The notes beneath the pieces are model-generated. The model saw only the letters and a program-made list of their open reading frames with translations, had not been told where the DNA came from and searched no databases. 64,000 nucleotides of DNA. It comes from Streptomyces canus 299MFChir4.1. Lineage in GTDB: Bacteria; Actinomycetota; Actinomycetes; Streptomycetales; Streptomycetaceae. Positions 1-64,000 of the stretch are shown here, one piece after another; within the stretch, counting starts at the first letter, position 1; every line of letters begins with the position of its first letter. The stretch lies in the NCBI RefSeq assembly GCF_000383615.1, contig NZ_KB911584.1:124001-188000 (forward strand). The letters are read 5' to 3'. A program made the translations under genes and the position numbers.

Positions 1-291
1 CACGCGCTGCCCGGCCAGCAGGGCGCGGGTGTCCTCGTCGAGGATCGAGCCGCCGCCGAGCGCGAGGACGCCGTCGTGCTGGGCGAGCGCCCGGCTTACG
101 GCGGCCTTCTCGATCGCCCGGAAAGCGGCCTCGCCCTCGTCGACGAAGATCTCCGCGATCGCGCGGCCCTGCTCGGCGACGATGTCGTCGTCGGTGTCCC
201 GGTACCCCGTCGCGAGGCGCTCGGCCAGCAGCCGCCCGACGGTGGACTTGCCCACGCCCATCGGACCGACGAGGACGACCGCAGGGCTCAT
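1..291 (-). CDS. aroK: Shikimate kinase AroK (N-terminal part; gene runs off the left edge)
   Basis: Phosphorylates shikimate at the 3-hydroxyl with ATP in the shikimate pathway; cytoplasmic. The visible 97 residues begin with ATG at 291 and hold the P-loop GPMGVGKST near residues 9-17. A shikimate-binding DTDDD segment follows, then an [11 protein letters not shown] segment and the GGGS turn, all typical of AroK. The start overlaps the aroC stop in an ATGA arrangement, so the two are probably translationally coupled. The C-terminal half, including the lid, lies outside the window. Confidence 0.93.
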
Positions 292-1472
292 CGGATGGCC
301 AGGTTCTCGAGGTACGACCGCACGTTGCGGCGGGTCTCGGGCACGCTGTCGCCGCCGAACTTCTCGGCCACGGCGTCGGCCAGGACCAGCGCCACCATCG
401 CCTCGGCGACGATGCCGGCGGCCGGGACCGCGGACACGTCGGAGCGCTGGTGGTGGGCCTGCGCGGCCTCGCCGGTGGTCACGTCCACGGTCTGCAGGGC
501 CCGAGGGACGGTGGCGATGGGCTTCATCGCGGCCCGCACCCGCAGCAGCTCACCCGTGCTGAGCCCGCCCTCGGTGCCGCCGGAGCGTCCGGAGACGCGG
601 CGGATGCCCTCGGGGGTGTTCACGATCTCGTCGTGCGCCTTCGAGCCCGGCACCCGCGCCAGCTCGAAGCCGTCACCGAGCTCGACGCCCTTGATCGCCT
701 GGATGCCCATCAGCGCACCCGCGAGGCGGGCGTCCAGCTTGCGGTCCCAGTGCACATGCGAGCCCAGGCCCACGGGCACGCCGTACGCCAGGATCTCCAC
801 CACGCCGCCGAGGGTGTCACCGTCCTTGTGGGCCTGGTCGACCTCGGCCACCATCGCCTTCGAGGTGTCCGCGTCCAGGCAGCGCAGCGGATCGGCGTCC
901 AGCTTCTCGACGTCGGCCGGGGTCGGGTAGACGCCCTGCGGGGCCTTCACGGAGCACAGCTCGACGACGTGGCTGACGATCTCGATGCCGGCCGTCTCCT
1001 TCAGGTACGACCGGGCCACCGCGCCCAGCGCCACCCGGGCCGCCGTCTCCCGGGCGGAGGCGCGCTCCAGGATCGGCCGGGCCTCGTCGAAGCCGTACTT
1101 CTGCATGCCCGCGAGGTCGGCGTGGCCGGGGCGCGGGCGGGTCAGCGGGGCGTTGCGCGCGAGGCCCGCGAGGATCTCCGGGTCGATGGGGTCGGCCGAC
1201 ATGACCTGCTCCCACTTCGGCCACTCGGTGTTGCCCACCATGATCGCGACCGGGGAACCGAGGGAGAGACCGTGCCGGACCCCGCCGAGGAAGGTGACCT
1301 GGTCCTGCTCGAACTTCATCCGGGCACCGCGGCCGTAGCCGAGCCGACGCCTCGCCAGGTGGTCCGCCACCAGCTCCGTGGTGATGGGCACGCCGGCGGG
1401 AAGGCCCTCCAGCGTCGCGACGAGTGCGGGACCGTGGGACTCCCCCGCGGTCAGCCAGCGCAACCTGCTCAA
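288..1472 (-). CDS. aroC: Chorismate synthase
   Basis: Converts 5-enolpyruvylshikimate 3-phosphate to chorismate using reduced FMN; last step of the shikimate pathway. The 394-residue product is normal family length. The first signature (TAGESHG, residues 8-14) and the RRLGYGRG segment with its basic substrate-binding residues near 42-49 are clear, and so is the C-terminal [11 protein letters not shown] region. The start is TTG at 1472, supported by an AGGAGC Shine-Dalgarno a few bases upstream. It overlaps downstream aroK by four bases. In many actinobacteria aroC follows aroE directly; here two molybdoenzyme genes separate them. Confidence 0.97.
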
Positions 1473-1645
1473 CGGTGCTCCTCAGTGCTCGCGCCCTGGT
1501 ACTGCCCTGCGTACGCGCGTCCTCGCGTACGGCAACGGCGCGACCAGGTGCGCGGCCCCGGCCGGCCACCTCCGATCCTCCCACGTCCGGCCGCGACCAC
1601 CGGTCACAGGTCCAGCAGACGGACGTGGGGCCGCGCACCGGCCCC

Positions 1646-2104
1646 TCAGGCCATCCGCTCCGCCGCGCTCTTGATCGCCTCCCGGATGCGGAAGTAGGTC
1701 CCGCAGCGGCAGACGTTGGCGATCGCGTCGATGTCGGCGTCCGTGGGGTTCCTCGTGCGCTTGAGGAGGGCCACGGCCGCCATGATCTGGCCCGGCTGGC
1801 AGTAGCCGCACTGGGCCACGTCCTGTTCCAGCCAGGCTTCCTGGACGGGGTGCAGCCGGTCACCGTCGGCGAGACCCTCGATGGTGGTGACCTCACGGCC
1901 GGAGGCCTCGGAGACGGGGAGCACGCAGGGGTTGAAGGCCTCGCCGTCGAGGTGGCTGGTGCAGGCCTTGCAGACGTTGATCCCGCAGCCGTACTTGGGG
2001 CCGCGGATGTCGAGCAGGTCGCGCAGCGCCCAGAGCAGGGGCAGGTCGTCGGGGGCGTCGACGGTGACGGACTTCCCGTTGACGGTGAAGGTGTGGGAGG
2101 GCAT
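1646..2104 (-). CDS. [2Fe-2S] subunit of a molybdenum hydroxylase, IorA-like
   Basis: Small electron-transfer subunit of the xanthine dehydrogenase family, resembling the alpha subunit of isoquinoline 1-oxidoreductase. An N-terminal plant-type ferredoxin half carries the cysteine cluster in YGCGINVCKAC with a later FNPC. The C-terminal half has the second cluster motifs CGYCQPGQ and CRCGTY. ATG at 2104 is chosen because AGGAGCC precedes it. It follows the large molybdopterin subunit after 24 bases, so the pair should be one transcript and one enzyme. No FAD subunit or cofactor-maturation (XdhC-type) gene is beside it. The electron acceptor and substrate are not known from sequence. Confidence 0.9.
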   Translation of the reverse strand: MPSHTFTVNGKSVTVDAPDDLPLLWALRDLLDIRGPKYGCGINVCKACTSHLDGEAFNPCVLPVSEASGREVTTIEGLADGDRLHPVQEAWLEQDVAQCGYCQPGQIMAAVALLKRTRNPTDADIDAIANVCRCGTYFRIREAIKSAAERMA

Positions 2105-2128
2105 CAAGGCTCCTGGAACCGGGCGGGG

Positions 2129-4336
2129 TCAGCGCGGGAACGGGGTGAAGTCGACGTCGAAGTTGACGGGGAAGCTGCGCGGCTTGGTGCCGGTGGCCCG
2201 GGCGTAGGCGTTGGCCACGGCACCGACCGCCGCGGGGACGCCGAGTTCGCCCGCTCCGCCCGGTTCGCCGGCGCCCTCGATGACGTGGATCCTCACGTCC
2301 TTGGGGGCGTCCTTCTGGCGCGCGTAGTGGAACTGCGAGTAGCTGCCCTCCAGCGGCAGGCCCTTGTCGATGTGCAGGCCCGCCCTGAGCGTGGTGGAGA
2401 TCGCGTCCGTGAGCCCGCCGAGGAGCTGTGCCTCCAGGCCGCGCGGGTTGATCACGCGGCCCACGTCGGCCACGATCACCGCCCTGGCCACCCGGGGTTT
2501 TTTCGGGTCGGTGGCGTCGATCTCGACCAGACAGGCGGTGCAGGACTTGTACTCCTCGTGGAAGCCGATGCCCTGGGCCCAGCCGTCGGGCAGCTCGCGG
2601 CCCCAGTCGCCCTCCGTCGCGGCCCGGTCGAGGACGGCCCGCTGCCGGTCGGTCTTGAGGAAGGACCGCCGGAAGTCCACGGGGTCCTTCCCGAGCCTCG
2701 CGGCCAGCTCGTCGACGACGATCTCCTCGGCGCCGCGGGTGTTGGCCGAGTACACCGACCGCCACGACCCGGTGTGCATCCTGAGCGGCACCTCGGTGAG
2801 GGTCTGGGTGGTCACGCCGAAGTCGTACGGCGACTTCACCGTGGTCAGGAACAGAGTCTGGGCGAAGGTGGCGTTGCCGAGGCCGGTGGGCAGACTCGCC
2901 GCGGCGGCGGTGACCGCGTCGCCGAGTCCGTGCCGGAAGTCGGTCTCCACGGCCGCCACCCGGTGCTGGAAGGTGAGCACCTGGCCGGCCGCGTAGGTGG
3001 CACGGACGCGGTGGTGGGTGGCGGGCCGCATCCGTCCGTGCCGCATGTCGTCGATCCGGGACCACATCAGCCGTACGGGCCGCCCGCTCTTCTTGGACAC
3101 CACGGCGGCCTCCAGGGCCGCGTCGTAGAACAGCCGCCGCCCGAACGAGCCGCCCGACTGCATCACATGCACCGTGACCTTGGAGACGGGCAGTCCGACG
3201 GCCTGCGCGATCGCGGCCTGGGCGACGATCGGCGACTTGAGGCCGGACCAGATCTCGGCGCGGTCCGGCCGTACGTCCGCGACGGCCGAGTTGGTCTCCA
3301 GCGGGGCGTGGCTGGCGAACGCGAAGTCGAACTCGGTGTCCACCTTCCGCACCAGCGCTCCGAGCAGGTCGAGCGAGGGGGTGGCCGCCTTGAGCCGGGC
3401 GCGGATGTCGCTGTCCGACAGCGTGTCGACCGTCCCGCCGCCCCAGGTGACCTCCAGGGCGTTCTTGCCGTCCAGGGCCTGCCCGAACGTTTCCGCGACC
3501 ACCGCGACGCCCGAGTCGATGACGACCACGTCGACGACCCCGGGCATGGCCCGTACGGCGGCCTCGTTGCCGACCGATGTGACCGTGCCGTTGATGGTCG
3601 GCGGGCGGCGCACCATGCAGGGCTTGGCGCCGGGCACGTCGAGGTCGAGGGTGTACGGGTGCGAGCCGGTGACGAGGGCGCGGGCGTCGATGCGGGAGGT
3701 GGGAGTGCCGACGAGGGTGTGCTCGGACTCCTTCTTCGGCGTGACCGTGAGCGAGCCCAGATCCAAGGTCGCGGCCGCCGTCGTCAGGGAGCCGTAGGAG
3801 GCCGTGCGGCCGTCCGGCGCGACCACCACTCCGGCGCGGACCGTCAGTTCGCTCGCCTTCAGGCCCCACTGCCGGGCCGCCGCCGCGACCATCCTGGCCC
3901 GCGCGGCCGCCGCCGTCCGGCGCACCGGGTCGTACAGCGAACGCACCGCGTTGGAACTGCCGGTGAGCTGGTTGAACAGCAGCTCGGGCCGGGCGTCCTC
4001 CAGGTGCACGCGGACCCGGTCGAGCGGGGTGTCGAGTTCCTCCGCGACCAGCATGGCCACGGCGGTGGTGAGTCCCTGGCCGACCTCCTCGCGGGGCAGC
4101 CGGAAGTCGACGCCGCCGTCCTCGTCGACGCTCAGTACGAGCATGTCGGCGGTGGGCTTCCCGGCGAGGATCAGCAGATCGCCCAGGTCGACCAGATCGG
4201 CCGGTGCGGGCGGGGTGGGGATCGCGGCGTCGGCGCTGCCGGGGGCGTAGGCCTCGACACCGAACCTGGTCGCTACGGCGAGAGCGGGCGCGGCCACCAG
4301 ATAGGTGAGAAACCTGCGCCGGGCGTGACGGGTCAT
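2129..4336 (-). CDS. Molybdopterin-binding subunit of a molybdenum hydroxylase, IorB-like, Tat-exported
   Basis: Catalytic large subunit (735 residues) of the xanthine dehydrogenase and aldehyde oxidase superfamily, closest in layout to IorB of isoquinoline 1-oxidoreductase. Residues 1-30 form a likely Tat signal (RRRFLTYLVAAPALAVA), so the complex may act outside the membrane with its cofactor already inserted. The segment GGSFGRR near the middle is the usual molybdopterin contact. The C-terminal GEPGGAGELG holds the expected catalytic glutamate. ATG at 4336 follows a GGAGCC site. It lies upstream of the [2Fe-2S] subunit. The substrate could be an N-heterocycle or an aldehyde; sequence alone does not decide. 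Confidence 0.88.
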   Translation of the reverse strand: MTRHARRRFLTYLVAAPALAVATRFGVEAYAPGSADAAIPTPPAPADLVDLGDLLILAGKPTADMLVLSVDEDGGVDFRLPREEVGQGLTTAVAMLVAEELDTPLDRVRVHLEDARPELLFNQLTGSSNAVRSLYDPVRRTAAAARARMVAAAARQWGLKASELTVRAGVVVAPDGRTASYGSLTTAAATLDLGSLTVTPKKESEHTLVGTPTSRIDARALVTGSHPYTLDLDVPGAKPCMVRRPPTINGTVTSVGNEAAVRAMPGVVDVVVIDSGVAVVAETFGQALDGKNALEVTWGGGTVDTLSDSDIRARLKAATPSLDLLGALVRKVDTEFDFAFASHAPLETNSAVADVRPDRAEIWSGLKSPIVAQAAIAQAVGLPVSKVTVHVMQSGGSFGRRLFYDAALEAAVVSKKSGRPVRLMWSRIDDMRHGRMRPATHHRVRATYAAGQVLTFQHRVAAVETDFRHGLGDAVTAAAASLPTGLGNATFAQTLFLTTVKSPYDFGVTTQTLTEVPLRMHTGSWRSVYSANTRGAEEIVVDELAARLGKDPVDFRRSFLKTDRQRAVLDRAATEGDWGRELPDGWAQGIGFHEEYKSCTACLVEIDATDPKKPRVARAVIVADVGRVINPRGLEAQLLGGLTDAISTTLRAGLHIDKGLPLEGSYSQFHYARQKDAPKDVRIHVIEGAGEPGGAGELGVPAAVGAVANAYARATGTKPRSFPVNFDVDFTPFPR

Positions 4337-4454
4337 GGCGGGCTCCGTTCGGCGGCCCGCCGACTCTGCCGGGCCGTCCGCAGAGCATGACCTGGGGTTA
4401 CTTCTCAGTACAGCGCTTTCACAGGATCGCCATGTCCCCCTGCGTCACACCACG

Positions 4455-5294
4455 TCAGCGGGCCGCCAGGGCGTGCTCGCCCGCCTTGCGCATGGCGTCC
4501 ACGGGCGCGGGCGTGCGGCCCGTCATCTGCTCGACCTGCAGCACCGCCTGGTGCACGAGCAGGTCGAGGCCGCTGACCACGGCTCCGCCGATCATCGACC
4601 AGCGGGCCGCCAGCTCGGTCGGCCAGGGGTCGTAGAGCACGTCGAACAGGGCCGCGGGGCGCTCCGGTACGGCGTGGGCGAGGGCGTCCGTCGCCCCGGC
4701 GGGGGTGGTGGCGATCACCAGCGGGGCGCGCAGGGCCTCGGCCGCGTCCGCCCAGTCCGCGGTGCGGATCTCGACGTCGAGGCGCTCGCCCCATTGCCGC
4801 ATCTCGGCGGCCCGGGCCTCGCTGCGCACGTAGGCGACGACCTCACCGGTGCAGATCCTGGCCAGCGCGGCCAGCGCGGAGGAGGCGGTGGCGCCGGCGC
4901 CGAGGATCGCCGCCGAGTCGACCTGCTCGATGCCCCGCTCCCTGAGGGCGGCGGCCATCCCCGGGATGTCGGTGTTGTCGCCGAGGCGACGGCCGTCCTC
5001 GGTGAACACCACCGTGTTGACGGCCTCCACCGAGGCGGCGGTGTCGCTGATGCCGTCCAGCAGCGGGATGACGGCCCGCTTCAGCGGCATGGTCAGCGAC
5101 AGCCCGGCCCACTCCGGCCCGAGCTGCTCCACGAACGCGGGCAGTGCGGCCTCGTCGAGCTCGAACCGGTCGTACGACCAGCCCGTGAGCCCCAGCTCCT
5201 CGTAGGCGGCCCGGTGCAGGACCGGCGAAAGGGAGTGCGCGATGGGCTTGCCGAGTACGGCGGCCCGGCGGGCGTCAGCTGCCCGTGCTTGCAT
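4455..5294 (-). CDS. aroE: Shikimate dehydrogenase (NADP+)
   Basis: Reduces 3-dehydroshikimate to shikimate. The 279-residue protein starts with the substrate-binding segment KPIAHSLSP (about residues 16-24). It carries the catalytic lysine in LTMPLK and an NADP-binding Rossmann loop AILGAGATASS in the second domain. The start overlaps the mltG stop by 20 bases, implying coupled translation at the distal end of the alaS-ruvX-mltG-aroE run. About 118 bases separate it from the molybdoenzyme pair that follows. Confidence 0.94.
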   Translation of the reverse strand: MQARAADARRAAVLGKPIAHSLSPVLHRAAYEELGLTGWSYDRFELDEAALPAFVEQLGPEWAGLSLTMPLKRAVIPLLDGISDTAASVEAVNTVVFTEDGRRLGDNTDIPGMAAALRERGIEQVDSAAILGAGATASSALAALARICTGEVVAYVRSEARAAEMRQWGERLDVEIRTADWADAAEALRAPLVIATTPAGATDALAHAVPERPAALFDVLYDPWPTELAARWSMIGGAVVSGLDLLVHQAVLQVEQMTGRTPAPVDAMRKAGEHALAAR

Positions 5295-7014
5295 TGAACT
5301 TTTCCTTGAGGCGCAGGAATTCGGCGTGGGTCTTGGCGAATTCGGTCTTCTTCACACCGTCGGTCGCGACGAAGTAGTACCAGCCGTCGTCGGTCGGATT
5401 GAGTGTCGCCTTAATCGCGGTGTCGCCCGGGTTGTCGATCGGTCCGGGCGGCAGGCCCTTGTTCGTGTACGTGTTGTACGGGTCCTTGTTGCTGTTGATC
5501 TCCTTCTCGGAGATCTCGATGTTGCTCTCGTTCTTCACGTAGTTGAAGGTCGAGTCGAACTGCAGGAACCCGTAGGTCTCGGGGTTCGCGAGGTTCAGCC
5601 TGTTGTAGACGACCTCCGCCATCTTGCGGTAGTCGTCCTCCGTCTTGCCCTCGGCCTGGACGAGGCTGGCGACCGTGATGACCTGGAGCGGACTGTCCAG
5701 CTTGAGCGCCTTGGCCTTGGCCTCCAGGTCGTACGCGGCGTACTTGTCGACGGCCTCGGTGACCATGTCCTTCAGCACCGATTCGGGCTTCATGCCCTTC
5801 GCCGCGGGATAGGTGCCCGGGTACAGGAATCCCTCCAGAGGGTCCTTGATATCCCGGTTGTCGTTCGCCCAACTCGGCAGTCCGAGGCTCTTGTATTTCT
5901 GTTCGGCGATTTTCTCGGTGGCACCGGAAGCAAGATCGAGTTTCTCGTCGATCTTCTTGTAGACGGTAGCGTTCCGCATCCCCGGAGCAACCAGCACGTT
6001 GTTCTGGCTCTTCGGATCGAGCATCATCGCCACAGCGCTCTCGGCGGACATCTCCTTCTTCAGGAGATAGGCGCCGGCCTGGATTGAATTCCCCTTGTCG
6101 TTCTGCTCCTGGGCGGACACGAAGGCGTCGACGCTCTTGACGACACCCGCGTCCTTGAGCAGCCGACCGATCGCGTACCCACCCGCGCCCTTGGGGATCT
6201 GGACGGTGACCATCTGGCTCGTCCCGCCCCCGGCGTAGTCCGGAGCCGCGCCGAAACGACTTTTGTAGTACTGGTACCCGAAGTACCCGACGCCCGCGGT
6301 GCCGCCGCCGAAGACCAGCAGCACCACCAGACAGGCGCAGCCGCTTTTGCGCTTCTTGGATCCTTTGCCGCCGCGCCCCCGCCGGTCGCCGCGGCCGCCC
6401 TGTGGGTCGTCGAAGTCGCCGGGGTCGTCCTGGTCGTCGTCACCGCCCGCGAAGAAGGCGTGCTCGCCCTGGTCGGGGCCCGGGTCCCAGTCGGTCTGCG
6501 GCTCCGGCTCGGCACGCCGGCGGCTCGGCGGCTCGGGCGGCGGGTAGGCGTCCGGGCTGCCGTAGTAGTCCTGCTGCTCGGCGCCGTACGCGGCGGCCTG
6601 CTGACCGTAGGGATCCGACGGGTCGGCGGGGTACGGGATCTGCGCCTGGGTGCCGGTCGCCCAGCCGTTGTTGTCGTACGACTGCTGCTGCTGGTCCTGA
6701 TAGGCCTGCTGGTCGTACTGCTGTTGACCGTACTGCTGCTGGTCGTACTGGTGATTGTACTGCTGGTGCTGGTCGTACTGGCCGTTGTGCTGCGGGTACT
6801 GCTGCTGCGCCTGACCATAGGCAGCTTGCCGGCCTTCGTCCCAGCCATTGTTGTCGTACTGCTGCTGCGGCTGCTGCGGGTAGTGCTGCGGCTGGCCGCC
6901 GTAGGGGGACTGCTGACCCGCGTGGGCCTGCTGTCCTTCCCATCCACCGTCCCCGTACAACGGGTCCTCGGGATTCCACGGTTCGGAGCCTTCGCCCCGG
7001 CCATACTCAGTCAT
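5275..7014 (-). CDS. mltG: Endolytic murein transglycosylase MltG with a long Gln/Tyr-rich cytoplasmic tail
   Basis: Membrane lytic transglycosylase that cleaves nascent glycan strands and is thought to set strand length. The order in 579 residues is: a Gln, Tyr, Asn and Gly-rich tail (about 1-180); an acidic and then basic linker; one membrane segment near 225-250; an extracytoplasmic domain with a LysM-like part; and the catalytic YceG/MltG domain. The catalytic glutamate lies in ASLVQAEGK. The family in E. coli is about 340 residues, so the tail is an addition. DNA for the tail is rich in CTG/CAG-like triplets. It sits between ruvX and aroE, the usual actinobacterial position. Confidence 0.94.
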   Translation of the reverse strand: MTEYGRGEGSEPWNPEDPLYGDGGWEGQQAHAGQQSPYGGQPQHYPQQPQQQYDNNGWDEGRQAAYGQAQQQYPQHNGQYDQHQQYNHQYDQQQYGQQQYDQQAYQDQQQQSYDNNGWATGTQAQIPYPADPSDPYGQQAAAYGAEQQDYYGSPDAYPPPEPPSRRRAEPEPQTDWDPGPDQGEHAFFAGGDDDQDDPGDFDDPQGGRGDRRGRGGKGSKKRKSGCACLVVLLVFGGGTAGVGYFGYQYYKSRFGAAPDYAGGGTSQMVTVQIPKGAGGYAIGRLLKDAGVVKSVDAFVSAQEQNDKGNSIQAGAYLLKKEMSAESAVAMMLDPKSQNNVLVAPGMRNATVYKKIDEKLDLASGATEKIAEQKYKSLGLPSWANDNRDIKDPLEGFLYPGTYPAAKGMKPESVLKDMVTEAVDKYAAYDLEAKAKALKLDSPLQVITVASLVQAEGKTEDDYRKMAEVVYNRLNLANPETYGFLQFDSTFNYVKNESNIEISEKEINSNKDPYNTYTNKGLPPGPIDNPGDTAIKATLNPTDDGWYYFVATDGVKKTEFAKTHAEFLRLKEKFNASTGS

Positions 7015-7137
7015 CGATCCCCTAGAGCCGCGAGGCGGCGGTCTCCTGCTTCCACGATCCGGGCTACCGTTCCGCCTCTTTCTGTGCGGTGACTGTTCGA
7101 ATGTCGCCGCATCGCGCGGAACGTTACCGTATCGCGA

Positions 7138-7602
7138 TCAGATGACCACTTCGACGCCCTCGCCGGGTGCTTTACCTGACACCCGTTCGGATTCCAGGGC
7201 CTGCTGAAGAATGATCACGGCTGCTGCCTGGTCGATGACCGATCTGCCCTTTTTGGATTTCACTCCGGATGCGCGCAGTCCCTGACTGGCCGTCACGGTG
7301 GTCATGCGCTCGTCGACGAGCCTGACCGGAACGGGCGCGATCCCCCGGGCGAGCTCCTGGACGAAGCCGCGGACCTTCACGGCGGCCGGGCCCTCGCCCC
7401 CCTTGAGGGAGCGAGGGAGACCGACGACGACCTCGATCGGTTCGTACTCCTCGACCAGCTGCTTCAGCCGGCGGTGGGCCGCCGGGACGTCGCGGCCCGG
7501 GACCGTCTCCACCGGGGTGGCGAGGATCCCGTCGGGGTCGCACGAGGCGACCCCGATGCGGGCGTCCCCGACGTCGATCGCGAGCCTGCGGCCTCGGCGC
7601 AT
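7138..7602 (-). CDS. ruvX: RuvX / YqgF family Holliday-junction resolvase-like nuclease
   Basis: RNase H-fold protein of the YqgF family, with roles proposed in pre-16S rRNA processing and in Holliday junction resolution. The 154 residues begin with the metal-binding strand AIDVGDARIGVA. They continue with the VVGLPRSLKG segment and the VRLVDERMTT strand, and end with a DQAAAVIILQ acidic site, so all expected acidic positions are present. The ATG overlaps the alaS stop by one base (TAATG), indicating coupled translation. A 123-base gap precedes mltG. Confidence 0.93.
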   Translation of the reverse strand: MRRGRRLAIDVGDARIGVASCDPDGILATPVETVPGRDVPAAHRRLKQLVEEYEPIEVVVGLPRSLKGGEGPAAVKVRGFVQELARGIAPVPVRLVDERMTTVTASQGLRASGVKSKKGRSVIDQAAAVIILQQALESERVSGKAPGEGVEVVI

Positions 7603-10274
7603 TACTTGGCCGTCTCCCCGACCGTGCGCTCCACGGCGTCCACGGCCTCGCCGATCGCGGCCGGGTTCTGGCCGCCGCCCTGGGCGACGTCCGGCTTGCC
7701 GCCACCGCCGCCGCCGAGCGTCTTGGCGGCCGTGCGGACCAGGTCACCGGCCTTGAGACCGCGCTCACGGGCGGGCTCGTTGGTGGCGATGACCGTCAGC
7801 GGCTTGCCGTTGTTGACCGTGAAGAGGGCCACCACGGCGGCCCGGCCGCCCTGGATGCGGCCGCGCACGTCGAGGACCAGCTTGCGCAGGTCGTCGGGGG
7901 TGGTGCCGTCCGGGACCTGACCGGTGACGACGGCGATCCCGCGGACGTCCTTGGCGGACTCGGCGAGACCGGCGGCGGCCTGGAGGACCTTCTCCGCGCG
8001 GAACCTCTCGATCTCCTTCTCGGCGTCCTTCAGCTTGCCGAGCATGGCGGAGACCTTCTCCGGAAGCTCCTCAGGTCGGCCCTTGATCAGCTCCTGGAGC
8101 TGGGCGACGACGGTGTGCTCGCGGGCGAGGAAGTTGTACGCGTCGACACCGACGAGCGCCTCGATACGGCGGACACCGGAGCCGATGGACGACTCGCCGA
8201 GCAGCTTGACCAGGCCGAGCTGCGAGGTGTTGTGCACGTGGGTGCCACCGCACAGCTCCTTGGAGAAGTCGCCGATGGTCACCACCCGGACCCGCTCGCC
8301 GTACTTCTCGCCGAACTCGGCGATGGCGCCCTGCTTCTTGGCCTCGTCCAGGCTCAGGATCTCGGCGTGCACGTCGAGATCGCGGGCGAGCACCTCGTTG
8401 ATCTTCTGCTCGACGTCGGTCATCACGGCCGTGGGAACGGCGGACGGGGAACCGAAGTCGAAGCGGAAGCGGCCGGGCTGGTTCTCGGAACCGGCCTGGG
8501 CGGCCGTCGGGCCGAGCGCGTCCCGCAGCGCCTGGTGGGTGAGGTGGGTGGCCGAGTGGGCGCGGGCGATGGCCGTGCGGCGGCGGCCGTCGATCGAGGC
8601 GTGGGCCTTGGCTCCGACGGTGACCTCACCGAACTGGACGACGCCCTTGTGCACGTACACGCCCGGGACCGGCTTCTGGGTGTCACGGATCTCGATGACG
8701 GCACCGGAGTCGACCTTGATCCGGCCGGTGTCGCCGATCTGGCCGCCGCCCTCGGCGTAGAAGGGGGTGCGGTCCAGGACGATCTCGACCTCGTCGCCCT
8801 CAGTGGCGGCCGGCGAGGAGGTGCCGTCGACGAGGATGCCGACGATCGTGGACTCGCTCTCGGTGTCCGAGTAGCCGAGGAACTCGGTCTCCCCGGCCTG
8901 GTCGGCGATCGCACGGTAGGCGCCCGCGCCGGCGTGGCCGGTCTTCTTGCCCTGGGCGTCGGCCTTGGCGCGCTCCCGCTGCTCCTTCATCAGGCGGCGG
9001 AAGCCGTCCTCGTCCACGGACAGGCCCTGCTCGGCGGCCATCTCCAGGGTGAGGTCGATCGGGAAGCCCCAGGTGTCGTGGAGCAGGAACGCCTTGTCGC
9101 CGGCGAGGACCTTGCCGCCGGCGGCCTTGGTCTCGGTGACGGCGGTGTCGAGGATGTTGGTGCCGGCCTTCAGCGTCTTGAGGAAGGCGTTCTCCTCGGC
9201 GACGGCGACCTTCTCGATGCGCTCGCGGTCGGTGACCAGCTCCGGGTACTGCTGACCCATCATGGCGATCACGGTGTCGACCAGGTCCAGCACGACCGGG
9301 CCGGTGGCACCGAGCAGGCGCATGTTGCGGATGGCCCGGCGCATGATGCGTCGCAGGACGTAGCCGCGGCCTTCGTTGCCGGGCGTGACACCGTCGCCGA
9401 TGAGCATCACCGAGGTGCGCATGTGGTCGGTGACCACGCGCAGCGAGACGTCCGAGTCGTGGGCGTCGCCGTAGGCCACGCCGGTCAGCTCGGTGGCCTT
9501 CTTGATGACGGCCATGGAGGTGTCGATCTCGTACATGTTCTGCACGCCCTGCAGGATCATCGCCAGGCGCTCGAGTCCGAGGCCGGTGTCGATGTTCTTG
9601 CTGGGGAGCTCGCCGAGGATCTCGAAGTTGTCCTTGCCGATGCCCTCGCCGCGCTCGTACTGCATGAAGACGAGGTTCCAGATCTCCACGTACCGCTCGT
9701 CGTTGACGGCGGGGCCGCCCTCGACGCCGAACTCGGGGCCGCGATCGTAGTTGATCTCGGAACACGGGCCACAGGGGCCGGGGACGCCCATGGACCAGTA
9801 GTTGTCCTTCATGCCGAGGCGCTGGATGCGCTCCTTGGGCACACCGACGACCTCGTGCCAGATGCGCTCGGCCTCGTCGTCGTCCTTGTAGACGGTGATC
9901 CAGAGCTTCTCCGGCTCCAGACCGTAACCACCCTTGTCCTGGGCGCTGGTGAGCAGCTCCCAGGCGTACTTGATGGCGCCTTCCTTGAAGTAGTCGCCGA
10001 AGGAGAAGTTGCCGCACATCTGGAAGAACGTGCCGTGCCGGGTGGTCTTGCCGACCTCTTCGATGTCGGGGGTGCGCACGCACTTCTGCACGCTGGTGGC
10101 GCGCGGCCAGGGCGGCTTGACCTCACCCAGGAAGTAGGGCTTGAAGGGCACCATGCCGGCCGGGACGAGGAGCAGAGTCGGGTCGTCCGCGATGAGCGAC
10201 GCCGAAGGGACGACGGTGTGCCCGCGCTCCTCGAAGAAGCTCAGCCAGCGGCGGCGAATCTCGGCCGACTCCAT
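7602..10274 (-). CDS. alaS: Alanyl-tRNA synthetase
   Basis: Class II aminoacyl-tRNA synthetase charging tRNA-Ala. The 890-residue protein has normal full length: the catalytic core (about 1-450, with [12 protein letters not shown] and the motif 3 GLGLERLAM), an editing domain with HSATHLTH and the zinc-binding CGGTHVHNT, and a C-terminal DHHA1 domain with the [15 protein letters not shown] stretch. It begins one base inside the stop of the DUF6167 gene. No T-box-like leader was seen; the gene is transcribed from within or upstream of the DUF948-DUF6167 pair. Confidence 0.98.
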
Positions 10275-10615
10275 CAGTGGTCCTCATTCCGGTTGTACGG
10301 GTGCGTCTTGTACGACTTCGTGGTGTACGTCGTGTTCTCGATGGCGGCGATGCGCCGTGGTGCGGGCAGTTCGGGACTCTCGCGGATACCGAGGGCGTCC
10401 GTCAGCTCGGCCTCCCGCTGGGCCATGTTGTCGCGGACTTCGAGCGCGAAACCGACCGCGCGGTCCTTGATCCGGGCGCCCGTCTCGATCGCCTTGTTGG
10501 CCGCCGTCGCGGCGAGGTTCTCGGGGGTCAGCTGCTTCAGCTTGCGGTTCACCTTGGTGGTGGCCCAGACACCTGCGGCCACACCCGTGGAGAACCAGAA
10601 AGTACGGCGGAACAT
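10274..10615 (-). CDS. DUF6167 family small membrane-associated protein
   Basis: Protein of 113 residues with one N-terminal hydrophobic stretch (about residues 4-20, [17 protein letters not shown]). A basic helical segment ([11 protein letters not shown]) and an amphipathic central helix follow. Function is unknown. Its location between the DUF948 gene and alaS, with a one-base overlap into alaS, is the usual arrangement in Streptomyces and suggests co-expression rather than a role in alanylation. The family name is my recognition of the sequence and genomic setting. Confidence 0.8.
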
Positions 10616-10625
10616 CTCTTGAGCC

Positions 10626-11060
10626 TCAGTCCTTCTTGCCTCGGCCCCGGGAGACCGTCCGGCCCACGATCACGGTACGCCGGGAGGGTTTGGCGGGCAC
10701 GTCGTCCTTGCGGCCGCTGATCGCACGGCGCACGCCGTAGCCGAAGGCCGCGACCTTGACCAGGGGGCCGCCGAAGGTGGAGGCGACGGTGGTGGACAGC
10801 GCGGAGGCGTTCGACGTGACCTCCTGGACGTCCGAGGCGATCGCGTCGACCCGCTCGATCTGGGTCTGCGCGGAGCGCACCGCGGTGGAGGCCTCGGCCA
10901 GCAGCGGGACGGCCTGGTCGGTCACGTCCGCCACGAGCTTGGTGGTCGCCTTGAGCGTCTGGGCCAGCCTCGCCAGCGCGACGGCGAGGAAGGAGACCAG
11001 GATCGCCCAGAAGACGGCCACCAGGATGCCGGCAACCTCTCCACCGGACACTGTGTGCAC
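10626..11060 (-). CDS. DUF948 domain-containing membrane protein
   Basis: Protein of 144 residues with one N-terminal transmembrane helix (about residues 7-28, GILVAVFWAILVSFLAVALA). A long predicted amphipathic or coiled-coil segment follows, with regularly spaced hydrophobics through the VADVTDQAVPLLAEAS region, and the tail is basic. DUF948 proteins occur in Gram-positive bacteria, some as general stress proteins; function is unsettled. GTG at 11060 has GGGAG upstream; a second GTG at 11051 is possible. First gene of the minus-strand run that leads into alaS. Confidence 0.82.
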   Translation of the reverse strand: MHTVSGGEVAGILVAVFWAILVSFLAVALARLAQTLKATTKLVADVTDQAVPLLAEASTAVRSAQTQIERVDAIASDVQEVTSNASALSTTVASTFGGPLVKVAAFGYGVRRAISGRKDDVPAKPSRRTVIVGRTVSRGRGKKD

Positions 11061-11178
11061 CCGCTCCCTGAATACGTGCTGTCTATGGAAAAAGTCTCCG
11101 CCGAGCCTATCGCGCCGGGGACGGCGGTCCGCACCGGATTACCCCTCGCCCACACCCGAGTTACCCCATGACGATTGT

Positions 11179-11208
11179 ACGGAGTGCATACGCTTCAGTA
11201 CGCTCCGT
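11179..11208. promoter_or_regulatory. Spaced inverted repeat upstream of the STAND ATPase gene
   Basis: ACGGAG at 11179-11184 and CTCCGT at 11203-11208 form a 6-base inverted repeat with an 18-base spacer. It ends six bases before the proposed start codon at 11214, in the divergent gap with the DUF948 gene. It could be an operator. At this length a chance occurrence is also plausible. Confidence 0.3.
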
Positions 11209-11213
11209 GTTCC

Positions 11214-13376
11214 ATGCGCAGTCATCAGCCCGAGGACACCGAGGTGAACGGCAATCTGCCCCTGGAGCTCGACGGCTTCGTGGGCCGGCGCGCGGAACTC
11301 CCGGAGCTGGCACGGGCCCTGGACGCCTCGCGCCTGGTGACGGTGACGGGCCCCGGCGGTATCGGCAAGTCACGGCTCGCGGCACGGGTGGCGGGCGACC
11401 GGCGCACCCCGCCCGACGGGGTGTGGCGCGTCGAGCTGGCCTCCGTACGCGACCCGGAGTTCGTCGACTACGCCGTCGTGGAGACCCTGGGTCTGACGGA
11501 CCACACCGCGCGGCCGCCGCGCGAGACGCTGCTGGCCCATCTGGCCGGGCGTCGGCTCCTGCTGGTCCTCGACGGTTTCGAGCATCTGGTGGACGCGTGC
11601 GCGACCCTGGTCGCCGACCTGCTGGGTCAGGTGCCGGGGCTGGCGGTCCTCGCCGTGGGGCGCCGGCCGCTGCGCGTCGCCGGCGAGCAGGTCTTCGCGC
11701 TGGGCCCGCTGGGCGAGGACGAGGCCGTGGAACTGTTCGCGGAGCGGGCCGGGCGGCAGGGGGTGACGGTCGGCGCCGATCCGCACGTACGGGAGCTGTG
11801 CCGGCGCCTGGACGGCATTCCGCTGGCGATCGAGCTGGCCGCGGGCCGGCTCGGAGCCTTGTGCCCCGGGCAGTTGCTGGAGCGGCTCGACGACCGGTTC
11901 CGGCTGCTGACGGGCGGCTGCCGGGACACGCTGCCCCGCCATCGGACGCTGCGCACGGCGATCGGCTGGAGCCACGAACTGTGCACGCCCGAGGAGCGGT
12001 TGCTGTGGTCGCGGCTCTCGGTGTTCGCCGGCCAGTTCGACCTGGAGGCCGCCGAGTACGTGTGCAGCGGCGGCGGCCTGCACTGCGACGACGTCCTCGA
12101 CGTCCTGTCCGCACTGCTCGCCCAGTCGGTGGTGGCCCGCGAGGAGACCGCGACCGGCGTGCGCTACCGGATGCTCGACACGGTCCGGGCGTACGGCACC
12201 GAGTGGCTGGAGGCCACGGGCGACGCGATCCGGCTGCGCAGGCGGCACCGCGACTGGTACGTGGGCCTGGCGACCTGGTGCGAGCTGGACTGGTTCTCCC
12301 CGCGGCAGAACGAGGTGGCCGCGCGGATCGAGGCCGAGCTGCCGAACCTGCGCTGCGCTCTGGAGTACTGCCTGACCGAGCCGGACGGCGCGGAGCTGGC
12401 CCGGCATCTCGCGGGCTCCCTCTGGTTCTGCTGGGTGGGCTGCGGCCGGCTCTCGGAGGGCCGGCACTGGCTTGAGCGCAGCATCGAGCTGGAGCCGGGC
12501 CATGAGCACACCCGTCTGAAGGCCCTGTGGGTCCTCGGCTATGTGGCGATCCTCCAGGGCGACACCGTGCCGGCGCTGGCGGCGCTGGAGGAGTGCCGGA
12601 CGGAGGCGGAGCGGTCCGCGAATCCGACGGCCGTGGCGTACGCCGAGCACCGCACGGGCTGTCTGGCGCTCGTCTCGGACGACATGCCCCGCGCGGAGAG
12701 GCTGCTGCGCTCGTCGCTGGAGCGCTACCAGGAGATCGGCGAGCTCAACAGCAACGTGCTGATGGCCCAGGTCGAGCTGGCGATGGCCCGGGCCTTCCTG
12801 GGCGATCTGCCGGACGCGGTGCGGCTGTGCGAGGACGTGCGCCGGGTGTGCGAGGACCACGGCGAGCGCTGGGCGCGGTCGTACGCGCTGTACGTCCTGG
12901 CGTACGCGGCCTGGAGCGAGGGGGACCAGGCACGCGCGCGTGAGCTGCTCACCGACTGCCTGGCCTGCGCGCACGCCTTTCACGACCTGCTGGGCTCGGT
13001 GCTGTCGATCGAACTCCTGGCCCTGGTCACGGTGACCCTGGGCGACGCGGCCGAGGCCGCCGTGCTCCAGGGTGCGGCGGCCTCGCTGTGGCCGTCGGTG
13101 GGCCTGCCGCTGTTCGGCTCGGCCTACTACGACGCCCCGCACGAGCTCTGCGAGACGTTGGTTCGGGAGCGGCTGGGCGACGCGCGGTACGAGGAGTGCG
13201 CACGGCAGGGCAGGGCGCTCGGGCGGGAGGCCGCGGTGTCCCGGGCGCTGACCCGTGCCCACCCCGGCGCCGGGCTGCCGGCGCCGCGGAGCTGCGAGCG
13301 GCACACCGAGGCGACCCACGGCATGCAGCAGCCCGCCGCCTCGCCCACCCGGAAGGGCGGGGAGACGGCGGGCTGA
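11214..13376 (+). CDS. STAND-type (NB-ARC-like) ATPase with TPR-like C-terminal region
   Basis: Soluble protein of about 720 residues from the group of ATPases seen in SARP and LuxR-type (LAL) regulators. The N-terminal NTPase has the P-loop GPGGIGKSRLA near residue 45, a Walker B-like LLVLDGFEHL, and the winged-helix-like RYRMLDTVRAYG region near 315. The C-terminal half is an array of TPR-like helices. No N-terminal BTAD/OmpR domain and no C-terminal LuxR helix-turn-helix is visible, so it lacks an obvious DNA-binding domain. ATG at 11214 is my choice; TTG at 11175 or GTG at 11244 are possible. It stands alone, convergent with rpsD. Confidence 0.75.
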   Translation: MRSHQPEDTEVNGNLPLELDGFVGRRAELPELARALDASRLVTVTGPGGIGKSRLAARVAGDRRTPPDGVWRVELASVRDPEFVDYAVVETLGLTDHTARPPRETLLAHLAGRRLLLVLDGFEHLVDACATLVADLLGQVPGLAVLAVGRRPLRVAGEQVFALGPLGEDEAVELFAERAGRQGVTVGADPHVRELCRRLDGIPLAIELAAGRLGALCPGQLLERLDDRFRLLTGGCRDTLPRHRTLRTAIGWSHELCTPEERLLWSRLSVFAGQFDLEAAEYVCSGGGLHCDDVLDVLSALLAQSVVAREETATGVRYRMLDTVRAYGTEWLEATGDAIRLRRRHRDWYVGLATWCELDWFSPRQNEVAARIEAELPNLRCALEYCLTEPDGAELARHLAGSLWFCWVGCGRLSEGRHWLERSIELEPGHEHTRLKALWVLGYVAILQGDTVPALAALEECRTEAERSANPTAVAYAEHRTGCLALVSDDMPRAERLLRSSLERYQEIGELNSNVLMAQVELAMARAFLGDLPDAVRLCEDVRRVCEDHGERWARSYALYVLAYAAWSEGDQARARELLTDCLACAHAFHDLLGSVLSIELLALVTVTLGDAAEAAVLQGAAASLWPSVGLPLFGSAYYDAPHELCETLVRERLGDARYEECARQGRALGREAAVSRALTRAHPGAGLPAPRSCERHTEATHGMQQPAASPTRKGGETAG
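13332..13372. terminator. Hairpin between the convergent ATPase gene and rpsD
   Basis: CCCGCCG at 13332-13338 pairs with CGGCGGG at 13366-13372, with inner CGCCC/GGGCG pairing (13342-13346 and 13355-13359). It overlaps the end of the ATPase gene and could serve as a bidirectional terminator with the convergent rpsD. There is no U-tract, as is common in Streptomyces. Confidence 0.45.
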
Positions 13377-13406
13377 GGTGGTGCGTGTCCTACGGCCTGC
13401 GGATGA

Positions 13407-14021
13407 TCAGCGGGCGTAGTACTCGACGACGAGCTGCTCGTCGCAGATCACCGGGATCTCCTTGCGGTTCGGCTCACGGTCCAGGCGGAACGCCAGGGCC
13501 TTGAGGTTCACCTGGAGGTAGCGCGGGGTCTCGCCCTCGGGGGCGAAGCCGCCCTCACGGGCGATCGAGAAGAGGGTCTTCTCGCGGCTGCGCTCGCGGA
13601 CCATCACGACGTCGTCGGGACGGACGCGGAAGGACGGCTTGTCGACCTTCTGACCGTTGACCTCGATGTGGCCGTGGACGACCATCTGGCGGGCCTGGTA
13701 GATCGTGCGGGCGATGCCCGAACGCAGGACCAGCGCGTCGAGACGGCGCTCGAGCTCGATGACCAGGGCCTCACCGGTCTTGCCCTGGGTCTTGGCGGCA
13801 CGCTCGTAGGCGCGGACGAGCTGACGCTCGGACACGTCGTACTGCGCGCGCAGACGCTGCTTCTCGAGCAGACGGACCTTGTAGTCCGAGTTCTGCTTGC
13901 GGCCACGGCCGTGCTCACCCGGGGGGTAGGGACGGGCCTCGAAGTACTTGACGGCCTTCGGGGTCAGCGCGATGCCGAGGGCACGCGACTTCTTGACCTT
14001 GGGGCGGGGCTGGTTCGCCAC
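13407..14021 (-). CDS. rpsD: 30S ribosomal protein S4
   Basis: Primary 16S rRNA-binding protein of the small subunit. The 204-residue protein has the N-terminal segment [15 protein letters not shown], a central [13 protein letters not shown], and the S4 RNA-binding domain with [13 protein letters not shown], then a C-terminal [11 protein letters not shown] at 14021 follows a purine-rich GAGAGA. It lacks the zinc-binding cysteines of some S4 paralogues. It is monocistronic here, away from the alpha operon, as usual in Streptomyces. The 260-base structured leader upstream suggests autogenous control. Confidence 0.97.
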
Positions 14022-14288
14022 AATCTCTCATCTCTTGTGTTCGGCTTGTCAGAGTTATGGGAGGTCGCATCCGCAGCCGGGGAAACCCGCCGGGTCCTCG
14101 AAGGACCCGCTGGGCAGCCGCTCCCCTGGTCTGGGCACATACGTGCAGCACGCGAGTGGCCCACCTACCGCTGGCGGTGGTGGGCTGCCCGCGACACCAT
14201 TCGAACGGTGCGCGACGCTCCTGGAACCCCCGCTGGGGGTTCCGGCTGACCGTCCCGTTCTGACTGCACGGGACACAGCACTTCGAGG
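14022..14288 (-). promoter_or_regulatory. Structured leader of rpsD with several strong hairpins
   Basis: Between the end of rarA and the rpsD start there are four inverted repeats. They are 14092-14108 (7-bp stem, 3-nt loop), 14159-14185 (11-bp stem with one bulge), 14223-14243 (perfect 9-bp stem, 3-nt loop) and 14252-14274 (perfect 7-bp stem, 9-nt loop). A TAGAAT element on the minus strand at 14295-14290 could be a -10 box, placing the RNA start near 14283. S4 represses its own mRNA through leader structures in E. coli and B. subtilis; this leader is a candidate for the same in Streptomyces. Some hairpins might instead terminate rarA. Confidence 0.5.
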
Positions 14289-14303
14289 GATTCTACAGGG
14301 TGC

Positions 14304-15665
14304 TCAGGACCGCTTGCGACCGAGGTGCTTGCGGGTCCACTCCACCGCGTCCGCGTACCGGGCCTCGGCGCCGTGCCGGGTCGGTTCGTAGTACTCGCGG
14401 TCCTTGATGGCGTCCGGGGCGTACTGCTGCTCGGCGATCCCCTCGGACAGGTCGTGCGGGTAGACGTACCCCTGCGCGTGCCCGAGCTTGGCGGCGCCCT
14501 TGTAGTGCCCGTCGCGCAGATGCGGCGGGACCGGCCCGGCCAGCCCCTTGCGTACGTCCTCCATGGCGGCGCCGATCGCCATGGTCGCGGCGTTGGACTT
14601 CGGGGCCAGGGCGAGCGCGATGGTGGCGTGGCTCAGCGTCAGCGCGGCCTCGGGGAAGCCGATCATGGCGACGGCCTGGGCCGCGGCCACGGCTGTGGGC
14701 AGGGCGTTCGGGTCGGCGAGGCCGATGTCCTCGCTGGCGGAGATCATCAGGCGGCGGGCGATGAAGCGGGGGTCCTCGCCGGCCTCGATCATGCGGGCCA
14801 GGTAGTGCAGGGCCGCGTCGACGTCGGAGCCCCTGATGGACTTGATGAGGGCGCTGGCCACGTCGTAGTGCTGGTCGCCGTCGCGGTCGTACTTCACGGC
14901 CGCGCGGTCGACCGTCTCCTCCAGGGTGGTGAGGGAGATCTCCGGCTCGCCCTTGTCGAGGGCGGCCCCGGCGGCTGCCTCCAGGGCGGTCAGGGCGCGG
15001 CGGGCGTCGCCGCCGGCGATCCGCACGAGGTGGTCCTCGGTGTCCTCGGCAAGGGCGACGGCGTCCTTCAGACCGCGCTCGTCGCTCAGCGCCCGCTTCA
15101 GCAGTCCTCTGACCTCGTCGTCGGTGAGGGGTTCGAGGGTCAGCAGGAGGGACCGGGACAGCAGCGGGGAGATGATCGAGAAGTACGGGTTCTCGGTGGT
15201 GGCCGCGATCAGGGTCACCCAGCGGTTCTCGACCGCGGGGAGCAGGGAGTCCTGCTGGGCCTTGCTGAAGCGGTGGATCTCGTCGAGGAAGAGGACGGTC
15301 TCCTTGCCGAAGCCGCCGGTGGCGCGGCGGGCGCCCTCGATGACCGCGCGGACCTCCTTGACGCCGGCGGTGATCGCGGAGAGCTCCACAAAGCGCTTGT
15401 TCGTCGCCTTGGAGACGACGTACGCCAGGGTCGTCTTGCCGGTGCCGGGCGGGCCCCAGAGGATCACCGAGGACGGCCCGGCGGGACCGCCGCTGCCCTC
15501 GCCGACCAGCCGGCGCAGCGGCGAGCCCGGCTTGAGCAGGTGCTGCTGGCCCACGACCTCGTCGAGGGTGCGCGGGCGCATCCGGACCGCCAGGGGGCTG
15601 CCGGCCGGGTCCTTCTCCTGGCGCTCTTCCGCCGCGGCGGTGAACAGATCGGGCTCCACGTTCAA
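14304..15665 (-). CDS. rarA: Replication-associated recombination protein A (RarA/MgsA)
   Basis: AAA+ clamp-loader-like ATPase acting at stalled replication forks. In 453 residues the Walker A is GPPGTGKTT (near 71-79), Walker B is LFLDEIHRF, and sensor 1 is IAATTEN. The C-terminal tetramerisation domain holds [16 protein letters not shown]. Normal length. The start is TTG at 15665 or GTG at 15659; neither has a strong ribosome site. It follows a VKOR-like gene by 35 bases on the same strand. Confidence 0.95.
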
Positions 15666-15700
15666 AACCCTATGTCACGCCACTGACAACGCCCGAAGGC

Positions 15701-16363
15701 TCAGGCCCAGAGCTTGTCGCCCCAGCGGGTCAGGATCATCATCGCGATGATGCCGCAGTGCGTGACCGGCAGGACCCAGGTGAACTCGGCGAGGAACCGC
15801 TTGAGCCAGCCCGGGGACGGCAGCAGGTCGTTGCGGATGTTGAACGAGGTCAGGTACCAGAACATCGTGATCGTCGCGACCCAGGCCAGCGAGCACCACA
15901 GGCACAGGGCGTTGATGCGGTACAGCGACTGGAACTGGAGCCAGGTGACGAAGGCCACCCCGAACAGGGTGCCGAAGTTGAAGGTGAGCCAGTACCAGCG
16001 CGGGAAGGTGGCGCGGGCCAGCAGGCTCATGCCGACGCAGATCACGATGCCGTAGGCGACCAGGCCGAGCATCGGGTTGGGGAACCCGAAGGCGGCGGCC
16101 TGCTTGCTCTCCATCACGCTGCCGCAGGAGACGATCGGGTTGAGGGAGCAGCTCGGCGTGAACGTCTTGCCGCTGACCTTGCCCTCGAGGATCTTGAACT
16201 TGTCGATCGTGATGACCCACGCGGCGAGCAGTCCGGCGGCGCCGGTGATCACCAGCAGCAGGGCGAAGGCACGGCTGCCGCCCACCGTCCGGGGCGCGGC
16301 GTCGGCGTTCGCCGACGAGGGCTCGGGCTGCGTGGAGACGTCTTTCACTGTGGTCTTGCTCAT
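15701..16363 (-). CDS. Vitamin K epoxide reductase (VKOR) family membrane protein
   Basis: Bacterial VKOR homologue, expected to reoxidise a DsbA-like partner for extracytoplasmic disulfide formation using a quinone. The 220-residue protein has four to five transmembrane segments. The conserved loop cysteines lie in the segment around PSCSLNPIVSCGS, and the active CXXC motif is in LCLWCSLAW. ATG at 16363 gives the MSKTTVKD start; upstream in-frame extension has no VKOR features. No DsbA gene is adjacent. It is divergent from the ABC transporter operon. Confidence 0.9.
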   Translation of the reverse strand: MSKTTVKDVSTQPEPSSANADAAPRTVGGSRAFALLLVITGAAGLLAAWVITIDKFKILEGKVSGKTFTPSCSLNPIVSCGSVMESKQAAAFGFPNPMLGLVAYGIVICVGMSLLARATFPRWYWLTFNFGTLFGVAFVTWLQFQSLYRINALCLWCSLAWVATITMFWYLTSFNIRNDLLPSPGWLKRFLAEFTWVLPVTHCGIIAMMILTRWGDKLWA

Positions 16364-16433
16364 CACGCCGATCCGTCTGCTTGAGAGTTGGACCTTCTTC
16401 GGGCAGGGGCCATTGTGCCGCACACGGCGGCTT

Positions 16434-16451
16434 GTCCACCGTTCGGTGGAC
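16434..16451. promoter_or_regulatory. Perfect 8+8 palindrome in the divergent VKOR / ABC-operon promoter region
   Basis: GTCCACCG-TT-CGGTGGAC, a perfect inverted repeat with a 2-base centre, ends 57 bases before the ABC ATPase start codon. Position and symmetry fit a dimeric regulator site. The NarL-family response regulator encoded at the end of the operon is an obvious candidate ligand, by inference only. Confidence 0.5.
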
Positions 16452-16508
16452 ATAAGGAAGTACGCACGGTCGTCCCCGAGCGTTCGGTTCCGGCCGAGGC
16501 TCTTGGGC

Positions 16509-17375
16509 ATGACCACACACGCGAACGAACTCGCGGTGGACGTTCGAGGGCTGCGCAAGCAGTACGGCGACGTGACCGCGGTCGACGGGATCGATCTCGG
16601 CATCCGCAGGGGCGAGGTGTTCGGCCTGCTCGGACCCAATGGCGCGGGCAAGAGCACCACGGTGGAGATCCTCCAGGGCAACCGGGACCGGGACGCGGGC
16701 GAGGTGTCCGTGCTCGGCGCCGACCCGGCGCACGGCACGCGCGCGTGGCGATCCCGGGTGGGAATCGTCTGGCAGGACGAATCCGCGCCCGCCGAGTTGA
16801 CGGTCGTGGAGACCGTCCGGCATTTCGCCCACTACTACCCGAGGCCGCGGGACCCCGAGGAGGTCATCGGGCTGGTGGGCCTGGAGGGCAAGGCGGGCAG
16901 CCGGATCAAGGCCCTGTCGGGCGGTCAGCGCCGGCGCCTCGACGTGGCGCTCGGCGTGATCGGCGACCCCGAGCTGCTGCTCCTGGACGAGCCGACGACC
17001 GGTTTCGACCCGGCGGCCCGGCGCCAGTTCTGGGACCTGATCCGCAAGCTGTCCGTCGAGGGCACGACGATCCTGCTCACCACGCACTACCTGGAGGAGG
17101 CCGAGGCGCTCGCCGACCGGCTGGCCGTGGTCTCCCGGGGCCGAGTCGTCGCCGAGGGCGAGCCGGCCGCCCTGCGGGAGCGGTACGGCTCCGGTGCCAC
17201 CGTCGAGTGGACCGAGCCGGACGGCGCCCCGCGCGCGGTGCCCACGGACACCCCGACCAGGACGGTCGCCGAGCTGATGCGCCGCTTCGACGGCGAGATC
17301 CCGGGGCTCCAGGTCAGCCGCCCCACCCTGGAGGACGTCTACCTCCGGCTCACCGGACAGGAGGACGCGCGATGA
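16509..17375 (+). CDS. ABC transporter ATP-binding protein (ABC-2 / drug-export type)
   Basis: ATPase subunit of an ABC-2 exporter, 288 residues. Walker A is GPNGAGKSTT (about residues 41-50), the signature LSGGQRRRLD and Walker B LLLLDEPTTGFDP follow, and the H-loop is TTHYLEEAE. The last 70 residues match the C-terminal extension of DrrA/CcmA-like drug exporters. ATG at 16509 is the first in-frame start before ABC homology. It overlaps the permease gene by four bases (ATGA). Confidence 0.93.
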   Translation: MTTHANELAVDVRGLRKQYGDVTAVDGIDLGIRRGEVFGLLGPNGAGKSTTVEILQGNRDRDAGEVSVLGADPAHGTRAWRSRVGIVWQDESAPAELTVVETVRHFAHYYPRPRDPEEVIGLVGLEGKAGSRIKALSGGQRRRLDVALGVIGDPELLLLDEPTTGFDPAARRQFWDLIRKLSVEGTTILLTTHYLEEAEALADRLAVVSRGRVVAEGEPAALRERYGSGATVEWTEPDGAPRAVPTDTPTRTVAELMRRFDGEIPGLQVSRPTLEDVYLRLTGQEDAR

Positions 17376-18217
17376 CCACGACCGCCGTACGGTCCCGGAC
17401 CGATGCTCGTGACGGGAGGCTGCCCGGCGTCTGGGGGCTCGGGCTGCGGCGCAGCGCCCTGGAGATCAAACAGTTCTTCCGCCAGCGCGACCAGGTGGTG
17501 TTCACCTTCGCCTTCCCGGTGGTCTTCCTGTTCCTGTTCGCGTCGATCTTCAGCGACGACGTGGAGGGGGCCGGCATCAAGGCCTCGCAGCTGTACGTAC
17601 CCGCGATGATGGCCGCCGGCATCATGTCGACGAGCTTCCAGTCGCTCGGCGTCTCGATCGCCGTGGAGCGGGACGAGAAGGTGCTGCGCCGGCTGCGCGG
17701 GACCCCGATGCCGCCGGCGGCGTACTTCCTCGGCAAGATCTGGCTGGTTCTCGTCACCGGCATCCTGGAGACGGCGATCCTGCTCCTCGTCGGCACCACG
17801 CTCTACGACGTCGCTCTGCCCTCGGACGCGGGCAGGTGGTTCGCCTTCGCCTGGATCTTCGTGCTCGGTCTCACGGCGTGCGCGCTGCTCGGCATCGCGG
17901 TCAGTTCGGTGCCCAAGTCCAGCAAGAGCGCGAGTTCCGTGGTCGTCCTGCCCTTCCTGGTCCTCCAGTTCATCTCCGGGGTGTACATCGCGATCGACAC
18001 GATCCCCGACTGGATGCTGAACATCGGCGCGCTGTTCCCGCTGAAGTGGATGTGCCAGGGGCTGCGCGGGGTGTTCCTGCCGGACTCCGCGCAGGTTCTG
18101 GAGCAGGCCGGCGACTGGGAGTTCGGGCGCACCGCCCTGGTGCTGGGGGCGTGGTGCGTCGGAGGATTGCTGCTGTGTCTGCTGACCTTCCGGTGGAAGA
18201 ACCGGCGCGCGGGATGA
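17372..18217 (+). CDS. ABC-2 type transporter permease
   Basis: Membrane subunit of the exporter, 281 residues. A cytoplasmic N-terminus with an elbow-helix-like ALEIKQFFRQRDQVVF leads into about six transmembrane helices. The conserved region MCQGLRGVFLPD before the last helix is typical of ABC-2 permeases. Its start overlaps the ATPase stop and its stop overlaps the kinase start, so the four genes 16509-20033 form one tight operon. Substrate unknown; similar operons in Gram-positive bacteria export antibiotics or lipids. Confidence 0.92.
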   Translation: MTTTAVRSRTDARDGRLPGVWGLGLRRSALEIKQFFRQRDQVVFTFAFPVVFLFLFASIFSDDVEGAGIKASQLYVPAMMAAGIMSTSFQSLGVSIAVERDEKVLRRLRGTPMPPAAYFLGKIWLVLVTGILETAILLLVGTTLYDVALPSDAGRWFAFAWIFVLGLTACALLGIAVSSVPKSSKSASSVVVLPFLVLQFISGVYIAIDTIPDWMLNIGALFPLKWMCQGLRGVFLPDSAQVLEQAGDWEFGRTALVLGAWCVGGLLLCLLTFRWKNRRAG

Positions 18218-19413
18218 ACGGTCGGGCGGACGCCGGGGGCGCGTACTCCTGGGACCGCTCCTTCCGGCTCTGGGACACCTACTTCGCGTTGATCTGGCTG
18301 GCCACCCTGGTGTTCGTGCTGGGTACCGGGTATCCCGGGTGGCCGGTCCGTGTCACCGCGGCGGCGCTGCTGGTGCCGCTGGTCCCGCTCTTCGTACGGG
18401 TCGGGCGCCCCCTGCTCCGCCAGGATCCGCCCGACGCGCGCAAGGCCCTCGCCTACCTCGGCGCGATGATGGCGCTGTTCCTGCCGTCGGCGATCCTGGT
18501 GGGCGAGACCCGGCTGATGACCTTCGCCCTGGTGCCGCAGTGCTTCATGACACTGCGGATGCGGTGGGCGCTGACCGCCGTGGCCGTGATCAACCTCGCG
18601 CCCGTTCTGGGCTGGGCCCTGTTGTGGTGGCCGAGCGACCAGGACGTCTTCTTCAACGGCCTGTTCGCCGTCGTCACCCTGGTCTTCTCGGTGGCCGTCG
18701 GCAGCTATGTCATCCGGATCATCGAGCAGAGCCAGGAACGGGCGGCCCTGATCGCCGAGTTGGACACCAGCCGACACGAGGTCTCGCGGCTGTCGGCGGC
18801 GCACGGGGCGCTGACCGAGCGGGAGCGGATGGCCCGGGAGATCCACGACACCCTCGCGCAGGGCTTCACCAGCCTGCTGATGCTGATCCAGGCCGTGGAG
18901 GCCGAGCTCGACCACGACGTGCCGCAGGCCCGCCGGCATCTGGCCCTGATGGACGAGACGGCCCGGCTGAACCTCGCCGAGGCGCGGGCCCTGGTCGCCC
19001 ACGGGACCCCCGCCGACCTGGAGGGTTCCTCGCTGCCGGACGCCCTGTGCAGGCTGGCGGCCCGGCACGCGGCGAGGCTCGACGTGACCGGACAGATCCG
19101 TCCGCTGCCCGCGGGACCCGAGGTCGTCGCCCTGCGCTCGTGCCAGGAGGCCCTCACGAACTGCCGTAAGCACGCGGGAAGTTCGGCAGCGGTGGGCATC
19201 GCACTCGCCTACGCCGACGACAGCCTCACCCTCTTCGTACGGGACGACGGTCACGGCTTCGACCCGGGGGCCGTCCGTGACGGCTACGGTCTGGCGGGGC
19301 TCCGCTCCCGCGCCGCCGAGGTCGGCGGGACGGTCCGGGTGCACAGCGCGCCCGGCGACGGCACCACGGTCACCGTCCGTCTGCCCGTACCGCCCCCGAG
19401 GAGCTGTTCATGA
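18214..19413 (+). CDS. Two-component sensor histidine kinase (HisKA_3 / NarL-partner type)
   Basis: Membrane sensor kinase of 399 residues. About five transmembrane helices occupy residues 20-165, with little extracytoplasmic sequence, so the sensor is probably intramembrane. The phosphoacceptor histidine lies in REIHDTLAQGF. The ATP-binding domain has QEALTNCRKHA (N box) and DDGHGFDP, with GYGLAGLRSRAAEVGG as the G box. Four-base overlaps join it to the permease and to the response regulator. DesK/LiaS-like architecture suggests sensing of membrane state; the real signal is unknown. Confidence 0.92.
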   Translation: MNGRADAGGAYSWDRSFRLWDTYFALIWLATLVFVLGTGYPGWPVRVTAAALLVPLVPLFVRVGRPLLRQDPPDARKALAYLGAMMALFLPSAILVGETRLMTFALVPQCFMTLRMRWALTAVAVINLAPVLGWALLWWPSDQDVFFNGLFAVVTLVFSVAVGSYVIRIIEQSQERAALIAELDTSRHEVSRLSAAHGALTERERMAREIHDTLAQGFTSLLMLIQAVEAELDHDVPQARRHLALMDETARLNLAEARALVAHGTPADLEGSSLPDALCRLAARHAARLDVTGQIRPLPAGPEVVALRSCQEALTNCRKHAGSSAAVGIALAYADDSLTLFVRDDGHGFDPGAVRDGYGLAGLRSRAAEVGGTVRVHSAPGDGTTVTVRLPVPPPRSCS

Positions 19414-20033
19414 TCCGGATCATCCTGGCCGACGACCACCCCGTCGTACGGGAGGGCCTGCGGGCCATGCTGACGGCGGAGCCGGACCTGGAGGTGGTCG
19501 CCGACGCGTCCAGTGGGCCGCAGGCGGAGGCGCTGGCCGCCGAACTCCGGCCCGACATCGTGCTGATGGACCTGCGGATGCCGGGCGGCTCGGGCGTGGA
19601 GTCGATCGCGCGGATGACGCAGGCGGGTCTGCCCTGCCGGGTGATCGTCCTGACGACGTACGAGACGGACCGGGACATCCTGCGGGCCGTGGAGGCGGGA
19701 GCGGCCGGCTATCTCCTCAAGGACCTGCCCCGCGCCGAACTGGCGGAGTCGGTACGGGCCGCCGCGCGCGGCGAGACGGTCCTGGCGCCCACCGTCGCCG
19801 CCCGTCTGGTCGACCAGCTGCGCACCAGACCGGAACGGCCCCGGCTCTCGGAGCGCGAGACGGCGGTGCTGCGCCTGGTGGCGGAGGGCTGCACGAACGC
19901 GGAGATCGGCCGCAGGCTGTACATCGGCGAGTCGACGGTGAAGACCCATCTCCTGCGCGCCTTCGCCAAGTTGGGGGTCGACGACCGGACGGCGGCGGTG
20001 ACGAGCGCCATGCGGTTCGGGCTGCTGGAGTGA
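19410..20033 (+). CDS. NarL/LuxR-family response regulator
   Basis: DNA-binding response regulator of 207 residues. The receiver domain has the acidic pair ADDH near the N-terminus, the phosphorylated aspartate in IVLMDLRMPG and the lysine in LLKDLP. The C-terminal LuxR-type helix-turn-helix runs from LSERETAVLRLVAEG to STVKTHL. It is the cognate partner of the kinase immediately upstream, and the last gene of the ABC operon before a strong terminator. It may bind the palindrome at 16434-16451. Confidence 0.94.
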   Translation: MIRIILADDHPVVREGLRAMLTAEPDLEVVADASSGPQAEALAAELRPDIVLMDLRMPGGSGVESIARMTQAGLPCRVIVLTTYETDRDILRAVEAGAAGYLLKDLPRAELAESVRAAARGETVLAPTVAARLVDQLRTRPERPRLSERETAVLRLVAEGCTNAEIGRRLYIGESTVKTHLLRAFAKLGVDDRTAAVTSAMRFGLLE

Positions 20034-20054
20034 GGGGGCTCGTCCCCCTCACTC
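20028..20054. terminator. Bidirectional terminator between the response regulator and hisS
   Basis: Perfect 11-bp stem, GAGTGAGGGGG (20028-20038) with CCCCCTCACTC (20044-20054), and a 5-base loop. It overlaps the response-regulator stop codon and lies nine bases past the hisS stop, serving both converging genes. Confidence 0.8.
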
Positions 20055-20062
20055 CGTCGCGC

Positions 20063-21325
20063 TCAGCCCAGGCGTGACTCCAGCTCCGCCACGATCTCGT
20101 TGACCCCGATCGCCGACTGCTCCCCGGACTCCATGTCCTTGAGCTGTACGACGCCCTCGGCGAGGTCGCGTTCGCCGGCCACGATGGTGTAGCGGGCACC
20201 GCTGCGGTTGGCGTTCTTCATGGCGCCCTTGAGGCCCTTGCCGCCGTAGGAGAAGTCCGCAGCGATGCCCACCTTGCGCAGTTCGGTGACCTTGGCGAAC
20301 AGGACCCGACGGGCCTCCTCCCCCAGCGGGACCGCGAACACGGCCGTGGTGGAGGGGAGTTCGAGTTCGACGCCCTCCGCCTCCAAGGCGAGGACCGTGC
20401 GGTCGACGCCGAGAGCCCAGCCGACGGACGGCAGGGCGGGGCCGCCGATCATCTCCGACAGCCCGTCGTACCGGCCGCCGCCGCCCACCGCGGACTGGGA
20501 GCCCAGACCGTCGTGGACGAACTCGAAGGTGGTACGGGTGTAGTAGTCGAGGCCGCGCACCAGCTTCGGGTCGTCCTCGAAGGCCACGCCCGCCGCGGTG
20601 ATCAGCTCACGGACCTCCTCGTGGTACGCCTTGCAGGCGTCGCACAGGTAGTCCCGCAGCAACGGGGCGTCCCCGAGCTGCTTCTGGACCGACTCGCGCT
20701 TGTCGTCGAGGACCCGCAGCGGGTTGATCTCCGCCCGGCGCAGGGTGTCCTCGTCGAGGTCCAGTCCGCGCAGGAAGTCCTGGAGCGCGGCCCGGTACAC
20801 CGGCCGGCACTCCTTGTCGCCCAGGCTGTTGAGCAGGATGCGGAAGTTCCTGAGACCCAGCGAGCGGTACGCCTGGTCGGCCAGGATGATCAGCTCGGCG
20901 TCCAGCGCCGGGTCCTCCGCACCGATCGCCTCGGCGCCGACCTGCGAGAAGTGCCGGTAACGGCCCTTCTGCGGACGCTCGTAGCGGTAGTACGAGCCGG
21001 AGTACCAGAGCTTGACCGGCAGGTTGCCCAGCTTGTGCAGGTTCGCCTCAAGCGCCGCGCGCAGCACGGAGGCCGTGCCCTCGGGACGCAGGGCCAGCTT
21101 GGTGCCGCCCTTGGTCTCGAAGGCGTACATCTCCTTGGTCACGATGTCGGTGGACTCACCGACCCCGCGTGCGAACAGCTCGACGCTCTCGAAGCCGGGC
21201 GTCTCGATGTAGCCGTATCCGGAGGTGCGCAGCGGAGCCGCGATCGCCTCACGGACGGCCAGGAACTTGGCGCTGTCCGGCGGGATCAGGTCGTACGTGC
21301 CCTTGGGGGCCTGAAAGGTGCTCAC
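20063..21325 (-). CDS. hisS: Histidyl-tRNA synthetase
   Basis: Class II synthetase for tRNA-His, 420 residues, normal length. The N-terminal [13 protein letters not shown] leads into motif 1. Motif 2 contains [18 protein letters not shown], the histidine-binding segment is [14 protein letters not shown], and the HisS-specific GGGGRYDGL and the C-terminal anticodon-binding domain follow. GTG at 21325 is chosen because GAGAG lies just upstream and it gives the usual start. The metallohydrolase gene ends 11 bases upstream on the same strand, so the two are probably co-transcribed. Confidence 0.97.
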
Positions 21326-21336
21326 GAAGTCTCTCG

Positions 21337-22050
21337 TCACATTCCTCGTCGGGGAGGGGTCGGCGAACCCTCTCCCTGGCCGGCGGCCACGTCCCGCAGA
21401 TACGGGTTGGTGGCGCGCTCCTGGCCGATGGTCGTCTGGGGGCCGTGGCCGGACAGCACCACGGTCGAGTCGTCGAGCGGCAGGCACACGCGGGCCAGCG
21501 AGTCGACCATCTCGGCCATGTCACCACCGGGCAGGTCGGTGCGTCCGATGGAGCCGGCGAACAGCAGATCCCCGGAGAAGAACACGGAAGGGATCTCCGC
21601 GGTCTCGGGCATCCGGAAGGTCACCGACCCCTTGGTATGGCCCGGCGCGTGCGCGACGGAGAGCTCCAGGCCCGCGAGCTCCAGCTTGGCGCCGTCGGTC
21701 AGCTCCTTGACGTCGTCCGGCTCACCCACGGTGATCTCGCCCATGAGCGGCATCCCGATGGAACGCCCGAGACCCATCGACGGGTCCTTCATCATGTAGC
21801 GGTCCTCGGGGTGGATCCACGCCGGTACTCCGTGCGCTCCGCACACCGGGACGACCGAGGCCACGTGATCGATGTGGCCGTGCGTGAGGACGACCGCGAC
21901 GGGCTTGAGCCGATGCTTTCTCAGTGCTTCCTCGACGCCTTCGGCGGCCTGGTGGCCGGGGTCGATGATCACGCACTCCTCGCCGGCGGCGGGGGCGACG
22001 AGATAACAGTTCGTCCCCCAGGCCCCGGCGGGGAACCCGGCAATGAGCAC
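21337..22050 (-). CDS. Metallo-beta-lactamase-fold hydrolase (glyoxalase II-like)
   Basis: MBL-fold metal hydrolase of 237 residues. The zinc ligands are visible as THGHIDH, the second-site histidine in HAPGHTKGS, the bridging aspartate in FFSGDLLF, and the late histidine in VLSGHGPQT. The layout matches the glyoxalase II / YcbL group, but the true thioester substrate is not known; mycothiol-linked substrates are possible in an actinomycete. GTG at 22050 follows GAGGA with good spacing. It lies directly upstream of hisS, a common Streptomyces arrangement. Confidence 0.88.
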
Positions 22051-22230
22051 GATCGTCCTCGTTTTGTGTCGGTACGGGCGGTCTTCCGGGCGGCTGCCCC
22101 AGTGGTCAGAGCCTACCGGCGCTGCCGATTCCTCAGCGAACCCATATACGGTACGGGGCACACGCAGGCGGTCGGTTCATAGGACGCATGCGTACCGGTC
22201 GGCGTACGAGACGCATGAGGAGAGAACCCC

Positions 22231-23049
22231 GTGGTCACCCAGGAACAGCGGAAGCGGCAGCTCGCGCGGGAGAAGTTCTTGCGGCAGCAGCAGCGGCGCA
22301 CGGAGGCGCGACGCAAGGCCCGTGTACGCAACTCTGTGATCGCGTCGGTGCTCGGCGTGATCCTGGTGGGCAGCCTCGCGCTCTACACCTCCGGGGTCAT
22401 GAAGGACGACGACAAGGCCAACGCGAGCTCCGAGACGAGCCCCAGCGCGGCGGCGACCAGCAAGGCGCCGGACCCGTGCGACAAGCCGGCCGCCGGCAAG
22501 GTCGAGACGCAGAGCTGGAAGAAGGAGCCGGCGATGTCCATCGACAAGTCGGCCAAGTACACGCTTGACCTCGCGACGACGTGCGGGAAGATCGACATCG
22601 CGCTGAAGACGTCGGCGGCCCCGCACACCGTGAACTCGTTCGACTTCCTCGCGAACAAGGGCTTCTTCGACCACACGAAGTGCCACCGGCTCACCACCAA
22701 CGGCATCTACGTCCTGCAGTGCGGCGACCCGACGGGCTCCGGCAGCGGCGGGCCGGGCTACACCATCCCGGACGAGAATCTGAAGGACAAGAGCCTCAAG
22801 TCCAACGTCTACCCGGCGGGCACCGTCGCGATGGCGAACACCGGGCAGGCGCACACTGGAGGCAGCCAGTTCTTCCTCGTCTACCAGGACAGCCAGCTGC
22901 CCCCGAGCTACACCCCGTTCGGGACCATCTCGGAATCCGGTATGAAGGTGCTGAAGAAGATCGCCGCGGCCGGTGAGAGCACCGGCGCGGGCGACGGCGC
23001 GCCGAACGCGACCGTCGTGATCAACAAGGCGACGGTCACCAAATCCTGA
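22231..23049 (+). CDS. Membrane-anchored peptidyl-prolyl cis-trans isomerase (cyclophilin)
   Basis: Protein of 272 residues. The N-terminus is very basic (RKRQLAREKFLRQQQRR), with one transmembrane helix at about 34-54. An acidic Ser/Ala-rich linker and a C-terminal cyclophilin-type domain follow (VNSFDFLANKGFFD, FFLVYQDSQLPPSYTPFGTI). The catalytic arginine region is divergent: CHRL replaces the usual FHR. The domain should face outward and assist folding of secreted proteins. GTG at 22231 is preceded by GAGGAGAG. No terminator separates it from the DUF349 gene 135 bases downstream. Confidence 0.9.
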   Translation: MVTQEQRKRQLAREKFLRQQQRRTEARRKARVRNSVIASVLGVILVGSLALYTSGVMKDDDKANASSETSPSAAATSKAPDPCDKPAAGKVETQSWKKEPAMSIDKSAKYTLDLATTCGKIDIALKTSAAPHTVNSFDFLANKGFFDHTKCHRLTTNGIYVLQCGDPTGSGSGGPGYTIPDENLKDKSLKSNVYPAGTVAMANTGQAHTGGSQFFLVYQDSQLPPSYTPFGTISESGMKVLKKIAAAGESTGAGDGAPNATVVINKATVTKS

Positions 23050-23184
23050 CCGTCAAGTGCGGAATTTCGGTCGCGCGGGATGCGGACAGGCAACCCGCTG
23101 GTCGCCTATGTTGGCCGTGACGAAACTGTGGACGATGCCCGGGGGCGGGGAAGCCTCCCGCAGGCATCATGTGGAGGAGGCGCT

Positions 23185-24414
23185 GTGAGCAGCGACCCGT
23201 GGGGCCGCGTCGACGAGACGGGGACCGTGTACGTGCGTACGGCCGACGGCGAGCAGGTCGTCGGTTCCTGGCAGGCCGGCTCCCCCGAGGAAGCCCTGGC
23301 CTACTTCGAGCGCAAGTACGAGGGCCTGGTTGTCGAGATCGGCCTCCTCGAGAAGCGAGTGAAGACCACCGACCTGTCGGCGAAGGACGCTCAGGCGGCC
23401 ATCGACCACATCCGCGAGCAGGTCGACGCGCATCACGCGGTCGGCGACCTGGAAGCGCTCAAGGTGCGGTTGGACAAGCTCGTGGAGACCGTCGACAAGC
23501 GCCGCGAGGAGCGCAAGCAGCAGCGCGCGAAGCAGTCCGACGAGGCCCGGCACGCCAAGGAGGCGCTGGTCGTCGAGGCGGAGGAGCTGGCCCGGTCGGA
23601 CCAGTGGCGGGCCGCCGGTGAGCGGCTGCGCGCGCTGGTGGACACCTGGAAGGGGCTGCCGCGCCTGGACCGCAAGTCCGACGACGAGCTGTGGCACCGC
23701 TTCTCGCACGCCCGCTCGGCCTTCTCCAAGCGCCGCAAGGCCCACTTCGCGTCGCTGGACGCGCAGCGCGAGGAGGCCCGCAGGACCAAGGAGCGGCTGG
23801 TCGGCGAGGCCGAGGCGCTGTCCGGGTCGACGGACTGGGGTCCGACGGCCGCGCGCTACCGCGAGCTGATGGCCGAGTGGAAGGCCGCGGGCCGCGCCCA
23901 GCGCGAGCACGAGGACGACCTGTGGAACCGCTTCCGCGGCGCCCAGGACGTCTTCTTCGCCGCCCGCAGTTCGGTCTTCGCCGAACGGGACGCCGAGCAG
24001 ACCGAGAACCTCAAGCTGAAGGAGGAGCTGGCCGAGGAGGCCGAGAAGCTCCTGCCGATCGGCGACCTGAAGAGCGCCCGCGCCGCCTTCCGCACGCTCA
24101 ACGAGCGCTGGGAGGCCATCGGCCACGTCCCGCGGGACGCCCGGCCGAAGGTCGAGGGACGGATGCACGCGGTCGAGCGCGCCCTCCAGGAGGCCGAGGA
24201 GACCGAGTGGCGCCGGACCAACCCGGAGGCACGCGCGCGTGCCGCGGGTCTGACCGGCCAGCTCCAGGCCGCCGTGGACAAGCTCCGGGGCCAGATCGAC
24301 CAGGCCCGCGCCCAGGGCAACAACGCCAGGGCCGACAAGCTGGAGCGTGAGCTGGAGGGCCGCCAGGCACTCCTGGACCAGGCGCTCAAGGGTCTTGAGG
24401 AGTTCGGCGGCTGA
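23185..24414 (+). CDS. DUF349 domain-containing protein
   Basis: Highly charged helical protein of 409 residues containing several DUF349 repeats of about 70 residues each, with recurring W..A...F/Y patterns such as DDELWHRFSHARSAF and DDLWNRFRGAQDVFF. Long coiled-coil-like stretches rich in Glu, Arg and Ala surround them. No enzyme motif is visible. GTG at 23185 has a strong GGAGGAGG upstream. It is soluble and stays in the cytoplasm. In Streptomyces this gene usually lies between the cyclophilin and relA genes; here a signalling cassette intervenes. Confidence 0.9.
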   Translation: MSSDPWGRVDETGTVYVRTADGEQVVGSWQAGSPEEALAYFERKYEGLVVEIGLLEKRVKTTDLSAKDAQAAIDHIREQVDAHHAVGDLEALKVRLDKLVETVDKRREERKQQRAKQSDEARHAKEALVVEAEELARSDQWRAAGERLRALVDTWKGLPRLDRKSDDELWHRFSHARSAFSKRRKAHFASLDAQREEARRTKERLVGEAEALSGSTDWGPTAARYRELMAEWKAAGRAQREHEDDLWNRFRGAQDVFFAARSSVFAERDAEQTENLKLKEELAEEAEKLLPIGDLKSARAAFRTLNERWEAIGHVPRDARPKVEGRMHAVERALQEAEETEWRRTNPEARARAAGLTGQLQAAVDKLRGQIDQARAQGNNARADKLERELEGRQALLDQALKGLEEFGG

Positions 24415-24439
24415 GGCCGGATCCCGACTGTACGACGAG

Positions 24440-24468
24440 AGGGCCCCGCACATGACGTGCGGGGCCCT
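24440..24468. terminator. Strong bidirectional terminator between DUF349 and the caspase cassette
   Basis: Perfect 12-bp stem AGGGCCCCGCAC (24440-24451) with GTGCGGGGCCCT (24457-24468), loop ATGAC, followed by a short T run on the plus strand. It lies 25 bases past the DUF349 stop and six bases past the stop of the converging caspase gene. Confidence 0.88.
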
Positions 24469-24474
24469 TCCGTG

Positions 24475-25641
24475 TCAGCGGAGCCTCTCCTCACCGGAGG
24501 CCCCGGGCGCGCGGCCCATTCTGTCCAGGTTGTCCAGAGCGTGCCGCAGTACCTCGCAGGCCTGGCGGTGATTGCCCGCGGACTGCAACAGTTCGGCCAG
24601 TCTGCGGCAGACGGTCACGGCCTCCGGGCCGAACCGTTTGCGGGTGAGATGGAAGGCGTTCTCCAGGATCTCGATGGCCTGCTGGTCCTGGCCGGTTTCG
24701 GTGAGAAGCTCGGCCAGCTCCAGGTGGACGGTGATGCTGTCGCCCTCGGCGTCCAGGGCGCCGGCCTGGATGATCATCCGCAGAATGGGAAGCGCGTCCC
24801 GTTGCCGTCCCATCGTCCGCAGGAGTCTGGCCAGTTGGAGGCCGGAGGAGACCATGGCGGCCTCCACTTCGGCGTCCATGACCGGTCCCGCCGTGGTCCC
24901 CCGAGCGGCCTTGGCCCGGTTGCGGACGAGGGGGAGCCGACCGACGTCGTTCTCCTGACTGCGCTGTGGCAGCGGGCGGTTCTTCGCGCTGAGCCTGCCC
25001 GAGACCTCTCGGTACAGGGTTTCCAGGTCCAGTGTGTCGGGCCCGTCGGGCACCCCTCTTCCCAGCACATGGAGCAGTTCGCCGGTGAACGCGGTATGGC
25101 GCTCGCCGTCCGGCGCCAGGGCCACGTGGTCCTTGGGCGAGGCCGTGAGGACGTAGGCACCGTCGATACCGGCCTGGGAGACGAGAGCGTCCTGCCCCGC
25201 GAGGGTGCGCGCGGCACGGCCGCTGAAACAGCAGTCGAGCACCACGACCTTGCGGCGGGCCCGGGACGCGAGGATCGCCTGCCGCAAATGGGTGTAGGCG
25301 ACCGCGGTGTACCCCCGGGCGTCCCTCGAACCGGTGAGGGAGAGGTACAGGTCCGCCGTCTCGGAATCCCTGAGCCCATGGCCGCAGTAGTACACGAGCA
25401 GCGTGTCCTCGGCACGGCCGCCCGCCTCGTACACCGGGTCGAGGAGGGCGGCCGGGTTGTCGGGCTCGCTGACCGTCAGGGCGTGCGCCTGGGGCAGCCC
25501 CCAGACCATCGGGTCGCACAACATCGCCGCCAGGTCCAGGACGTTCGCCTCGACGGCCGGCAGCTGGGGCAGATGAACGTAGGTGGACGTGCCGATGAGC
25601 ACGGCCGCCGAGGCGGAGGGATCAGGCAGGGCCGCCGTCAT
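24475..25641 (-). CDS. Caspase-family (C14) protease with C-terminal TPR-like repeats, EACC1-associated type
   Basis: Predicted cysteine protease of 388 residues. The N-terminal caspase-like domain (about 10-230) has the catalytic histidine in YYCGHG (His88) and the catalytic cysteine in LDCCFSG (Cys138 by alignment with the DSCHSG pattern), so the dyad is intact. Residues about 265-375 are TPR-like helices (SGLQLARLLRTMGRQRDAL, LAELLTETGQDQQAIEIL and on), probably a protein-binding surface. No signal peptide or membrane segment. It overlaps the EACC1-like gene by 20 bases and is the last gene of the kinase-EACC1-caspase unit. The target is unknown. It is likely an effector, by inference from the architecture. 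Confidence 0.88.
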   Translation of the reverse strand: MTAALPDPSASAAVLIGTSTYVHLPQLPAVEANVLDLAAMLCDPMVWGLPQAHALTVSEPDNPAALLDPVYEAGGRAEDTLLVYYCGHGLRDSETADLYLSLTGSRDARGYTAVAYTHLRQAILASRARRKVVVLDCCFSGRAARTLAGQDALVSQAGIDGAYVLTASPKDHVALAPDGERHTAFTGELLHVLGRGVPDGPDTLDLETLYREVSGRLSAKNRPLPQRSQENDVGRLPLVRNRAKAARGTTAGPVMDAEVEAAMVSSGLQLARLLRTMGRQRDALPILRMIIQAGALDAEGDSITVHLELAELLTETGQDQQAIEILENAFHLTRKRFGPEAVTVCRRLAELLQSAGNHRQACEVLRHALDNLDRMGRAPGASGEERLR

Positions 25642-25996
25642 CGTCCCGTTCCCCGTTCAGCAACGCGGCGATGGCCCGCACGGTCCCTTCCTCGGCGCCG
25701 ATCACCTCGACCTCGACCGTCCCGCTGCGCAGGATCACCCGCGGCGGGGTCCGGCGTGCAGTCCGCCACTGGTCGATGCACAGGGTCAGCTGTGCCGCGG
25801 ACAGCCCACCGCTCACCACCAGCGTGATGAGGTCGAGCAGGGTACCCATGTGTTCGGGATCGGCGGGCCCGGAGCTGCGGAGTTCGCCGTGCAGTGCGCG
25901 ACCGGTCTCCTCGTCCGCCTTGAGCCAGTGCAGCAGGGAACGCAGTTCCCTCTCCGCATCGGCCGTCCCGGCCACTCGCACATCGATCTGCGGCAC
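25622..25996 (-). CDS. EACC1-like effector-associated constant component
   Basis: Small protein of 124 residues. An N-terminal strand (MPQIDVRVAG) is followed by a helix with the recurring RELRSLLHWLKAD pattern. A central glycine-containing hydrophobic helix runs LDLITLVVSGGLSAAQLTL, then WRTARR, and a C-terminal beta pair closes with VEVEVIGAEEGTV. This is the pattern I associate with EACC1, the small invariant partner in actinobacterial effector-associated conflict systems. GTG at 25996 follows GGAAGGGA. It lies 72 bases after the kinase gene and overlaps the caspase start, so stoichiometric co-translation with the caspase is likely. Confidence 0.75.
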   Translation of the reverse strand: MPQIDVRVAGTADAERELRSLLHWLKADEETGRALHGELRSSGPADPEHMGTLLDLITLVVSGGLSAAQLTLCIDQWRTARRTPPRVILRSGTVEVEVIGAEEGTVRAIAALLNGERDDDGGPA

Positions 25997-26068
25997 TACC
26001 GTCCCTTCCGTCCGTGTACGGGTCGACCGTCGTTCGCGAGGCTGCCGTACTCGCTCGCCCGGCGCCGG

Positions 26069-27349
26069 TCATTCGAGCCTGGTGAGCGCCTGCTGGGTCA
26101 GGGCGCGCCGGGTCGAGGTGGCGACCGAGGAGAACTTCGCCAGTGATTCGGCGCCCGCCCCCAGGCGTGCGAGGCAGACACCCTGCCAGTATTCGCAGGT
26201 CAGAGTCGATGGGTGATCGGGTCCGAAAATCGAGCGCCAGAACTCGGCCAGACCCCTGAGCATGTCCACGGCCTCTTCCAGCGAGCCCCGCAGTACCAGG
26301 TGGACGGCCTCGCGCTGTTTCGCCTCCGCCGCTTCCGACGACATGGCCCGCAGAATGCTCCTGCGCGTGGCCTCGCTGAGCGTCACATACGCACCGGGGT
26401 CGTCCCGCCCCACGACCTGGCGGGTGTCGGGCCGGGCCAGGTCGGCCGACGAGTCCTCGTGCGGGCGGAACCACTCGACGGCTCGGTCACGCAGGTCGCC
26501 CGTCGCGATCTCGGCGACCAACTGGTCGGCGTTGGCGGGGCAGTTGAGCTTGGCCAGGACGTCCCCGGGGCCGGGCCGCATGGCCGGTTCCTTGGCCATG
26601 AGGTCCCCGACCAGATCCGCCAGGTCGTCGGGTATGCCGGGCTGTCCTCTCAGCGATGGGGGGTCCTCGTTGACGACGCGGTACAACAGGGCGTGCATCG
26701 AGCCCTCGCCCGAGGAGAAGGGCTGTCGGCCGGTGAGCATCTCGTAGATGCAGACGCCGAGGGAGTACATGTCGCTGTGCGGGCCCATCCGGTCGCCGGA
26801 GAGTGTTTCGGGCGGCAGATAGGCGGGGGTGCCGATCATCATTCCGGTCGCGGTGAGCGTGGTCTCGTTGGCGTCCAGGAGATGGGCGATGCCGAAGTCC
26901 TGGAGCACCACGCGACCGGTCCGGGTCAGATGGACGTTGCTGGGTTTGACGTCCCGGTGCAGCACTCCGGCGTCGTGCGCCGCGGCGAGTCCTGCGCACA
27001 TGCCTGCGCCGACGGCCCGCACTGTGTCGGGCCGCAGGGCTCCGCGCTCGGCGAGCAGATCCCGAAGGTCCACGCCTTCGAGGAGTTCCATCACGAGGTA
27101 GGGCACCCTGCCCTGCGCCCCCATGTCGTGCACCGCCACGATGTTGGGGTGGGCGAGGCGGGCAAGCAGTTGGGCCTCGCGGGTAAATCGCTCCTGCAGG
27201 TCGGGCCCGGCGAAGTCCGAGCGGATGACCTTGACGGCCACCCGGCGCTTCAACGCCCGGTCCTCGGCTTCGTAGACCTGTCCCATGCCGCCGGAGCCCA
27301 GGGTGCGTAACACCTGGTACCGGTTGTCGATCACCTGCGTGTCCGCCAC
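26069..27349 (-). CDS. Soluble serine/threonine protein kinase with helical (TPR-like) tail
   Basis: Hanks-type kinase of 426 residues. The glycine loop is GSGGMGQVYEAED (about 18-30), the invariant lysine is in VAVKVI, and the catalytic loop is HRDVKPSNV. The metal-binding motif is DFGIAHL and the activation segment ends in PAYLPPE, so it should be active. Residues about 320-426 form a helical tail with a TPR-like pair ending in STLTCEYWQGVCLARLG, resembling the TPR part of the caspase. There is no transmembrane helix or PASTA domain, unlike most actinobacterial Pkn receptors. First gene of the cassette; its promoter should lie in 27350-27441. Confidence 0.9.
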   Translation of the reverse strand: MADTQVIDNRYQVLRTLGSGGMGQVYEAEDRALKRRVAVKVIRSDFAGPDLQERFTREAQLLARLAHPNIVAVHDMGAQGRVPYLVMELLEGVDLRDLLAERGALRPDTVRAVGAGMCAGLAAAHDAGVLHRDVKPSNVHLTRTGRVVLQDFGIAHLLDANETTLTATGMMIGTPAYLPPETLSGDRMGPHSDMYSLGVCIYEMLTGRQPFSSGEGSMHALLYRVVNEDPPSLRGQPGIPDDLADLVGDLMAKEPAMRPGPGDVLAKLNCPANADQLVAEIATGDLRDRAVEWFRPHEDSSADLARPDTRQVVGRDDPGAYVTLSEATRRSILRAMSSEAAEAKQREAVHLVLRGSLEEAVDMLRGLAEFWRSIFGPDHPSTLTCEYWQGVCLARLGAGAESLAKFSSVATSTRRALTQQALTRLE

Positions 27350-27441
27350 GTCCCCCGCCCCGAGCCCCGTCGTTCCTCGATGATTCTCCCGACTCGCCCG
27401 TCACGCAAGCGAATCAGGAGGGTTCGAGTTCTCGGATCGCG

Positions 27442-29979
<2,538 letters not shown>

Positions 29980-30154
29980 GAGGACTCCTCGTGCGCGATC
30001 CGAATCCCCCGGTCAGGCTCCGGAGAACCCATGGTAGCGATCCTGCGCCCCGGCATCGCCCGCAGGCCGATGTGAGGGTCGTCTACCTCTGGAACACGAG
30101 GGGCTGCCGTCGGCATTCCGCCGGATCCGGGCGGGGCGCCTCGCTCCACCATGC

Positions 30155-30190
30155 GCGACGGCCGTCCCGGTCTCCCGGAACGGCCGTCGC
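30155..30190 (-). terminator. Terminator hairpin after apt
   Basis: GCGACGGCCGT (30155-30165) pairs perfectly with ACGGCCGTCGC (30180-30190). The loop can itself form a short CCGG/CCGG stem. It is located 27 bases past the apt stop. No U-tract, as usual in Streptomyces. The remaining bases up to relA (29980-30154) show no gene. Confidence 0.75.
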
Positions 30191-30217
30191 ACGATGCATG
30201 CGTGGTGCGGTCGGAGA

Positions 30218-30766
30218 TCAGACCACGAGCAGCGCTTCCAGCGGGGCGCCCGAAAGGGCCGGCTCCAGACGGGCCCGCCCGCCCAGGAAGCCCAGCTCCA
30301 TCAGCACCGCGAGGCCCGCCACCTCGGCGCCCGCGCGGTGGATGAGCTCGATGGACGCCTCGGCGGTGCCGCCCGTGGCCAGCACGTCGTCGACGATCAG
30401 GATGCGGTCGTCGGCGGACAGGTCCTCCGCGTGCACCTCGATCTCCGCCGAGCCGTACTCCAGGTCGTACGCCTGGCTGAGGGTCGCCCCAGGGAGCTTG
30501 CCCGCCTTGCGCACGGGGATGAAGCCCAGTCCCGCGCGGACGGCGACCGGGGCGCCGAGGATGAAGCCCCGGGCCTCCAGACCGACGATCTTCGTGGCGC
30601 CGGTGTTCGCGGCGACCGCGGCCAGCGCGTCGGTGAGCGCCGTGAACGCCGCCGGGTCCGCCAGGAGCGGGGTGATGTCCTTGAACATCACCCCCGGCTC
30701 CGGGTAGTCGGCCACATCGCGGATACGGCTGAGCAGCAGCGCCGTGATGTCTACGAGTCCGGTCAT
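30218..30766 (-). CDS. apt: Adenine phosphoribosyltransferase
   Basis: Salvages adenine to AMP with PRPP. The 182-residue protein has the type I PRTase PRPP-binding motif ILIVDDVLATGGTA, the flexible-loop segment and the N-terminal DYPEPGVMFKDITPLL typical of Apt. Start ATG at 30766 overlaps the secF stop (ATGA). The order secD-secF-apt-relA is the conserved actinobacterial arrangement. Confidence 0.96.
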   Translation of the reverse strand: MTGLVDITALLLSRIRDVADYPEPGVMFKDITPLLADPAAFTALTDALAAVAANTGATKIVGLEARGFILGAPVAVRAGLGFIPVRKAGKLPGATLSQAYDLEYGSAEIEVHAEDLSADDRILIVDDVLATGGTAEASIELIHRAGAEVAGLAVLMELGFLGGRARLEPALSGAPLEALLVV

Positions 30767-31875
30767 CGGCGCTTGCCCGAGGGACGGCCACGGCCACGGC
30801 CGCGGGAGGCGGGCTGGGTGCGCGGACCGACGACCGCGTGCGCGGAGTCCTCCGGCTCACCCTCGTCCGAGAAGTCGCCGCGGACCTCCGCGAGTTCCTC
30901 CTCGGCGGTGGCCTGCGAGCGCTTGGCCAGGACCCGCTTCCTGAGGGCCTTCATGGCCGGCTCGCGCTCCTTGAGGTCGGCGACGAGCGGGGTGGCGATG
31001 AAGATCGAGGAGTACGCACCGGCGGCGAGACCGACGAACAGCGACAGCGAGATGTCGTTGAGCGTGCCCGCGCCGAGGAAACCGCCACCGATGAACAGCA
31101 GGCCCGCCACCGGAAGCAGCGCGACCACCGTGGTGTTGATCGAGCGGACCAGGGTGCCGTTGATCGAGCGGTTGGCGATGTCGCTGTAGGTCCAGCGGTT
31201 CTGCTTGGTGATGTCCTTGGTCTGCTCCTTGAGGGAGTCGAAGACGACCACCGTGTCGTAGAGCGAGTAGCCGAGGATGGTCAGCAGACCGATCACCGTG
31301 CCCGGCGTGACCTCGAAGCCGACGAGGGCGTAGATGCCGACGGTGATGGTGATGTCGTGGATCAGGGCGACGAGCGCCGCGATGGCCATGCGCCACTCGA
31401 AGGCGATCGCCAGATAGATCACGACGAGGACCATGAAGATCGCCAGACCCTGCCAGGCCTTGTTGGCGATCTGGTCGCCCCAGCTGGGTCCGACCAGATC
31501 GGCGGCGATGCTCTCCGGGTCGACCTTGAAGTCCTTGGCCAGGTCCGTCTTGATCTGGTCGGACTGCTTGGTGTCCATGCCGGCGATCTGGATGCGCAGC
31601 GTGCCGTTGCCGAGCTTCTGCACCACGGCGTCGTGGCCGGAGGCTTCCTTCGCGAAGTCCTCGGCCTGGGAGACCGAGACGCTGGTCTTCTCGGTGGTGA
31701 AGACCGCGCCGCCCTGGAAGTCGATGCCCATGTTGAGGCCGCGTACCGCGAGGCCCAGGATCGCCGTGATGGTGATCAGGATCGAGATGCCGTACCAGAG
31801 CTTGCGGTGACCGATGAAGTCGTAGCTGATCTCGCCGCGGTGCAGTCGGGCGCCGAGGTTGCCGAGTTTCGACAT
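30763..31875 (-). CDS. secF: Protein translocase subunit SecF
   Basis: Membrane partner of SecD that uses proton motive force to aid late export steps. It has about 370 residues: a cytoplasmic N-terminus (RGEISYDFIGHRK), a first helix, a periplasm-side domain with the GIDFQGGAVF motif, then five helices, with LGYSLYDTVVVFDSLKE in the conserved loop. A long basic and Ser/Arg-rich C-terminal tail follows. ATG at 31875 is chosen over GTG at 31881 because GGAGG lies seven bases before it. It starts two bases after the secD stop. Confidence 0.96.
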   Translation of the reverse strand: MSKLGNLGARLHRGEISYDFIGHRKLWYGISILITITAILGLAVRGLNMGIDFQGGAVFTTEKTSVSVSQAEDFAKEASGHDAVVQKLGNGTLRIQIAGMDTKQSDQIKTDLAKDFKVDPESIAADLVGPSWGDQIANKAWQGLAIFMVLVVIYLAIAFEWRMAIAALVALIHDITITVGIYALVGFEVTPGTVIGLLTILGYSLYDTVVVFDSLKEQTKDITKQNRWTYSDIANRSINGTLVRSINTTVVALLPVAGLLFIGGGFLGAGTLNDISLSLFVGLAAGAYSSIFIATPLVADLKEREPAMKALRKRVLAKRSQATAEEELAEVRGDFSDEGEPEDSAHAVVGPRTQPASRGRGRGRPSGKRR

Positions 31876-31877
31876 GC

Positions 31878-33629
31878 TCACGCCTCCTTCGTCTCAACGG
31901 GGGCGGGACGGCGGGTGCGGCGCAGCGGCGGCTTGGCACCCAGGCTCTTCGGGTCGAGGCCGGACCACTTGCTGCCGCTCGCGAAGAACTTCCGGCGGGC
32001 CAGCAGCGTCATCAGCGGCTTGGTGAAGAAGAAGACCACCACCACGTCGAGCACGGTGGTCAGACCGAGCGTGAACGCGAAGCCCTGGACCTTGCCTACC
32101 GTCACGATGAACAGCACCGCGGCGGCGAGGAACGACACGAAGTCGGAGACCAGGATGGTGCGCCGGGCACGCGGCCAGGCCCGCTCGACGGCGGGGCGCA
32201 GCGAGCGGCCCTCGCGGATCTCGTCCCTTATGCGTTCGAAGTACACGATGAACGAGTCCGCGGTGATACCGATCGCGACGATGGCACCGCACACGGCCGG
32301 CAGGTTCAGCGCGAAGCCGATGGCCGGGCCGAGCAGCGCCATGAGCACGTAGGTGAGGATGCCGGAGACCAGCAGCGAGGCCATCGCGACGAGCGACAGA
32401 CCCCGGTAGTAGGCCACCAGGTAGATCACGACCAGCAGGAGGCCGATGGCACCGGCGAGCAGACCGGCGTGCAGCTGGTCACCGCCGAGCGCGGCGGTCA
32501 CCGTGGTCACGCTCTGCTCCTGGAAGGAGAGCGGGAGGGCGCCGTACGACAGCATGTTGGCGAGGTTCTGGGCCTCGTCCTGCGTGAAGCTGCCGGAGAT
32601 CTGGGCGCTGCCGCCGGTGATCGAGGAGCTGACATAGGGGCTGGAGACGACCTCGCCGTCGAGGACGATGCCGAACTCGTTCTGCGGCTGGGTGTTCTTC
32701 GCGAGCTGGCCCGTGATGTCCGCGAACTTCTTCGCGCCCTTGCCGGTGAAGGTCATGGTGACCTGCCAGCCGGCGGCGGTCTGCGTGTCGAAGACCGCCT
32801 GGGCCTTCTTGACCTCGGTGCCGTCGACGGCGGCCGGGCCGAGCAGGTACTTGTACCAGACGCCGGAGCTCTCGCCACAGCCCAAGGTCGGCTCGCCCGG
32901 CTTGGCGCCCTCGCCCGCGGCGGTGCGCTGCGCCTTCTTGGAGCAGTCCAGGGCGGCGTACTGGGCCTGGAGCTTGGCCTGGGCGGCGGACGGAGCGTTG
33001 CTGGCGGGGGCCGACGGGGACGCGGAGCTCGACGCGCTCGCGGACGCCGACGGCGTGGAGTCGGCCTTCAGCGCGTCGCTGACCGCGCGACCCTGCGAGG
33101 TGGCGGTGGCCGACGGGGAGGACGACGAGGTCGCCTTCTCGCCGGTGCCGGACTTGCTCGCGGAGGGGCTGGGCGAGGCGGTCGAGGAGCCGCTGGCGGA
33201 CGGGCTCGGCGTGGCGGCCGCGGCGCCGGTGGCTTCCTGGGCAAGGACCGGACGGAAGTACAGCTTGGCGGTGGTGCCGACCTGGTCGCGGGCCTCCTTG
33301 GAGTTGGTGCCCTTGGGGATGTTCACGATGATGTTGCGGTCACCCTGGGTCTGCACCTCCGCCTCGGAGACGCCCAGGCCGTTGACACGGCGGTTCATGA
33401 TGTCGACCGCGGTGTCCATGTTGGCCTTGTTGATCGCGGACCCTTGGTCGGCCTTGGCCTCCAGCGTGATGCTGGTGCCTCCGGCAAGGTCGATGCCGAG
33501 ACGCGGGGTGGTGTGTCCGGAGAGGAACATTCCACCGGTGAGCGCCACGATGGCGATCAGGATCAGGGCCAGCGCGCGCCCTGGCTTGCTCTGGGCACTC
33601 GCGCTCCGGCCCCTTTTAGGTGCTGCCAC
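31878..33629 (-). CDS. secD: Protein translocase subunit SecD
   Basis: Large subunit of the SecDF export booster, 583 residues with six predicted helices. The first-helix region is followed by RLGIDLAGGTSITLEAK, and the C-terminal half has ITADSFIVYFERIRDEIREG and the conserved proton-path region. Between about residues 135 and 220 lies a Ser/Ala/Pro/Thr-rich low-complexity insert in the extracytoplasmic P1 domain, not present in short SecD proteins. GTG at 33629 with GAGGGAG upstream. Forms an operon with secF. Confidence 0.95.
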   Translation of the reverse strand: MAAPKRGRSASAQSKPGRALALILIAIVALTGGMFLSGHTTPRLGIDLAGGTSITLEAKADQGSAINKANMDTAVDIMNRRVNGLGVSEAEVQTQGDRNIIVNIPKGTNSKEARDQVGTTAKLYFRPVLAQEATGAAAATPSPSASGSSTASPSPSASKSGTGEKATSSSSPSATATSQGRAVSDALKADSTPSASASASSSASPSAPASNAPSAAQAKLQAQYAALDCSKKAQRTAAGEGAKPGEPTLGCGESSGVWYKYLLGPAAVDGTEVKKAQAVFDTQTAAGWQVTMTFTGKGAKKFADITGQLAKNTQPQNEFGIVLDGEVVSSPYVSSSITGGSAQISGSFTQDEAQNLANMLSYGALPLSFQEQSVTTVTAALGGDQLHAGLLAGAIGLLLVVIYLVAYYRGLSLVAMASLLVSGILTYVLMALLGPAIGFALNLPAVCGAIVAIGITADSFIVYFERIRDEIREGRSLRPAVERAWPRARRTILVSDFVSFLAAAVLFIVTVGKVQGFAFTLGLTTVLDVVVVFFFTKPLMTLLARRKFFASGSKWSGLDPKSLGAKPPLRRTRRPAPVETKEA

Positions 33630-33719
33630 CTTCTCGTACTCCCTCTCGGGCCGCTCTCGCGCCGGTCGGCGGGCGGGCGGCCATGACTGGTGTCGGGATC
33701 CCGTGCGAGCCGCGCAGGT

Positions 33720-33753
33720 CCGGGGCGCGCCGAGCTGGTGGCGCGCACCCCGG
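33720..33753 (-). terminator. Hairpin between yajC and secD
   Basis: CCGGGG-CGCGCC (33720-33731) pairs with GGCGCGC-A-CCCCGG (33740-33753), giving a 12-bp stem with one bulge and an 8-base loop. It begins seven bases past the yajC stop, in the 131-base gap before secD. It may partly terminate or attenuate read-through, separating yajC from secDF expression. Confidence 0.5.
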
Positions 33754-33760
33754 AGTGCGA

Positions 33761-34270
33761 CTACTTCGCGTCGGAGTCGCCGTCGGTCTTCTTCGGCTCG
33801 TCGTCCGACTTCGCCTCGGCGGCCTCGGCGGGCGCGTCGTCGGCGGGCTCCTCGGCCGTGTCCTTCTTACCGAGGTCGACGGACTTCTCGTCGGAGGCGG
33901 CGGCAGCTTCGTCGGCGGACTCGTCGGTCTCGGTGAGGGAGGAGGCGTCGTCCGGGACGACGTCGGAGTCGGACTTCAGGTCGTGCTCGATGCCGTGCAC
34001 GATGCGGTTGTACTCGTCGTCCGTGAGCACGGCACCGATGGAGTTCTTCGCGAAGAGAAGATCGACGCCGGGAGCGGCGTCGAGGAGGACCGTGTCCTCG
34101 TTGACCTCCTTCACCGTGGCGTACATGCCCCCGATGGTGCGGACGCCGCTGCCGGGCTGCATGTCGTTCCGCATGCTCGCGGCCTGCTGCTGCTTCTTCT
34201 TGGCCGAGCGGGTCATCAGGAACATGGCCCCGATGAGCACGATGAACGGGAGGAGGGTCACGAGACTCAC
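33761..34270 (-). CDS. yajC: Preprotein translocase subunit YajC
   Basis: Single-span accessory of the Sec machinery, associated with SecDF. Of 169 residues, 1-20 form the membrane helix (VTLLPFIVLIGAMFLMT), followed by the basic KKKQQQ and the conserved PGSGVRTIGGMYATVKEV domain. Residues about 105-169 are an acidic Asp/Glu/Ala/Ser tail, far longer than in E. coli YajC (110 residues in total). GTG at 34270. Upstream of secD on the same strand. Confidence 0.92.
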   Translation of the reverse strand: MSLVTLLPFIVLIGAMFLMTRSAKKKQQQAASMRNDMQPGSGVRTIGGMYATVKEVNEDTVLLDAAPGVDLLFAKNSIGAVLTDDEYNRIVHGIEHDLKSDSDVVPDDASSLTETDESADEAAAASDEKSVDLGKKDTAEEPADDAPAEAAEAKSDDEPKKTDGDSDAK

Positions 34271-34331
34271 GGGTCGGTACTTCCTTCACGCGACCGCGAA
34301 GAGAGCGGCCTGATGGTTGGGGGTATGTATA

Positions 34332-34356
34332 CCGCCGACAAAGGCGGCATCGGCGG
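34332..34356 (-). terminator. Inverted repeat downstream of ruvB / upstream of yajC
   Basis: CCGCCGA (34332-34338) pairs with TCGGCGG (34350-34356) across 11 bases. It lies 88 bases past the ruvB stop and 62 bases upstream of the yajC start. It may end the ruvCAB transcript or belong to the yajC promoter region; the sequence does not decide. Confidence 0.4.
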
Positions 34357-34443
34357 AGTCTAAGCGAGTCCGCGCGCAGGGAACAACGCTCAGCATCGCA
34401 CCAGGGTTCCGGACCCGGCCAATGCTTCGCCGTCACAAAGGCA

Positions 34444-35514
34444 TCACGTCCCGAACAGGTCCTGTTGTCCGTTTCCTGTGGACGCCGAGCGGGGCGGGGT
34501 GAGGCCGAGATGCGCCCATGCGGCGGGTGTGGCGACGCGTCCGCGCGGGGTGCGGGCGAGCAGGCCCTCCCGTACGAGGAAGGGCTCGGCCACCTCTTCG
34601 ACGGTCTCGCGCTCCTCCCCCACCGCGACCGCGAGCGTGGACAGGCCGACCGGGCCGCCGCCGAAGAGCTTGAGCAGGGCTTCCAGGACTCCGCGGTCGA
34701 GGCGGTCGAGGCCCCGGGCGTCGACCTCGTAGACCTTGAGCGCGGCCGCGGCGATGTCGCGGGTGATGATCCCGTCGGCCTTGACCTGGGCGTAGTCCCG
34801 GACCCGGCGCAGCAGGCGGTTGGCGATACGGGGTGTTCCGCGGGAGCGGCCCGCGATCTCGGCGGCGCCCTCGGAGCCGATCTCGACATCGAGCAGGTTG
34901 GCCGAGCGGTGGATGACGCGCTCCAGCTCGGCGGGCTCGTAGAACTCCATGTGGGCGGTGAAACCGAAGCGGTCGCGCAGCGGGGGCGGCAGCAGGCCCG
35001 CGCGCGTGGTGGCGCCGACCAGGGTGAACGGGGGCAGCTCCAGCGGGATGGCGGTGGCGCCGGGGCCCTTGCCGACGATGACGTCGACGCGGAAGTCCTC
35101 CATCGCCATGTACAGCATCTCCTCGGCGGGCCGCGACATGCGGTGGATCTCGTCGAGGAAGAGGACCTCGCCCTCCTGGAGGGAGGAGAGGATCGCGGCG
35201 AGGTCGCCGGCGTGCTGGATGGCGGGGCCCGAGGTGATGCGGATGGGGGCGCCCATCTCGGCCGCGATGATCATCGAGAGGGTGGTCTTGCCGAGGCCGG
35301 GGGCACCGGAGAGGAGCACGTGGTCGGCGGTGGCGCCCCGCGCGCGTGCGGCCCGCAGGACCAGGTCGAGCTGCTCGCGGACCTTCTCCTGACCGATGAA
35401 CTCGTCCAGGTCCTTGGGGCGCAGGGCGGCCTCGACGGCCTGGTCCTCACCGTCGGCGGACGCACCGACCAGCCGCTCGGCGGTGGTCTCGTCGGTGGTG
35501 TCGTCCCAGTTCAC
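34444..35514 (-). CDS. ruvB: Holliday junction branch-migration helicase RuvB
   Basis: AAA+ motor that drives branch migration with RuvA. The 356 residues hold Walker [11 protein letters not shown], Walker [10 protein letters not shown], sensor 1 LVGATTRAG, the arginine finger in LRDRFG, and a C-terminal winged helix ([17 protein letters not shown]). Normal length. GTG start at 35514, ten bases after ruvA, so one operon with ruvC and ruvA. Confidence 0.97.
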
Positions 35515-35524
35515 TGACGTTCTC

Positions 35525-36130
35525 CTAGCGGGCGCGGTTCAGGGTTTGCAGGGCGGCCTTCAGCAGTCGGCCGACCTGAGGCGTGCCCTCGGACGCCTCT
35601 GCCTGCGGGGTCACGGCGGTGACGGCCTCGTCGGCCTCGCGCGTGGCGTACCCGAGGCCGATGAGGGCGGCGTGCAGCTGGTCGCGCCAGCCCTGGGTGA
35701 CGGGAGCGCCGATCGCGGGGGCGCCGATCGGCTCGCCCAGCCGGTCCTTGAGCTCCAGGAGCAGCTTCTGGGCGCCCTTCTTGCCGATGCCGGGCACGGC
35801 GATGAGCGCCTTCTCGTCGCCTGTGGCCACCGCTCGGCGCAGCGCGTCCGGCGCGTGCACGGCGAGCATGGCCTGGGCAAGGCGCGGGCCGACTCCGCTG
35901 GCGGTCTGGAGCAGCTCGAAGATCTGGCGCTCGTCGTCGTCGACGAAGCCGTAGAGGGTGAGGGAGTCCTCGCGCACGACGAGGGAGGTGGCGAGCTTGG
36001 CCGGCTGGCCGAGGCGAAGGGTCGACAGCGTGTTCGGCGTGCACTGCACCGCCATGCCGACACCGCCGACCTCGACCACCGCGGTGTCGGGAGCGAGTGC
36101 GGCGATGGTGCCGCTCACGAAGGCGATCAT
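35525..36130 (-). CDS. ruvA: Holliday junction DNA-binding protein RuvA
   Basis: Tetrameric junction-binding partner of RuvB, 201 residues. An OB-fold N-terminal domain ([18 protein letters not shown]) is followed by tandem helix-hairpin-helix motifs ([29 protein letters not shown]), an Ala-rich linker and a C-terminal RuvB-binding helix bundle. ATG at 36130 overlaps the ruvC stop by four bases. Confidence 0.96.
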
Positions 36131-36669
36131 GCCGTACGGCCTTTCCGTGCTGTGGCTGCGTGCAGGGCGACGGCCTGCTGGAGTCGGTTCTGGGCGGGCG
36201 CGCGCCAGATGTGGCAGATGGCGAGCGCGAGGGCGTCTGCGGCGTCGGCCGGTTTGGGCGGTGCGTCCAGCCGCAGCAGGCGGGTGACCATGGCGCCGAC
36301 CTGGGCCTTGTCGGCGCGGCCGCTGCCGGTGACGGCGGCCTTGACCTCGCTCGGGGTGTGCAGGGCGACGGGGATGCCGCGGCGGGCGGCGCACAGCATG
36401 GCGACGGCGCTGGCCTGGGCGGTGCCCATCACCGTACGGACGTTGTGCTGGCTGAACACCCGCTCCACTGCGACGCATTCGGGCCGGTGTTCGTCCAGCC
36501 ACTGCTCGATGCCCTGCTCGACGGCGACGAGCCGCTGCCCCAACTCGGCGTCCACGGGCGTGCGTACGACCCCGACGCCGATCATCGTGAGCGGCCGGCC
36601 CGCGACCCCCTCGACCACACCGACACCGCACCGCGTCAGTCCGGGGTCCACCCCGAGTACGCGCACCAC
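36127..36669 (-). CDS. ruvC: Crossover junction endodeoxyribonuclease RuvC
   Basis: Resolves Holliday junctions by symmetric cleavage. The 180-residue RNase H-fold protein has the first catalytic aspartate in [11 protein letters not shown], the glutamate in VAVERVFSQ, and the late acidic pair in [12 protein letters not shown]. Two adjacent GTG codons (36669 and 36666) can serve as start; the second gives the usual RuvC N-terminus. First gene of ruvCAB, after the yebC terminator. Confidence 0.96.
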
Positions 36670-36727
36670 GCCCCCCTCTCGCTTTCGATCGCCTGTTTGT
36701 GCAGGCTATCCGCTGCCACCGACAACG

Positions 36728-36765
36728 TCGGCGGGCCGGTGGGGTGTGTCCCACCGGCCCGCCGA
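36728..36765 (-). terminator. Strong terminator after yebC, before ruvC
   Basis: Perfect 16-bp stem from 36728-36743 to 36750-36765 with a 6-base loop GTGTGT, 23 bases past the yebC stop. It separates the pdxST-yebC group from ruvCAB, which therefore needs its own promoter in the 58 bases before ruvC. Confidence 0.88.
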
Positions 36766-36788
36766 AATCCGCTCAACTCGCGGCAGGG

Positions 36789-37541
36789 TTACGCGTCGAC
36801 CTTCTCCATGACCTCGTCGCTGACGTCGAAGTTGGCGAAGACGTTCTGGACGTCGTCGCTGTCCTCGAGGGCGTCGATCAGCCTGAAGATCTTCCGGGCG
36901 CCCTCCTCGTCCAGCTCGACCTGCATGGTCGGGACGAAGTTGGCGTCGGCGGAGTCGTAGTCGATCCCGGCGTCCTGGAGCGCGGTGCGGACGGCGACCA
37001 GGTCGGTGGCCTCGCTGAGGATCTCGAAGGACTCGCCCAGGTCGTTGACCTCCTCGGCGCCCGCGTCCAGGACGGCACCGAGCACGTCGTCCTCGGTGAG
37101 CTCGCCCTTGGGGACGATGACGACGCCCTTGCGGTTGAAGAGGTACGACACCGAACCGGGGTCGGCCATGTTGCCGCCGTTGCGGGTCATGGCGACCCGC
37201 ACGTCGGAGGCGGCGCGGTTGCGGTTGTCGGTGAGGCACTCGATGAGCACCGCGACGCCGTTCGGGCCGTAGCCCTCGTACATGATCGTCTCGTAGTCGG
37301 CGCCGCCGGCCTCAAGACCGCCGCCACGCTTGATCGCGGAGTCGATGTTCTTGTTCGGAACAGACGACTTCTTCGCCTTCTGCACGGCGTCGTACAGCGT
37401 CGGATTGCCGTCCAGGTCCACGCCGCCCATGCGCGCCGCGACCTCGATGTTCTTGATCAGCTTCGCGAAGAGCTTGCCGCGCTTGGCATCGATCACGGCC
37501 TTCTTGTGCTTCGTCGTGGCCCATTTAGAGTGGCCGGACAT
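36789..37541 (-). CDS. YebC/PmpR family protein (transcriptional regulator / translation factor)
   Basis: Protein of 250 residues with the canonical N-terminus [22 protein letters not shown] and the conserved [11 protein letters not shown] and [14 protein letters not shown] segments. YebC proteins were first described as DNA-binding regulators near ruv genes; more recent work gives some a ribosome-associated role on proline stretches. Which applies here cannot be read from sequence. ATG at 37541. It ends in a strong terminator and follows pdxT by 49 bases. Confidence 0.95.
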
Positions 37542-37590
37542 CTGCCTATCTCCTTCGCGTAACCCATCTCTGCAACCAACGCCTGAGATC

Positions 37591-38196
37591 CTACAAGGAC
37601 TCCCGCGTCCGGTACGCGCGCACCATGTCGACAAAGAGGGAGTGCACGCGGTGGTCGCCGGTCAGTTCCGGGTGGAACGACGTGGCGAGCGCGTCGCCCT
37701 GACGCACCGCGACGATGTGGCCGTCGTGCTCGGCGAGCACCTCGGCCTGGGCGCCGACGGACTCCACCCAGGGGGCGCGGATGAAGACGCCTTCCACAGG
37801 ATCGCCCGGGACTCCCTTGACGTCGACCGCGGCTTCGAAGGACTCGTTCTGACGTCCGAAGGCGTTGCGGCGCACGATCATGTCGATGCCGCCGATCGTC
37901 TCCTGGCCCGAGCGCGGGTCGAGGATCTTGTCGGCCAGCATGATCAGCCCCGCGCAGGTGCCGTAGACGGGCATGCCGTCCCGCACGCGCGCGCGGAGCG
38001 GCTCCATCACGCCGAACAGGACCGCCAGCTTGGAGATCGTGGTGGACTCGCCGCCGGGGATGACGAGGCCGTCCACCTCGGCGAGTTCGTCGGGGCGCCG
38101 CACCGGCCTGGCCACGGCGTCGGCCGCGGCCAGGGCCACGAGGTGCTCCCGGACGTCGCCCTGGAGGGCCAGGACGCCTATGACAGGAGTGCTCAT
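37591..38196 (-). CDS. pdxT: Pyridoxal 5'-phosphate synthase glutaminase subunit PdxT
   Basis: Class I glutaminase that feeds ammonia to PdxS, 201 residues. The N-terminal [13 protein letters not shown], oxyanion segment PGGESTT, nucleophile cysteine in YGTCAGLI, and the His-Glu pair in [11 protein letters not shown] make a complete triad. ATG at 38196, six bases after the pdxS stop; the two subunits are co-expressed as usual. Confidence 0.97.
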
Positions 38197-38202
38197 GAGT
38201 GG

Positions 38203-39108
38203 TTACCAGCCGCGGTTGGCGTAGCGCTCGGCCTCGGGGAGGGTGTCGCAGTTGATGCCGACCATGGCCTCGCCGAGGTTGCGGGACGCGTCCGCGATGA
38301 TCTTCGGGTCGTCGTAGAAGGTGGTGGCCTTCACGATGGCGGCGGCGCGCTTGGCGGGGTCGCCGGACTTGAAGATGCCGGAGCCGACGAAGACACCCTC
38401 GGCGCCGAGCTGGCGCATCAGCGCGGCGTCGGCCGGGGTCGCGACACCACCGGCGGAGAACAGCACCACGGGGAGCTTGCCGAGCTCGGCGACCTCCCTG
38501 ACGAGCTCGTACGGGGCGCGCAGCTCCTTGGCGGCGGCGTAGAGCTCGTTGTTGTCGTAGCCGCGCAGGCGGGCGATCTCGTTCTTGATCTGGCGCAGGT
38601 GGCGGACGGCCTCGACGACGTTGCCGGTGCCGGCCTCGCCCTTGGAGCGGATCATCGCGGCGCCCTCGGCGATGCGGCGCAGGGCCTCGCCCAGGTTGGT
38701 GGCACCGCAGACGAAGGGGGTCGTGAACGCGAACTTGTCGCTGTGGTTGACCTCGTCGGCCGGGGTGAGGACCTCGGACTCGTCGATGTAGTCGACGCCG
38801 AGGGACTGCAGGACCTGGGCCTCGACGAAGTGGCCGATGCGGGACTTGGCCATGACCGGGATCGAGACGGCCTCGATGATGCCCTCGATCATGTCCGGGT
38901 CGGACATACGGGCCACGCCGCCGTCCTTGCGGATGTCGGCCGGCACCCGCTCCAGAGCCATGACGGCTACGGCGCCCGCGTCCTCCGCGATCTTCGCCTG
39001 CTCCGGTGTGACGACGTCCATGATCACGCCGCCCTTGAGCTGCTCCGCCATGCCGCGCTTCACGCGCGCGGTGCCGGTCTCGGGAGCCTGGTTCTCGATG
39101 CTGGACAC
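38203..39108 (-). CDS. pdxS: Pyridoxal 5'-phosphate synthase lyase subunit PdxS
   Basis: Forms PLP from ribose 5-phosphate, glyceraldehyde 3-phosphate and ammonia; a (beta/alpha)8 barrel of 301 residues. Recognisable segments include [16 protein letters not shown], the catalytic-lysine strand in [14 protein letters not shown], and the phosphate-binding [17 protein letters not shown] at 39108 has GAGG seven bases upstream and gives the usual length; the in-frame extension upstream lacks homology. Confidence 0.97.
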
Positions 39109-39217
39109 GGGTTGACCTCGCTGAAGTGAAAGGGACTGCTGCAGCACCGAGGAAACGCCACCGGACCAGTCCACAGCAAGGGCCAATGCAGAGCCGGTGG
39201 ATCGTTTTGCCTTCGGT

Positions 39218-39760
39218 CTACGCGGCCCGGTCCACCAGGGCCGCGGGCGGCTCGTCGTCCATCTCGAAGGCCATCGGGAAGGGGGCGTGGCCGGCCAGGC
39301 GGAACCAGCGGACCTTGCGGTGCTGGCGCAGCCGGCGGGCGGCGCCGACGGCGTCGTTGTGGAAGCGGCGGGCCATGGGGACCCGGCGTACGGCCTCGGT
39401 GAGCTCATGGGCGGCCGCCTCTCCCCCGGGCACCTCGCGAACCGCCTCCACCTGGGCCGGCTCCGCGAACACGGCCCTCAGTGCCTGGCTCAGCTCGCTC
39501 TCGGCCACTTCCCGCTGCTCTTCCTCGGCCTGCCGGGCGGCGTGCGCGGCCTCGTACAGGACGATCGACGCGGCCGGGTCGAGCACGCCCGAGGTGGCCA
39601 GCTCCTGGGCCACGGAGGCACGCCGGAGCAACTGCGCGTCCAGGCCCGCGCGCGTGGCGTCGATCCTGGCGTGCAGCCGGTCGAGACGGCCCGCGGTCCA
39701 GCTCAGATAAAGGCCGATCGCGACCAGCGCGACGAGAATCCAGATGAGGGTGGCAGTCAC
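39218..39760 (-). CDS. LemA-like single-span membrane protein, function unknown
   Basis: Protein of about 180 residues. One N-terminal transmembrane helix ([19 protein letters not shown]) is followed by an Arg/Ala/Glu-rich helical domain starting [20 protein letters not shown], which resembles the start of LemA proteins. It ends in an acidic tail. GTG at 39760 gives the helix right at the start; TTG at 39767-39769 is an alternative. Ribosome sites are weak for both. It lies 109 bases upstream of pdxS on the same strand. Confidence 0.72.
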
Positions 39761-39769
39761 GGGCAGCAA

Positions 39770-40306
39770 GGCTATCGGGGCGGGTGGGGGCCGGGTGGGC
39801 CAGGCACGGGTGGACCGCCGCGGGCGAGACGAGGGCGGGCCGGGGGATGTCCGAGCGCCAGGAGGCTGTCACTGGCGACCCTGGAGGTCCGCGTCGGCAG
39901 TTCCCTCCCGGGGGCAGGTCAGCCGGTGCCGTGCCGGGCGGGCCGCCGCCCGTCCCTCAGGGCCACCCAGTCACCGGTACGGCCGTCCGGTCGGGTGCGT
40001 GCGGCGCCTCACGCGGTGACCGGGCGCGGGACGAGACGACCAGGTCCGTGACAGGCATGCGGGCGCCCGCGATGCGGCCCCGCCTCGCAGGGCCACGACA
40101 GTGCTCAGCCGCCGGCCCGGCGATCAATTCGTCCCCCTCACCGGGTGCCCCAGCACGCGGCGAGTCGACCTCCCCCCGACCACCCCCAAGGCCGCAACCC
40201 AGGTCAGTCCCCTGCGCGGCGGCCACATCGGCAGCCTGCCCAAGTGACCGTGCACGGGGCGAGTCGGCCTGAGTCCGGCGACCCCGCCCAGCCCCCGCCG
40301 CGGCGA
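39770..40306. other. 537-base gap with no supportable gene
   Basis: Open frames here are short, proline/arginine-rich and without third-position GC bias or ribosome sites. Small imperfect repeats occur, such as GGCGAGTCGACC and GGGCGAGTCGGCC about 100 bases apart, with GCATGCGGGCGCC-like stretches. I see no tRNA, terminator of good quality or clear promoter. It may hold degraded coding DNA. Confidence 0.55.
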
Positions 40307-41476
40307 TCAGTCCCGGGCCAGTCCCAGGCGCGCTCGCAAGCCCGGCCCCCGGTCGTCGTCCGCCGTCGCCACCGCCGCCGCGCCCGACGTCACCGTTTCG
40401 TAGACCGACAGGATGTCCGCGCCGACGGTCGACCAGTCGAAGCGGCGGACGTGTGCGCGGCCGCGGTCGCGGAGTTCGGCCAGTCTCGCCGGGTCGCCGA
40501 GCAGTCGTACCGCCGCCTCGGCCAGCGCGTCCGCGTCCTCGTTGGCGAAGAGCTCGCCCGCCCCGCCGTAGTCGAGGACCTGGGCGAAGGCGTCGAGGTC
40601 GGAGGCGAGCACCGGGGCGCCCGCGGACATGGCCTCGACCAGGATGATCCCGAAGCTCTCGCCGCCGGTGTTGGGGGCGACGTACAGGTCGACGCTGCGC
40701 AGGAAGCGCGCCTTGTCCTGGTCGCTGACCATGCCGAGGAACTCCACGCGCGCGCGCAGTTCCTCCGGAAGGGACTCCACCGCCTCCTTCTCGTCGCCGC
40801 GCCCGGCGACCAGCAGCCTGGTCTGCGGACGTTCGGCGAGGATCCTCGGCAGGGCCTTCATCAGCACCGGCAGGCCCTTGCGGGGCTCGTCGATGCGGCC
40901 CATGAAACCGATCGTGTCGCCCTGCCACTCGGGCTTCGGCTGGGCCTTGGCGAAGAAGCCGACGTCCACGCCGTTCGGGATCACCACCGCGTCGCCGCCG
41001 AGGTGCTCGACGAGGGTGCGGCGGGCGTACTCGCTCACCGCGATCCGGGCGCTGATCTTCTCGAGGGCGGCCTGGAGGATCGAGTACGCGGCGACCATGA
41101 CGCGCGAGCGCGGGTTCGAGGTGTGGAACGTGGCGACGATCGGCCCCTGCGCGGCCCAGCAGGTCAGCAGCCCGAGCGAGGGCGAGGACGGCTCGTGGAT
41201 GTGGACGACGTCGAACGCCCCGTCGTGCAGCCAGCGCCGGACCCGGGCCGCCGACAGGAAGCCGAAGCTGAGGCGGGCCACCGAGCCGTTGTACGGCACC
41301 GGGACCGCACGGCCCGCCGAGACCACGTACGGCGGCAGCGGGGTGTCGTCGTCGGCCGGGGCGAGCACGGACACCTCGTGGCCGAGACGGATGAAGTACT
41401 CGGCGAGATCGCGGATGTGGAACTGGACGCCACCCGGCACGTCCCAGGAGTACGGGCAGACGATGCCGATTCTCAC
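40307..41476 (-). CDS. pimA: Phosphatidylinositol alpha-mannosyltransferase PimA-like GT4
   Basis: GT4-family glycosyltransferase of 389 residues, expected to transfer mannose from GDP-mannose to phosphatidylinositol on the inner membrane face. The N-terminal Rossmann domain has CPYSWDVPGGVQFHIRDLAE and VVHIHEPSSPSLG. The C-terminal domain has GRIDEPRKG and the EX7E motif in GGESFGIILVEAM. GTG at 41476 overlaps the acyltransferase stop (GTGA). Third gene of pgsA-acyltransferase-pimA, the same order as in mycobacteria, which supports the specific name. Confidence 0.9.
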   Translation of the reverse strand: MRIGIVCPYSWDVPGGVQFHIRDLAEYFIRLGHEVSVLAPADDDTPLPPYVVSAGRAVPVPYNGSVARLSFGFLSAARVRRWLHDGAFDVVHIHEPSSPSLGLLTCWAAQGPIVATFHTSNPRSRVMVAAYSILQAALEKISARIAVSEYARRTLVEHLGGDAVVIPNGVDVGFFAKAQPKPEWQGDTIGFMGRIDEPRKGLPVLMKALPRILAERPQTRLLVAGRGDEKEAVESLPEELRARVEFLGMVSDQDKARFLRSVDLYVAPNTGGESFGIILVEAMSAGAPVLASDLDAFAQVLDYGGAGELFANEDADALAEAAVRLLGDPARLAELRDRGRAHVRRFDWSTVGADILSVYETVTSGAAAVATADDDRGPGLRARLGLARD

Positions 41477-42390
41477 GGGCGGGCCCCGTCCGAGGGTCGG
41501 GGTTCGAGGTCCTTCAGCCACAAACGCTGCAGCATGTGCCAGTCCTCCGGATGGTCGGCGATCCCTGTGGCGAAGGCATCGGCCAGCGCCTGTGCCATGA
41601 CAGACGTCTTTTCGGCCCGTGTACCTGTCTCGGGCACCCCGACCGGGGGATGCACCCGTCCCTGCATGACGGGCGAGTCGTCGTACCAGAGTGTCACCGG
41701 CAGCAGCAGCGCGCCCGTCTGCTGGGCCAGCAGGGCCGGGCCCGCGGGGATGCGGGTCGCCTCGCCGAAGAACCGCACCTCGACCCCGGAGGACGACAGG
41801 TCGCGTTCGGCGACCAGGCAGACCAGGCCGCCGTCCCGCAGCCGCCGGGCCAGCGTGCCGAAGGCGGTGCCGCCGCTGTGCGGGAGCACCTCCATGCCGA
41901 GGCCCTCGCGGTAGGCGACGAAACGGTCGTACAGCGTCTCGGGCTTGAGCCGTTCGGCGACCGTGGTGAACGGTGTCTCCAGCTTGGTGGTGACCCAGGC
42001 GCCGGCCAGATCCCAGTTGGCCATGTGCGGCAGCGCGAGGATGACGCCCTTGCCCGCGGCGAGTCCGTCGGTGAGGTGGTGCAGGCCCTTGGGGTCGAAG
42101 CCGGCCTTGATGCGCTCCTTGCTCCAGGCGGGCAGCCGGAAGGACTCCATCCAGTAGCGCAGATACGACCGCATGCCCGCGCGTGAGAGCTCGGCGAGGC
42201 GCTCGGGGCTCGCGTCGGGCAGCACGCGCGCGTAGTTGCCCTCCAACCGGAGCACGCCCTTGCCGCGCTGCTTCCAGGCCAGGTCGGCGATGCTCCGGCC
42301 GAGGCGCACGGCGACCGGCTCGGGGAGCTTCTTCACCACGCCCCAGCCGAGGCCGTACAGCGAGTCCGTCAGCCGCTCCCGGGCGCTCAC
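41473..42390 (-). CDS. Phosphatidylinositol mannoside acyltransferase (PatA-like, LpxL/HtrB family)
   Basis: Membrane-bound acyltransferase of 305 residues that would acylate the mannose of phosphatidylinositol mannoside. The catalytic HX4D motif is HMANWD near residue 123, and later segments such as AERDLSSSGVEVRFFGE match the family. GTG at 42390 overlaps the pgsA stop, and its own stop overlaps the pimA start, so translation is coupled through all three genes. Confidence 0.9.
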   Translation of the reverse strand: MSARERLTDSLYGLGWGVVKKLPEPVAVRLGRSIADLAWKQRGKGVLRLEGNYARVLPDASPERLAELSRAGMRSYLRYWMESFRLPAWSKERIKAGFDPKGLHHLTDGLAAGKGVILALPHMANWDLAGAWVTTKLETPFTTVAERLKPETLYDRFVAYREGLGMEVLPHSGGTAFGTLARRLRDGGLVCLVAERDLSSSGVEVRFFGEATRIPAGPALLAQQTGALLLPVTLWYDDSPVMQGRVHPPVGVPETGTRAEKTSVMAQALADAFATGIADHPEDWHMLQRLWLKDLEPRPSDGARP

Positions 42391-43091
42391 TTCGCGGCCT
42401 CGCTCCCCTGTTCCCGGGACTCCCCCGCAGCAGGATGGGTCGTGGAGGGCTCGTCGGCGGCATCCTCGGCCTCCGCGGACTCCCGGCGGACCGTGACGAC
42501 CCGCTGGATCAGCGTGACCAGGCTGCCGACGGCGACGATCCACAGGGCGACGGGCAGCAGGTACTGGATGCCGGGCACGCCGAACTTGTGCAGGCCCGCG
42601 AGGCCGGCCGCGACCAGCGAGATCACCAGACGCTCGGCGCGCTCGACGAGGCCGTTGACGGCGACCGGCAGTCCGATCGACTCGCCACGGGCCTTCGTGT
42701 ACGACACCACCTGGCCGCTGGCCAGGCAGAAGATGGAGACCGCGCACAGGGCGATGTCGTCGCCCCCGCCCGCGTACCAGAGGGCGAAGCCGCCGAAGAT
42801 CGCGCCGTCCGCGACCCGGTCGAGCGTGGAGTCCAGGAAGGCCCCCCAGCGGCTGGAGCGGCCGAGCTGCCGGGCCATGTTGCCGTCGACGAGGTCGGAG
42901 AACACGAACAGCGTGATCACGACCGTGCCCCAGAAGAACTCGCCCATGGGATAGAAGACCAGCGCGCCCGCGACCACTCCGGCCGTGCCGAGGAGGGTGA
43001 CCGTGTCGGGGCTGACGCCCCTTCTGATCAGAAACGAGGCGAACGGCGTGAGAACACGCGTGAAGAAAGCACGCGCGTACTTGTTCAGCAT
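42387..43091 (-). CDS. pgsA: CDP-alcohol phosphatidyltransferase, probable phosphatidylinositol phosphate synthase
   Basis: Joins CDP-diacylglycerol to inositol phosphate, the first step to phosphatidylinositol. About 234 residues with five to six helices and the CDP-alcohol phosphatidyltransferase motif, D..DG..AR........G...D...D, seen in SDLVDGNMARQLG and AFLDSTLDRVAD. ATG at 43091 is the conservative start; ATG at 43148 would add 19 residues, and neither has a convincing ribosome site. A C-terminal acidic tail follows the last helix. First gene of the phosphatidylinositol mannoside operon. Confidence 0.9.
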   Translation of the reverse strand: MLNKYARAFFTRVLTPFASFLIRRGVSPDTVTLLGTAGVVAGALVFYPMGEFFWGTVVITLFVFSDLVDGNMARQLGRSSRWGAFLDSTLDRVADGAIFGGFALWYAGGGDDIALCAVSIFCLASGQVVSYTKARGESIGLPVAVNGLVERAERLVISLVAAGLAGLHKFGVPGIQYLLPVALWIVAVGSLVTLIQRVVTVRRESAEAEDAADEPSTTHPAAGESREQGSEAAK

Positions 43092-43187
43092 GGCCTTCCC
43101 GAGGGTCGGTGTCGCCGCGCGGCCCCTGCTGGCCACCGGCTGGCCCATCGTAGCCACGCGCACGCGTGGGCGACGGCCGGGCACCCG

Positions 43188-43258
43188 GAGCCCGTGTCAC
43201 GGGCTCGACGCGTCCGGGTCACGGCGCGATCGCGTCCGTCGTATGGACGCACCGTGAC
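43188..43258. promoter_or_regulatory. Two strong inverted repeats in the pgsA / EF-G2 divergent region
   Basis: GAGCCCGTG-T-CACGGGCTC is a perfect 9+9 palindrome at 43188-43206. A nested repeat follows: GTCACGG (43218-43224) with CCGTGAC (43252-43258), enclosing GCGTCC (43232-43237) with GGACGC (43245-43250). Because both flanking genes diverge, these are not gene-end terminators. They may be operators or leader hairpins of either gene. Confidence 0.5.
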
Positions 43259-43363
43259 GGGAGTGGAAAGCTCGAAGGACCGCGGGCGTCACCGGAGCCG
43301 CACCGCACGCGGGTCCGCATGTCCGCGCCCACAGAGACCTCACCGTGCACGGGAGGCAAGGCC

Positions 43364-45562
43364 ATGGGCGACAAGGCGAACGCACACCCCGGAGCCGCCG
43401 GCAGGGCAACAGCGGCCGACCACCCCGCGTCCGTACGGAATGTGGTGCTGGTCGGCCACTCCGGATCGGGCAAGACGACATTGGTGGAAGCTCTCGCACT
43501 CACCGCGGGGGCAGTGAACCGGGCGGGCCGCGTGGAGGACGGCGGCACCGTCTCGGACTACGACGAGATCGAGCACCGGCAGCAACGCTCGGTGCAGCTC
43601 TCCCTGGTGCCCGTCGAATGGGACGGGTACAAGATCAATATTCTGGACACCCCCGGATACGCCGACTTCGTCGGGGAGCTCAGGGCCGGTCTGCGAGCGG
43701 CGGACGCGGCCCTTTTCGTCGTCTCGGCCTCGGACGGGGTGGACGGCTCCACGCGCATGGTGTGGGAGGAGTGCGCTGCCGTCGGGATGCCCCGCGCGAT
43801 TGTGGTCACGCATCTGGAGGCCGCGCGGGCGGACTTCGAGGAGATGACGCGGATCTGCGCGGAGGTCTTCGGGGGCGACGACCCCGACGCCGTGCTCCCG
43901 CTCTATCTGCCGCTGCGCGGGCCGCAGGGGCCCGACGGGCACGCGCCCGTGACCGGGCTGACCGGACTGCTGTCGCAGAAGCTGTTCGACTACTCGTCCG
44001 GGGAGCGCAAGGAGTCCGAGCCGGGCGAGGACCAGCTGCCGGGGATCGAGGAGGCCCGCAACCGGCTGATCGAGGGGATCATCTCGGAGAGCGAGGACGA
44101 GACCCTCATGGACCGCTATCTGGGCGGCGAGGAGATCGACTTCAAGACGCTCGTGGAGGACCTGGAGCGGGCCGTCGCGCGCGGGGTGTTCCATCCGGTG
44201 CTGGCCGCCGCCCCCGCGGGCGACGGCGCCCGGCAGGGGCTCGGTACGGTCGAGCTGCTGGAGCTGATCACCGGCGGGTTCCCGACACCGTTCGAACACC
44301 CCACCCCGGGCGTCACGACCATCGACGGCAAGCCGCGCGAGATCAAGGCGTGCGACACCGAGGGGCCGCTGGTCGCGGAGGTCGTGAAGACGGCGTCCGA
44401 TCCCTATGTCGGCCGGATCTCGCTGGTGCGGGTCTTCTCCGGGACCCTGCGTCCGGACGAGACGGTCCATGTCTCCGGGCACGGGCTCGCCGACCGCGGG
44501 CACGAGGACCATGACGTCGACGAACGCATCGGCGCGCTGTCCGCTCCCTTCGGCAAGCAGCAGCGCTCGCTGACGCACTGCATCGCGGGCGACCTCGCGT
44601 GCGTGGCGAAGCTCAGCCGCGCGGAGACCGGCGACACCCTTTCGGCCAAGGACGACCCGCTGCTGATGGAGCCGTGGGAGATGCCCGACCCGCTGCTGCC
44701 GCTCGCCATCCAGGCGCACAGCAAGGCGGACGAGGACAAGCTCTCGCAGGGGCTCGCCCGACTGGTCGCCGAGGATCCGACCATGCGGCTCGAACAGAAC
44801 CAGGACACCCACCAGGTCGTCCTGTGGTGCCTGGGCGAGGCGCACGCCGACGTGGCGCTGGAGCGGCTGCGCAGCCGCTACGGCGTGCAGGTGGACGTCG
44901 TACCGCACCGGGTGTCCCTGCGGGAGACGTTCGCGGACAAGTCGGCCGGGCGCGGGCGGCATGTGAAGCAGTCCGGCGGCCACGGGCAGTACGCCATCTG
45001 CGAGATCGAGGTGGAGCCGCTGCCCGGCGGCTCGGGCATCGAGTTCGTGGACAAGGTCGTCGGCGGCGCGGTGCCGCGGCAGTTCATCCCGTCCGTCGAG
45101 AAGGGCGTACGGGCGCAGGCGGCCAAGGGAGTTGCCACCGGCCACCAGCTCATCGATGTCCGGGTCACGCTGCTGGACGGCAAGGCGCACTCCGTGGACT
45201 CCTCGGACGCCGCGTTCCAGACGGCCGGGGCACTGGCCCTCAGGGAGGCGGCGGCGGAGGTGAGGATCCATCTGCTGGAGCCGGTGTCCGAGGTGTCCGT
45301 GCTGGTCGGCGACGACTACGTGGGCGCCGTGATGAGCGACCTGTCCGGGCGGCGCGGCCGGGTGCTGGGCACCGAGCAGACCAACGGCGGTCGCACCCTC
45401 ATCAAGGCCGAGGTGCCCGAGATGGAGATCGGGCGGTACGCGGTGGACCTGAGGTCCCTGTCGCACGGCACCGCGCGCTTCAGCCGCTGCTACGCCCGGC
45501 ACGAGCCCATGCCGCCGCAGATCGCCGAGAGGATCCGTGAAGAGGCGCGTGCCGCCTCGTAG
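43364..45562 (+). CDS. Elongation factor G-like protein (EF-G2/FusA2 type)
   Basis: Translational GTPase-like protein of 732 residues with the full EF-G domain order (G domain, domain II, III-IV-V; GGHGQYAICEIEVEP and GRRGRVLGTEQ are visible). The G domain departs from true EF-G. The P-loop is GHSGSGKTT, the switch II motif is DTPGYADF where EF-G has a catalytic histidine (DTPGH), and the NKxD guanine-specificity motif is replaced by THLE. The second EF-G-like paralogue of mycobacteria (FusA2) is the nearest named group. ATG at 43364 follows GGGAGG. The role in translation, if any, is unproven. Confidence 0.9.
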   Translation: MGDKANAHPGAAGRATAADHPASVRNVVLVGHSGSGKTTLVEALALTAGAVNRAGRVEDGGTVSDYDEIEHRQQRSVQLSLVPVEWDGYKINILDTPGYADFVGELRAGLRAADAALFVVSASDGVDGSTRMVWEECAAVGMPRAIVVTHLEAARADFEEMTRICAEVFGGDDPDAVLPLYLPLRGPQGPDGHAPVTGLTGLLSQKLFDYSSGERKESEPGEDQLPGIEEARNRLIEGIISESEDETLMDRYLGGEEIDFKTLVEDLERAVARGVFHPVLAAAPAGDGARQGLGTVELLELITGGFPTPFEHPTPGVTTIDGKPREIKACDTEGPLVAEVVKTASDPYVGRISLVRVFSGTLRPDETVHVSGHGLADRGHEDHDVDERIGALSAPFGKQQRSLTHCIAGDLACVAKLSRAETGDTLSAKDDPLLMEPWEMPDPLLPLAIQAHSKADEDKLSQGLARLVAEDPTMRLEQNQDTHQVVLWCLGEAHADVALERLRSRYGVQVDVVPHRVSLRETFADKSAGRGRHVKQSGGHGQYAICEIEVEPLPGGSGIEFVDKVVGGAVPRQFIPSVEKGVRAQAAKGVATGHQLIDVRVTLLDGKAHSVDSSDAAFQTAGALALREAAAEVRIHLLEPVSEVSVLVGDDYVGAVMSDLSGRRGRVLGTEQTNGGRTLIKAEVPEMEIGRYAVDLRSLSHGTARFSRCYARHEPMPPQIAERIREEARAAS

Positions 45563-45667
45563 TTGGGTCCGGACGTCGCACAAGTGGCGTCCGGAGCCCC
45601 TCGGGTGACGTTTCTGGAACCCTCCCCTCCGAATCGGCGGGCGGCTTCGGCCGTCCGCCGATTAATG

Positions 45668-45689
45668 TCAGCGCGTACCGATACGCTGA
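45668..45689. promoter_or_regulatory. Imperfect palindrome upstream of the unknown membrane protein gene
   Basis: TCAGCG (45668-45673) and CGCTGA (45684-45689) flank ten bases (CGTACCGATA). It lies about 80 bases before the start at 45769, in the 206-base gap after the EF-G-like gene. It may be an operator; the arms are short. Confidence 0.3.
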
Positions 45690-45768
45690 TGACCTGATCA
45701 ACAGGTGTGCGAAGCACGGAAGTCGGGAAAGCCGCAGTGGGTGAGTCCGGCGGCGATCGGGGGCGGGA

Positions 45769-47433
45769 ATGACCGTTGACGGCGGTTACGCGGACATCTT
45801 CGGTCCGCAGGTGCCGCGCACGGGCGACGAGGCGCAGACGGCGACGTTCGCCCTGGCCTCGGCGGCCTATCGGGACAATCCGGTGGAGGAGATCCTCAAG
45901 GCCAACAACGAGTGGCACGAGTCGGCCGTCAAGAACGGCCGCAAGTGGGCGAAGATCTTCCGCCCCAACCTGGGCGAGGCGTTCTCCACGGCCGTGGTCA
46001 CCCGCATGCTCGGCGCGGGCCGCAAGCCGCTCATCCAGTCCTTCGGCGCCGAGCCGCAGGTCGTGGTCGAGCACTGTCTCGCGGCGAACAACATCCGCCG
46101 GGACCGGGACAACTGGCTGACCGCCGTGATGGTGCTGTGCGGTGTGCTCTTCCTGCCGGGGCTCCTCGTCTGGCTGCTGGTCTTCACGCTGCGCACCAAC
46201 ATCGCCAAGCGTGAGGACAACAAGCAGGCGGGCGCGCTCGCCACGGCGCTGCTCGTCGCGATGGGCGCGCTCGCCGTGCTCTTCCTCCTCAAGATGCCGT
46301 TCAGCGGGTTCTGGGGTCTGTACGCACGCGCGTGCGTCGTCCTGCCCGTGGTCGGCTGGTTCTGGGCCAAGCAGATCTGCGAGCGCACCGCCAGGGATCT
46401 GCGGGACCGCTGGGCCAGTCTGCTGGCCGGCAGCAGTGTGGGCGCCAAGGTGCCCGAGGCGGTGCCGAGCAACCCCGGCGAGACGGCGGCCGAGCAGCTG
46501 CGCCAGTCCCTGGCCACGCTCAGCGCCGAGCAGCAGTCCAACTCGGTCTTCTACGCCGGTCCCAAGGGCATACTCGGCATGGGCACCCGGTGGGGCAGCT
46601 GGCAGCTCGCCGAGGACCTGGTGTCCGCCGATCCCACCCGGGAGATCCATCCCTTCCGCAGCTGGGACGTCATCCGTTCCATCCATGACCAGCTCCGCAT
46701 GCTGGAACGCAACACGATCAACACCGGCGGCTTCCCGAAGCCGTCCGTACGCCACTGGGTCGTCACCCCGATCGCGGAGGGCGCGAAGGAGGTGTCCCGG
46801 CCCGGGGGCACGGACGTGGACGCGTACCAGGTCAAGACCCACGCGATACAGGACATCTGCAACAAGCAGCAGTTCGGCGGTGGCGACCGGCACTACCTGG
46901 GCGTCCAGTGGACCCTCTGGGAGGGGCAGCTGGTCCTCACCATGCTGATCACGGTGACCGTGCTGCACGAGACGCTGCGCATCGAGGTCACCGGGCACGC
47001 CCTGGGGCCGGTGCACGGGCTGTTCACCTCGAAGCCGGCGGCCAAGGAGAAGGAAGTCGCCAAGCAGGTCAGGTTCTGGGAGACCAAGAAGATCAAGCTT
47101 CCGCTGGTCGACGCGGACGAGGTGGTCCGCCTCACCGCGCGGGCGCCCCTGACCCGGTATCCGCCGCTGCTCAACTGGCTCGGCGGCTCGCTCGTCCTTC
47201 CCGAGCCGTTCGGTCTGCGGCACGCCTGGGCGGACAAGCCGTGGCGGCACCGCTTCATGGCCGACGACGCGCTGCGCGCCGCGACCCCGGTACTGAGGGT
47301 CGTGCACTCGGCGGCGATCCGGGTCCTCCAGGAGAACGGCGTGGACACCGAGAAGTTCGGCACGCGGGCGGGCTTCCTGAGCACGCAGGTGCAGGACGTG
47401 TCGCCCCGGAAGGCGGACGTCTACGACGCGTAG
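45769..47433 (+). CDS. Unknown membrane protein, 554 residues
   Basis: I do not recognise a family. Residues 1-115 are soluble and polar (with ILKANNEWHESAVKNGRKW). Two or three hydrophobic segments lie at about 118-142, 155-175 and 182-200. A long soluble C-terminal half of about 340 residues follows, with aromatic-rich stretches such as VQWTLWEGQLVLTMLITV and FWETKKIKLPLVD. There is no signal peptide and no nucleotide-binding motif. Strong third-position GC supports real coding. ATG at 45769 follows GGGGGCGGG, not a classic ribosome site. It stands alone between the EF-G-like gene and a strong terminator. Confidence 0.8.
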   Translation: MTVDGGYADIFGPQVPRTGDEAQTATFALASAAYRDNPVEEILKANNEWHESAVKNGRKWAKIFRPNLGEAFSTAVVTRMLGAGRKPLIQSFGAEPQVVVEHCLAANNIRRDRDNWLTAVMVLCGVLFLPGLLVWLLVFTLRTNIAKREDNKQAGALATALLVAMGALAVLFLLKMPFSGFWGLYARACVVLPVVGWFWAKQICERTARDLRDRWASLLAGSSVGAKVPEAVPSNPGETAAEQLRQSLATLSAEQQSNSVFYAGPKGILGMGTRWGSWQLAEDLVSADPTREIHPFRSWDVIRSIHDQLRMLERNTINTGGFPKPSVRHWVVTPIAEGAKEVSRPGGTDVDAYQVKTHAIQDICNKQQFGGGDRHYLGVQWTLWEGQLVLTMLITVTVLHETLRIEVTGHALGPVHGLFTSKPAAKEKEVAKQVRFWETKKIKLPLVDADEVVRLTARAPLTRYPPLLNWLGGSLVLPEPFGLRHAWADKPWRHRFMADDALRAATPVLRVVHSAAIRVLQENGVDTEKFGTRAGFLSTQVQDVSPRKADVYDA

Positions 47434-47458
47434 GGGTGACGGGTACGACCCGTAGGGC

Positions 47459-47487
47459 TAGGGGGGCCGCGATGACCGGCCCCCCTA
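47459..47487. terminator. Bidirectional terminator between the unknown membrane protein and the HIT gene
   Basis: TAGGGGGGCCG (47459-47469) pairs perfectly with CGGCCCCCCTA (47477-47487), loop of seven bases. It lies 25 bases past the plus-strand stop and 10 bases past the HIT gene stop. Confidence 0.85.
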
Positions 47488-47497
47488 CCTCATTCGC

Positions 47498-48046
47498 TCA
47501 CTCGCTCGGCCAGGCCTCCGCCAGCATCTTGCGGGTGTCACCGAGAAGCTGCGGCAGCACCTTCGTGTGGCCGACGACCGGCATGAAGTTCGTGTCGCCG
47601 CCCCAGCGCGGGACGATGTGCTGGTGGAGGTGAGCGGCGATACCAGCGCCGGCGACCGTCCCCTGGTTCATGCCGATGTTGAAGCCGTGCGCCCCGGAGG
47701 CCGTCCGCAGGGCAGTCATCGCCTGCTTGGTCAGCGCTGCCAGCTCAGCGGTCTCCGGCTCGGTGAGGTCGGTGTAGTCGGCCACATGACGGTAGGGCAC
47801 GACCATGAGGTGGCCGCCGGTGTAGGGGTAGAGGTTGAGCACCGCGTACACCAGCCGGCCGCGCCGCACGACCAGACCGTCCTCGTCGGACTTGGCCGGA
47901 ATCGAGCAGAAGGGGCAGCCGTCGTCGGCACCCGGGCCGGTCGGCTTGTTCTCGCCCTGGATGTAGGCCATCCGGTGGGGTGTCCACAGACGCTGGAACG
48001 CGTCCTGCGTCCCCACTCCCAACTGCTGCTCCGGCTCACTCGTCAT
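47498..48046 (-). CDS. HIT-domain protein (Ap4A phosphorylase/hydrolase-like)
   Basis: Histidine-triad nucleotide-binding protein of 182 residues, probably acting on diadenosine polyphosphates or similar nucleotides. The triad is in HLHQHIVPRW, preceded by NIGMNQGTVAGAG. A Cys-X2-Cys in DGCPFCSIP may bind a metal. ATG at 48046 is chosen; ATG at 48058 adds four residues. In mycobacteria the orthologue lies between thrS and pgsA; here other genes separate all three. Confidence 0.92.
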   Translation of the reverse strand: MTSEPEQQLGVGTQDAFQRLWTPHRMAYIQGENKPTGPGADDGCPFCSIPAKSDEDGLVVRRGRLVYAVLNLYPYTGGHLMVVPYRHVADYTDLTEPETAELAALTKQAMTALRTASGAHGFNIGMNQGTVAGAGIAAHLHQHIVPRWGGDTNFMPVVGHTKVLPQLLGDTRKMLAEAWPSE

Positions 48047-48125
48047 GCAAAGCAGCATATGACTTCGCCCGTTCGCGCCGTGTCGGCGGGGTTGTGGGAA
48101 AAGCAGCCCGGGCCAAGCTGGGCGG

Positions 48126-49502
48126 GTGGACGACGACAGCGGCACGCGCCGGGGCAGCGACGGGCAGGGAGCCGACGACAGCGGCACGCGCCCCGGCGGC
48201 AACGAGCACGAACCCGACGAAACTGACGCGCGCCCCGACAGCAACCGGCAGGGAGCCGACGACAACCGCACACCCCCCAACGGCAACGAGCACCCGGCCG
48301 ACGACACCGACGCGCACCCCGACAACAACCAGCACACGACCGACGAAACTGACGCGCGCCCCGACAACAACCAGCAGAGAGCCGACGACAACCGCACACC
48401 CCCCAACGGCGACGAGCACGAGACCGACGGCACAGACGAGCGCCGACCTCAGCGCAACGACGCGCACGACGCTTCCGAGAGCAACGGCAAAGACGGGCAC
48501 GAAAGCGACGGCACAGACGCACACCGGCCTCAGGACACCGACGCACACCAGCCTCAAGACACCAACGTGCCCCAGCCTCAGCACAGCGACGCGCAAAAGC
48601 CCTCCGGCGACCACACTCCCGAGCCCCACGCCACTGGCAAGCACGAAAACCACGGCCCAGCAGGCGACGAGGTCCACAACCCTCGCGAACCCGACCTCCA
48701 CAGCACCACAGCCCCCCAGACCCCCGGCACACCGGGCCCCCCGCCCCGCGCCACCCCCACCCACCGACGGACCCACACCACGAACACCCCCGGAACCCAC
48801 CGCACCCCCCGCCCCCGAGCCGGCAGCCCCGAGCCCGGCCCGCTCGAAGACGCAGCCCACCGCCAGGCCCGCTGGGAGCAGCACACCGAGGTCCCCCTCG
48901 CCGTCGCCTCCCTGGCCTTCCTCGCCGCGTACGCGCTCCGGGTCCTGGCTCCCGGTCTTCCGCAGGCCGCACTCGACCTCTGTCTGGCGACGACGCTGGC
49001 CGCCTGGGCGCTGTTCGCCGCCGACTACGCGGTGCGCTGGCGCCTCAGCGGGCAGCGGCTGCGCTTCGTACGGAAGCATGTGCTGGACACCGTGGTCCTG
49101 CTCCTGCCGCTGCTGCGCCCGCTCCGGGTCGTGAAGCTGTACGAGGCCGTGCAGCGCCGCCACGGCCGGCCCCGGCTCGCCCTGCACGCGCGCGTGATCG
49201 TGTACTCCGGTATGTCGACCCTTCTGCTGGGCTTCACCGGTGCCCTCGCCGTCTTCCAGCAGGAACGCGACGCCCCCGGCACCACCATGCCCACCTTCGG
49301 CGACGCCGTCTGGTGGACCTGTGCCACCCTGACCACCGTCGGCTACGGCGACGTCGTACCCGTCACCCCGCTGGGACGCCTGATCGCGGTCGGCGTGATG
49401 ATGATCGGGATGGCCCTGCTCGCCGCCGTGACCGGCACCTTCGCCTCCTGGCTGCTCCAGGTGTTCTCCCGGGAGGACGACGAGAGGCCCCCGGGAAGCT
49501 GA
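48126..49502 (+). CDS. Potassium channel family protein with a long disordered, repeat-bearing N-terminus
   Basis: Protein of 458 residues. The first 250 or so are disordered and rich in Asp, Asn, His, Thr, Pro and Arg, including a 42-residue imperfect tandem repeat. The C-terminal 204 residues form an ion-channel unit: helices at about 255-275, 283-305 and 320-340 (with arginines as in S4), an outer helix near 357-378, the selectivity filter TVGYGD at 404-409, and a last helix near 418-445. GTG at 48126 has a weak ribosome site. The tail seems genuine coding DNA in this frame although codon bias weakens between residues about 130 and 190. Confidence 0.8.
   Translation: MDDDSGTRRGSDGQGADDSGTRPGGNEHEPDETDARPDSNRQGADDNRTPPNGNEHPADDTDAHPDNNQHTTDETDARPDNNQQRADDNRTPPNGDEHETDGTDERRPQRNDAHDASESNGKDGHESDGTDAHRPQDTDAHQPQDTNVPQPQHSDAQKPSGDHTPEPHATGKHENHGPAGDEVHNPREPDLHSTTAPQTPGTPGPPPRATPTHRRTHTTNTPGTHRTPRPRAGSPEPGPLEDAAHRQARWEQHTEVPLAVASLAFLAAYALRVLAPGLPQAALDLCLATTLAAWALFAADYAVRWRLSGQRLRFVRKHVLDTVVLLLPLLRPLRVVKLYEAVQRRHGRPRLALHARVIVYSGMSTLLLGFTGALAVFQQERDAPGTTMPTFGDAVWWTCATLTTVGYGDVVPVTPLGRLIAVGVMMIGMALLAAVTGTFASWLLQVFSREDDERPPGS
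48216..48428 (+). repeat. 126-base in-frame tandem repeat in the channel gene
   Basis: Bases from 48216 recur from 48342, an offset of 126 bases or 42 codons, starting with GACGAAACTGACGCGCGCCC in both. The second copy is incomplete, diverging after about 85 bases. The unit codes for DETDARPD..., ADDNRTPPNG and so on. Shorter echoes lie before and after it. Confidence 0.8.
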
Positions 49503-49516
49503 ACTCCCCGAGGGCC
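49486..49516. terminator. Weak terminator hairpin between the channel gene and thrS
   Basis: GGCCC-C-CGGG at 49486-49495 pairs with CCCG-A-GGGCC at 49507-49516, with one mismatch and an 11-base loop. It spans the channel stop codon and lies 14 bases beyond the thrS stop. Both genes converge here. Confidence 0.45.
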
Positions 49517-49530
49517 CCGCCGTGCGGAGA

Positions 49531-51507
49531 TCAGACCTGCGCCCGCTCCTCCACGACCTTCACGATCTTCGCGATGGCCTCGTCGAACGGGATGCCGTTC
49601 TCCTGCGAGCCGTCGCGGTAGCGGAAGGAGACCGAGCCGCTGGCCATGTCCTCGTCGCCCGCGATGACCATGAAGGGCACCTTCTGCTTCTGGGCGTTGC
49701 GGATCTTCTTCTGCATGCGGTCGGACGAGGAGTCGACCTCGACGCGCAGGCCCTGCTTCTTGGCCGCGGCCGCGAACTTCTCCAGGTACTCGACGTGCGC
49801 GTCGCCGATCGGGATGCCAAGCGCCTGGACCGGTGCCAGCCACGCCGGGAAGGCGCCCGCGTAGTGCTCCAGGAGCACCGCGAAGAACCGCTCGATGGAA
49901 CCGAACAGCGCGCGGTGGATCATGACCGGGCGCTGCTTGGAGCCGTCGGGAGAGGTGTACTCCAGCTCGAAGCGCTCCGGCAGGTTGAAGTCCAGCTGGA
50001 TCGTGGACATCTGCCAGGTACGGCCGATGGCGTCCTTGGTCTGGACGGAGATCTTCGGGCCGTAGAAGGCGGCACCGCCCGGGTCCGGGACCAAGGGCAG
50101 CCCCTGCTTCTCGGCGACCTGGCGCAGCGTCTCCGTGGCCTCTTCCCAGACCTCGTCCGAGCCGACGAACTTCTCCGGGTCCTTGGTGGACAGCTCCAGG
50201 TAGAAGTCGGTCAGACCGTAGTCGCGCAGCAGGCCGAGGACGAAGGTGAGCGTCTTGTCGAGCTCCTCCGACATCTGCTCACGGGTGCAGTAGATGTGCG
50301 CGTCGTCCTGCGTGAAGCCACGCGCACGCGTGAGGCCGTGCACGACGCCCGACTTCTCGTACCGGTACACGGTCCCGAACTCGAAGAGGCGCAGCGGCAG
50401 TTCACGGTAGGAGCGGCCGCGCGCGTCGAAGATCAGGTTGTGCATCGGGCAGTTCATGGGCTTGAGGTAGTAGTCCACGCCCTCGTCGAGCTGCATGGGC
50501 GGGTACATGCCGTCGGCGTACCAGTCCAGGTGCCCGGACTGCTCGAAGAGCTTCCCCTTCGTCGCGTGCGGGGTGTAGACGAACTCGTACCCCTCCTCCT
50601 CGTGGCGGCGGCGCGAGTAGTCCTCCATGACCCGGCGGATGATGCCGCCCTTGGGGTGGAAGACGGCGAGGCCGGAGCCGATCTGCTCCGGGATGGAGAA
50701 CAGGTCGAGTTCGGAGCCGAGCTTGCGGTGGTCGCGCTTCTCGGCCTCGGCGAGGAAGTCGAGGTGCGCCTTCAGCTCGTCCTTGGTCGGCCAGGCGGTG
50801 CCGTAGATGCGCTGGAGCATCGGGTTCTTCTCGCTGCCGCGCCAGTAGGCGGCCGCGTTGCGCATCAGCTTGAAGGCCGGGATCGCACGGGTCGACGGCA
50901 GGTGGGGGCCGCGGCAGAGGTCCTTCCAGCACAGGTTGCCGGTCTTGGCGTCGAGGTTGTCGTAGATCGTCAGCTCACCGGAGCCGACCTCGACGTCCGC
51001 GCCGTCGTCCGAGGAGGCCGAGCCCTTGATGCCGATCAGTTCGAGCTTGTACGGCTCGGACGCCAGCTCCTCGCGAGCCGCCTCGTCGGTCACCACGCGG
51101 CGGGAGAACTTCTGCCCCCGCTTCTGGATCTCCTGCATCTTCTTCTCGATGGCCTTGAGATCCTCGGGCGTGAACGGCTTCTCGACGTCGAAGTCGTAGT
51201 AGAAGCCGTCCTTGACCGGCGGGCCGATGCCCAGCTTGGCCTCGGGGAAGAGCTCCTGCACGGCCTGCGCCATCACGTGCGCGGTGGAGTGGCGCAGGAT
51301 GTTGAGTCCGTCCTCGGAGGAGATCTCGACGCCCTCGACCGCGTCGCCCTCGGACAGGACGTACGCGAGGTCCTTGAGCTCGCCTCCCACACGCGCGGCG
51401 ACGATCGAGCGCTCGCCGGCGAAGAGCTCGGCGGCCGTAGTGCCCGTCGTCACCACGCGCTCTTCCCGCTCGGAATCGCGTTGGATGATCACACGGACGT
51501 CTGACAC
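49531..51507 (-). CDS. thrS: Threonyl-tRNA synthetase
   Basis: Class II synthetase of 658 residues, normal length. The N-terminal TGS domain is followed by the editing domain ([16 protein letters not shown] with the HxxxH, and the [10 protein letters not shown] metal site). The catalytic core has [10 protein letters not shown] and [17 protein letters not shown], and an anticodon-binding domain ends the protein. GTG at 51507 has AGGAGAG upstream. No leader RNA was recognised. Confidence 0.97.
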
Positions 51508-51598
51508 CGGTCTCTCCTGACTGAAGGGGGGTGCGGGCGCCATACCGGGAGCGCGCGCAATAGGGGATCGTACCGACCCGGCCCCCACCTCCGCGAAA

Positions 51599-52837
51599 TC
51601 AGTCCCCTCCGAAGGACTCCTCGCCCGACCCTTCGCAGGCCTCCTCGAAGAAGTCGAGATTCTCCTGGAGGGACTTCATCAGCCGGTCCCGCTCGGCCTC
51701 GTCCACCTGCACGGGGACCATGCCCGTGGCCCCGGTGAGCCTGCGGAAGCCCCCGCGGCTCTCCAGCCTGCCGTGCACCCGGACCGGGAGCCCGACGAGG
51801 TGGGCGTGCCCGGCGATGCGGTACGCCTCCTCGTCCAGGGTCAGCCGCACGTGCGGTATCTCGGCGCCGGCGATCACCCGCAGCCGGACCGAACCGTCCC
51901 CGCGCGGCCCCGACCTGCGCATCCTCACCACGGTGCCGGTGAGCCGGACCGCGACGGAGGGCTCCTCGCGCAGGAAGCGGGCCCCGGCCTCGCGCAGCAC
52001 GGGCAGGTCGCCGGGCGAGAACTCGACGGCCTCCGAGGACGCCGCGCACCCAGTGGGGACTCCGGCGGCGGGCGCCCACTCGACGGCGATCCGCGCGCCT
52101 TCCGTCCCGCGGACGAGGGCGATCAGCGCCTCGGTGAGCTCACGGCTGACACCGGCCTCCACGGCGCCGTCGAAGGCGTCCATGCCGCCGGTGGCCCGCT
52201 GGTAGTCGATGGCCTCGCGGGTGGCGCACAGAGCCTGGTGGAGGCGGACGGCAAGCGGGCGGCCGGTGTCGACGGGCACGAAGGCGGTGAGCCGGCGGCC
52301 ACCGGCGGCGGAGCCGACCAGGACGGTGTCGAGGGACGCGGCCGCCGTACGGCGGTAACGGGCGCCGTAGTAGCCGGCACGCGCGCGTGTGGCGAGCGCG
52401 CCGGCGAGCAGGGTCTGGCGGGCGGCGGCGCGCAGTCGCTCCTCGACGGTCCAGGCCGTTGCGTCGGCGGGGCCGGTCGGGACGTCACGCCACCAGCGGA
52501 TCTCGTCGCTGGGCACGGCGAGCCCGAGGAGCACCTCGCGCGCGGCGGGTGTGCCGCTGCGGGACAGGGCGACGAGGGCCTCACCGAGGAGGTCCTCGCT
52601 GTCGGGGAAGGCGCGGCTCTCGGGCACGAGCAGGCTGGTCCCGCTCGCGCCCGGTCCTGGCGGGGTCCAGCGGCCGTAGCGACCGGGGGCGCCGCCCCGC
52701 CGCTGCCAGCCGTGCCGGTGCAGCAGGGCGCTCAGGACGGCGGGGTCGACCTCGTCGGGGGTCGGCGGACGGTCCCAGTGGGCCTCCGGGTGGGGGCGCA
52801 CCGCGCGCAGTGGCTCCTCCAGCGGGCGGTGGGTCAT
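51599..52837 (-). CDS. Unknown protein (412 residues) paired with a DUF4365 gene
   Basis: I do not recognise the family. The N-terminal part (1-90) is Pro/Arg/Gly-rich. The centre is helical with [21 protein letters not shown]. The C-terminal 130 residues read like an OB-fold or beta barrel ([34 protein letters not shown]). No transmembrane segment. ATG at 52837 overlaps the DUF4365 stop (ATGA), so the two products are translated together and may form a complex. In the family, DUF4365 partners are often nuclease-like; this one's job is open. Confidence 0.7.
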
Positions 52838-53400
52838 GGTCTGCCTCCCGTCCCGACCCGCGTCATGATCTCGCACAGCGCCCGGTCGTCGAAGATGCGG
52901 TTGGTGGGGATCCGCACGGTGGTCCGGGTCCGGCCGGTGACGGGGTGGCCGGCCAGATTGACCCAGTAGCAGCAGTGTCTGAGGTCCAGGCGGTCGTGGC
53001 CGGCGCGCAGCCAGTCGTCCTGGGCTCTCGGCACGAGCATCACCACGAGGATCTTGTGCACCGAGACCGGGGTGCGGGCGAGTTTGCGCAGGTGGTCGTT
53101 GTCGAGCGTGAAGGAGAAGAACCGGCCGGCCGGGTTCGGGGCCACCTGGTAGGTGCACTTGAGCTGCACCTTGATGGTGACCTCGTCGTCGACGGTGTGT
53201 CCGGGTGAGCCGTGGCTGACGTGCCAGTCGATGCCGTTGTCCGGAAACGGCTGGGACAACGAGCAGCCGGCCGCCGCCGCGACGGCGTGCAGATAGCCCA
53301 CCTGCAGTGTCTCCATGCAGGCGGTGGTGGCGAGCGTGCCGCGAAGGGGGCCCGTGCGCTCGGGCAGCAGCCCGCCCCGCTCGGGCTGCGCTATCGCCAT
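52834..53400 (-). CDS. DUF4365 domain-containing protein (restriction-nuclease-like fold)
   Basis: Protein of 188 residues with the DUF4365 pattern: a conserved N-terminal helix, GIDWHVSH, and the beta strand VTIKVQLKCT. The ID and QxK residues match the PD-(D/E)XK-like active site proposed for DUF4365 proteins, so it may be a DNA- or RNA-cutting enzyme. ATG at 53400 is preferred over an upstream TTG. It is divergent from the exonuclease gene and coupled to the downstream 412-residue gene. Biological role not established. Confidence 0.78.
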   Translation of the reverse strand: MAIAQPERGGLLPERTGPLRGTLATTACMETLQVGYLHAVAAAAGCSLSQPFPDNGIDWHVSHGSPGHTVDDEVTIKVQLKCTYQVAPNPAGRFFSFTLDNDHLRKLARTPVSVHKILVVMLVPRAQDDWLRAGHDRLDLRHCCYWVNLAGHPVTGRTRTTVRIPTNRIFDDRALCEIMTRVGTGGRP

Positions 53401-53591
53401 GACCAACAGCCTTCCAAGCCAAGTGACATGCCCTCACAAGGGCCACATGAATCCCACGCCGGGCCGCTGAACTGCAAAGACCCGCACTCCTGTTGTGTCC
53501 TTCCGGCGTACGTCGCAAACAGCCCGGGTATCACCAAACAGGCAGAAGACGGTACGTCAGCTGCCGTGGGTGAACGAGGGGTTGAGTTGGT

Positions 53592-54317
53592 ATGACGTGC
53601 TGGTACGAAGGGCCCCTGGCCGCTTTCGACACCGAGACCACCGGCGTGGACGTCGAGACCGACCGGATCGTGTCGGCCGCCGTCGTCGTCCAGGACGCGG
53701 CGGGCACCCGGCCACGGGTGAGCCGGTGGCTGGTCAATCCGGGTGTGCCGGTGCCCGCCGGGGCGACGGCGGTGCACGGGCTGACGGACGAGCATCTCCA
53801 GCGCAACGGCCGCTGGCCGGCGCCGGTGATGTTCGAGATAGCCGAGACGCTGGCCGAGCAGGCGGCCGCGGGCCGTCCGCTGGTCGTGATGAACGCGCCG
53901 TTCGATCTGACCGTCCTGGACCGGGAGTTGCGCCGCCATCGCGCCTCGCCGCTGGATCGCTGGCTGGATTCCTCGCCGCTGCTGGTGCTGGATCCGCGGG
54001 TCCTCGACAAGCACCTGGACCGCTACCGCAAGGGCCGGCGCACCCTCACCGACCTGTGCGAGCACTACGGCGTCACGCTGGACGGCGCGCACGACGCGGC
54101 GGCCGACGCACAGGCGGCGCTGGATGTCGTACGGGCGGTCGGGCGCCGTTTCGCCGCCCGGCTGGAGCGGCTGGAACCGCCGGAGCTGCACAGCCTCCAG
54201 GCGGTGTGGCACGCGGCCCAGGCGCGGGGCCTGCAGGCCTGGTTCGCGCGCAGCGGCTCGGAGGAGTCGGTGGACCCGGCATGGCCGCTGCGCCCGGATC
54301 TGCCCGCGGCGGCGTAA
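53592..54317 (+). CDS. DEDDh-type 3'-5' exonuclease (DNA polymerase III epsilon-like)
   Basis: Single-domain exonuclease of 241 residues. The Exo I motif is FDTETTG (about residues 12-18), Exo II is in NAPFDLTVLD, and the Exo III HDAAADAQA carries the DEDDh histidine, so the active site is complete. The C-terminal part (about 180-241) is helical with no known domain. It is too short to be the replicative epsilon with its polymerase-binding tail, so an accessory proofreading or repair role is likely. ATG at 53592. Confidence 0.92.
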   Translation: MTCWYEGPLAAFDTETTGVDVETDRIVSAAVVVQDAAGTRPRVSRWLVNPGVPVPAGATAVHGLTDEHLQRNGRWPAPVMFEIAETLAEQAAAGRPLVVMNAPFDLTVLDRELRRHRASPLDRWLDSSPLLVLDPRVLDKHLDRYRKGRRTLTDLCEHYGVTLDGAHDAAADAQAALDVVRAVGRRFAARLERLEPPELHSLQAVWHAAQARGLQAWFARSGSEESVDPAWPLRPDLPAAA

Positions 54318-54323
54318 CGGAAA

Positions 54324-54349
54324 AACCGGCCTGCGAGTGCAGACCGGTT
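54324..54349. terminator. Bidirectional terminator shared by the exonuclease gene and tRNA-Val
   Basis: AACCGG-C-CTGC (54324-54334) pairs with GCAG-A-CCGGTT (54339-54349), loop GAGT, with one C/A mismatch. A T-rich run follows on the plus strand and AAAAA precedes it, giving a U-tract on the minus strand. It lies seven bases past the exonuclease stop and eleven past the tRNA 3' end. Confidence 0.85.
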
Positions 54350-54359
54350 CTTTTCCGGG

Positions 54360-54431
54360 TGGGCGATACTGGGTTCGAACCAGTGACCTCTTCGGTGTGA
54401 ACGAAGCGCTCTCCCACTGAGCTAATCGCCC
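54360..54431 (-). tRNA. tRNA-Val (anticodon CAC)
   Basis: A 72-base tRNA folds as a full cloverleaf. The acceptor pair is GGGCGAT/ATCGCCC, the D-arm GCTC...GAGC, the anticodon stem CTTCG/CGAAG with loop TTCACAC, and the T-arm ACTGG-TTCGAAC-CCAGT, with discriminator A. The anticodon CAC reads GUG valine codons. CCA is not encoded. A terminator follows. Confidence 0.96.
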
Positions 54432-54470
54432 GGGAACGCACTGAACAATACAGGTCCCCGCGGGTTTCCT

Positions 54471-54917
54471 TCAAACCGCTTCCAAGTAGGCGACGAGCCC
54501 TCGCCGTCCGGCGCGCATCATCAGCCGGTGGTTGGCCAGGAAGACCGGCCGTCCGGGCACGGCGAAGCGTCGGAGCAGCGGTTTGTTCACCTCGGTGACC
54601 TGGTCGTAGTGGGCGAGGCTGCCGTCGCCGTCCGCGGTGATCGTCCAGCGCGCCCAGCCCTCCAGATCACCGTCCATCTCGATCTCCAGCACCCCGGCCG
54701 CCCGGTCGCGCCGCACCTCTCGCGCGGTGAAGACCAGGTCGTACGGCAGCACGGCGCGGATCGTGATGACGCCGCTGGTGTCGTCGAGCCGTCGCACCGC
54801 GCGCACCTGGGGCCACCAGCGCGGATACTCCTCGGCCCGCTCCAGCACGTCGTAGACGACTGCGGGCCTCGCAGGCAGGGACCACAGGCTGCGGAAGCGG
54901 AATCCGGTCCAGTCCAT
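54471..54917 (-). CDS. SRPBCC (polyketide cyclase/START-like) family protein
   Basis: Small soluble protein of about 148 residues with the SRPBCC ligand-binding fold pattern: an N-terminal strand and helix (SLPARPAVVYDVLERAEEYPRWW), antiparallel strands, and a long C-terminal helix (FLANHRLMMRAGRRGLVAYL). The ligand is unknown; the name does not imply a polyketide pathway. ATG at 54917 gives the usual start of the family; ATG at 54968 would add 17 residues. Adjacent to the tRNA and divergent from a large membrane protein gene. Confidence 0.85.
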   Translation of the reverse strand: MDWTGFRFRSLWSLPARPAVVYDVLERAEEYPRWWPQVRAVRRLDDTSGVITIRAVLPYDLVFTAREVRRDRAAGVLEIEMDGDLEGWARWTITADGDGSLAHYDQVTEVNKPLLRRFAVPGRPVFLANHRLMMRAGRRGLVAYLEAV

Positions 54918-54940
54918 AGGGAGAGTCTGGCATCGGATCC

Positions 54941-54966
54941 GAGTACGTCCTTGAGTACCCGTACTC
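54941..54966. promoter_or_regulatory. GAGTAC repeats and palindrome in the divergent SRPBCC / membrane-protein region
   Basis: GAGTAC occurs at 54941-54946 and 54953-54958, and GTACTC at 54961-54966, so the last two form the palindrome GAGTAC-CC-GTACTC. The spacing of 12 bases between direct copies is close to one helical turn. This fits a regulator site between the two divergent genes. Confidence 0.4.
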
Positions 54967-55002
54967 ATGTCGCGCCGCGTGACCCAGCCCACACTTCAGG
55001 GC

Positions 55003-57378
55003 ATGACGCACATCCCGCCCCCGGCCGAGGAGCTGCGGCTCCTCGACGCCGAGCTGTGGCAACTGGACGCCCGCCGGGCCCAGTTGCTGGCCCGCAGGGC
55101 CTGGCTGGTCGCCGCGCTCCAGCCGAAGTGGCAGGCGCCGCAGCCGACCGGCCCGATGCCCGCCGCATCTCCTCGCCCCGAGGCGAGCGCACCCAGCGTG
55201 CAGAACGTGCTCCTGGTGCTCGGCGGTGTCCTGCTCACCGTCGCGGCGATGGTGTTCACCCTGGTCAGCTGGGGTCACCTGGGGATCACCGGACGGGCCA
55301 TGGTCCTGGGCGCCGTGACAGTGACCGCACTCGCCGCACCGCTTCCGCTGCTGAAGCGCGGGCTGCGCTCGACGGCCGAGTCGGTGGCGGGCCTGGGTCT
55401 GGCGCTGACGGTCCTGGACGCGGTCGCGCTGCACGGGGCCGTGTTCCTGAAGAGCCCCGGGGCGCCGTACACGGCGGTCGCCTCGGCCCTGCTGGCGGGA
55501 GTCTGGGCGGCGTACGGCCTCCTGCCGCGCGTGTCCGAGCTGCGCCTGCCCCGCCCGGCCGCCCTGGTCGCGGCCCAACTCCCGCTGTTCTTCTGGGCGA
55601 TCGCGGCCGACGCGGGCTCGTACGGGCTCACGGCCGCGCTCCTGGTGACGGCCGGGTTCGACACCGTCGTGGCGCTCCGGATGAAGTCCCTGCGCTTGGT
55701 CGCCGCGATCGGCGCGTACGGGGTGGGTGCCTGGGGCGTACTGGCCGCCGGCTGGCTGACCTGGACAGCCTCCGGCCCGAGCGCCGCCGCCCGTGCGGCG
55801 GCGCTCCTTCTCCTCGCGAGCGCGATCGCCCTGGCCGCCGCATGGCAGGCCGGCCGTGAGGCGACCCGCGTGCCCGGCGAGGAGCAGTCCCTCGGTCTCG
55901 CCCTCACCTCCGGTCTGCTCGCGGTGGCCGCCCTCGGCGGGGTGGGACGGTCCGCGCTGCCCGCGGTGTGGACGGTCCCGGTCCATCTGGCCCTCGGCAT
56001 CGCCCTGTTGGCGGTGCTGCGACCGGCCCGGCTGCCGGAGACGGTACGGCGAGGTCTGCTGTGGGCCTCCGGTGCGGTGCAGGCGCTGTCCTTCCTGTGG
56101 ACGCTGCCCGTCGTCGGTGTGGTCGTGCTGGGGCCGCTCTCCTGGGCCTCGCAGGCGTGGACCGGCACCCCGACGGACGCCCGCGCCGCGGTGACGTCCC
56201 ACCTGACCTGGCCGCCGTACTCCGGGACGGTCCCCCTGGTCCTGGCGGCGCTGGCAGGCGTCCTGGCACTGGCCGTGCGCGACACGACCTGGCGTCCGCG
56301 GGCAGTGACCGCCGCCCTTTGCCTGGCCTGGGGCGCGCTCCTCACCGTTCCGGCGGTGCTGGGACTCCCCTACGCCGCAGGCCTGCTGATCCAGGGCGCG
56401 GCGACGGCGGGAGCCCTGGCGGCGGCCGTCCTGCTGTCCAGGCCCGCCGCTCTCGTCCCGGCGCTCGTCGCCTCCGTGAGCCTCGCCTTCCTCTCCCTCG
56501 CCACCCGGCCGGCGACCCTCACCACGCTGTGCGTCCTGGTCGCGCTGTTCGCGGCGGCCTCCTGGCGTGCCGCCCCCGTCACGACGCCCACCGCCCTCGG
56601 GTACGCCGCCGCCCTCGCCTGCGCGACCGGCGCCGCCGCCGGCTGGTCGGCCCCGCACACGGCCCTGCTCGTCCTGACGGTCCCCGCCGCCACGGCCCTG
56701 CTGGCCTGGCGGCTCACCGACTCCCCCGCGGCCCTGCCGATCGAGCTGACCGGAGCCGCGACCGCGCTCCTGGCCGTCGCCCTGGCCGCCACCGACCTCC
56801 CGATGCTCGCCACGGTCCTGGCCCTGTGCGCAGTGATAGCGGCGGGCACGGCGATCCGCGCGGACCGCCGACCCGTCGGCTACGCGGCCGTCGCTCTGTT
56901 CGTCCTGGCCACCTGGGTCCGCCTGGCGGCCTGGGACATGAGCGCCCCGGAGGCGTACACGCTCCCGGTCACGATCCCGGCCCTGCTCGTCGGCCACCTC
57001 CGCAGGCGGCACGTCCCGGAGACCTCGTCCTGGACGGCGTACGGCCCAGGTCTGGCCGCCACCCTCCTGCCGAGCCTGGTCATGGCCTGGGGCGACCCCG
57101 ACTGGACCCGCCCGCTGCTCCTGGGTCTGGCCGCGCTGTCCCTCACCCTGATGGGCGGCGGCTACAGCCTCAAGGCCCCCTTGGTCCTGGGCGGCTCGGT
57201 CCTGACCCTGGACGCCCTCCATGAACTGGCCCCGTACATAGTCCAGGTGACGGACGCCCTCCCCCGCTGGGTACCCCCGGCGCTGGCAGGCCTCCTGCTC
57301 CTCGCGCTGGGAGCGACGTACGAGCGACGCATCAGGGATGTCCGAAAGATGCGGGACTTCCTGGGAAGCCTCCACTGA
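55003..57378 (+). CDS. Large polytopic membrane protein (SCO7613-type), function unknown
   Basis: Protein of about 791 residues. A helical, charged N-terminal 60 residues (EELRLLDAELWQLDARRAQLL) is followed by roughly 20 or more hydrophobic segments through the rest, rich in Ala, Leu and Val. No transport or enzyme motif is visible. The layout resembles Streptomyces SCO7613 C-terminal domain membrane proteins. ATG at 55003 has CAGGG upstream; ATG at 54967 would add 12 residues. Convergent with the lyase gene. Confidence 0.75.
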   Translation: MTHIPPPAEELRLLDAELWQLDARRAQLLARRAWLVAALQPKWQAPQPTGPMPAASPRPEASAPSVQNVLLVLGGVLLTVAAMVFTLVSWGHLGITGRAMVLGAVTVTALAAPLPLLKRGLRSTAESVAGLGLALTVLDAVALHGAVFLKSPGAPYTAVASALLAGVWAAYGLLPRVSELRLPRPAALVAAQLPLFFWAIAADAGSYGLTAALLVTAGFDTVVALRMKSLRLVAAIGAYGVGAWGVLAAGWLTWTASGPSAAARAAALLLLASAIALAAAWQAGREATRVPGEEQSLGLALTSGLLAVAALGGVGRSALPAVWTVPVHLALGIALLAVLRPARLPETVRRGLLWASGAVQALSFLWTLPVVGVVVLGPLSWASQAWTGTPTDARAAVTSHLTWPPYSGTVPLVLAALAGVLALAVRDTTWRPRAVTAALCLAWGALLTVPAVLGLPYAAGLLIQGAATAGALAAAVLLSRPAALVPALVASVSLAFLSLATRPATLTTLCVLVALFAAASWRAAPVTTPTALGYAAALACATGAAAGWSAPHTALLVLTVPAATALLAWRLTDSPAALPIELTGAATALLAVALAATDLPMLATVLALCAVIAAGTAIRADRRPVGYAAVALFVLATWVRLAAWDMSAPEAYTLPVTIPALLVGHLRRRHVPETSSWTAYGPGLAATLLPSLVMAWGDPDWTRPLLLGLAALSLTLMGGGYSLKAPLVLGGSVLTLDALHELAPYIVQVTDALPRWVPPALAGLLLLALGATYERRIRDVRKMRDFLGSLH

Positions 57379-57383
57379 CCCCA

Positions 57384-57454
57384 CCCAGGGGCGCGGGGCT
57401 GCATCGATCTGCGGCTCCGCCGCGTGGGCGCGACCGGCCACAACGGACGCCCGG
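57384..57454. repeat. Dispersed Streptomyces intergenic repeat element
   Basis: The stretch beginning CAGGGGCGCGGGGCTG at 57386 and continuing GCGGCTCCGCCGC (57411-57423, a short hairpin), then TGGGCGCGACC and GGCCACAACGG, matches a small repeat often seen between Streptomyces genes. Recognition is from memory; only one copy lies in this window. It also sits between two convergent genes and may aid termination. Confidence 0.6.
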
Positions 57455-57473
57455 TTCCCCACCGCACAAGTCC

Positions 57474-60209
57474 CTACGGCATCTTGTCCCCGAGAAGCGC
57501 CAGGTTCTCGATGGCGGCCAGCCCGTACAGCGCGGTGTCGTTGCTCGACACCCAGGCCGCCTCACTACCCGCCACCAGCGAGACCGGCCCGCTCAACGCC
57601 TCCGTCTTCCACGGCGCCGACTCCTTGTACCCGTCGGAGTTGTAGAACTTGTCCCACGCGCGCGTGGCCAGCTTGGCGTCCCCGGTCTTCACGGCCGCGT
57701 AGGCGTCCAGCCGCGAGTGGCCCTGGAAGAGCAGCAGGGTCCCGAAGTTGGACCCGTACCGCGCCGCCTGCTCGGCCTTGGTCGCGTTGAAGTAGCGGCA
57801 GTAGTCGAAGTACGCCTCGTTGAACCTGGGCATGTCGACGAGGTCGATGAGCTCGGCGCACAGCTCGTTGAGCCCGAACACCGCGGACAGGTGCGAGACC
57901 CCTACGACCGGCGCCGAGGCCACCGCGAACGTGCCCGTGTCGAGGTCGTACAGGCCACTGCCCTGGACGAACCCGTTGGGCTGGGCGGCGATGCCCTCCA
58001 TCGTCGACAGGACGCGTGCCTTTGCCTTCTCCCACTTGGGCCCCTTGCGCTCCCACTCGGTCAGCCACGCCGAGACGAGCCCGCTCCAGTCCGTGCCGAA
58101 GCCGATCGACAGGGCGTGCCGGTCGGGCGTGTACGGGTCCGTGCGTACCTTGCGCAGGGGGTCCAGTACGAGGAACGTCTCGTCGGAGTCGACATTGGCG
58201 TGCATGAGGTCGCCGACGCGCTCGTCCGCGGTGAGGAAGTAGTAGTAGCGGCGGTACGTCGTGTTGGCGATGCGCTGCTGCTTGGCGCTGTCGGCGTAGT
58301 GCTGCACTCCGTGCCGGGTGCCGAGTCCGGCCCACTGGCCCAGGTGGTAGACGTCGACCTCGCCGGTGTGCCGGGTCATCGACTCGGCGAACCGGAAGAT
58401 GTCCGCGCGGCCCGACCTGATGTACGCGAACCACAGCCAGAGGTCCGGCGAGAGCTCGGAGTTGTCCCAGGCGTAGCCGCCGATGTCGTACCGCCACTGG
58501 TGCCTGACGGTGTCATAGGTGTGCATGATGTCGCCGTAGTCCCAGAAGCCGTACCAACGGCGTTGCTCCACCTGGTCCTTGTAGTAGGCGAAGAGGAAGT
58601 CGAGGTGGTCCTCGATCTTCGCCTTGGCCGGCGTGGACCGGTCGGGCTCGGAGTACAGGCCGGGTCCGAAGACCTTCGCCTTGATGAGCTGCTTGGGCGG
58701 GGCGGCGAGCTGCGGCAACACCCGTACGGCCTCGACCTGTTGAGCCAGGGCCTCCGGGGACGGCGTCGACTCGTTGGCCCAGAACAGCAGTTCCGAGGTG
58801 CGGGCGATGCCGTAGGGCGTGCCGAACTCCGGCTCGTAGTCCTCGTAGGTGATGTTGAGGCCTTCGAGCTGCTCCGCGAAGGTGTCCTGGCCCATGCCGT
58901 CGTGGTAGAAGCGCAGGTCCATGGGCTGGGCCTCGGGCGACCAGAGCCAGAGGGTGACCTCGGCCTCGTCGGTCTGGGCGTCGCGGATGTCGAGCTGGGA
59001 AGGGTGCTTCTCCCAGAAGTCCCGCAGGCCGAAGGAGAATCCGCCGCTCGCGCCACCGACGTAGCCGAACCCGGAGGACCGCCTGCCGCCGCCGGCGCCG
59101 ACCCAGCCGTGTCCCTTCTTGGTGCGCTTGCGCAGGGTGAAGCCGTCGGCGGAGAGCTGGGAGAGGGTGTAGTCGCCCCACTCGGGGATGTACTGGAGCC
59201 GGGTGGTGACCCGCTGGTCCCAGGTGGAGGGGTCAGGCAGCTCCTTGCCCGCGTACTGGGCCTCCTGCACGGCGATGCCGGGGTCGCGGCGCAGCCCGGT
59301 GATGCCCTTGACGGCCTCCCGCAGCAGGCCGGTGCCCTCGCCGCCGACGCGGATGTGGCGGTCGTACGCCTGGTCGCGCATCGGCACGGTGAAGCGGACG
59401 CCGAGGCCGCGGATGAAGTCGCCGCTCGCCTTGCCGGGTTCCTGGGTGCCGTCGTAGGTGATGGTGTGCACCATGCGGAAGGAGTCGGCGCCCGCGTAGA
59501 AGTAGAGGCGGATCGAGAAGGGCAGCCAACTCCGGTTGCCCTTGCGGTGCTTGCCGTCGATCTTGACGACCGCGCGGACCGGACCGGACTGCTCGACGGT
59601 GACCTCGGAGACGGCCCCCTCGAAGCGCTCCGTCCTGACCGTGCCCTGGTCCTCGTCCTCGATCTCGGGCTGGCGGATCAGCACGAGCCGCCCGTTCTTG
59701 GCGATCTCCGTCGACCCGCGGGTGACCGACTTGATGAGGGTGGCGCCCGACTTGCCGATCTTCGCGGTGATGACGCCGGTGGAGACGGTGATGGTGCCGC
59801 CGCTCTTGTCGACGGTGACCTTCTTGTCGGGTACGGCGGCGTCGCCCGCGCTCAGCGACAGCTTGCCGTTGCCCGAACTGACCGCGTGCGCGGTCCACTT
59901 GAGCGAGCCGTCGGGCCAGTAGGCGATCGGCCAGGACTGGACCGGCACGGCCTTGCCGTCGGCGTCCGTGACCGCGAACTTCTGGTCCTCCTGATAGGCG
60001 CCTCTGGGCCAGGGGACACCGACGGTGGAGCCGGGTGCGGCGCCGAGGCCGCCTTCCTCCAGCCAGTCCAGGGTCACGGGAGAGTCGTCGGCCTCGGCGG
60101 CTCCGGGCGCGGCCTGCGCGTCCTTGGCTCCCAGCGCCCAGCTGAACTGCGCGGCGGCGCCGGCGACGGCGGCCGCCTTGAGAATGGACCTGCGGGGGAT
60201 GGGGGACAT
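57474..60209 (-). CDS. Secreted exo-rhamnogalacturonan lyase-like protein (PcRGLX/YetA-type), Tat signal
   Basis: Exported enzyme of about 911 residues. Residues 1-37 are a Tat signal (PRRSILKAAAVAGAAAQFSWA). The mature protein has an N-terminal beta domain, a central beta-sandwich-like part and a C-terminal helical barrel rich in Trp and Tyr (DLWLWFAYIRSGRADIFRFAE, YRRYYYFLTADERVGD). This matches the layout of exo-rhamnogalacturonan lyases. ATG at 60209 has AAAGGAA upstream. It follows the YesL-like and sugar ABC genes, supporting a role in pectin rhamnogalacturonan breakdown. Catalytic residues were not assigned. Confidence 0.78.
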   Translation of the reverse strand: MSPIPRRSILKAAAVAGAAAQFSWALGAKDAQAAPGAAEADDSPVTLDWLEEGGLGAAPGSTVGVPWPRGAYQEDQKFAVTDADGKAVPVQSWPIAYWPDGSLKWTAHAVSSGNGKLSLSAGDAAVPDKKVTVDKSGGTITVSTGVITAKIGKSGATLIKSVTRGSTEIAKNGRLVLIRQPEIEDEDQGTVRTERFEGAVSEVTVEQSGPVRAVVKIDGKHRKGNRSWLPFSIRLYFYAGADSFRMVHTITYDGTQEPGKASGDFIRGLGVRFTVPMRDQAYDRHIRVGGEGTGLLREAVKGITGLRRDPGIAVQEAQYAGKELPDPSTWDQRVTTRLQYIPEWGDYTLSQLSADGFTLRKRTKKGHGWVGAGGGRRSSGFGYVGGASGGFSFGLRDFWEKHPSQLDIRDAQTDEAEVTLWLWSPEAQPMDLRFYHDGMGQDTFAEQLEGLNITYEDYEPEFGTPYGIARTSELLFWANESTPSPEALAQQVEAVRVLPQLAAPPKQLIKAKVFGPGLYSEPDRSTPAKAKIEDHLDFLFAYYKDQVEQRRWYGFWDYGDIMHTYDTVRHQWRYDIGGYAWDNSELSPDLWLWFAYIRSGRADIFRFAESMTRHTGEVDVYHLGQWAGLGTRHGVQHYADSAKQQRIANTTYRRYYYFLTADERVGDLMHANVDSDETFLVLDPLRKVRTDPYTPDRHALSIGFGTDWSGLVSAWLTEWERKGPKWEKAKARVLSTMEGIAAQPNGFVQGSGLYDLDTGTFAVASAPVVGVSHLSAVFGLNELCAELIDLVDMPRFNEAYFDYCRYFNATKAEQAARYGSNFGTLLLFQGHSRLDAYAAVKTGDAKLATRAWDKFYNSDGYKESAPWKTEALSGPVSLVAGSEAAWVSSNDTALYGLAAIENLALLGDKMP

Positions 60210-60300
60210 GGCCGTTCCTTTCCATGGACAGGTGGTCAGGGGCATGACAGAGAGAGGTGCGACGCCGAAAGCGCCGACCTTGTGACAGGGGCACCGCCCG

Positions 60301-60894
60301 TCAGCGGCGCCGGTAGCGCTCCTCCACGGCGACGGCCGCCGCCGCGACGGCCCCGAGGACCGGGACCGCCAGCGGCGCGAGGAACCCCGCGGACAGGGCC
60401 ACGACGGCCAGACCGGCGACGATCAGGAAGGACCCGGCCGGGTCGCGCAGGGTCCGGCGTACGGCGTCCGCGAGCAGCGCGCGCCAGGAAGCGCCCGGAG
60501 CCCAGACCGCCGACGCGCGGAGCCCGGCCACCGCGAGTCCGATCAGTGCGAACAGTCCGACGGCCCCGACGAGCGGGCCGCCGGGAATTCCGGCCCGCGC
60601 GGCCTGGACGTCCACCCAGACCGCGGCCGCCGCGAACCACCCGGCGACCCCGACGAGCCACCCGCGGCGCACGGCCGTACGGAAGTCCGCGACGAACTCC
60701 CGTCGGCCGCCGCCCTCGTGGCCCGTACACCGCCGCAGGTGCCGGGCCCCGGCGGCGAAGGCCGCCGGGTAGGTGACGAGGCCGAGACAGGCCACGGCGA
60801 TCCACACGCCGGTGAGCAGGGACTCGGCGAAGAGAGCGAAGCGCTCGCCGCCGAACACGGAGGACTTGCGTGCCTTCACACGTGCTTGCGCCAT
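60301..60894 (-). CDS. YesL/DUF624-like membrane protein
   Basis: Membrane protein of 197 residues with four to five helices and the DUF624-like pattern of a Tyr/Phe-rich first helix (LLTGVWIAVACLGLVTYPAAF) and HLRRCTGHEGGGRREFVADF in the loop. In Bacillus, YesL sits in the rhamnogalacturonan utilisation operon with the same transporter type; function unknown. It lies between the permease genes and the lyase gene, consistent with one operon. Confidence 0.78.
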   Translation of the reverse strand: MAQARVKARKSSVFGGERFALFAESLLTGVWIAVACLGLVTYPAAFAAGARHLRRCTGHEGGGRREFVADFRTAVRRGWLVGVAGWFAAAAVWVDVQAARAGIPGGPLVGAVGLFALIGLAVAGLRASAVWAPGASWRALLADAVRRTLRDPAGSFLIVAGLAVVALSAGFLAPLAVPVLGAVAAAAVAVEERYRRR

Positions 60895-60913
60895 GGTGAC
60901 CGCCTCAGCCTTC

Positions 60914-61786
60914 TCACTTCAGTCCGGACGTCGCCATGCCGTCGATCAGATAGCGCTGGAAGGCCATGAAGAAGGCGATGACCGGCACCAGCGCCACCAG
61001 CGACATCGCGATCATGCTGCCGTAGTTGGAGATGCCCTCCTGGTCGCGGAACATCATCAGGCCGAGCGAGACGGTGTACTTGGAGGGGGTGTTGAGGTAG
61101 ATCAACGGCCCCATGAAGTCGTTCCACGTGTTGATGAAGGTGAAGATCGCGCTGGTGATGAGGGCGGGACGGCACAGCGGCAGCACGATCGACCAGTAGG
61201 TCCTCAGATGCCCGCAGCCGTCGAGCTTGGCAGCCTCGTCCAGCTCGCGCGGCAGCCCGCGCATGAACTGCACCATCAGGAAGACGAAGAACGCCTCCGT
61301 CGCCAGGAACTTGCCGGCCACGAGCGGCACCAGCGTGTCGACGAGTTCCAGCTTGCGGAACATCACGTACTGCGGGATGAGCAGCACGTGATAGGGCAGC
61401 AGCAGGGTGCCGATCATGAGCGTGAACAGCAGGTTCCGGCCGGCGAAGCGGATCTTGGCGAAGGCGTACGCGGTCAGGGAGCTGGAGATCACGACACCGG
61501 CCACGGCGAGGCCCGCGTAGGTCAGCGAGTTCAGGAAGAAGGTGCTGATCGAGATGCCGGAGATGCCGTCGGCGAGCGCGGAGAAGTTCGCCCAGACCGG
61601 CTTGGCGGGCAGCAGGTCGATGCTGGCGATGATGTCCTTGCTCGGCTTGAACGAGGCACCGAGCACCCAGATCACCGGGTACAGGACGATCGCGAGGACG
61701 GCGAGCGCGCCCACGTGCCAGGCGATCGATCCGGTGCGCCGCCGCTCGTTCGCGGTGCGCGCGACGGGCGGGCTGACAGTGGTCAC
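60914..61786 (-). CDS. Sugar ABC transporter permease (MalG-type)
   Basis: Inner-membrane permease of 290 residues with six helices. The EAA loop that contacts the ATPase is EAAKLDGCGHLRTYWSIVLPLCRP. GTG at 61786 overlaps the stop of the MalF-type gene (GTGA). No ATPase gene is visible in the operon, so a shared MsiK-type ATPase encoded elsewhere is likely, as known for Streptomyces sugar importers. Confidence 0.92.
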   Translation of the reverse strand: MTTVSPPVARTANERRRTGSIAWHVGALAVLAIVLYPVIWVLGASFKPSKDIIASIDLLPAKPVWANFSALADGISGISISTFFLNSLTYAGLAVAGVVISSSLTAYAFAKIRFAGRNLLFTLMIGTLLLPYHVLLIPQYVMFRKLELVDTLVPLVAGKFLATEAFFVFLMVQFMRGLPRELDEAAKLDGCGHLRTYWSIVLPLCRPALITSAIFTFINTWNDFMGPLIYLNTPSKYTVSLGLMMFRDQEGISNYGSMIAMSLVALVPVIAFFMAFQRYLIDGMATSGLK

Positions 61787-62739
61787 TTGGCGGCCTCCTC
61801 GTAGTGCACCCACTTCTTCTGCGACCAGAACAGGACCGCCGTGACCAGCGCCACCGCGACCACCAGCGACCAGGCCATCGCGGAGGCGAAGCCCATCTGG
61901 GCCTCCTTGAAGCCCTTCTGGTAGAGGTAACAGGTGTAGACGAGGGTGGCGTCGGCGGGCCCGCACTGGGTGTTGGAGACCACGTACGCGGACCCGAACA
62001 CCTGGAACGCGTGGATGGACTCCAGCAGCACGTTGAAGAACAGCACCGGGGAGATCATCGGCAGCGTGATGTTCCAGAACCTGCGGAAGGGACCGGCCCC
62101 GTCCACCTCGGCCGCCTCGTACAGCTCCCGCGGGACCTGCTTGAGGCCGGCCAGGAAGATGACCATCGGCGCGCCGAACTGCCAGATGCTCAGGGCCACC
62201 AGGGAGTAGAGGACGTAGTCCGGGTTGCCGATCCAGCCGCCCACGTTCAGCCCGAAGACCTTCTGCGTACGGTCCACGATCGCGTCGTCCGAGAACAGCG
62301 CCCGCCACACGAAGCCGACGGAGACGCTGGCACCGATGAGGGAGGGCATGTAGAACGCGGCCCGGTACAGGCCCTGCCCGCGCCGGCTCTGCGCGAGCAG
62401 CAGCGCGACACCGAGGGCCAGCAGCAGCTTCAGCGGAGTGGCCACGACGACGTACTTGAGCGTGACCTCCACCGACTTCTGCCAGCGCGGGTCCTGGAAC
62501 ATCGTCGTGAAGTTGTCGAGGCCCACCCACTCGGGCGGGGTGAACAGGTTGTACCGGGTGAACGCGTAGTACAGCGACGCGATCATCGGCCCCGCCGTGA
62601 GGACCAGGAACCCCGCGATCCACGGCGACATGAAGAGATAGCCGGCGAGGTTCTCGCGGCGCCGCCCGCGCCGCCCGGCGGCAGGAGCGGCGGACCGCTT
62701 CTTCGCCGGGCGCACGGGCGCTTCCTTGACGAGCGTCAT
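61783..62739 (-). CDS. Sugar ABC transporter permease (MalF-type)
   Basis: Permease of 318 residues with an N-terminal basic tail (KKRSAAPAAGRRGRRREN), six helices and the EAA loop YEAAEVDGAGPFRRFWNITLPMISP. It pairs with the MalG-type permease that it overlaps by four bases and follows the binding protein by 14 bases. Predicted substrate is a pectin-derived oligosaccharide, by context only. Confidence 0.92.
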   Translation of the reverse strand: MTLVKEAPVRPAKKRSAAPAAGRRGRRRENLAGYLFMSPWIAGFLVLTAGPMIASLYYAFTRYNLFTPPEWVGLDNFTTMFQDPRWQKSVEVTLKYVVVATPLKLLLALGVALLLAQSRRGQGLYRAAFYMPSLIGASVSVGFVWRALFSDDAIVDRTQKVFGLNVGGWIGNPDYVLYSLVALSIWQFGAPMVIFLAGLKQVPRELYEAAEVDGAGPFRRFWNITLPMISPVLFFNVLLESIHAFQVFGSAYVVSNTQCGPADATLVYTCYLYQKGFKEAQMGFASAMAWSLVVAVALVTAVLFWSQKKWVHYEEAAK

Positions 62740-62753
62740 GGTGGTACGTCCCC

Positions 62754-64000
62754 TCAGCCCGCGAACGCGGCCTTGGCCTCGCTGAACAGCGCCTTGGACG
62801 CGTCGGCGGGCTTGGTCTTGCCCTGGGAGACCTCGCCGCCGATCCGCAGGAACGCCGCCTCGATGACGTCGGCGCCCGACGGGTGCGGGGTGATCTTCCC
62901 GAGCACGCCGGCCTTGGCGACCTCTTCCTCGTACGCCTTGACACCCTTGTTGGTGGGGTCGGTGGGCGTGAACGCGTCGTACTGCTCGGTCGTGGCGAGG
63001 ATGCCGCGGTCGTAGCCCATGATCTTGCCGACCTCGGGGTCGTGGACCATGAAGGAGATGAACTGGGCGACTTCCTTGGGGTGCTTGGTCCCGGAGAAGC
63101 CGCTGAGCATCAGCGAGCCGAGGTACTGGCCGGTGTGCTTGCCGTCCATGGTGGGGATCGGTGCGAGTCCGTAGTCCGACTCGCCCTCACCCTCGTAGCG
63201 GATGGAGAAGTTGTCCCAGGTGAATTCGGACGCCGCGAGCCCGGCCGACAGACCCGACTTGGGTTGCACCTGCTCGATCTTCTTCGGATCGGCGACCAGC
63301 CCGGACTTCACGCGCTTGTACGCGTCCGTCCACCACTGCGTCAGATCGTCCTCGGTGAAGCCGAGATCGGAGTCGGTGAAGAATGCCTTGCCGTTCTGCC
63401 GCAGATACAGGTCGTACAGGTACATGATGCCGTGGTATCCGGTGTCACCGGCGATCTTCAGCTTGTCCTGGATCGTCTGGAGCGCGGCGAAGTACTCGTC
63501 CCAGGTCCAGCCCATCTTCGCCTCGACGCCCGCCTTCTTGAAGGCCTTGAGGTCGATGACGAGTGCCATGGTGTTGGCACCGACGGGGATGCCGAGCTGC
63601 TTTCCGTCGACCTGACCGTTCGCCAGAACTCCGTTGCGGAAGTTGTCCAGGCTCAGATTCCCGGAGTCCGCCTGCGACTTGAGATCCAGCAGAACACCGC
63701 GCTTGTCGTACTTGCGCAGGAAGCCGACCGCATTCTGGAATACGTCCGGCGGATTACCGCCGGAGGCCTGGGTCTGGAACTTCTCCCAGAACGCCTGATA
63801 GTCAGTGAATTCAGGCTTGATCTTGATCTTCGGGTACTTCTTCTCGAAGAGCGCGATCGTCTTCTTGATGGCGATGGTGCGCGGCTCGCCACCCCACCAC
63901 GCGTAACGCAGTGTCACCGTTCCGTCTCCGGAACTGCCGCTGTCTCCACCGCACCCCGTCGTCGCGGCCAGCCCCAGCGTCGCCGCCGTAGCCCCGGCCG
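62754..64000 (-). CDS. Sugar-binding lipoprotein of the ABC importer (5' end beyond the window)
   Basis: Extracellular solute-binding protein family 1; the frame stays open to 64000, so the true start lies outside. A lipobox-like TTGC cysteine lies near 63950, after an Ala/Thr/Leu-rich signal segment. The mature part begins LRYAWWGGEPRT, then FEKKYPKIKIKPEF, and ends in FSEAKAAFAG. It delivers sugar to the two downstream permeases. The lipobox -3 position is Thr rather than Leu, an unusual but tolerated choice. Confidence 0.9.
   Translation of the reverse strand, partial: AGATAATLGLAATTGCGGDSGSSGDGTVTLRYAWWGGEPRTIAIKKTIALFEKKYPKIKIKPEFTDYQAFWEKFQTQASGGNPPDVFQNAVGFLRKYDKRGVLLDLKSQADSGNLSLDNFRNGVLANGQVDGKQLGIPVGANTMALVIDLKAFKKAGVEAKMGWTWDEYFAALQTIQDKLKIAGDTGYHGIMYLYDLYLRQNGKAFFTDSDLGFTEDDLTQWWTDAYKRVKSGLVADPKKIEQVQPKSGLSAGLAASEFTWDNFSIRYEGEGESDYGLAPIPTMDGKHTGQYLGSLMLSGFSGTKHPKEVAQFISFMVHDPEVGKIMGYDRGILATTEQYDAFTPTDPTNKGVKAYEEEVAKAGVLGKITPHPSGADVIEAAFLRIGGEVSQGKTKPADASKALFSEAKAAFAG

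Follow-up and report, generated by a model that had tools for sequence, protein, structure and literature searches.

The gap between rarA and rpsD in Streptomyces canus 299MFChir4.1 encodes a conserved, structured RNA, the reality of which leaves hardly any room for doubt. This RNA lies in the window analysed here (the whole stretch of DNA, 64,000 nt) and is arranged as a leader of rpsD. Its likely role is autogenous control of rpsD by ribosomal protein S4, the putative ligand by genomic association, and it is probably a structurally new kind of leader for S4 autoregulation, confined to Streptomycetaceae. Assembly of the small subunit begins with S4, for which feedback control has been confirmed experimentally in few lineages; a large leader in the main antibiotic-producing family, unlike the S4 leaders described in the literature consulted, would be a new test case for unrelated RNAs evolving to bind one protein.

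Locus, predicted promoter and architecture of the leader

The rpsD gene (13407–14021, minus strand) encodes an S4 protein of 204 aa with Pfam matches to S4 and Ribosomal_S4; by identity of this protein, the source strain is placed close to S. pseudovenezuelae and S. canus. Upstream of it on the same strand is rarA (14304–15665), encoding an MgsA/RarA AAA ATPase with a match to Pfam MgsA_C, and the gap between the two spans 282 nt (14022–14303). On its strand, rpsD stands alone before an opposing ORF in the window, an arrangement counted in favour of S4 autoregulation. A large plus-strand ORF (11175–13376; 733 aa from a TTG start, ATPase-like by eye) is convergent to rpsD and sits between it and the next minus-strand ORF. 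The rpsD-sense strand of the gap folded at -138.9 kcal/mol (z -4.38) and the opposite strand had a z of -3.48, none of 200 shuffles being equally low for either strand. The sequence-only reading had seen four separate strong hairpins in a 282-base gap; the gap length and the strong hairpins were borne out, but the hairpins turned out to be six helical elements plus a closing helix and a pseudoknot.

From 5′ to 3′, the leader was composed of a P1 hairpin, a variable P2, a closing helix around helices a to d, which make up a five-way-junction core, and a pseudoknot strand, CUGAC (all coordinates in this and the next paragraph are on the minus strand). P1, in which GCUG..GUCCCGU pairs with ACGGGAC..CAGC, was located at 14245–14279, and its loop held the pseudoknot 5′ strand, GUCAG (14260–14264); the 3′ strand, CUGAC (14048–14052), was situated 26 nt upstream of the rpsD start codon, both strands being assigned by covariation and by RNAalifold. 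In an alignment of 76 leaders, 99.6% of the cells of the inner P1 helix and 83.6% of those of the outer helix were paired, pair 9-80 being UA in 38, CG in 29 and GU in 7 leaders; the helix variants GCUG/CAGC, GCCG/CGGC and GCCC/GGGC were observed among the genus leaders. P2 (14223–14243), in the window a perfect inverted repeat (GGAACCCCC/GGGGGUUCC, 14223–14231/14235–14243), differed in sequence and length among leaders and was left out of the 76-leader pair count.

The closing helix of the junction, assigned from the same alignment, consisted of GGAG-C-GUCGC (14212–14221) and GCGAC-CUCC (14060–14068); 99.9% of its cells were paired, and 5 of its 9 pairs were invariant while 2 showed two-sided change. 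Helix a, CACC-loop-GGUG (14195–14210), had 99.7% of cells paired and three of four pairs invariant; helix b, CGCGGG..GCCCACC/GGUGGGC..CUCGCG (14151–14193), showed two-sided change in 6 of 13 pairs; helix c, GCAC-GUAU-GUGC (14135–14146), with 96.7% of cells paired and no two-sided change, was altered in one genus (g11, L087–L089). Helix d (14074–14133) possessed an asymmetric internal loop, GCGGCUG (14115–14121) opposite UUU, and had 88.6% of cells paired, pair 254-328 being AU in 49 and GC in 24 of the 76 leaders. The 3′ strand of the closing helix (14060–14068) reads ACCUCC, similar to the anti-Shine-Dalgarno tail of 16S rRNA. Its partner in the closing helix, AGGAG, resembles a ribosome-binding site, and both strands are nearly invariant.

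The TAGAAT element that the sequence-only reading had noticed at the rarA end was found at 14290–14295 (minus strand) and is, by position and by conservation among homologous leaders, the -10 element of a predicted rpsD promoter. A -10-like hexamer of the strict pattern occupied the equivalent place in 169 of 177 homologous leaders (156 of the 164 distinct ones), upstream of P1 and TANACT/TAGAAT-like in form, and the remaining eight had TAAGAT, TACGAT or TAGCAT in its place. Since this element is conserved upstream of P1, transcription is predicted to start near 14283, upstream of every hairpin, and the leader would extend over 14022–14283 (minus strand), as judged from folding, homologues and the -10 element. 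The position is that of a ribosomal-protein leader, in the 5′ UTR with a promoter upstream, the promoter being recognised by -10 conservation alone; a generic sigma-70 scan of 13500–15200 returned no promoter, no good -35 was visible, and no 5′-end data for rpsD were found in the literature consulted. A terminator scan of 13500–15200 gave one terminator-like site, at 13873–13888 (plus strand), outside the gap; as none was called in the gap, translational control is favoured. T runs of at least five, which were counted against a translational S4 leader, were present in 12 of the 76 leaders.

Covariation and distribution

When the 76 leaders were aligned by sequence only, standard pairs were observed in 95.4% of the cells versus 37–45% when the pairing was slid, and two-sided change was seen in 21 of 56 pairs (10.9 shuffled, 5–11 slid) and in 144 cells versus 47.0. 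The central pseudoknot pairs changed on both strands, 63-359 being AU in 50 and GC in 25 of the leaders and 64-358 being CG in 50 and UA in 23. Within Streptomyces the pseudoknot was formed by GUCAG/CUGAC, CACCAG/CUGGUG or GCCUCAG/CUGAGGC, and in other genera by UCACC/GGUGA or CACCAG/CUGGUG. RNAalifold, run on 32 Streptomyces leaders, predicted the junction and the pseudoknot helix unprompted with a small covariation term (-2.16), and dropped P1 in favour of the latter helix because it cannot draw pseudoknots.

Tree-based tests were carried out on 177 leaders (164 distinct upstreams) and 49 structural pairs. On the rpsD-coding tree, 49 two-sided canonical events were counted, whereas 5000 random re-pairings averaged 1.44 and never exceeded 32, and slid pairings gave 0–3; on the leader tree, which is conservative, there were 9, compared with a mean of 0.41 and a maximum of 5 in random re-pairings and with 0–2 in slid ones. 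At E<0.05, an R-scape-like G-test with a simulated phylogenetic null singled out two pairs with the rpsD-coding tree, of which one was structural and the other not, and none with the leader tree; the test was weakened by uneven sampling (139 of the 177 rows were Streptomyces-type), and covariation was unable to test much of the leader core since the core is largely invariant. Conserved structure with covariation, as is expected of a ribosomal-protein leader, was thus found, though the G-test was non-significant for nearly all pairs. Missing covariation or hairpin conservation, which had been named in advance as evidence against the proposal, was not what emerged: structure, position and -10 element were conserved, and helices and pseudoknot covaried.

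In the 43 pairs that were at least 90% canonical, 148 GU and 22 AC cells were counted, and this excess of GU assigns the RNA to the rpsD strand. When the 90% filter was lifted, the strand test failed on the set of 177 (158 GU versus 181 AC cells), and in the 76-row alignment it gave 130 GU versus 64 AC cells. Two pairs, 402-308 (the outermost of the pseudoknot) and 120-175, held most AC cells and are therefore doubtful.

The genus sample comprised 41 genomes, 40 of them with S4, and among the 30 loci examined the leader was present in 19, in all of them directly before rpsD. A covariance model, R1, built from these 19 leaders matched 143 of 249 Streptomycetaceae genomes, spread over 5 of the 17 genera; each of these genomes had one match, and E values ranged from 7e-61 to 1.7e-13. 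S4 adjoined the motif in 40 of the 40 genus loci obtained by model searches (L031–L070), and the motif was directly before rpsD in 39 of 40 divergent loci from other genera (L073–L112), the contig ending first in L093; the S4 proteins of these 39 loci were 76–81% identical to that of the window. In a class sample of 394 genomes, R1 gave 20 genus matches plus two weak ones, L071 and L072 (E 1e-3 and 5e-3), which were set aside, there being no S4 gene nearby.

Model R2, searched over 60 order and 394 class genomes, had no strong match beyond the family, where E was 0.02 at best. In a full-filter search with R2, ten S4 loci of other families and three odd loci of the family yielded a best E of 0.03, to part of the model only. 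The R2 match in G321 (E 0.02) was set aside; the S4 match of that genome is on a different contig. A match in G044 to 43 model positions (E 0.009) was taken to be fortuitous, since more than 150 kb separated it from the S4 genes of that genome; G178 had a second model match at E 0.07. At the sensitivity used, the leader class is found in one family, Streptomycetaceae, and not credibly outside it, and weaker relatives may be missed because filters are stricter when over 40 genomes are searched at once. The order rarA followed directly by a window-like S4 gene also occurred in a genome of another family (L230, genome G288), where R2 gave no leader match.

S4 gene copy number and other rpsD upstream types

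In a family sample of 41 genomes, the 15 with a full-length leader match had one S4 gene each; a short second S4 match in five of them (29–37% identical, E >1e-4) was not counted. Among the 26 genomes without the leader, a second S4 (44–47% identical) was present in 20 and a single S4 in five, and in G061 S4 was seen as two pieces only. The association between leader and single S4 had a Fisher p of 1e-6, with relatedness ignored. Leaderless genomes keeping the second S4 include G041, G044–G047 and G049. The genus sample likewise gave one S4 match in 19 of 19 leader genomes. Of the 11 leaderless genomes (group B, below), 10 also had one S4 match; these and the five single-S4 genomes above count against S4 control by the leader. 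In the class sample, rpsK was beside S4, the alpha-operon arrangement, in all 30 examined loci, which were the strongest family matches. Thus, the rarA-linked rpsD appears to have become the sole S4 gene in leader genomes.

Group B, the 11 of 30 genus loci without the leader, had a DmdR-type iron box 41–43 nt before the start codon. Scored against the DmdR-type consensus, the box was present with at most two mismatches in 11 of 11 group B loci versus at least six mismatches in 177 of 177 leader loci, and in other loci of the family it was found in 14 of 17 leaderless versus 0 of 11 leader loci. Boxes of DmdR/IdeR type thus take the place of the leader in many Streptomyces and sister genera, 37–43 nt before rpsD (L016, L018, L019, L021–L023, L026–L030, L250, L252–L257 and L259–L265), and boxes that look similar by eye are situated before window-like S4 genes in other families (L226, L227, L231–L234). 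A divergent DUF2470 gene was supported by a Pfam match in the single group B locus tested; a DUF2470-like gene was present in 12 of the 14 iron-box family loci and also near the leader locus L268. In a tree of S4 proteins, the iron-box Streptomyces were not a single clade and leader-bearing genera other than Streptomyces grouped apart, so that gain and loss of the leader cannot be ordered.

The motif of the helix d loop, GCGGCTG in DNA, was present in 92% of the 177 leaders and in 96% of 27 upstreams of different layout, compared with 3% of 496 background windows and none of 10 S4 upstreams from other families; GCGGCTGAC was found in 96% of the 27 other-layout upstreams versus 7% of the 177 leaders. 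Common to the iron-box loci was a conserved block that contains GCGGCTG and runs in part antisense to the DUF2470 gene, and the block was also present in L251, L253, L258 and L261, where DUF2470 similarity was little or absent. In these four loci and group B, the block was situated about 90–250 nt before rpsD, with the motif GGGACGCGGCTGACC and in most cases a TACCCT/TACTCT -10-like element; where the DUF2470 gene exists, the block with GGGACGCGGCTGACC is antisense to its start. RNAalifold gave a weak structure for the group B block (-6.1 kcal/mol) with two-sided changes absent, and for this reason no structure is claimed for this type of leader.

A gapped helix d pattern, GCGGCTGNCC-N6-30-GGGTTTCCC, had single matches in G013 and G054 and two in G000, of which one is the window leader; the reversed pattern used as control had no match. 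In G054, a genome of another genus with one S4 gene and no R2 match, the sole strict-pattern match lay about 99 nt upstream of rpsD (L266) and consisted of helix d by itself, GGGTGCGGCTGGCCCGTG..CACGGGTTTCCC. These sequence matches suggest that a putative recognition hairpin, helix d, is common to window-type leaders and other upstream types. A more tentative proposal, which we hold to be doubtful, is that helix d is a portable S4-recognition module built into at least three different rpsD leaders of Streptomycetaceae, that the large form occurs where the second S4 has been lost, and that its junction may imitate the one bound by S4 in 16S rRNA. If true, the three leader types would be the five-way junction of the window, a shorter form belonging to the iron-box Streptomyces and to sister genera, and, in a single genus, a hairpin that is nearly bare; RNA would have taken over dosage control once a single S4 copy served all ribosomes.

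Possible function and relation to known S4 leaders

A model of pseudoknot-mediated control of translation can be drawn, with the case for and against it about evenly balanced. Free S4, outside ribosomes, would bind the rpsD leader, with the conserved internal loop of helix d, GCGGCUG/UUU, as its probable site; bound S4 would stabilise the leader fold including the pseudoknot, and the stabilised leader would then block or trap initiation of rpsD translation, the mode presumably being translational rather than transcriptional.

No match to the window leader was obtained in an Rfam 15 search at E<=5, and with five whole leader loci there were two matches at E<=1, both below the gathering score and neither to an S4 leader. 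The S4 target of the E. coli alpha operon, presumably Rfam RF00140, has a pseudoknot near the ribosome-binding site. The Streptomycetaceae leader differs from this target in size and architecture, and its rpsD follows rarA, outside the alpha operon. Both would be S4-controlled RNA elements, control in E. coli being by entrapment according to PMC10931766. In B. subtilis and other Firmicutes, S4 represses its own translation via the rpsD leader (PMC10931766, PMC7247131), which is likewise a structured untranslated leader of rpsD outside the alpha operon. However, the Firmicutes leader is described without a pseudoknot and with a conserved GUAA imitating rRNA, whereas the Streptomycetaceae leader has a pseudoknot and GUAA occurred in the core of just 4 of 76 leaders, so that this Firmicutes-type feature is not conserved. 

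Eckert and Weinberg 2020 (PMC7247131) reported S4 leaders in Bacteroidia, Flavobacteria, Clostridia and Fusobacteriales, with none from Actinobacteria in their Table 1; these are likewise computational candidates, each of a single lineage, and are set apart from the present leader by lineage. Autogenous control in mycobacteria, also Actinobacteria, has been described for rpsO (S15) (PMC8470358), with a different protein and RNA. The main text of a 2024 review, PMC10931766, covers S4 control in E. coli and Bacillus without Streptomyces, and the main text of PMC11109978, which gives 30 ribosomal-leader candidates in 50 genomes, one of them Streptomyces, is without rpsD, although its supplement might include the leader. 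In the literature searched, mostly short of full text, no description of a Streptomycetaceae rpsD leader was found. Local alignment of the leader with 16S rRNA revealed no sequence resemblance, shuffles scoring as high in 36 of 100 cases for Streptomyces 16S and 19 of 100 for E. coli 16S. Five-way topology alone is common to the leader and the S4 site of 16S rRNA. The new actinobacterial RNA class proposed from the sequence, a putative S4-binding leader, is partly supported: it is conserved, covaries and has no Rfam match; it is narrower in being found, at the sensitivity used, in one family, and it is built as a junction with a pseudoknot, not as independent hairpins.

A conserved mRNA structure could also answer another protein, a metabolite or a metal, or have a constitutive role in mRNA stability or translation. 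The large fold fits such a role, and the iron-box-like site before the same gene in sister lineages makes another signal conceivable; we nevertheless consider this unlikely, as strong matches were located solely before rpsD in the checked loci and the leader tracks single-copy S4, both of which are as expected of feedback by the gene product. It is improbable in a much higher degree that the RNA is an independent small RNA whose gene chances to precede rpsD: its own -10 element and compact fold would suit one, but the terminator scan gave nothing between structure and rpsD in the window, a pairing strand is just 26 nt from the start codon, and rpsD was adjacent in all strong-match loci with rpsD on the contig, across five genera.

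In S. coelicolor, binding of the transcription factor ScbR2 to DNA at the 3′ end of the rpsD leader has been reported (PMC4595836), which counts against the S4 reading; the ScbR2 site given there for sco1505, confirmed by EMSA and accompanied by a ChIP-seq peak at rpsD, matches the leader DNA of locus L047 exactly. Conservation might on these grounds stem not from RNA function but from control at the DNA level, by a promoter or an ScbR2 operator, or from a terminator of the gene upstream; this would be surprising, however, because an operator needs neither compensatory changes nor a conserved junction of about 160 nt, and the ScbR2 site spans 27 nt at one end of the leader only. Autogenous control by S4 remains the preferred reading, and a link between S4 dosage, ScbR2 and antibiotic production is possible. 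In L047, the 27-nt ScbR2 site given in that paper occupies 1685–1711, downstream of the pseudoknot 3′ strand and upstream of the start codon.
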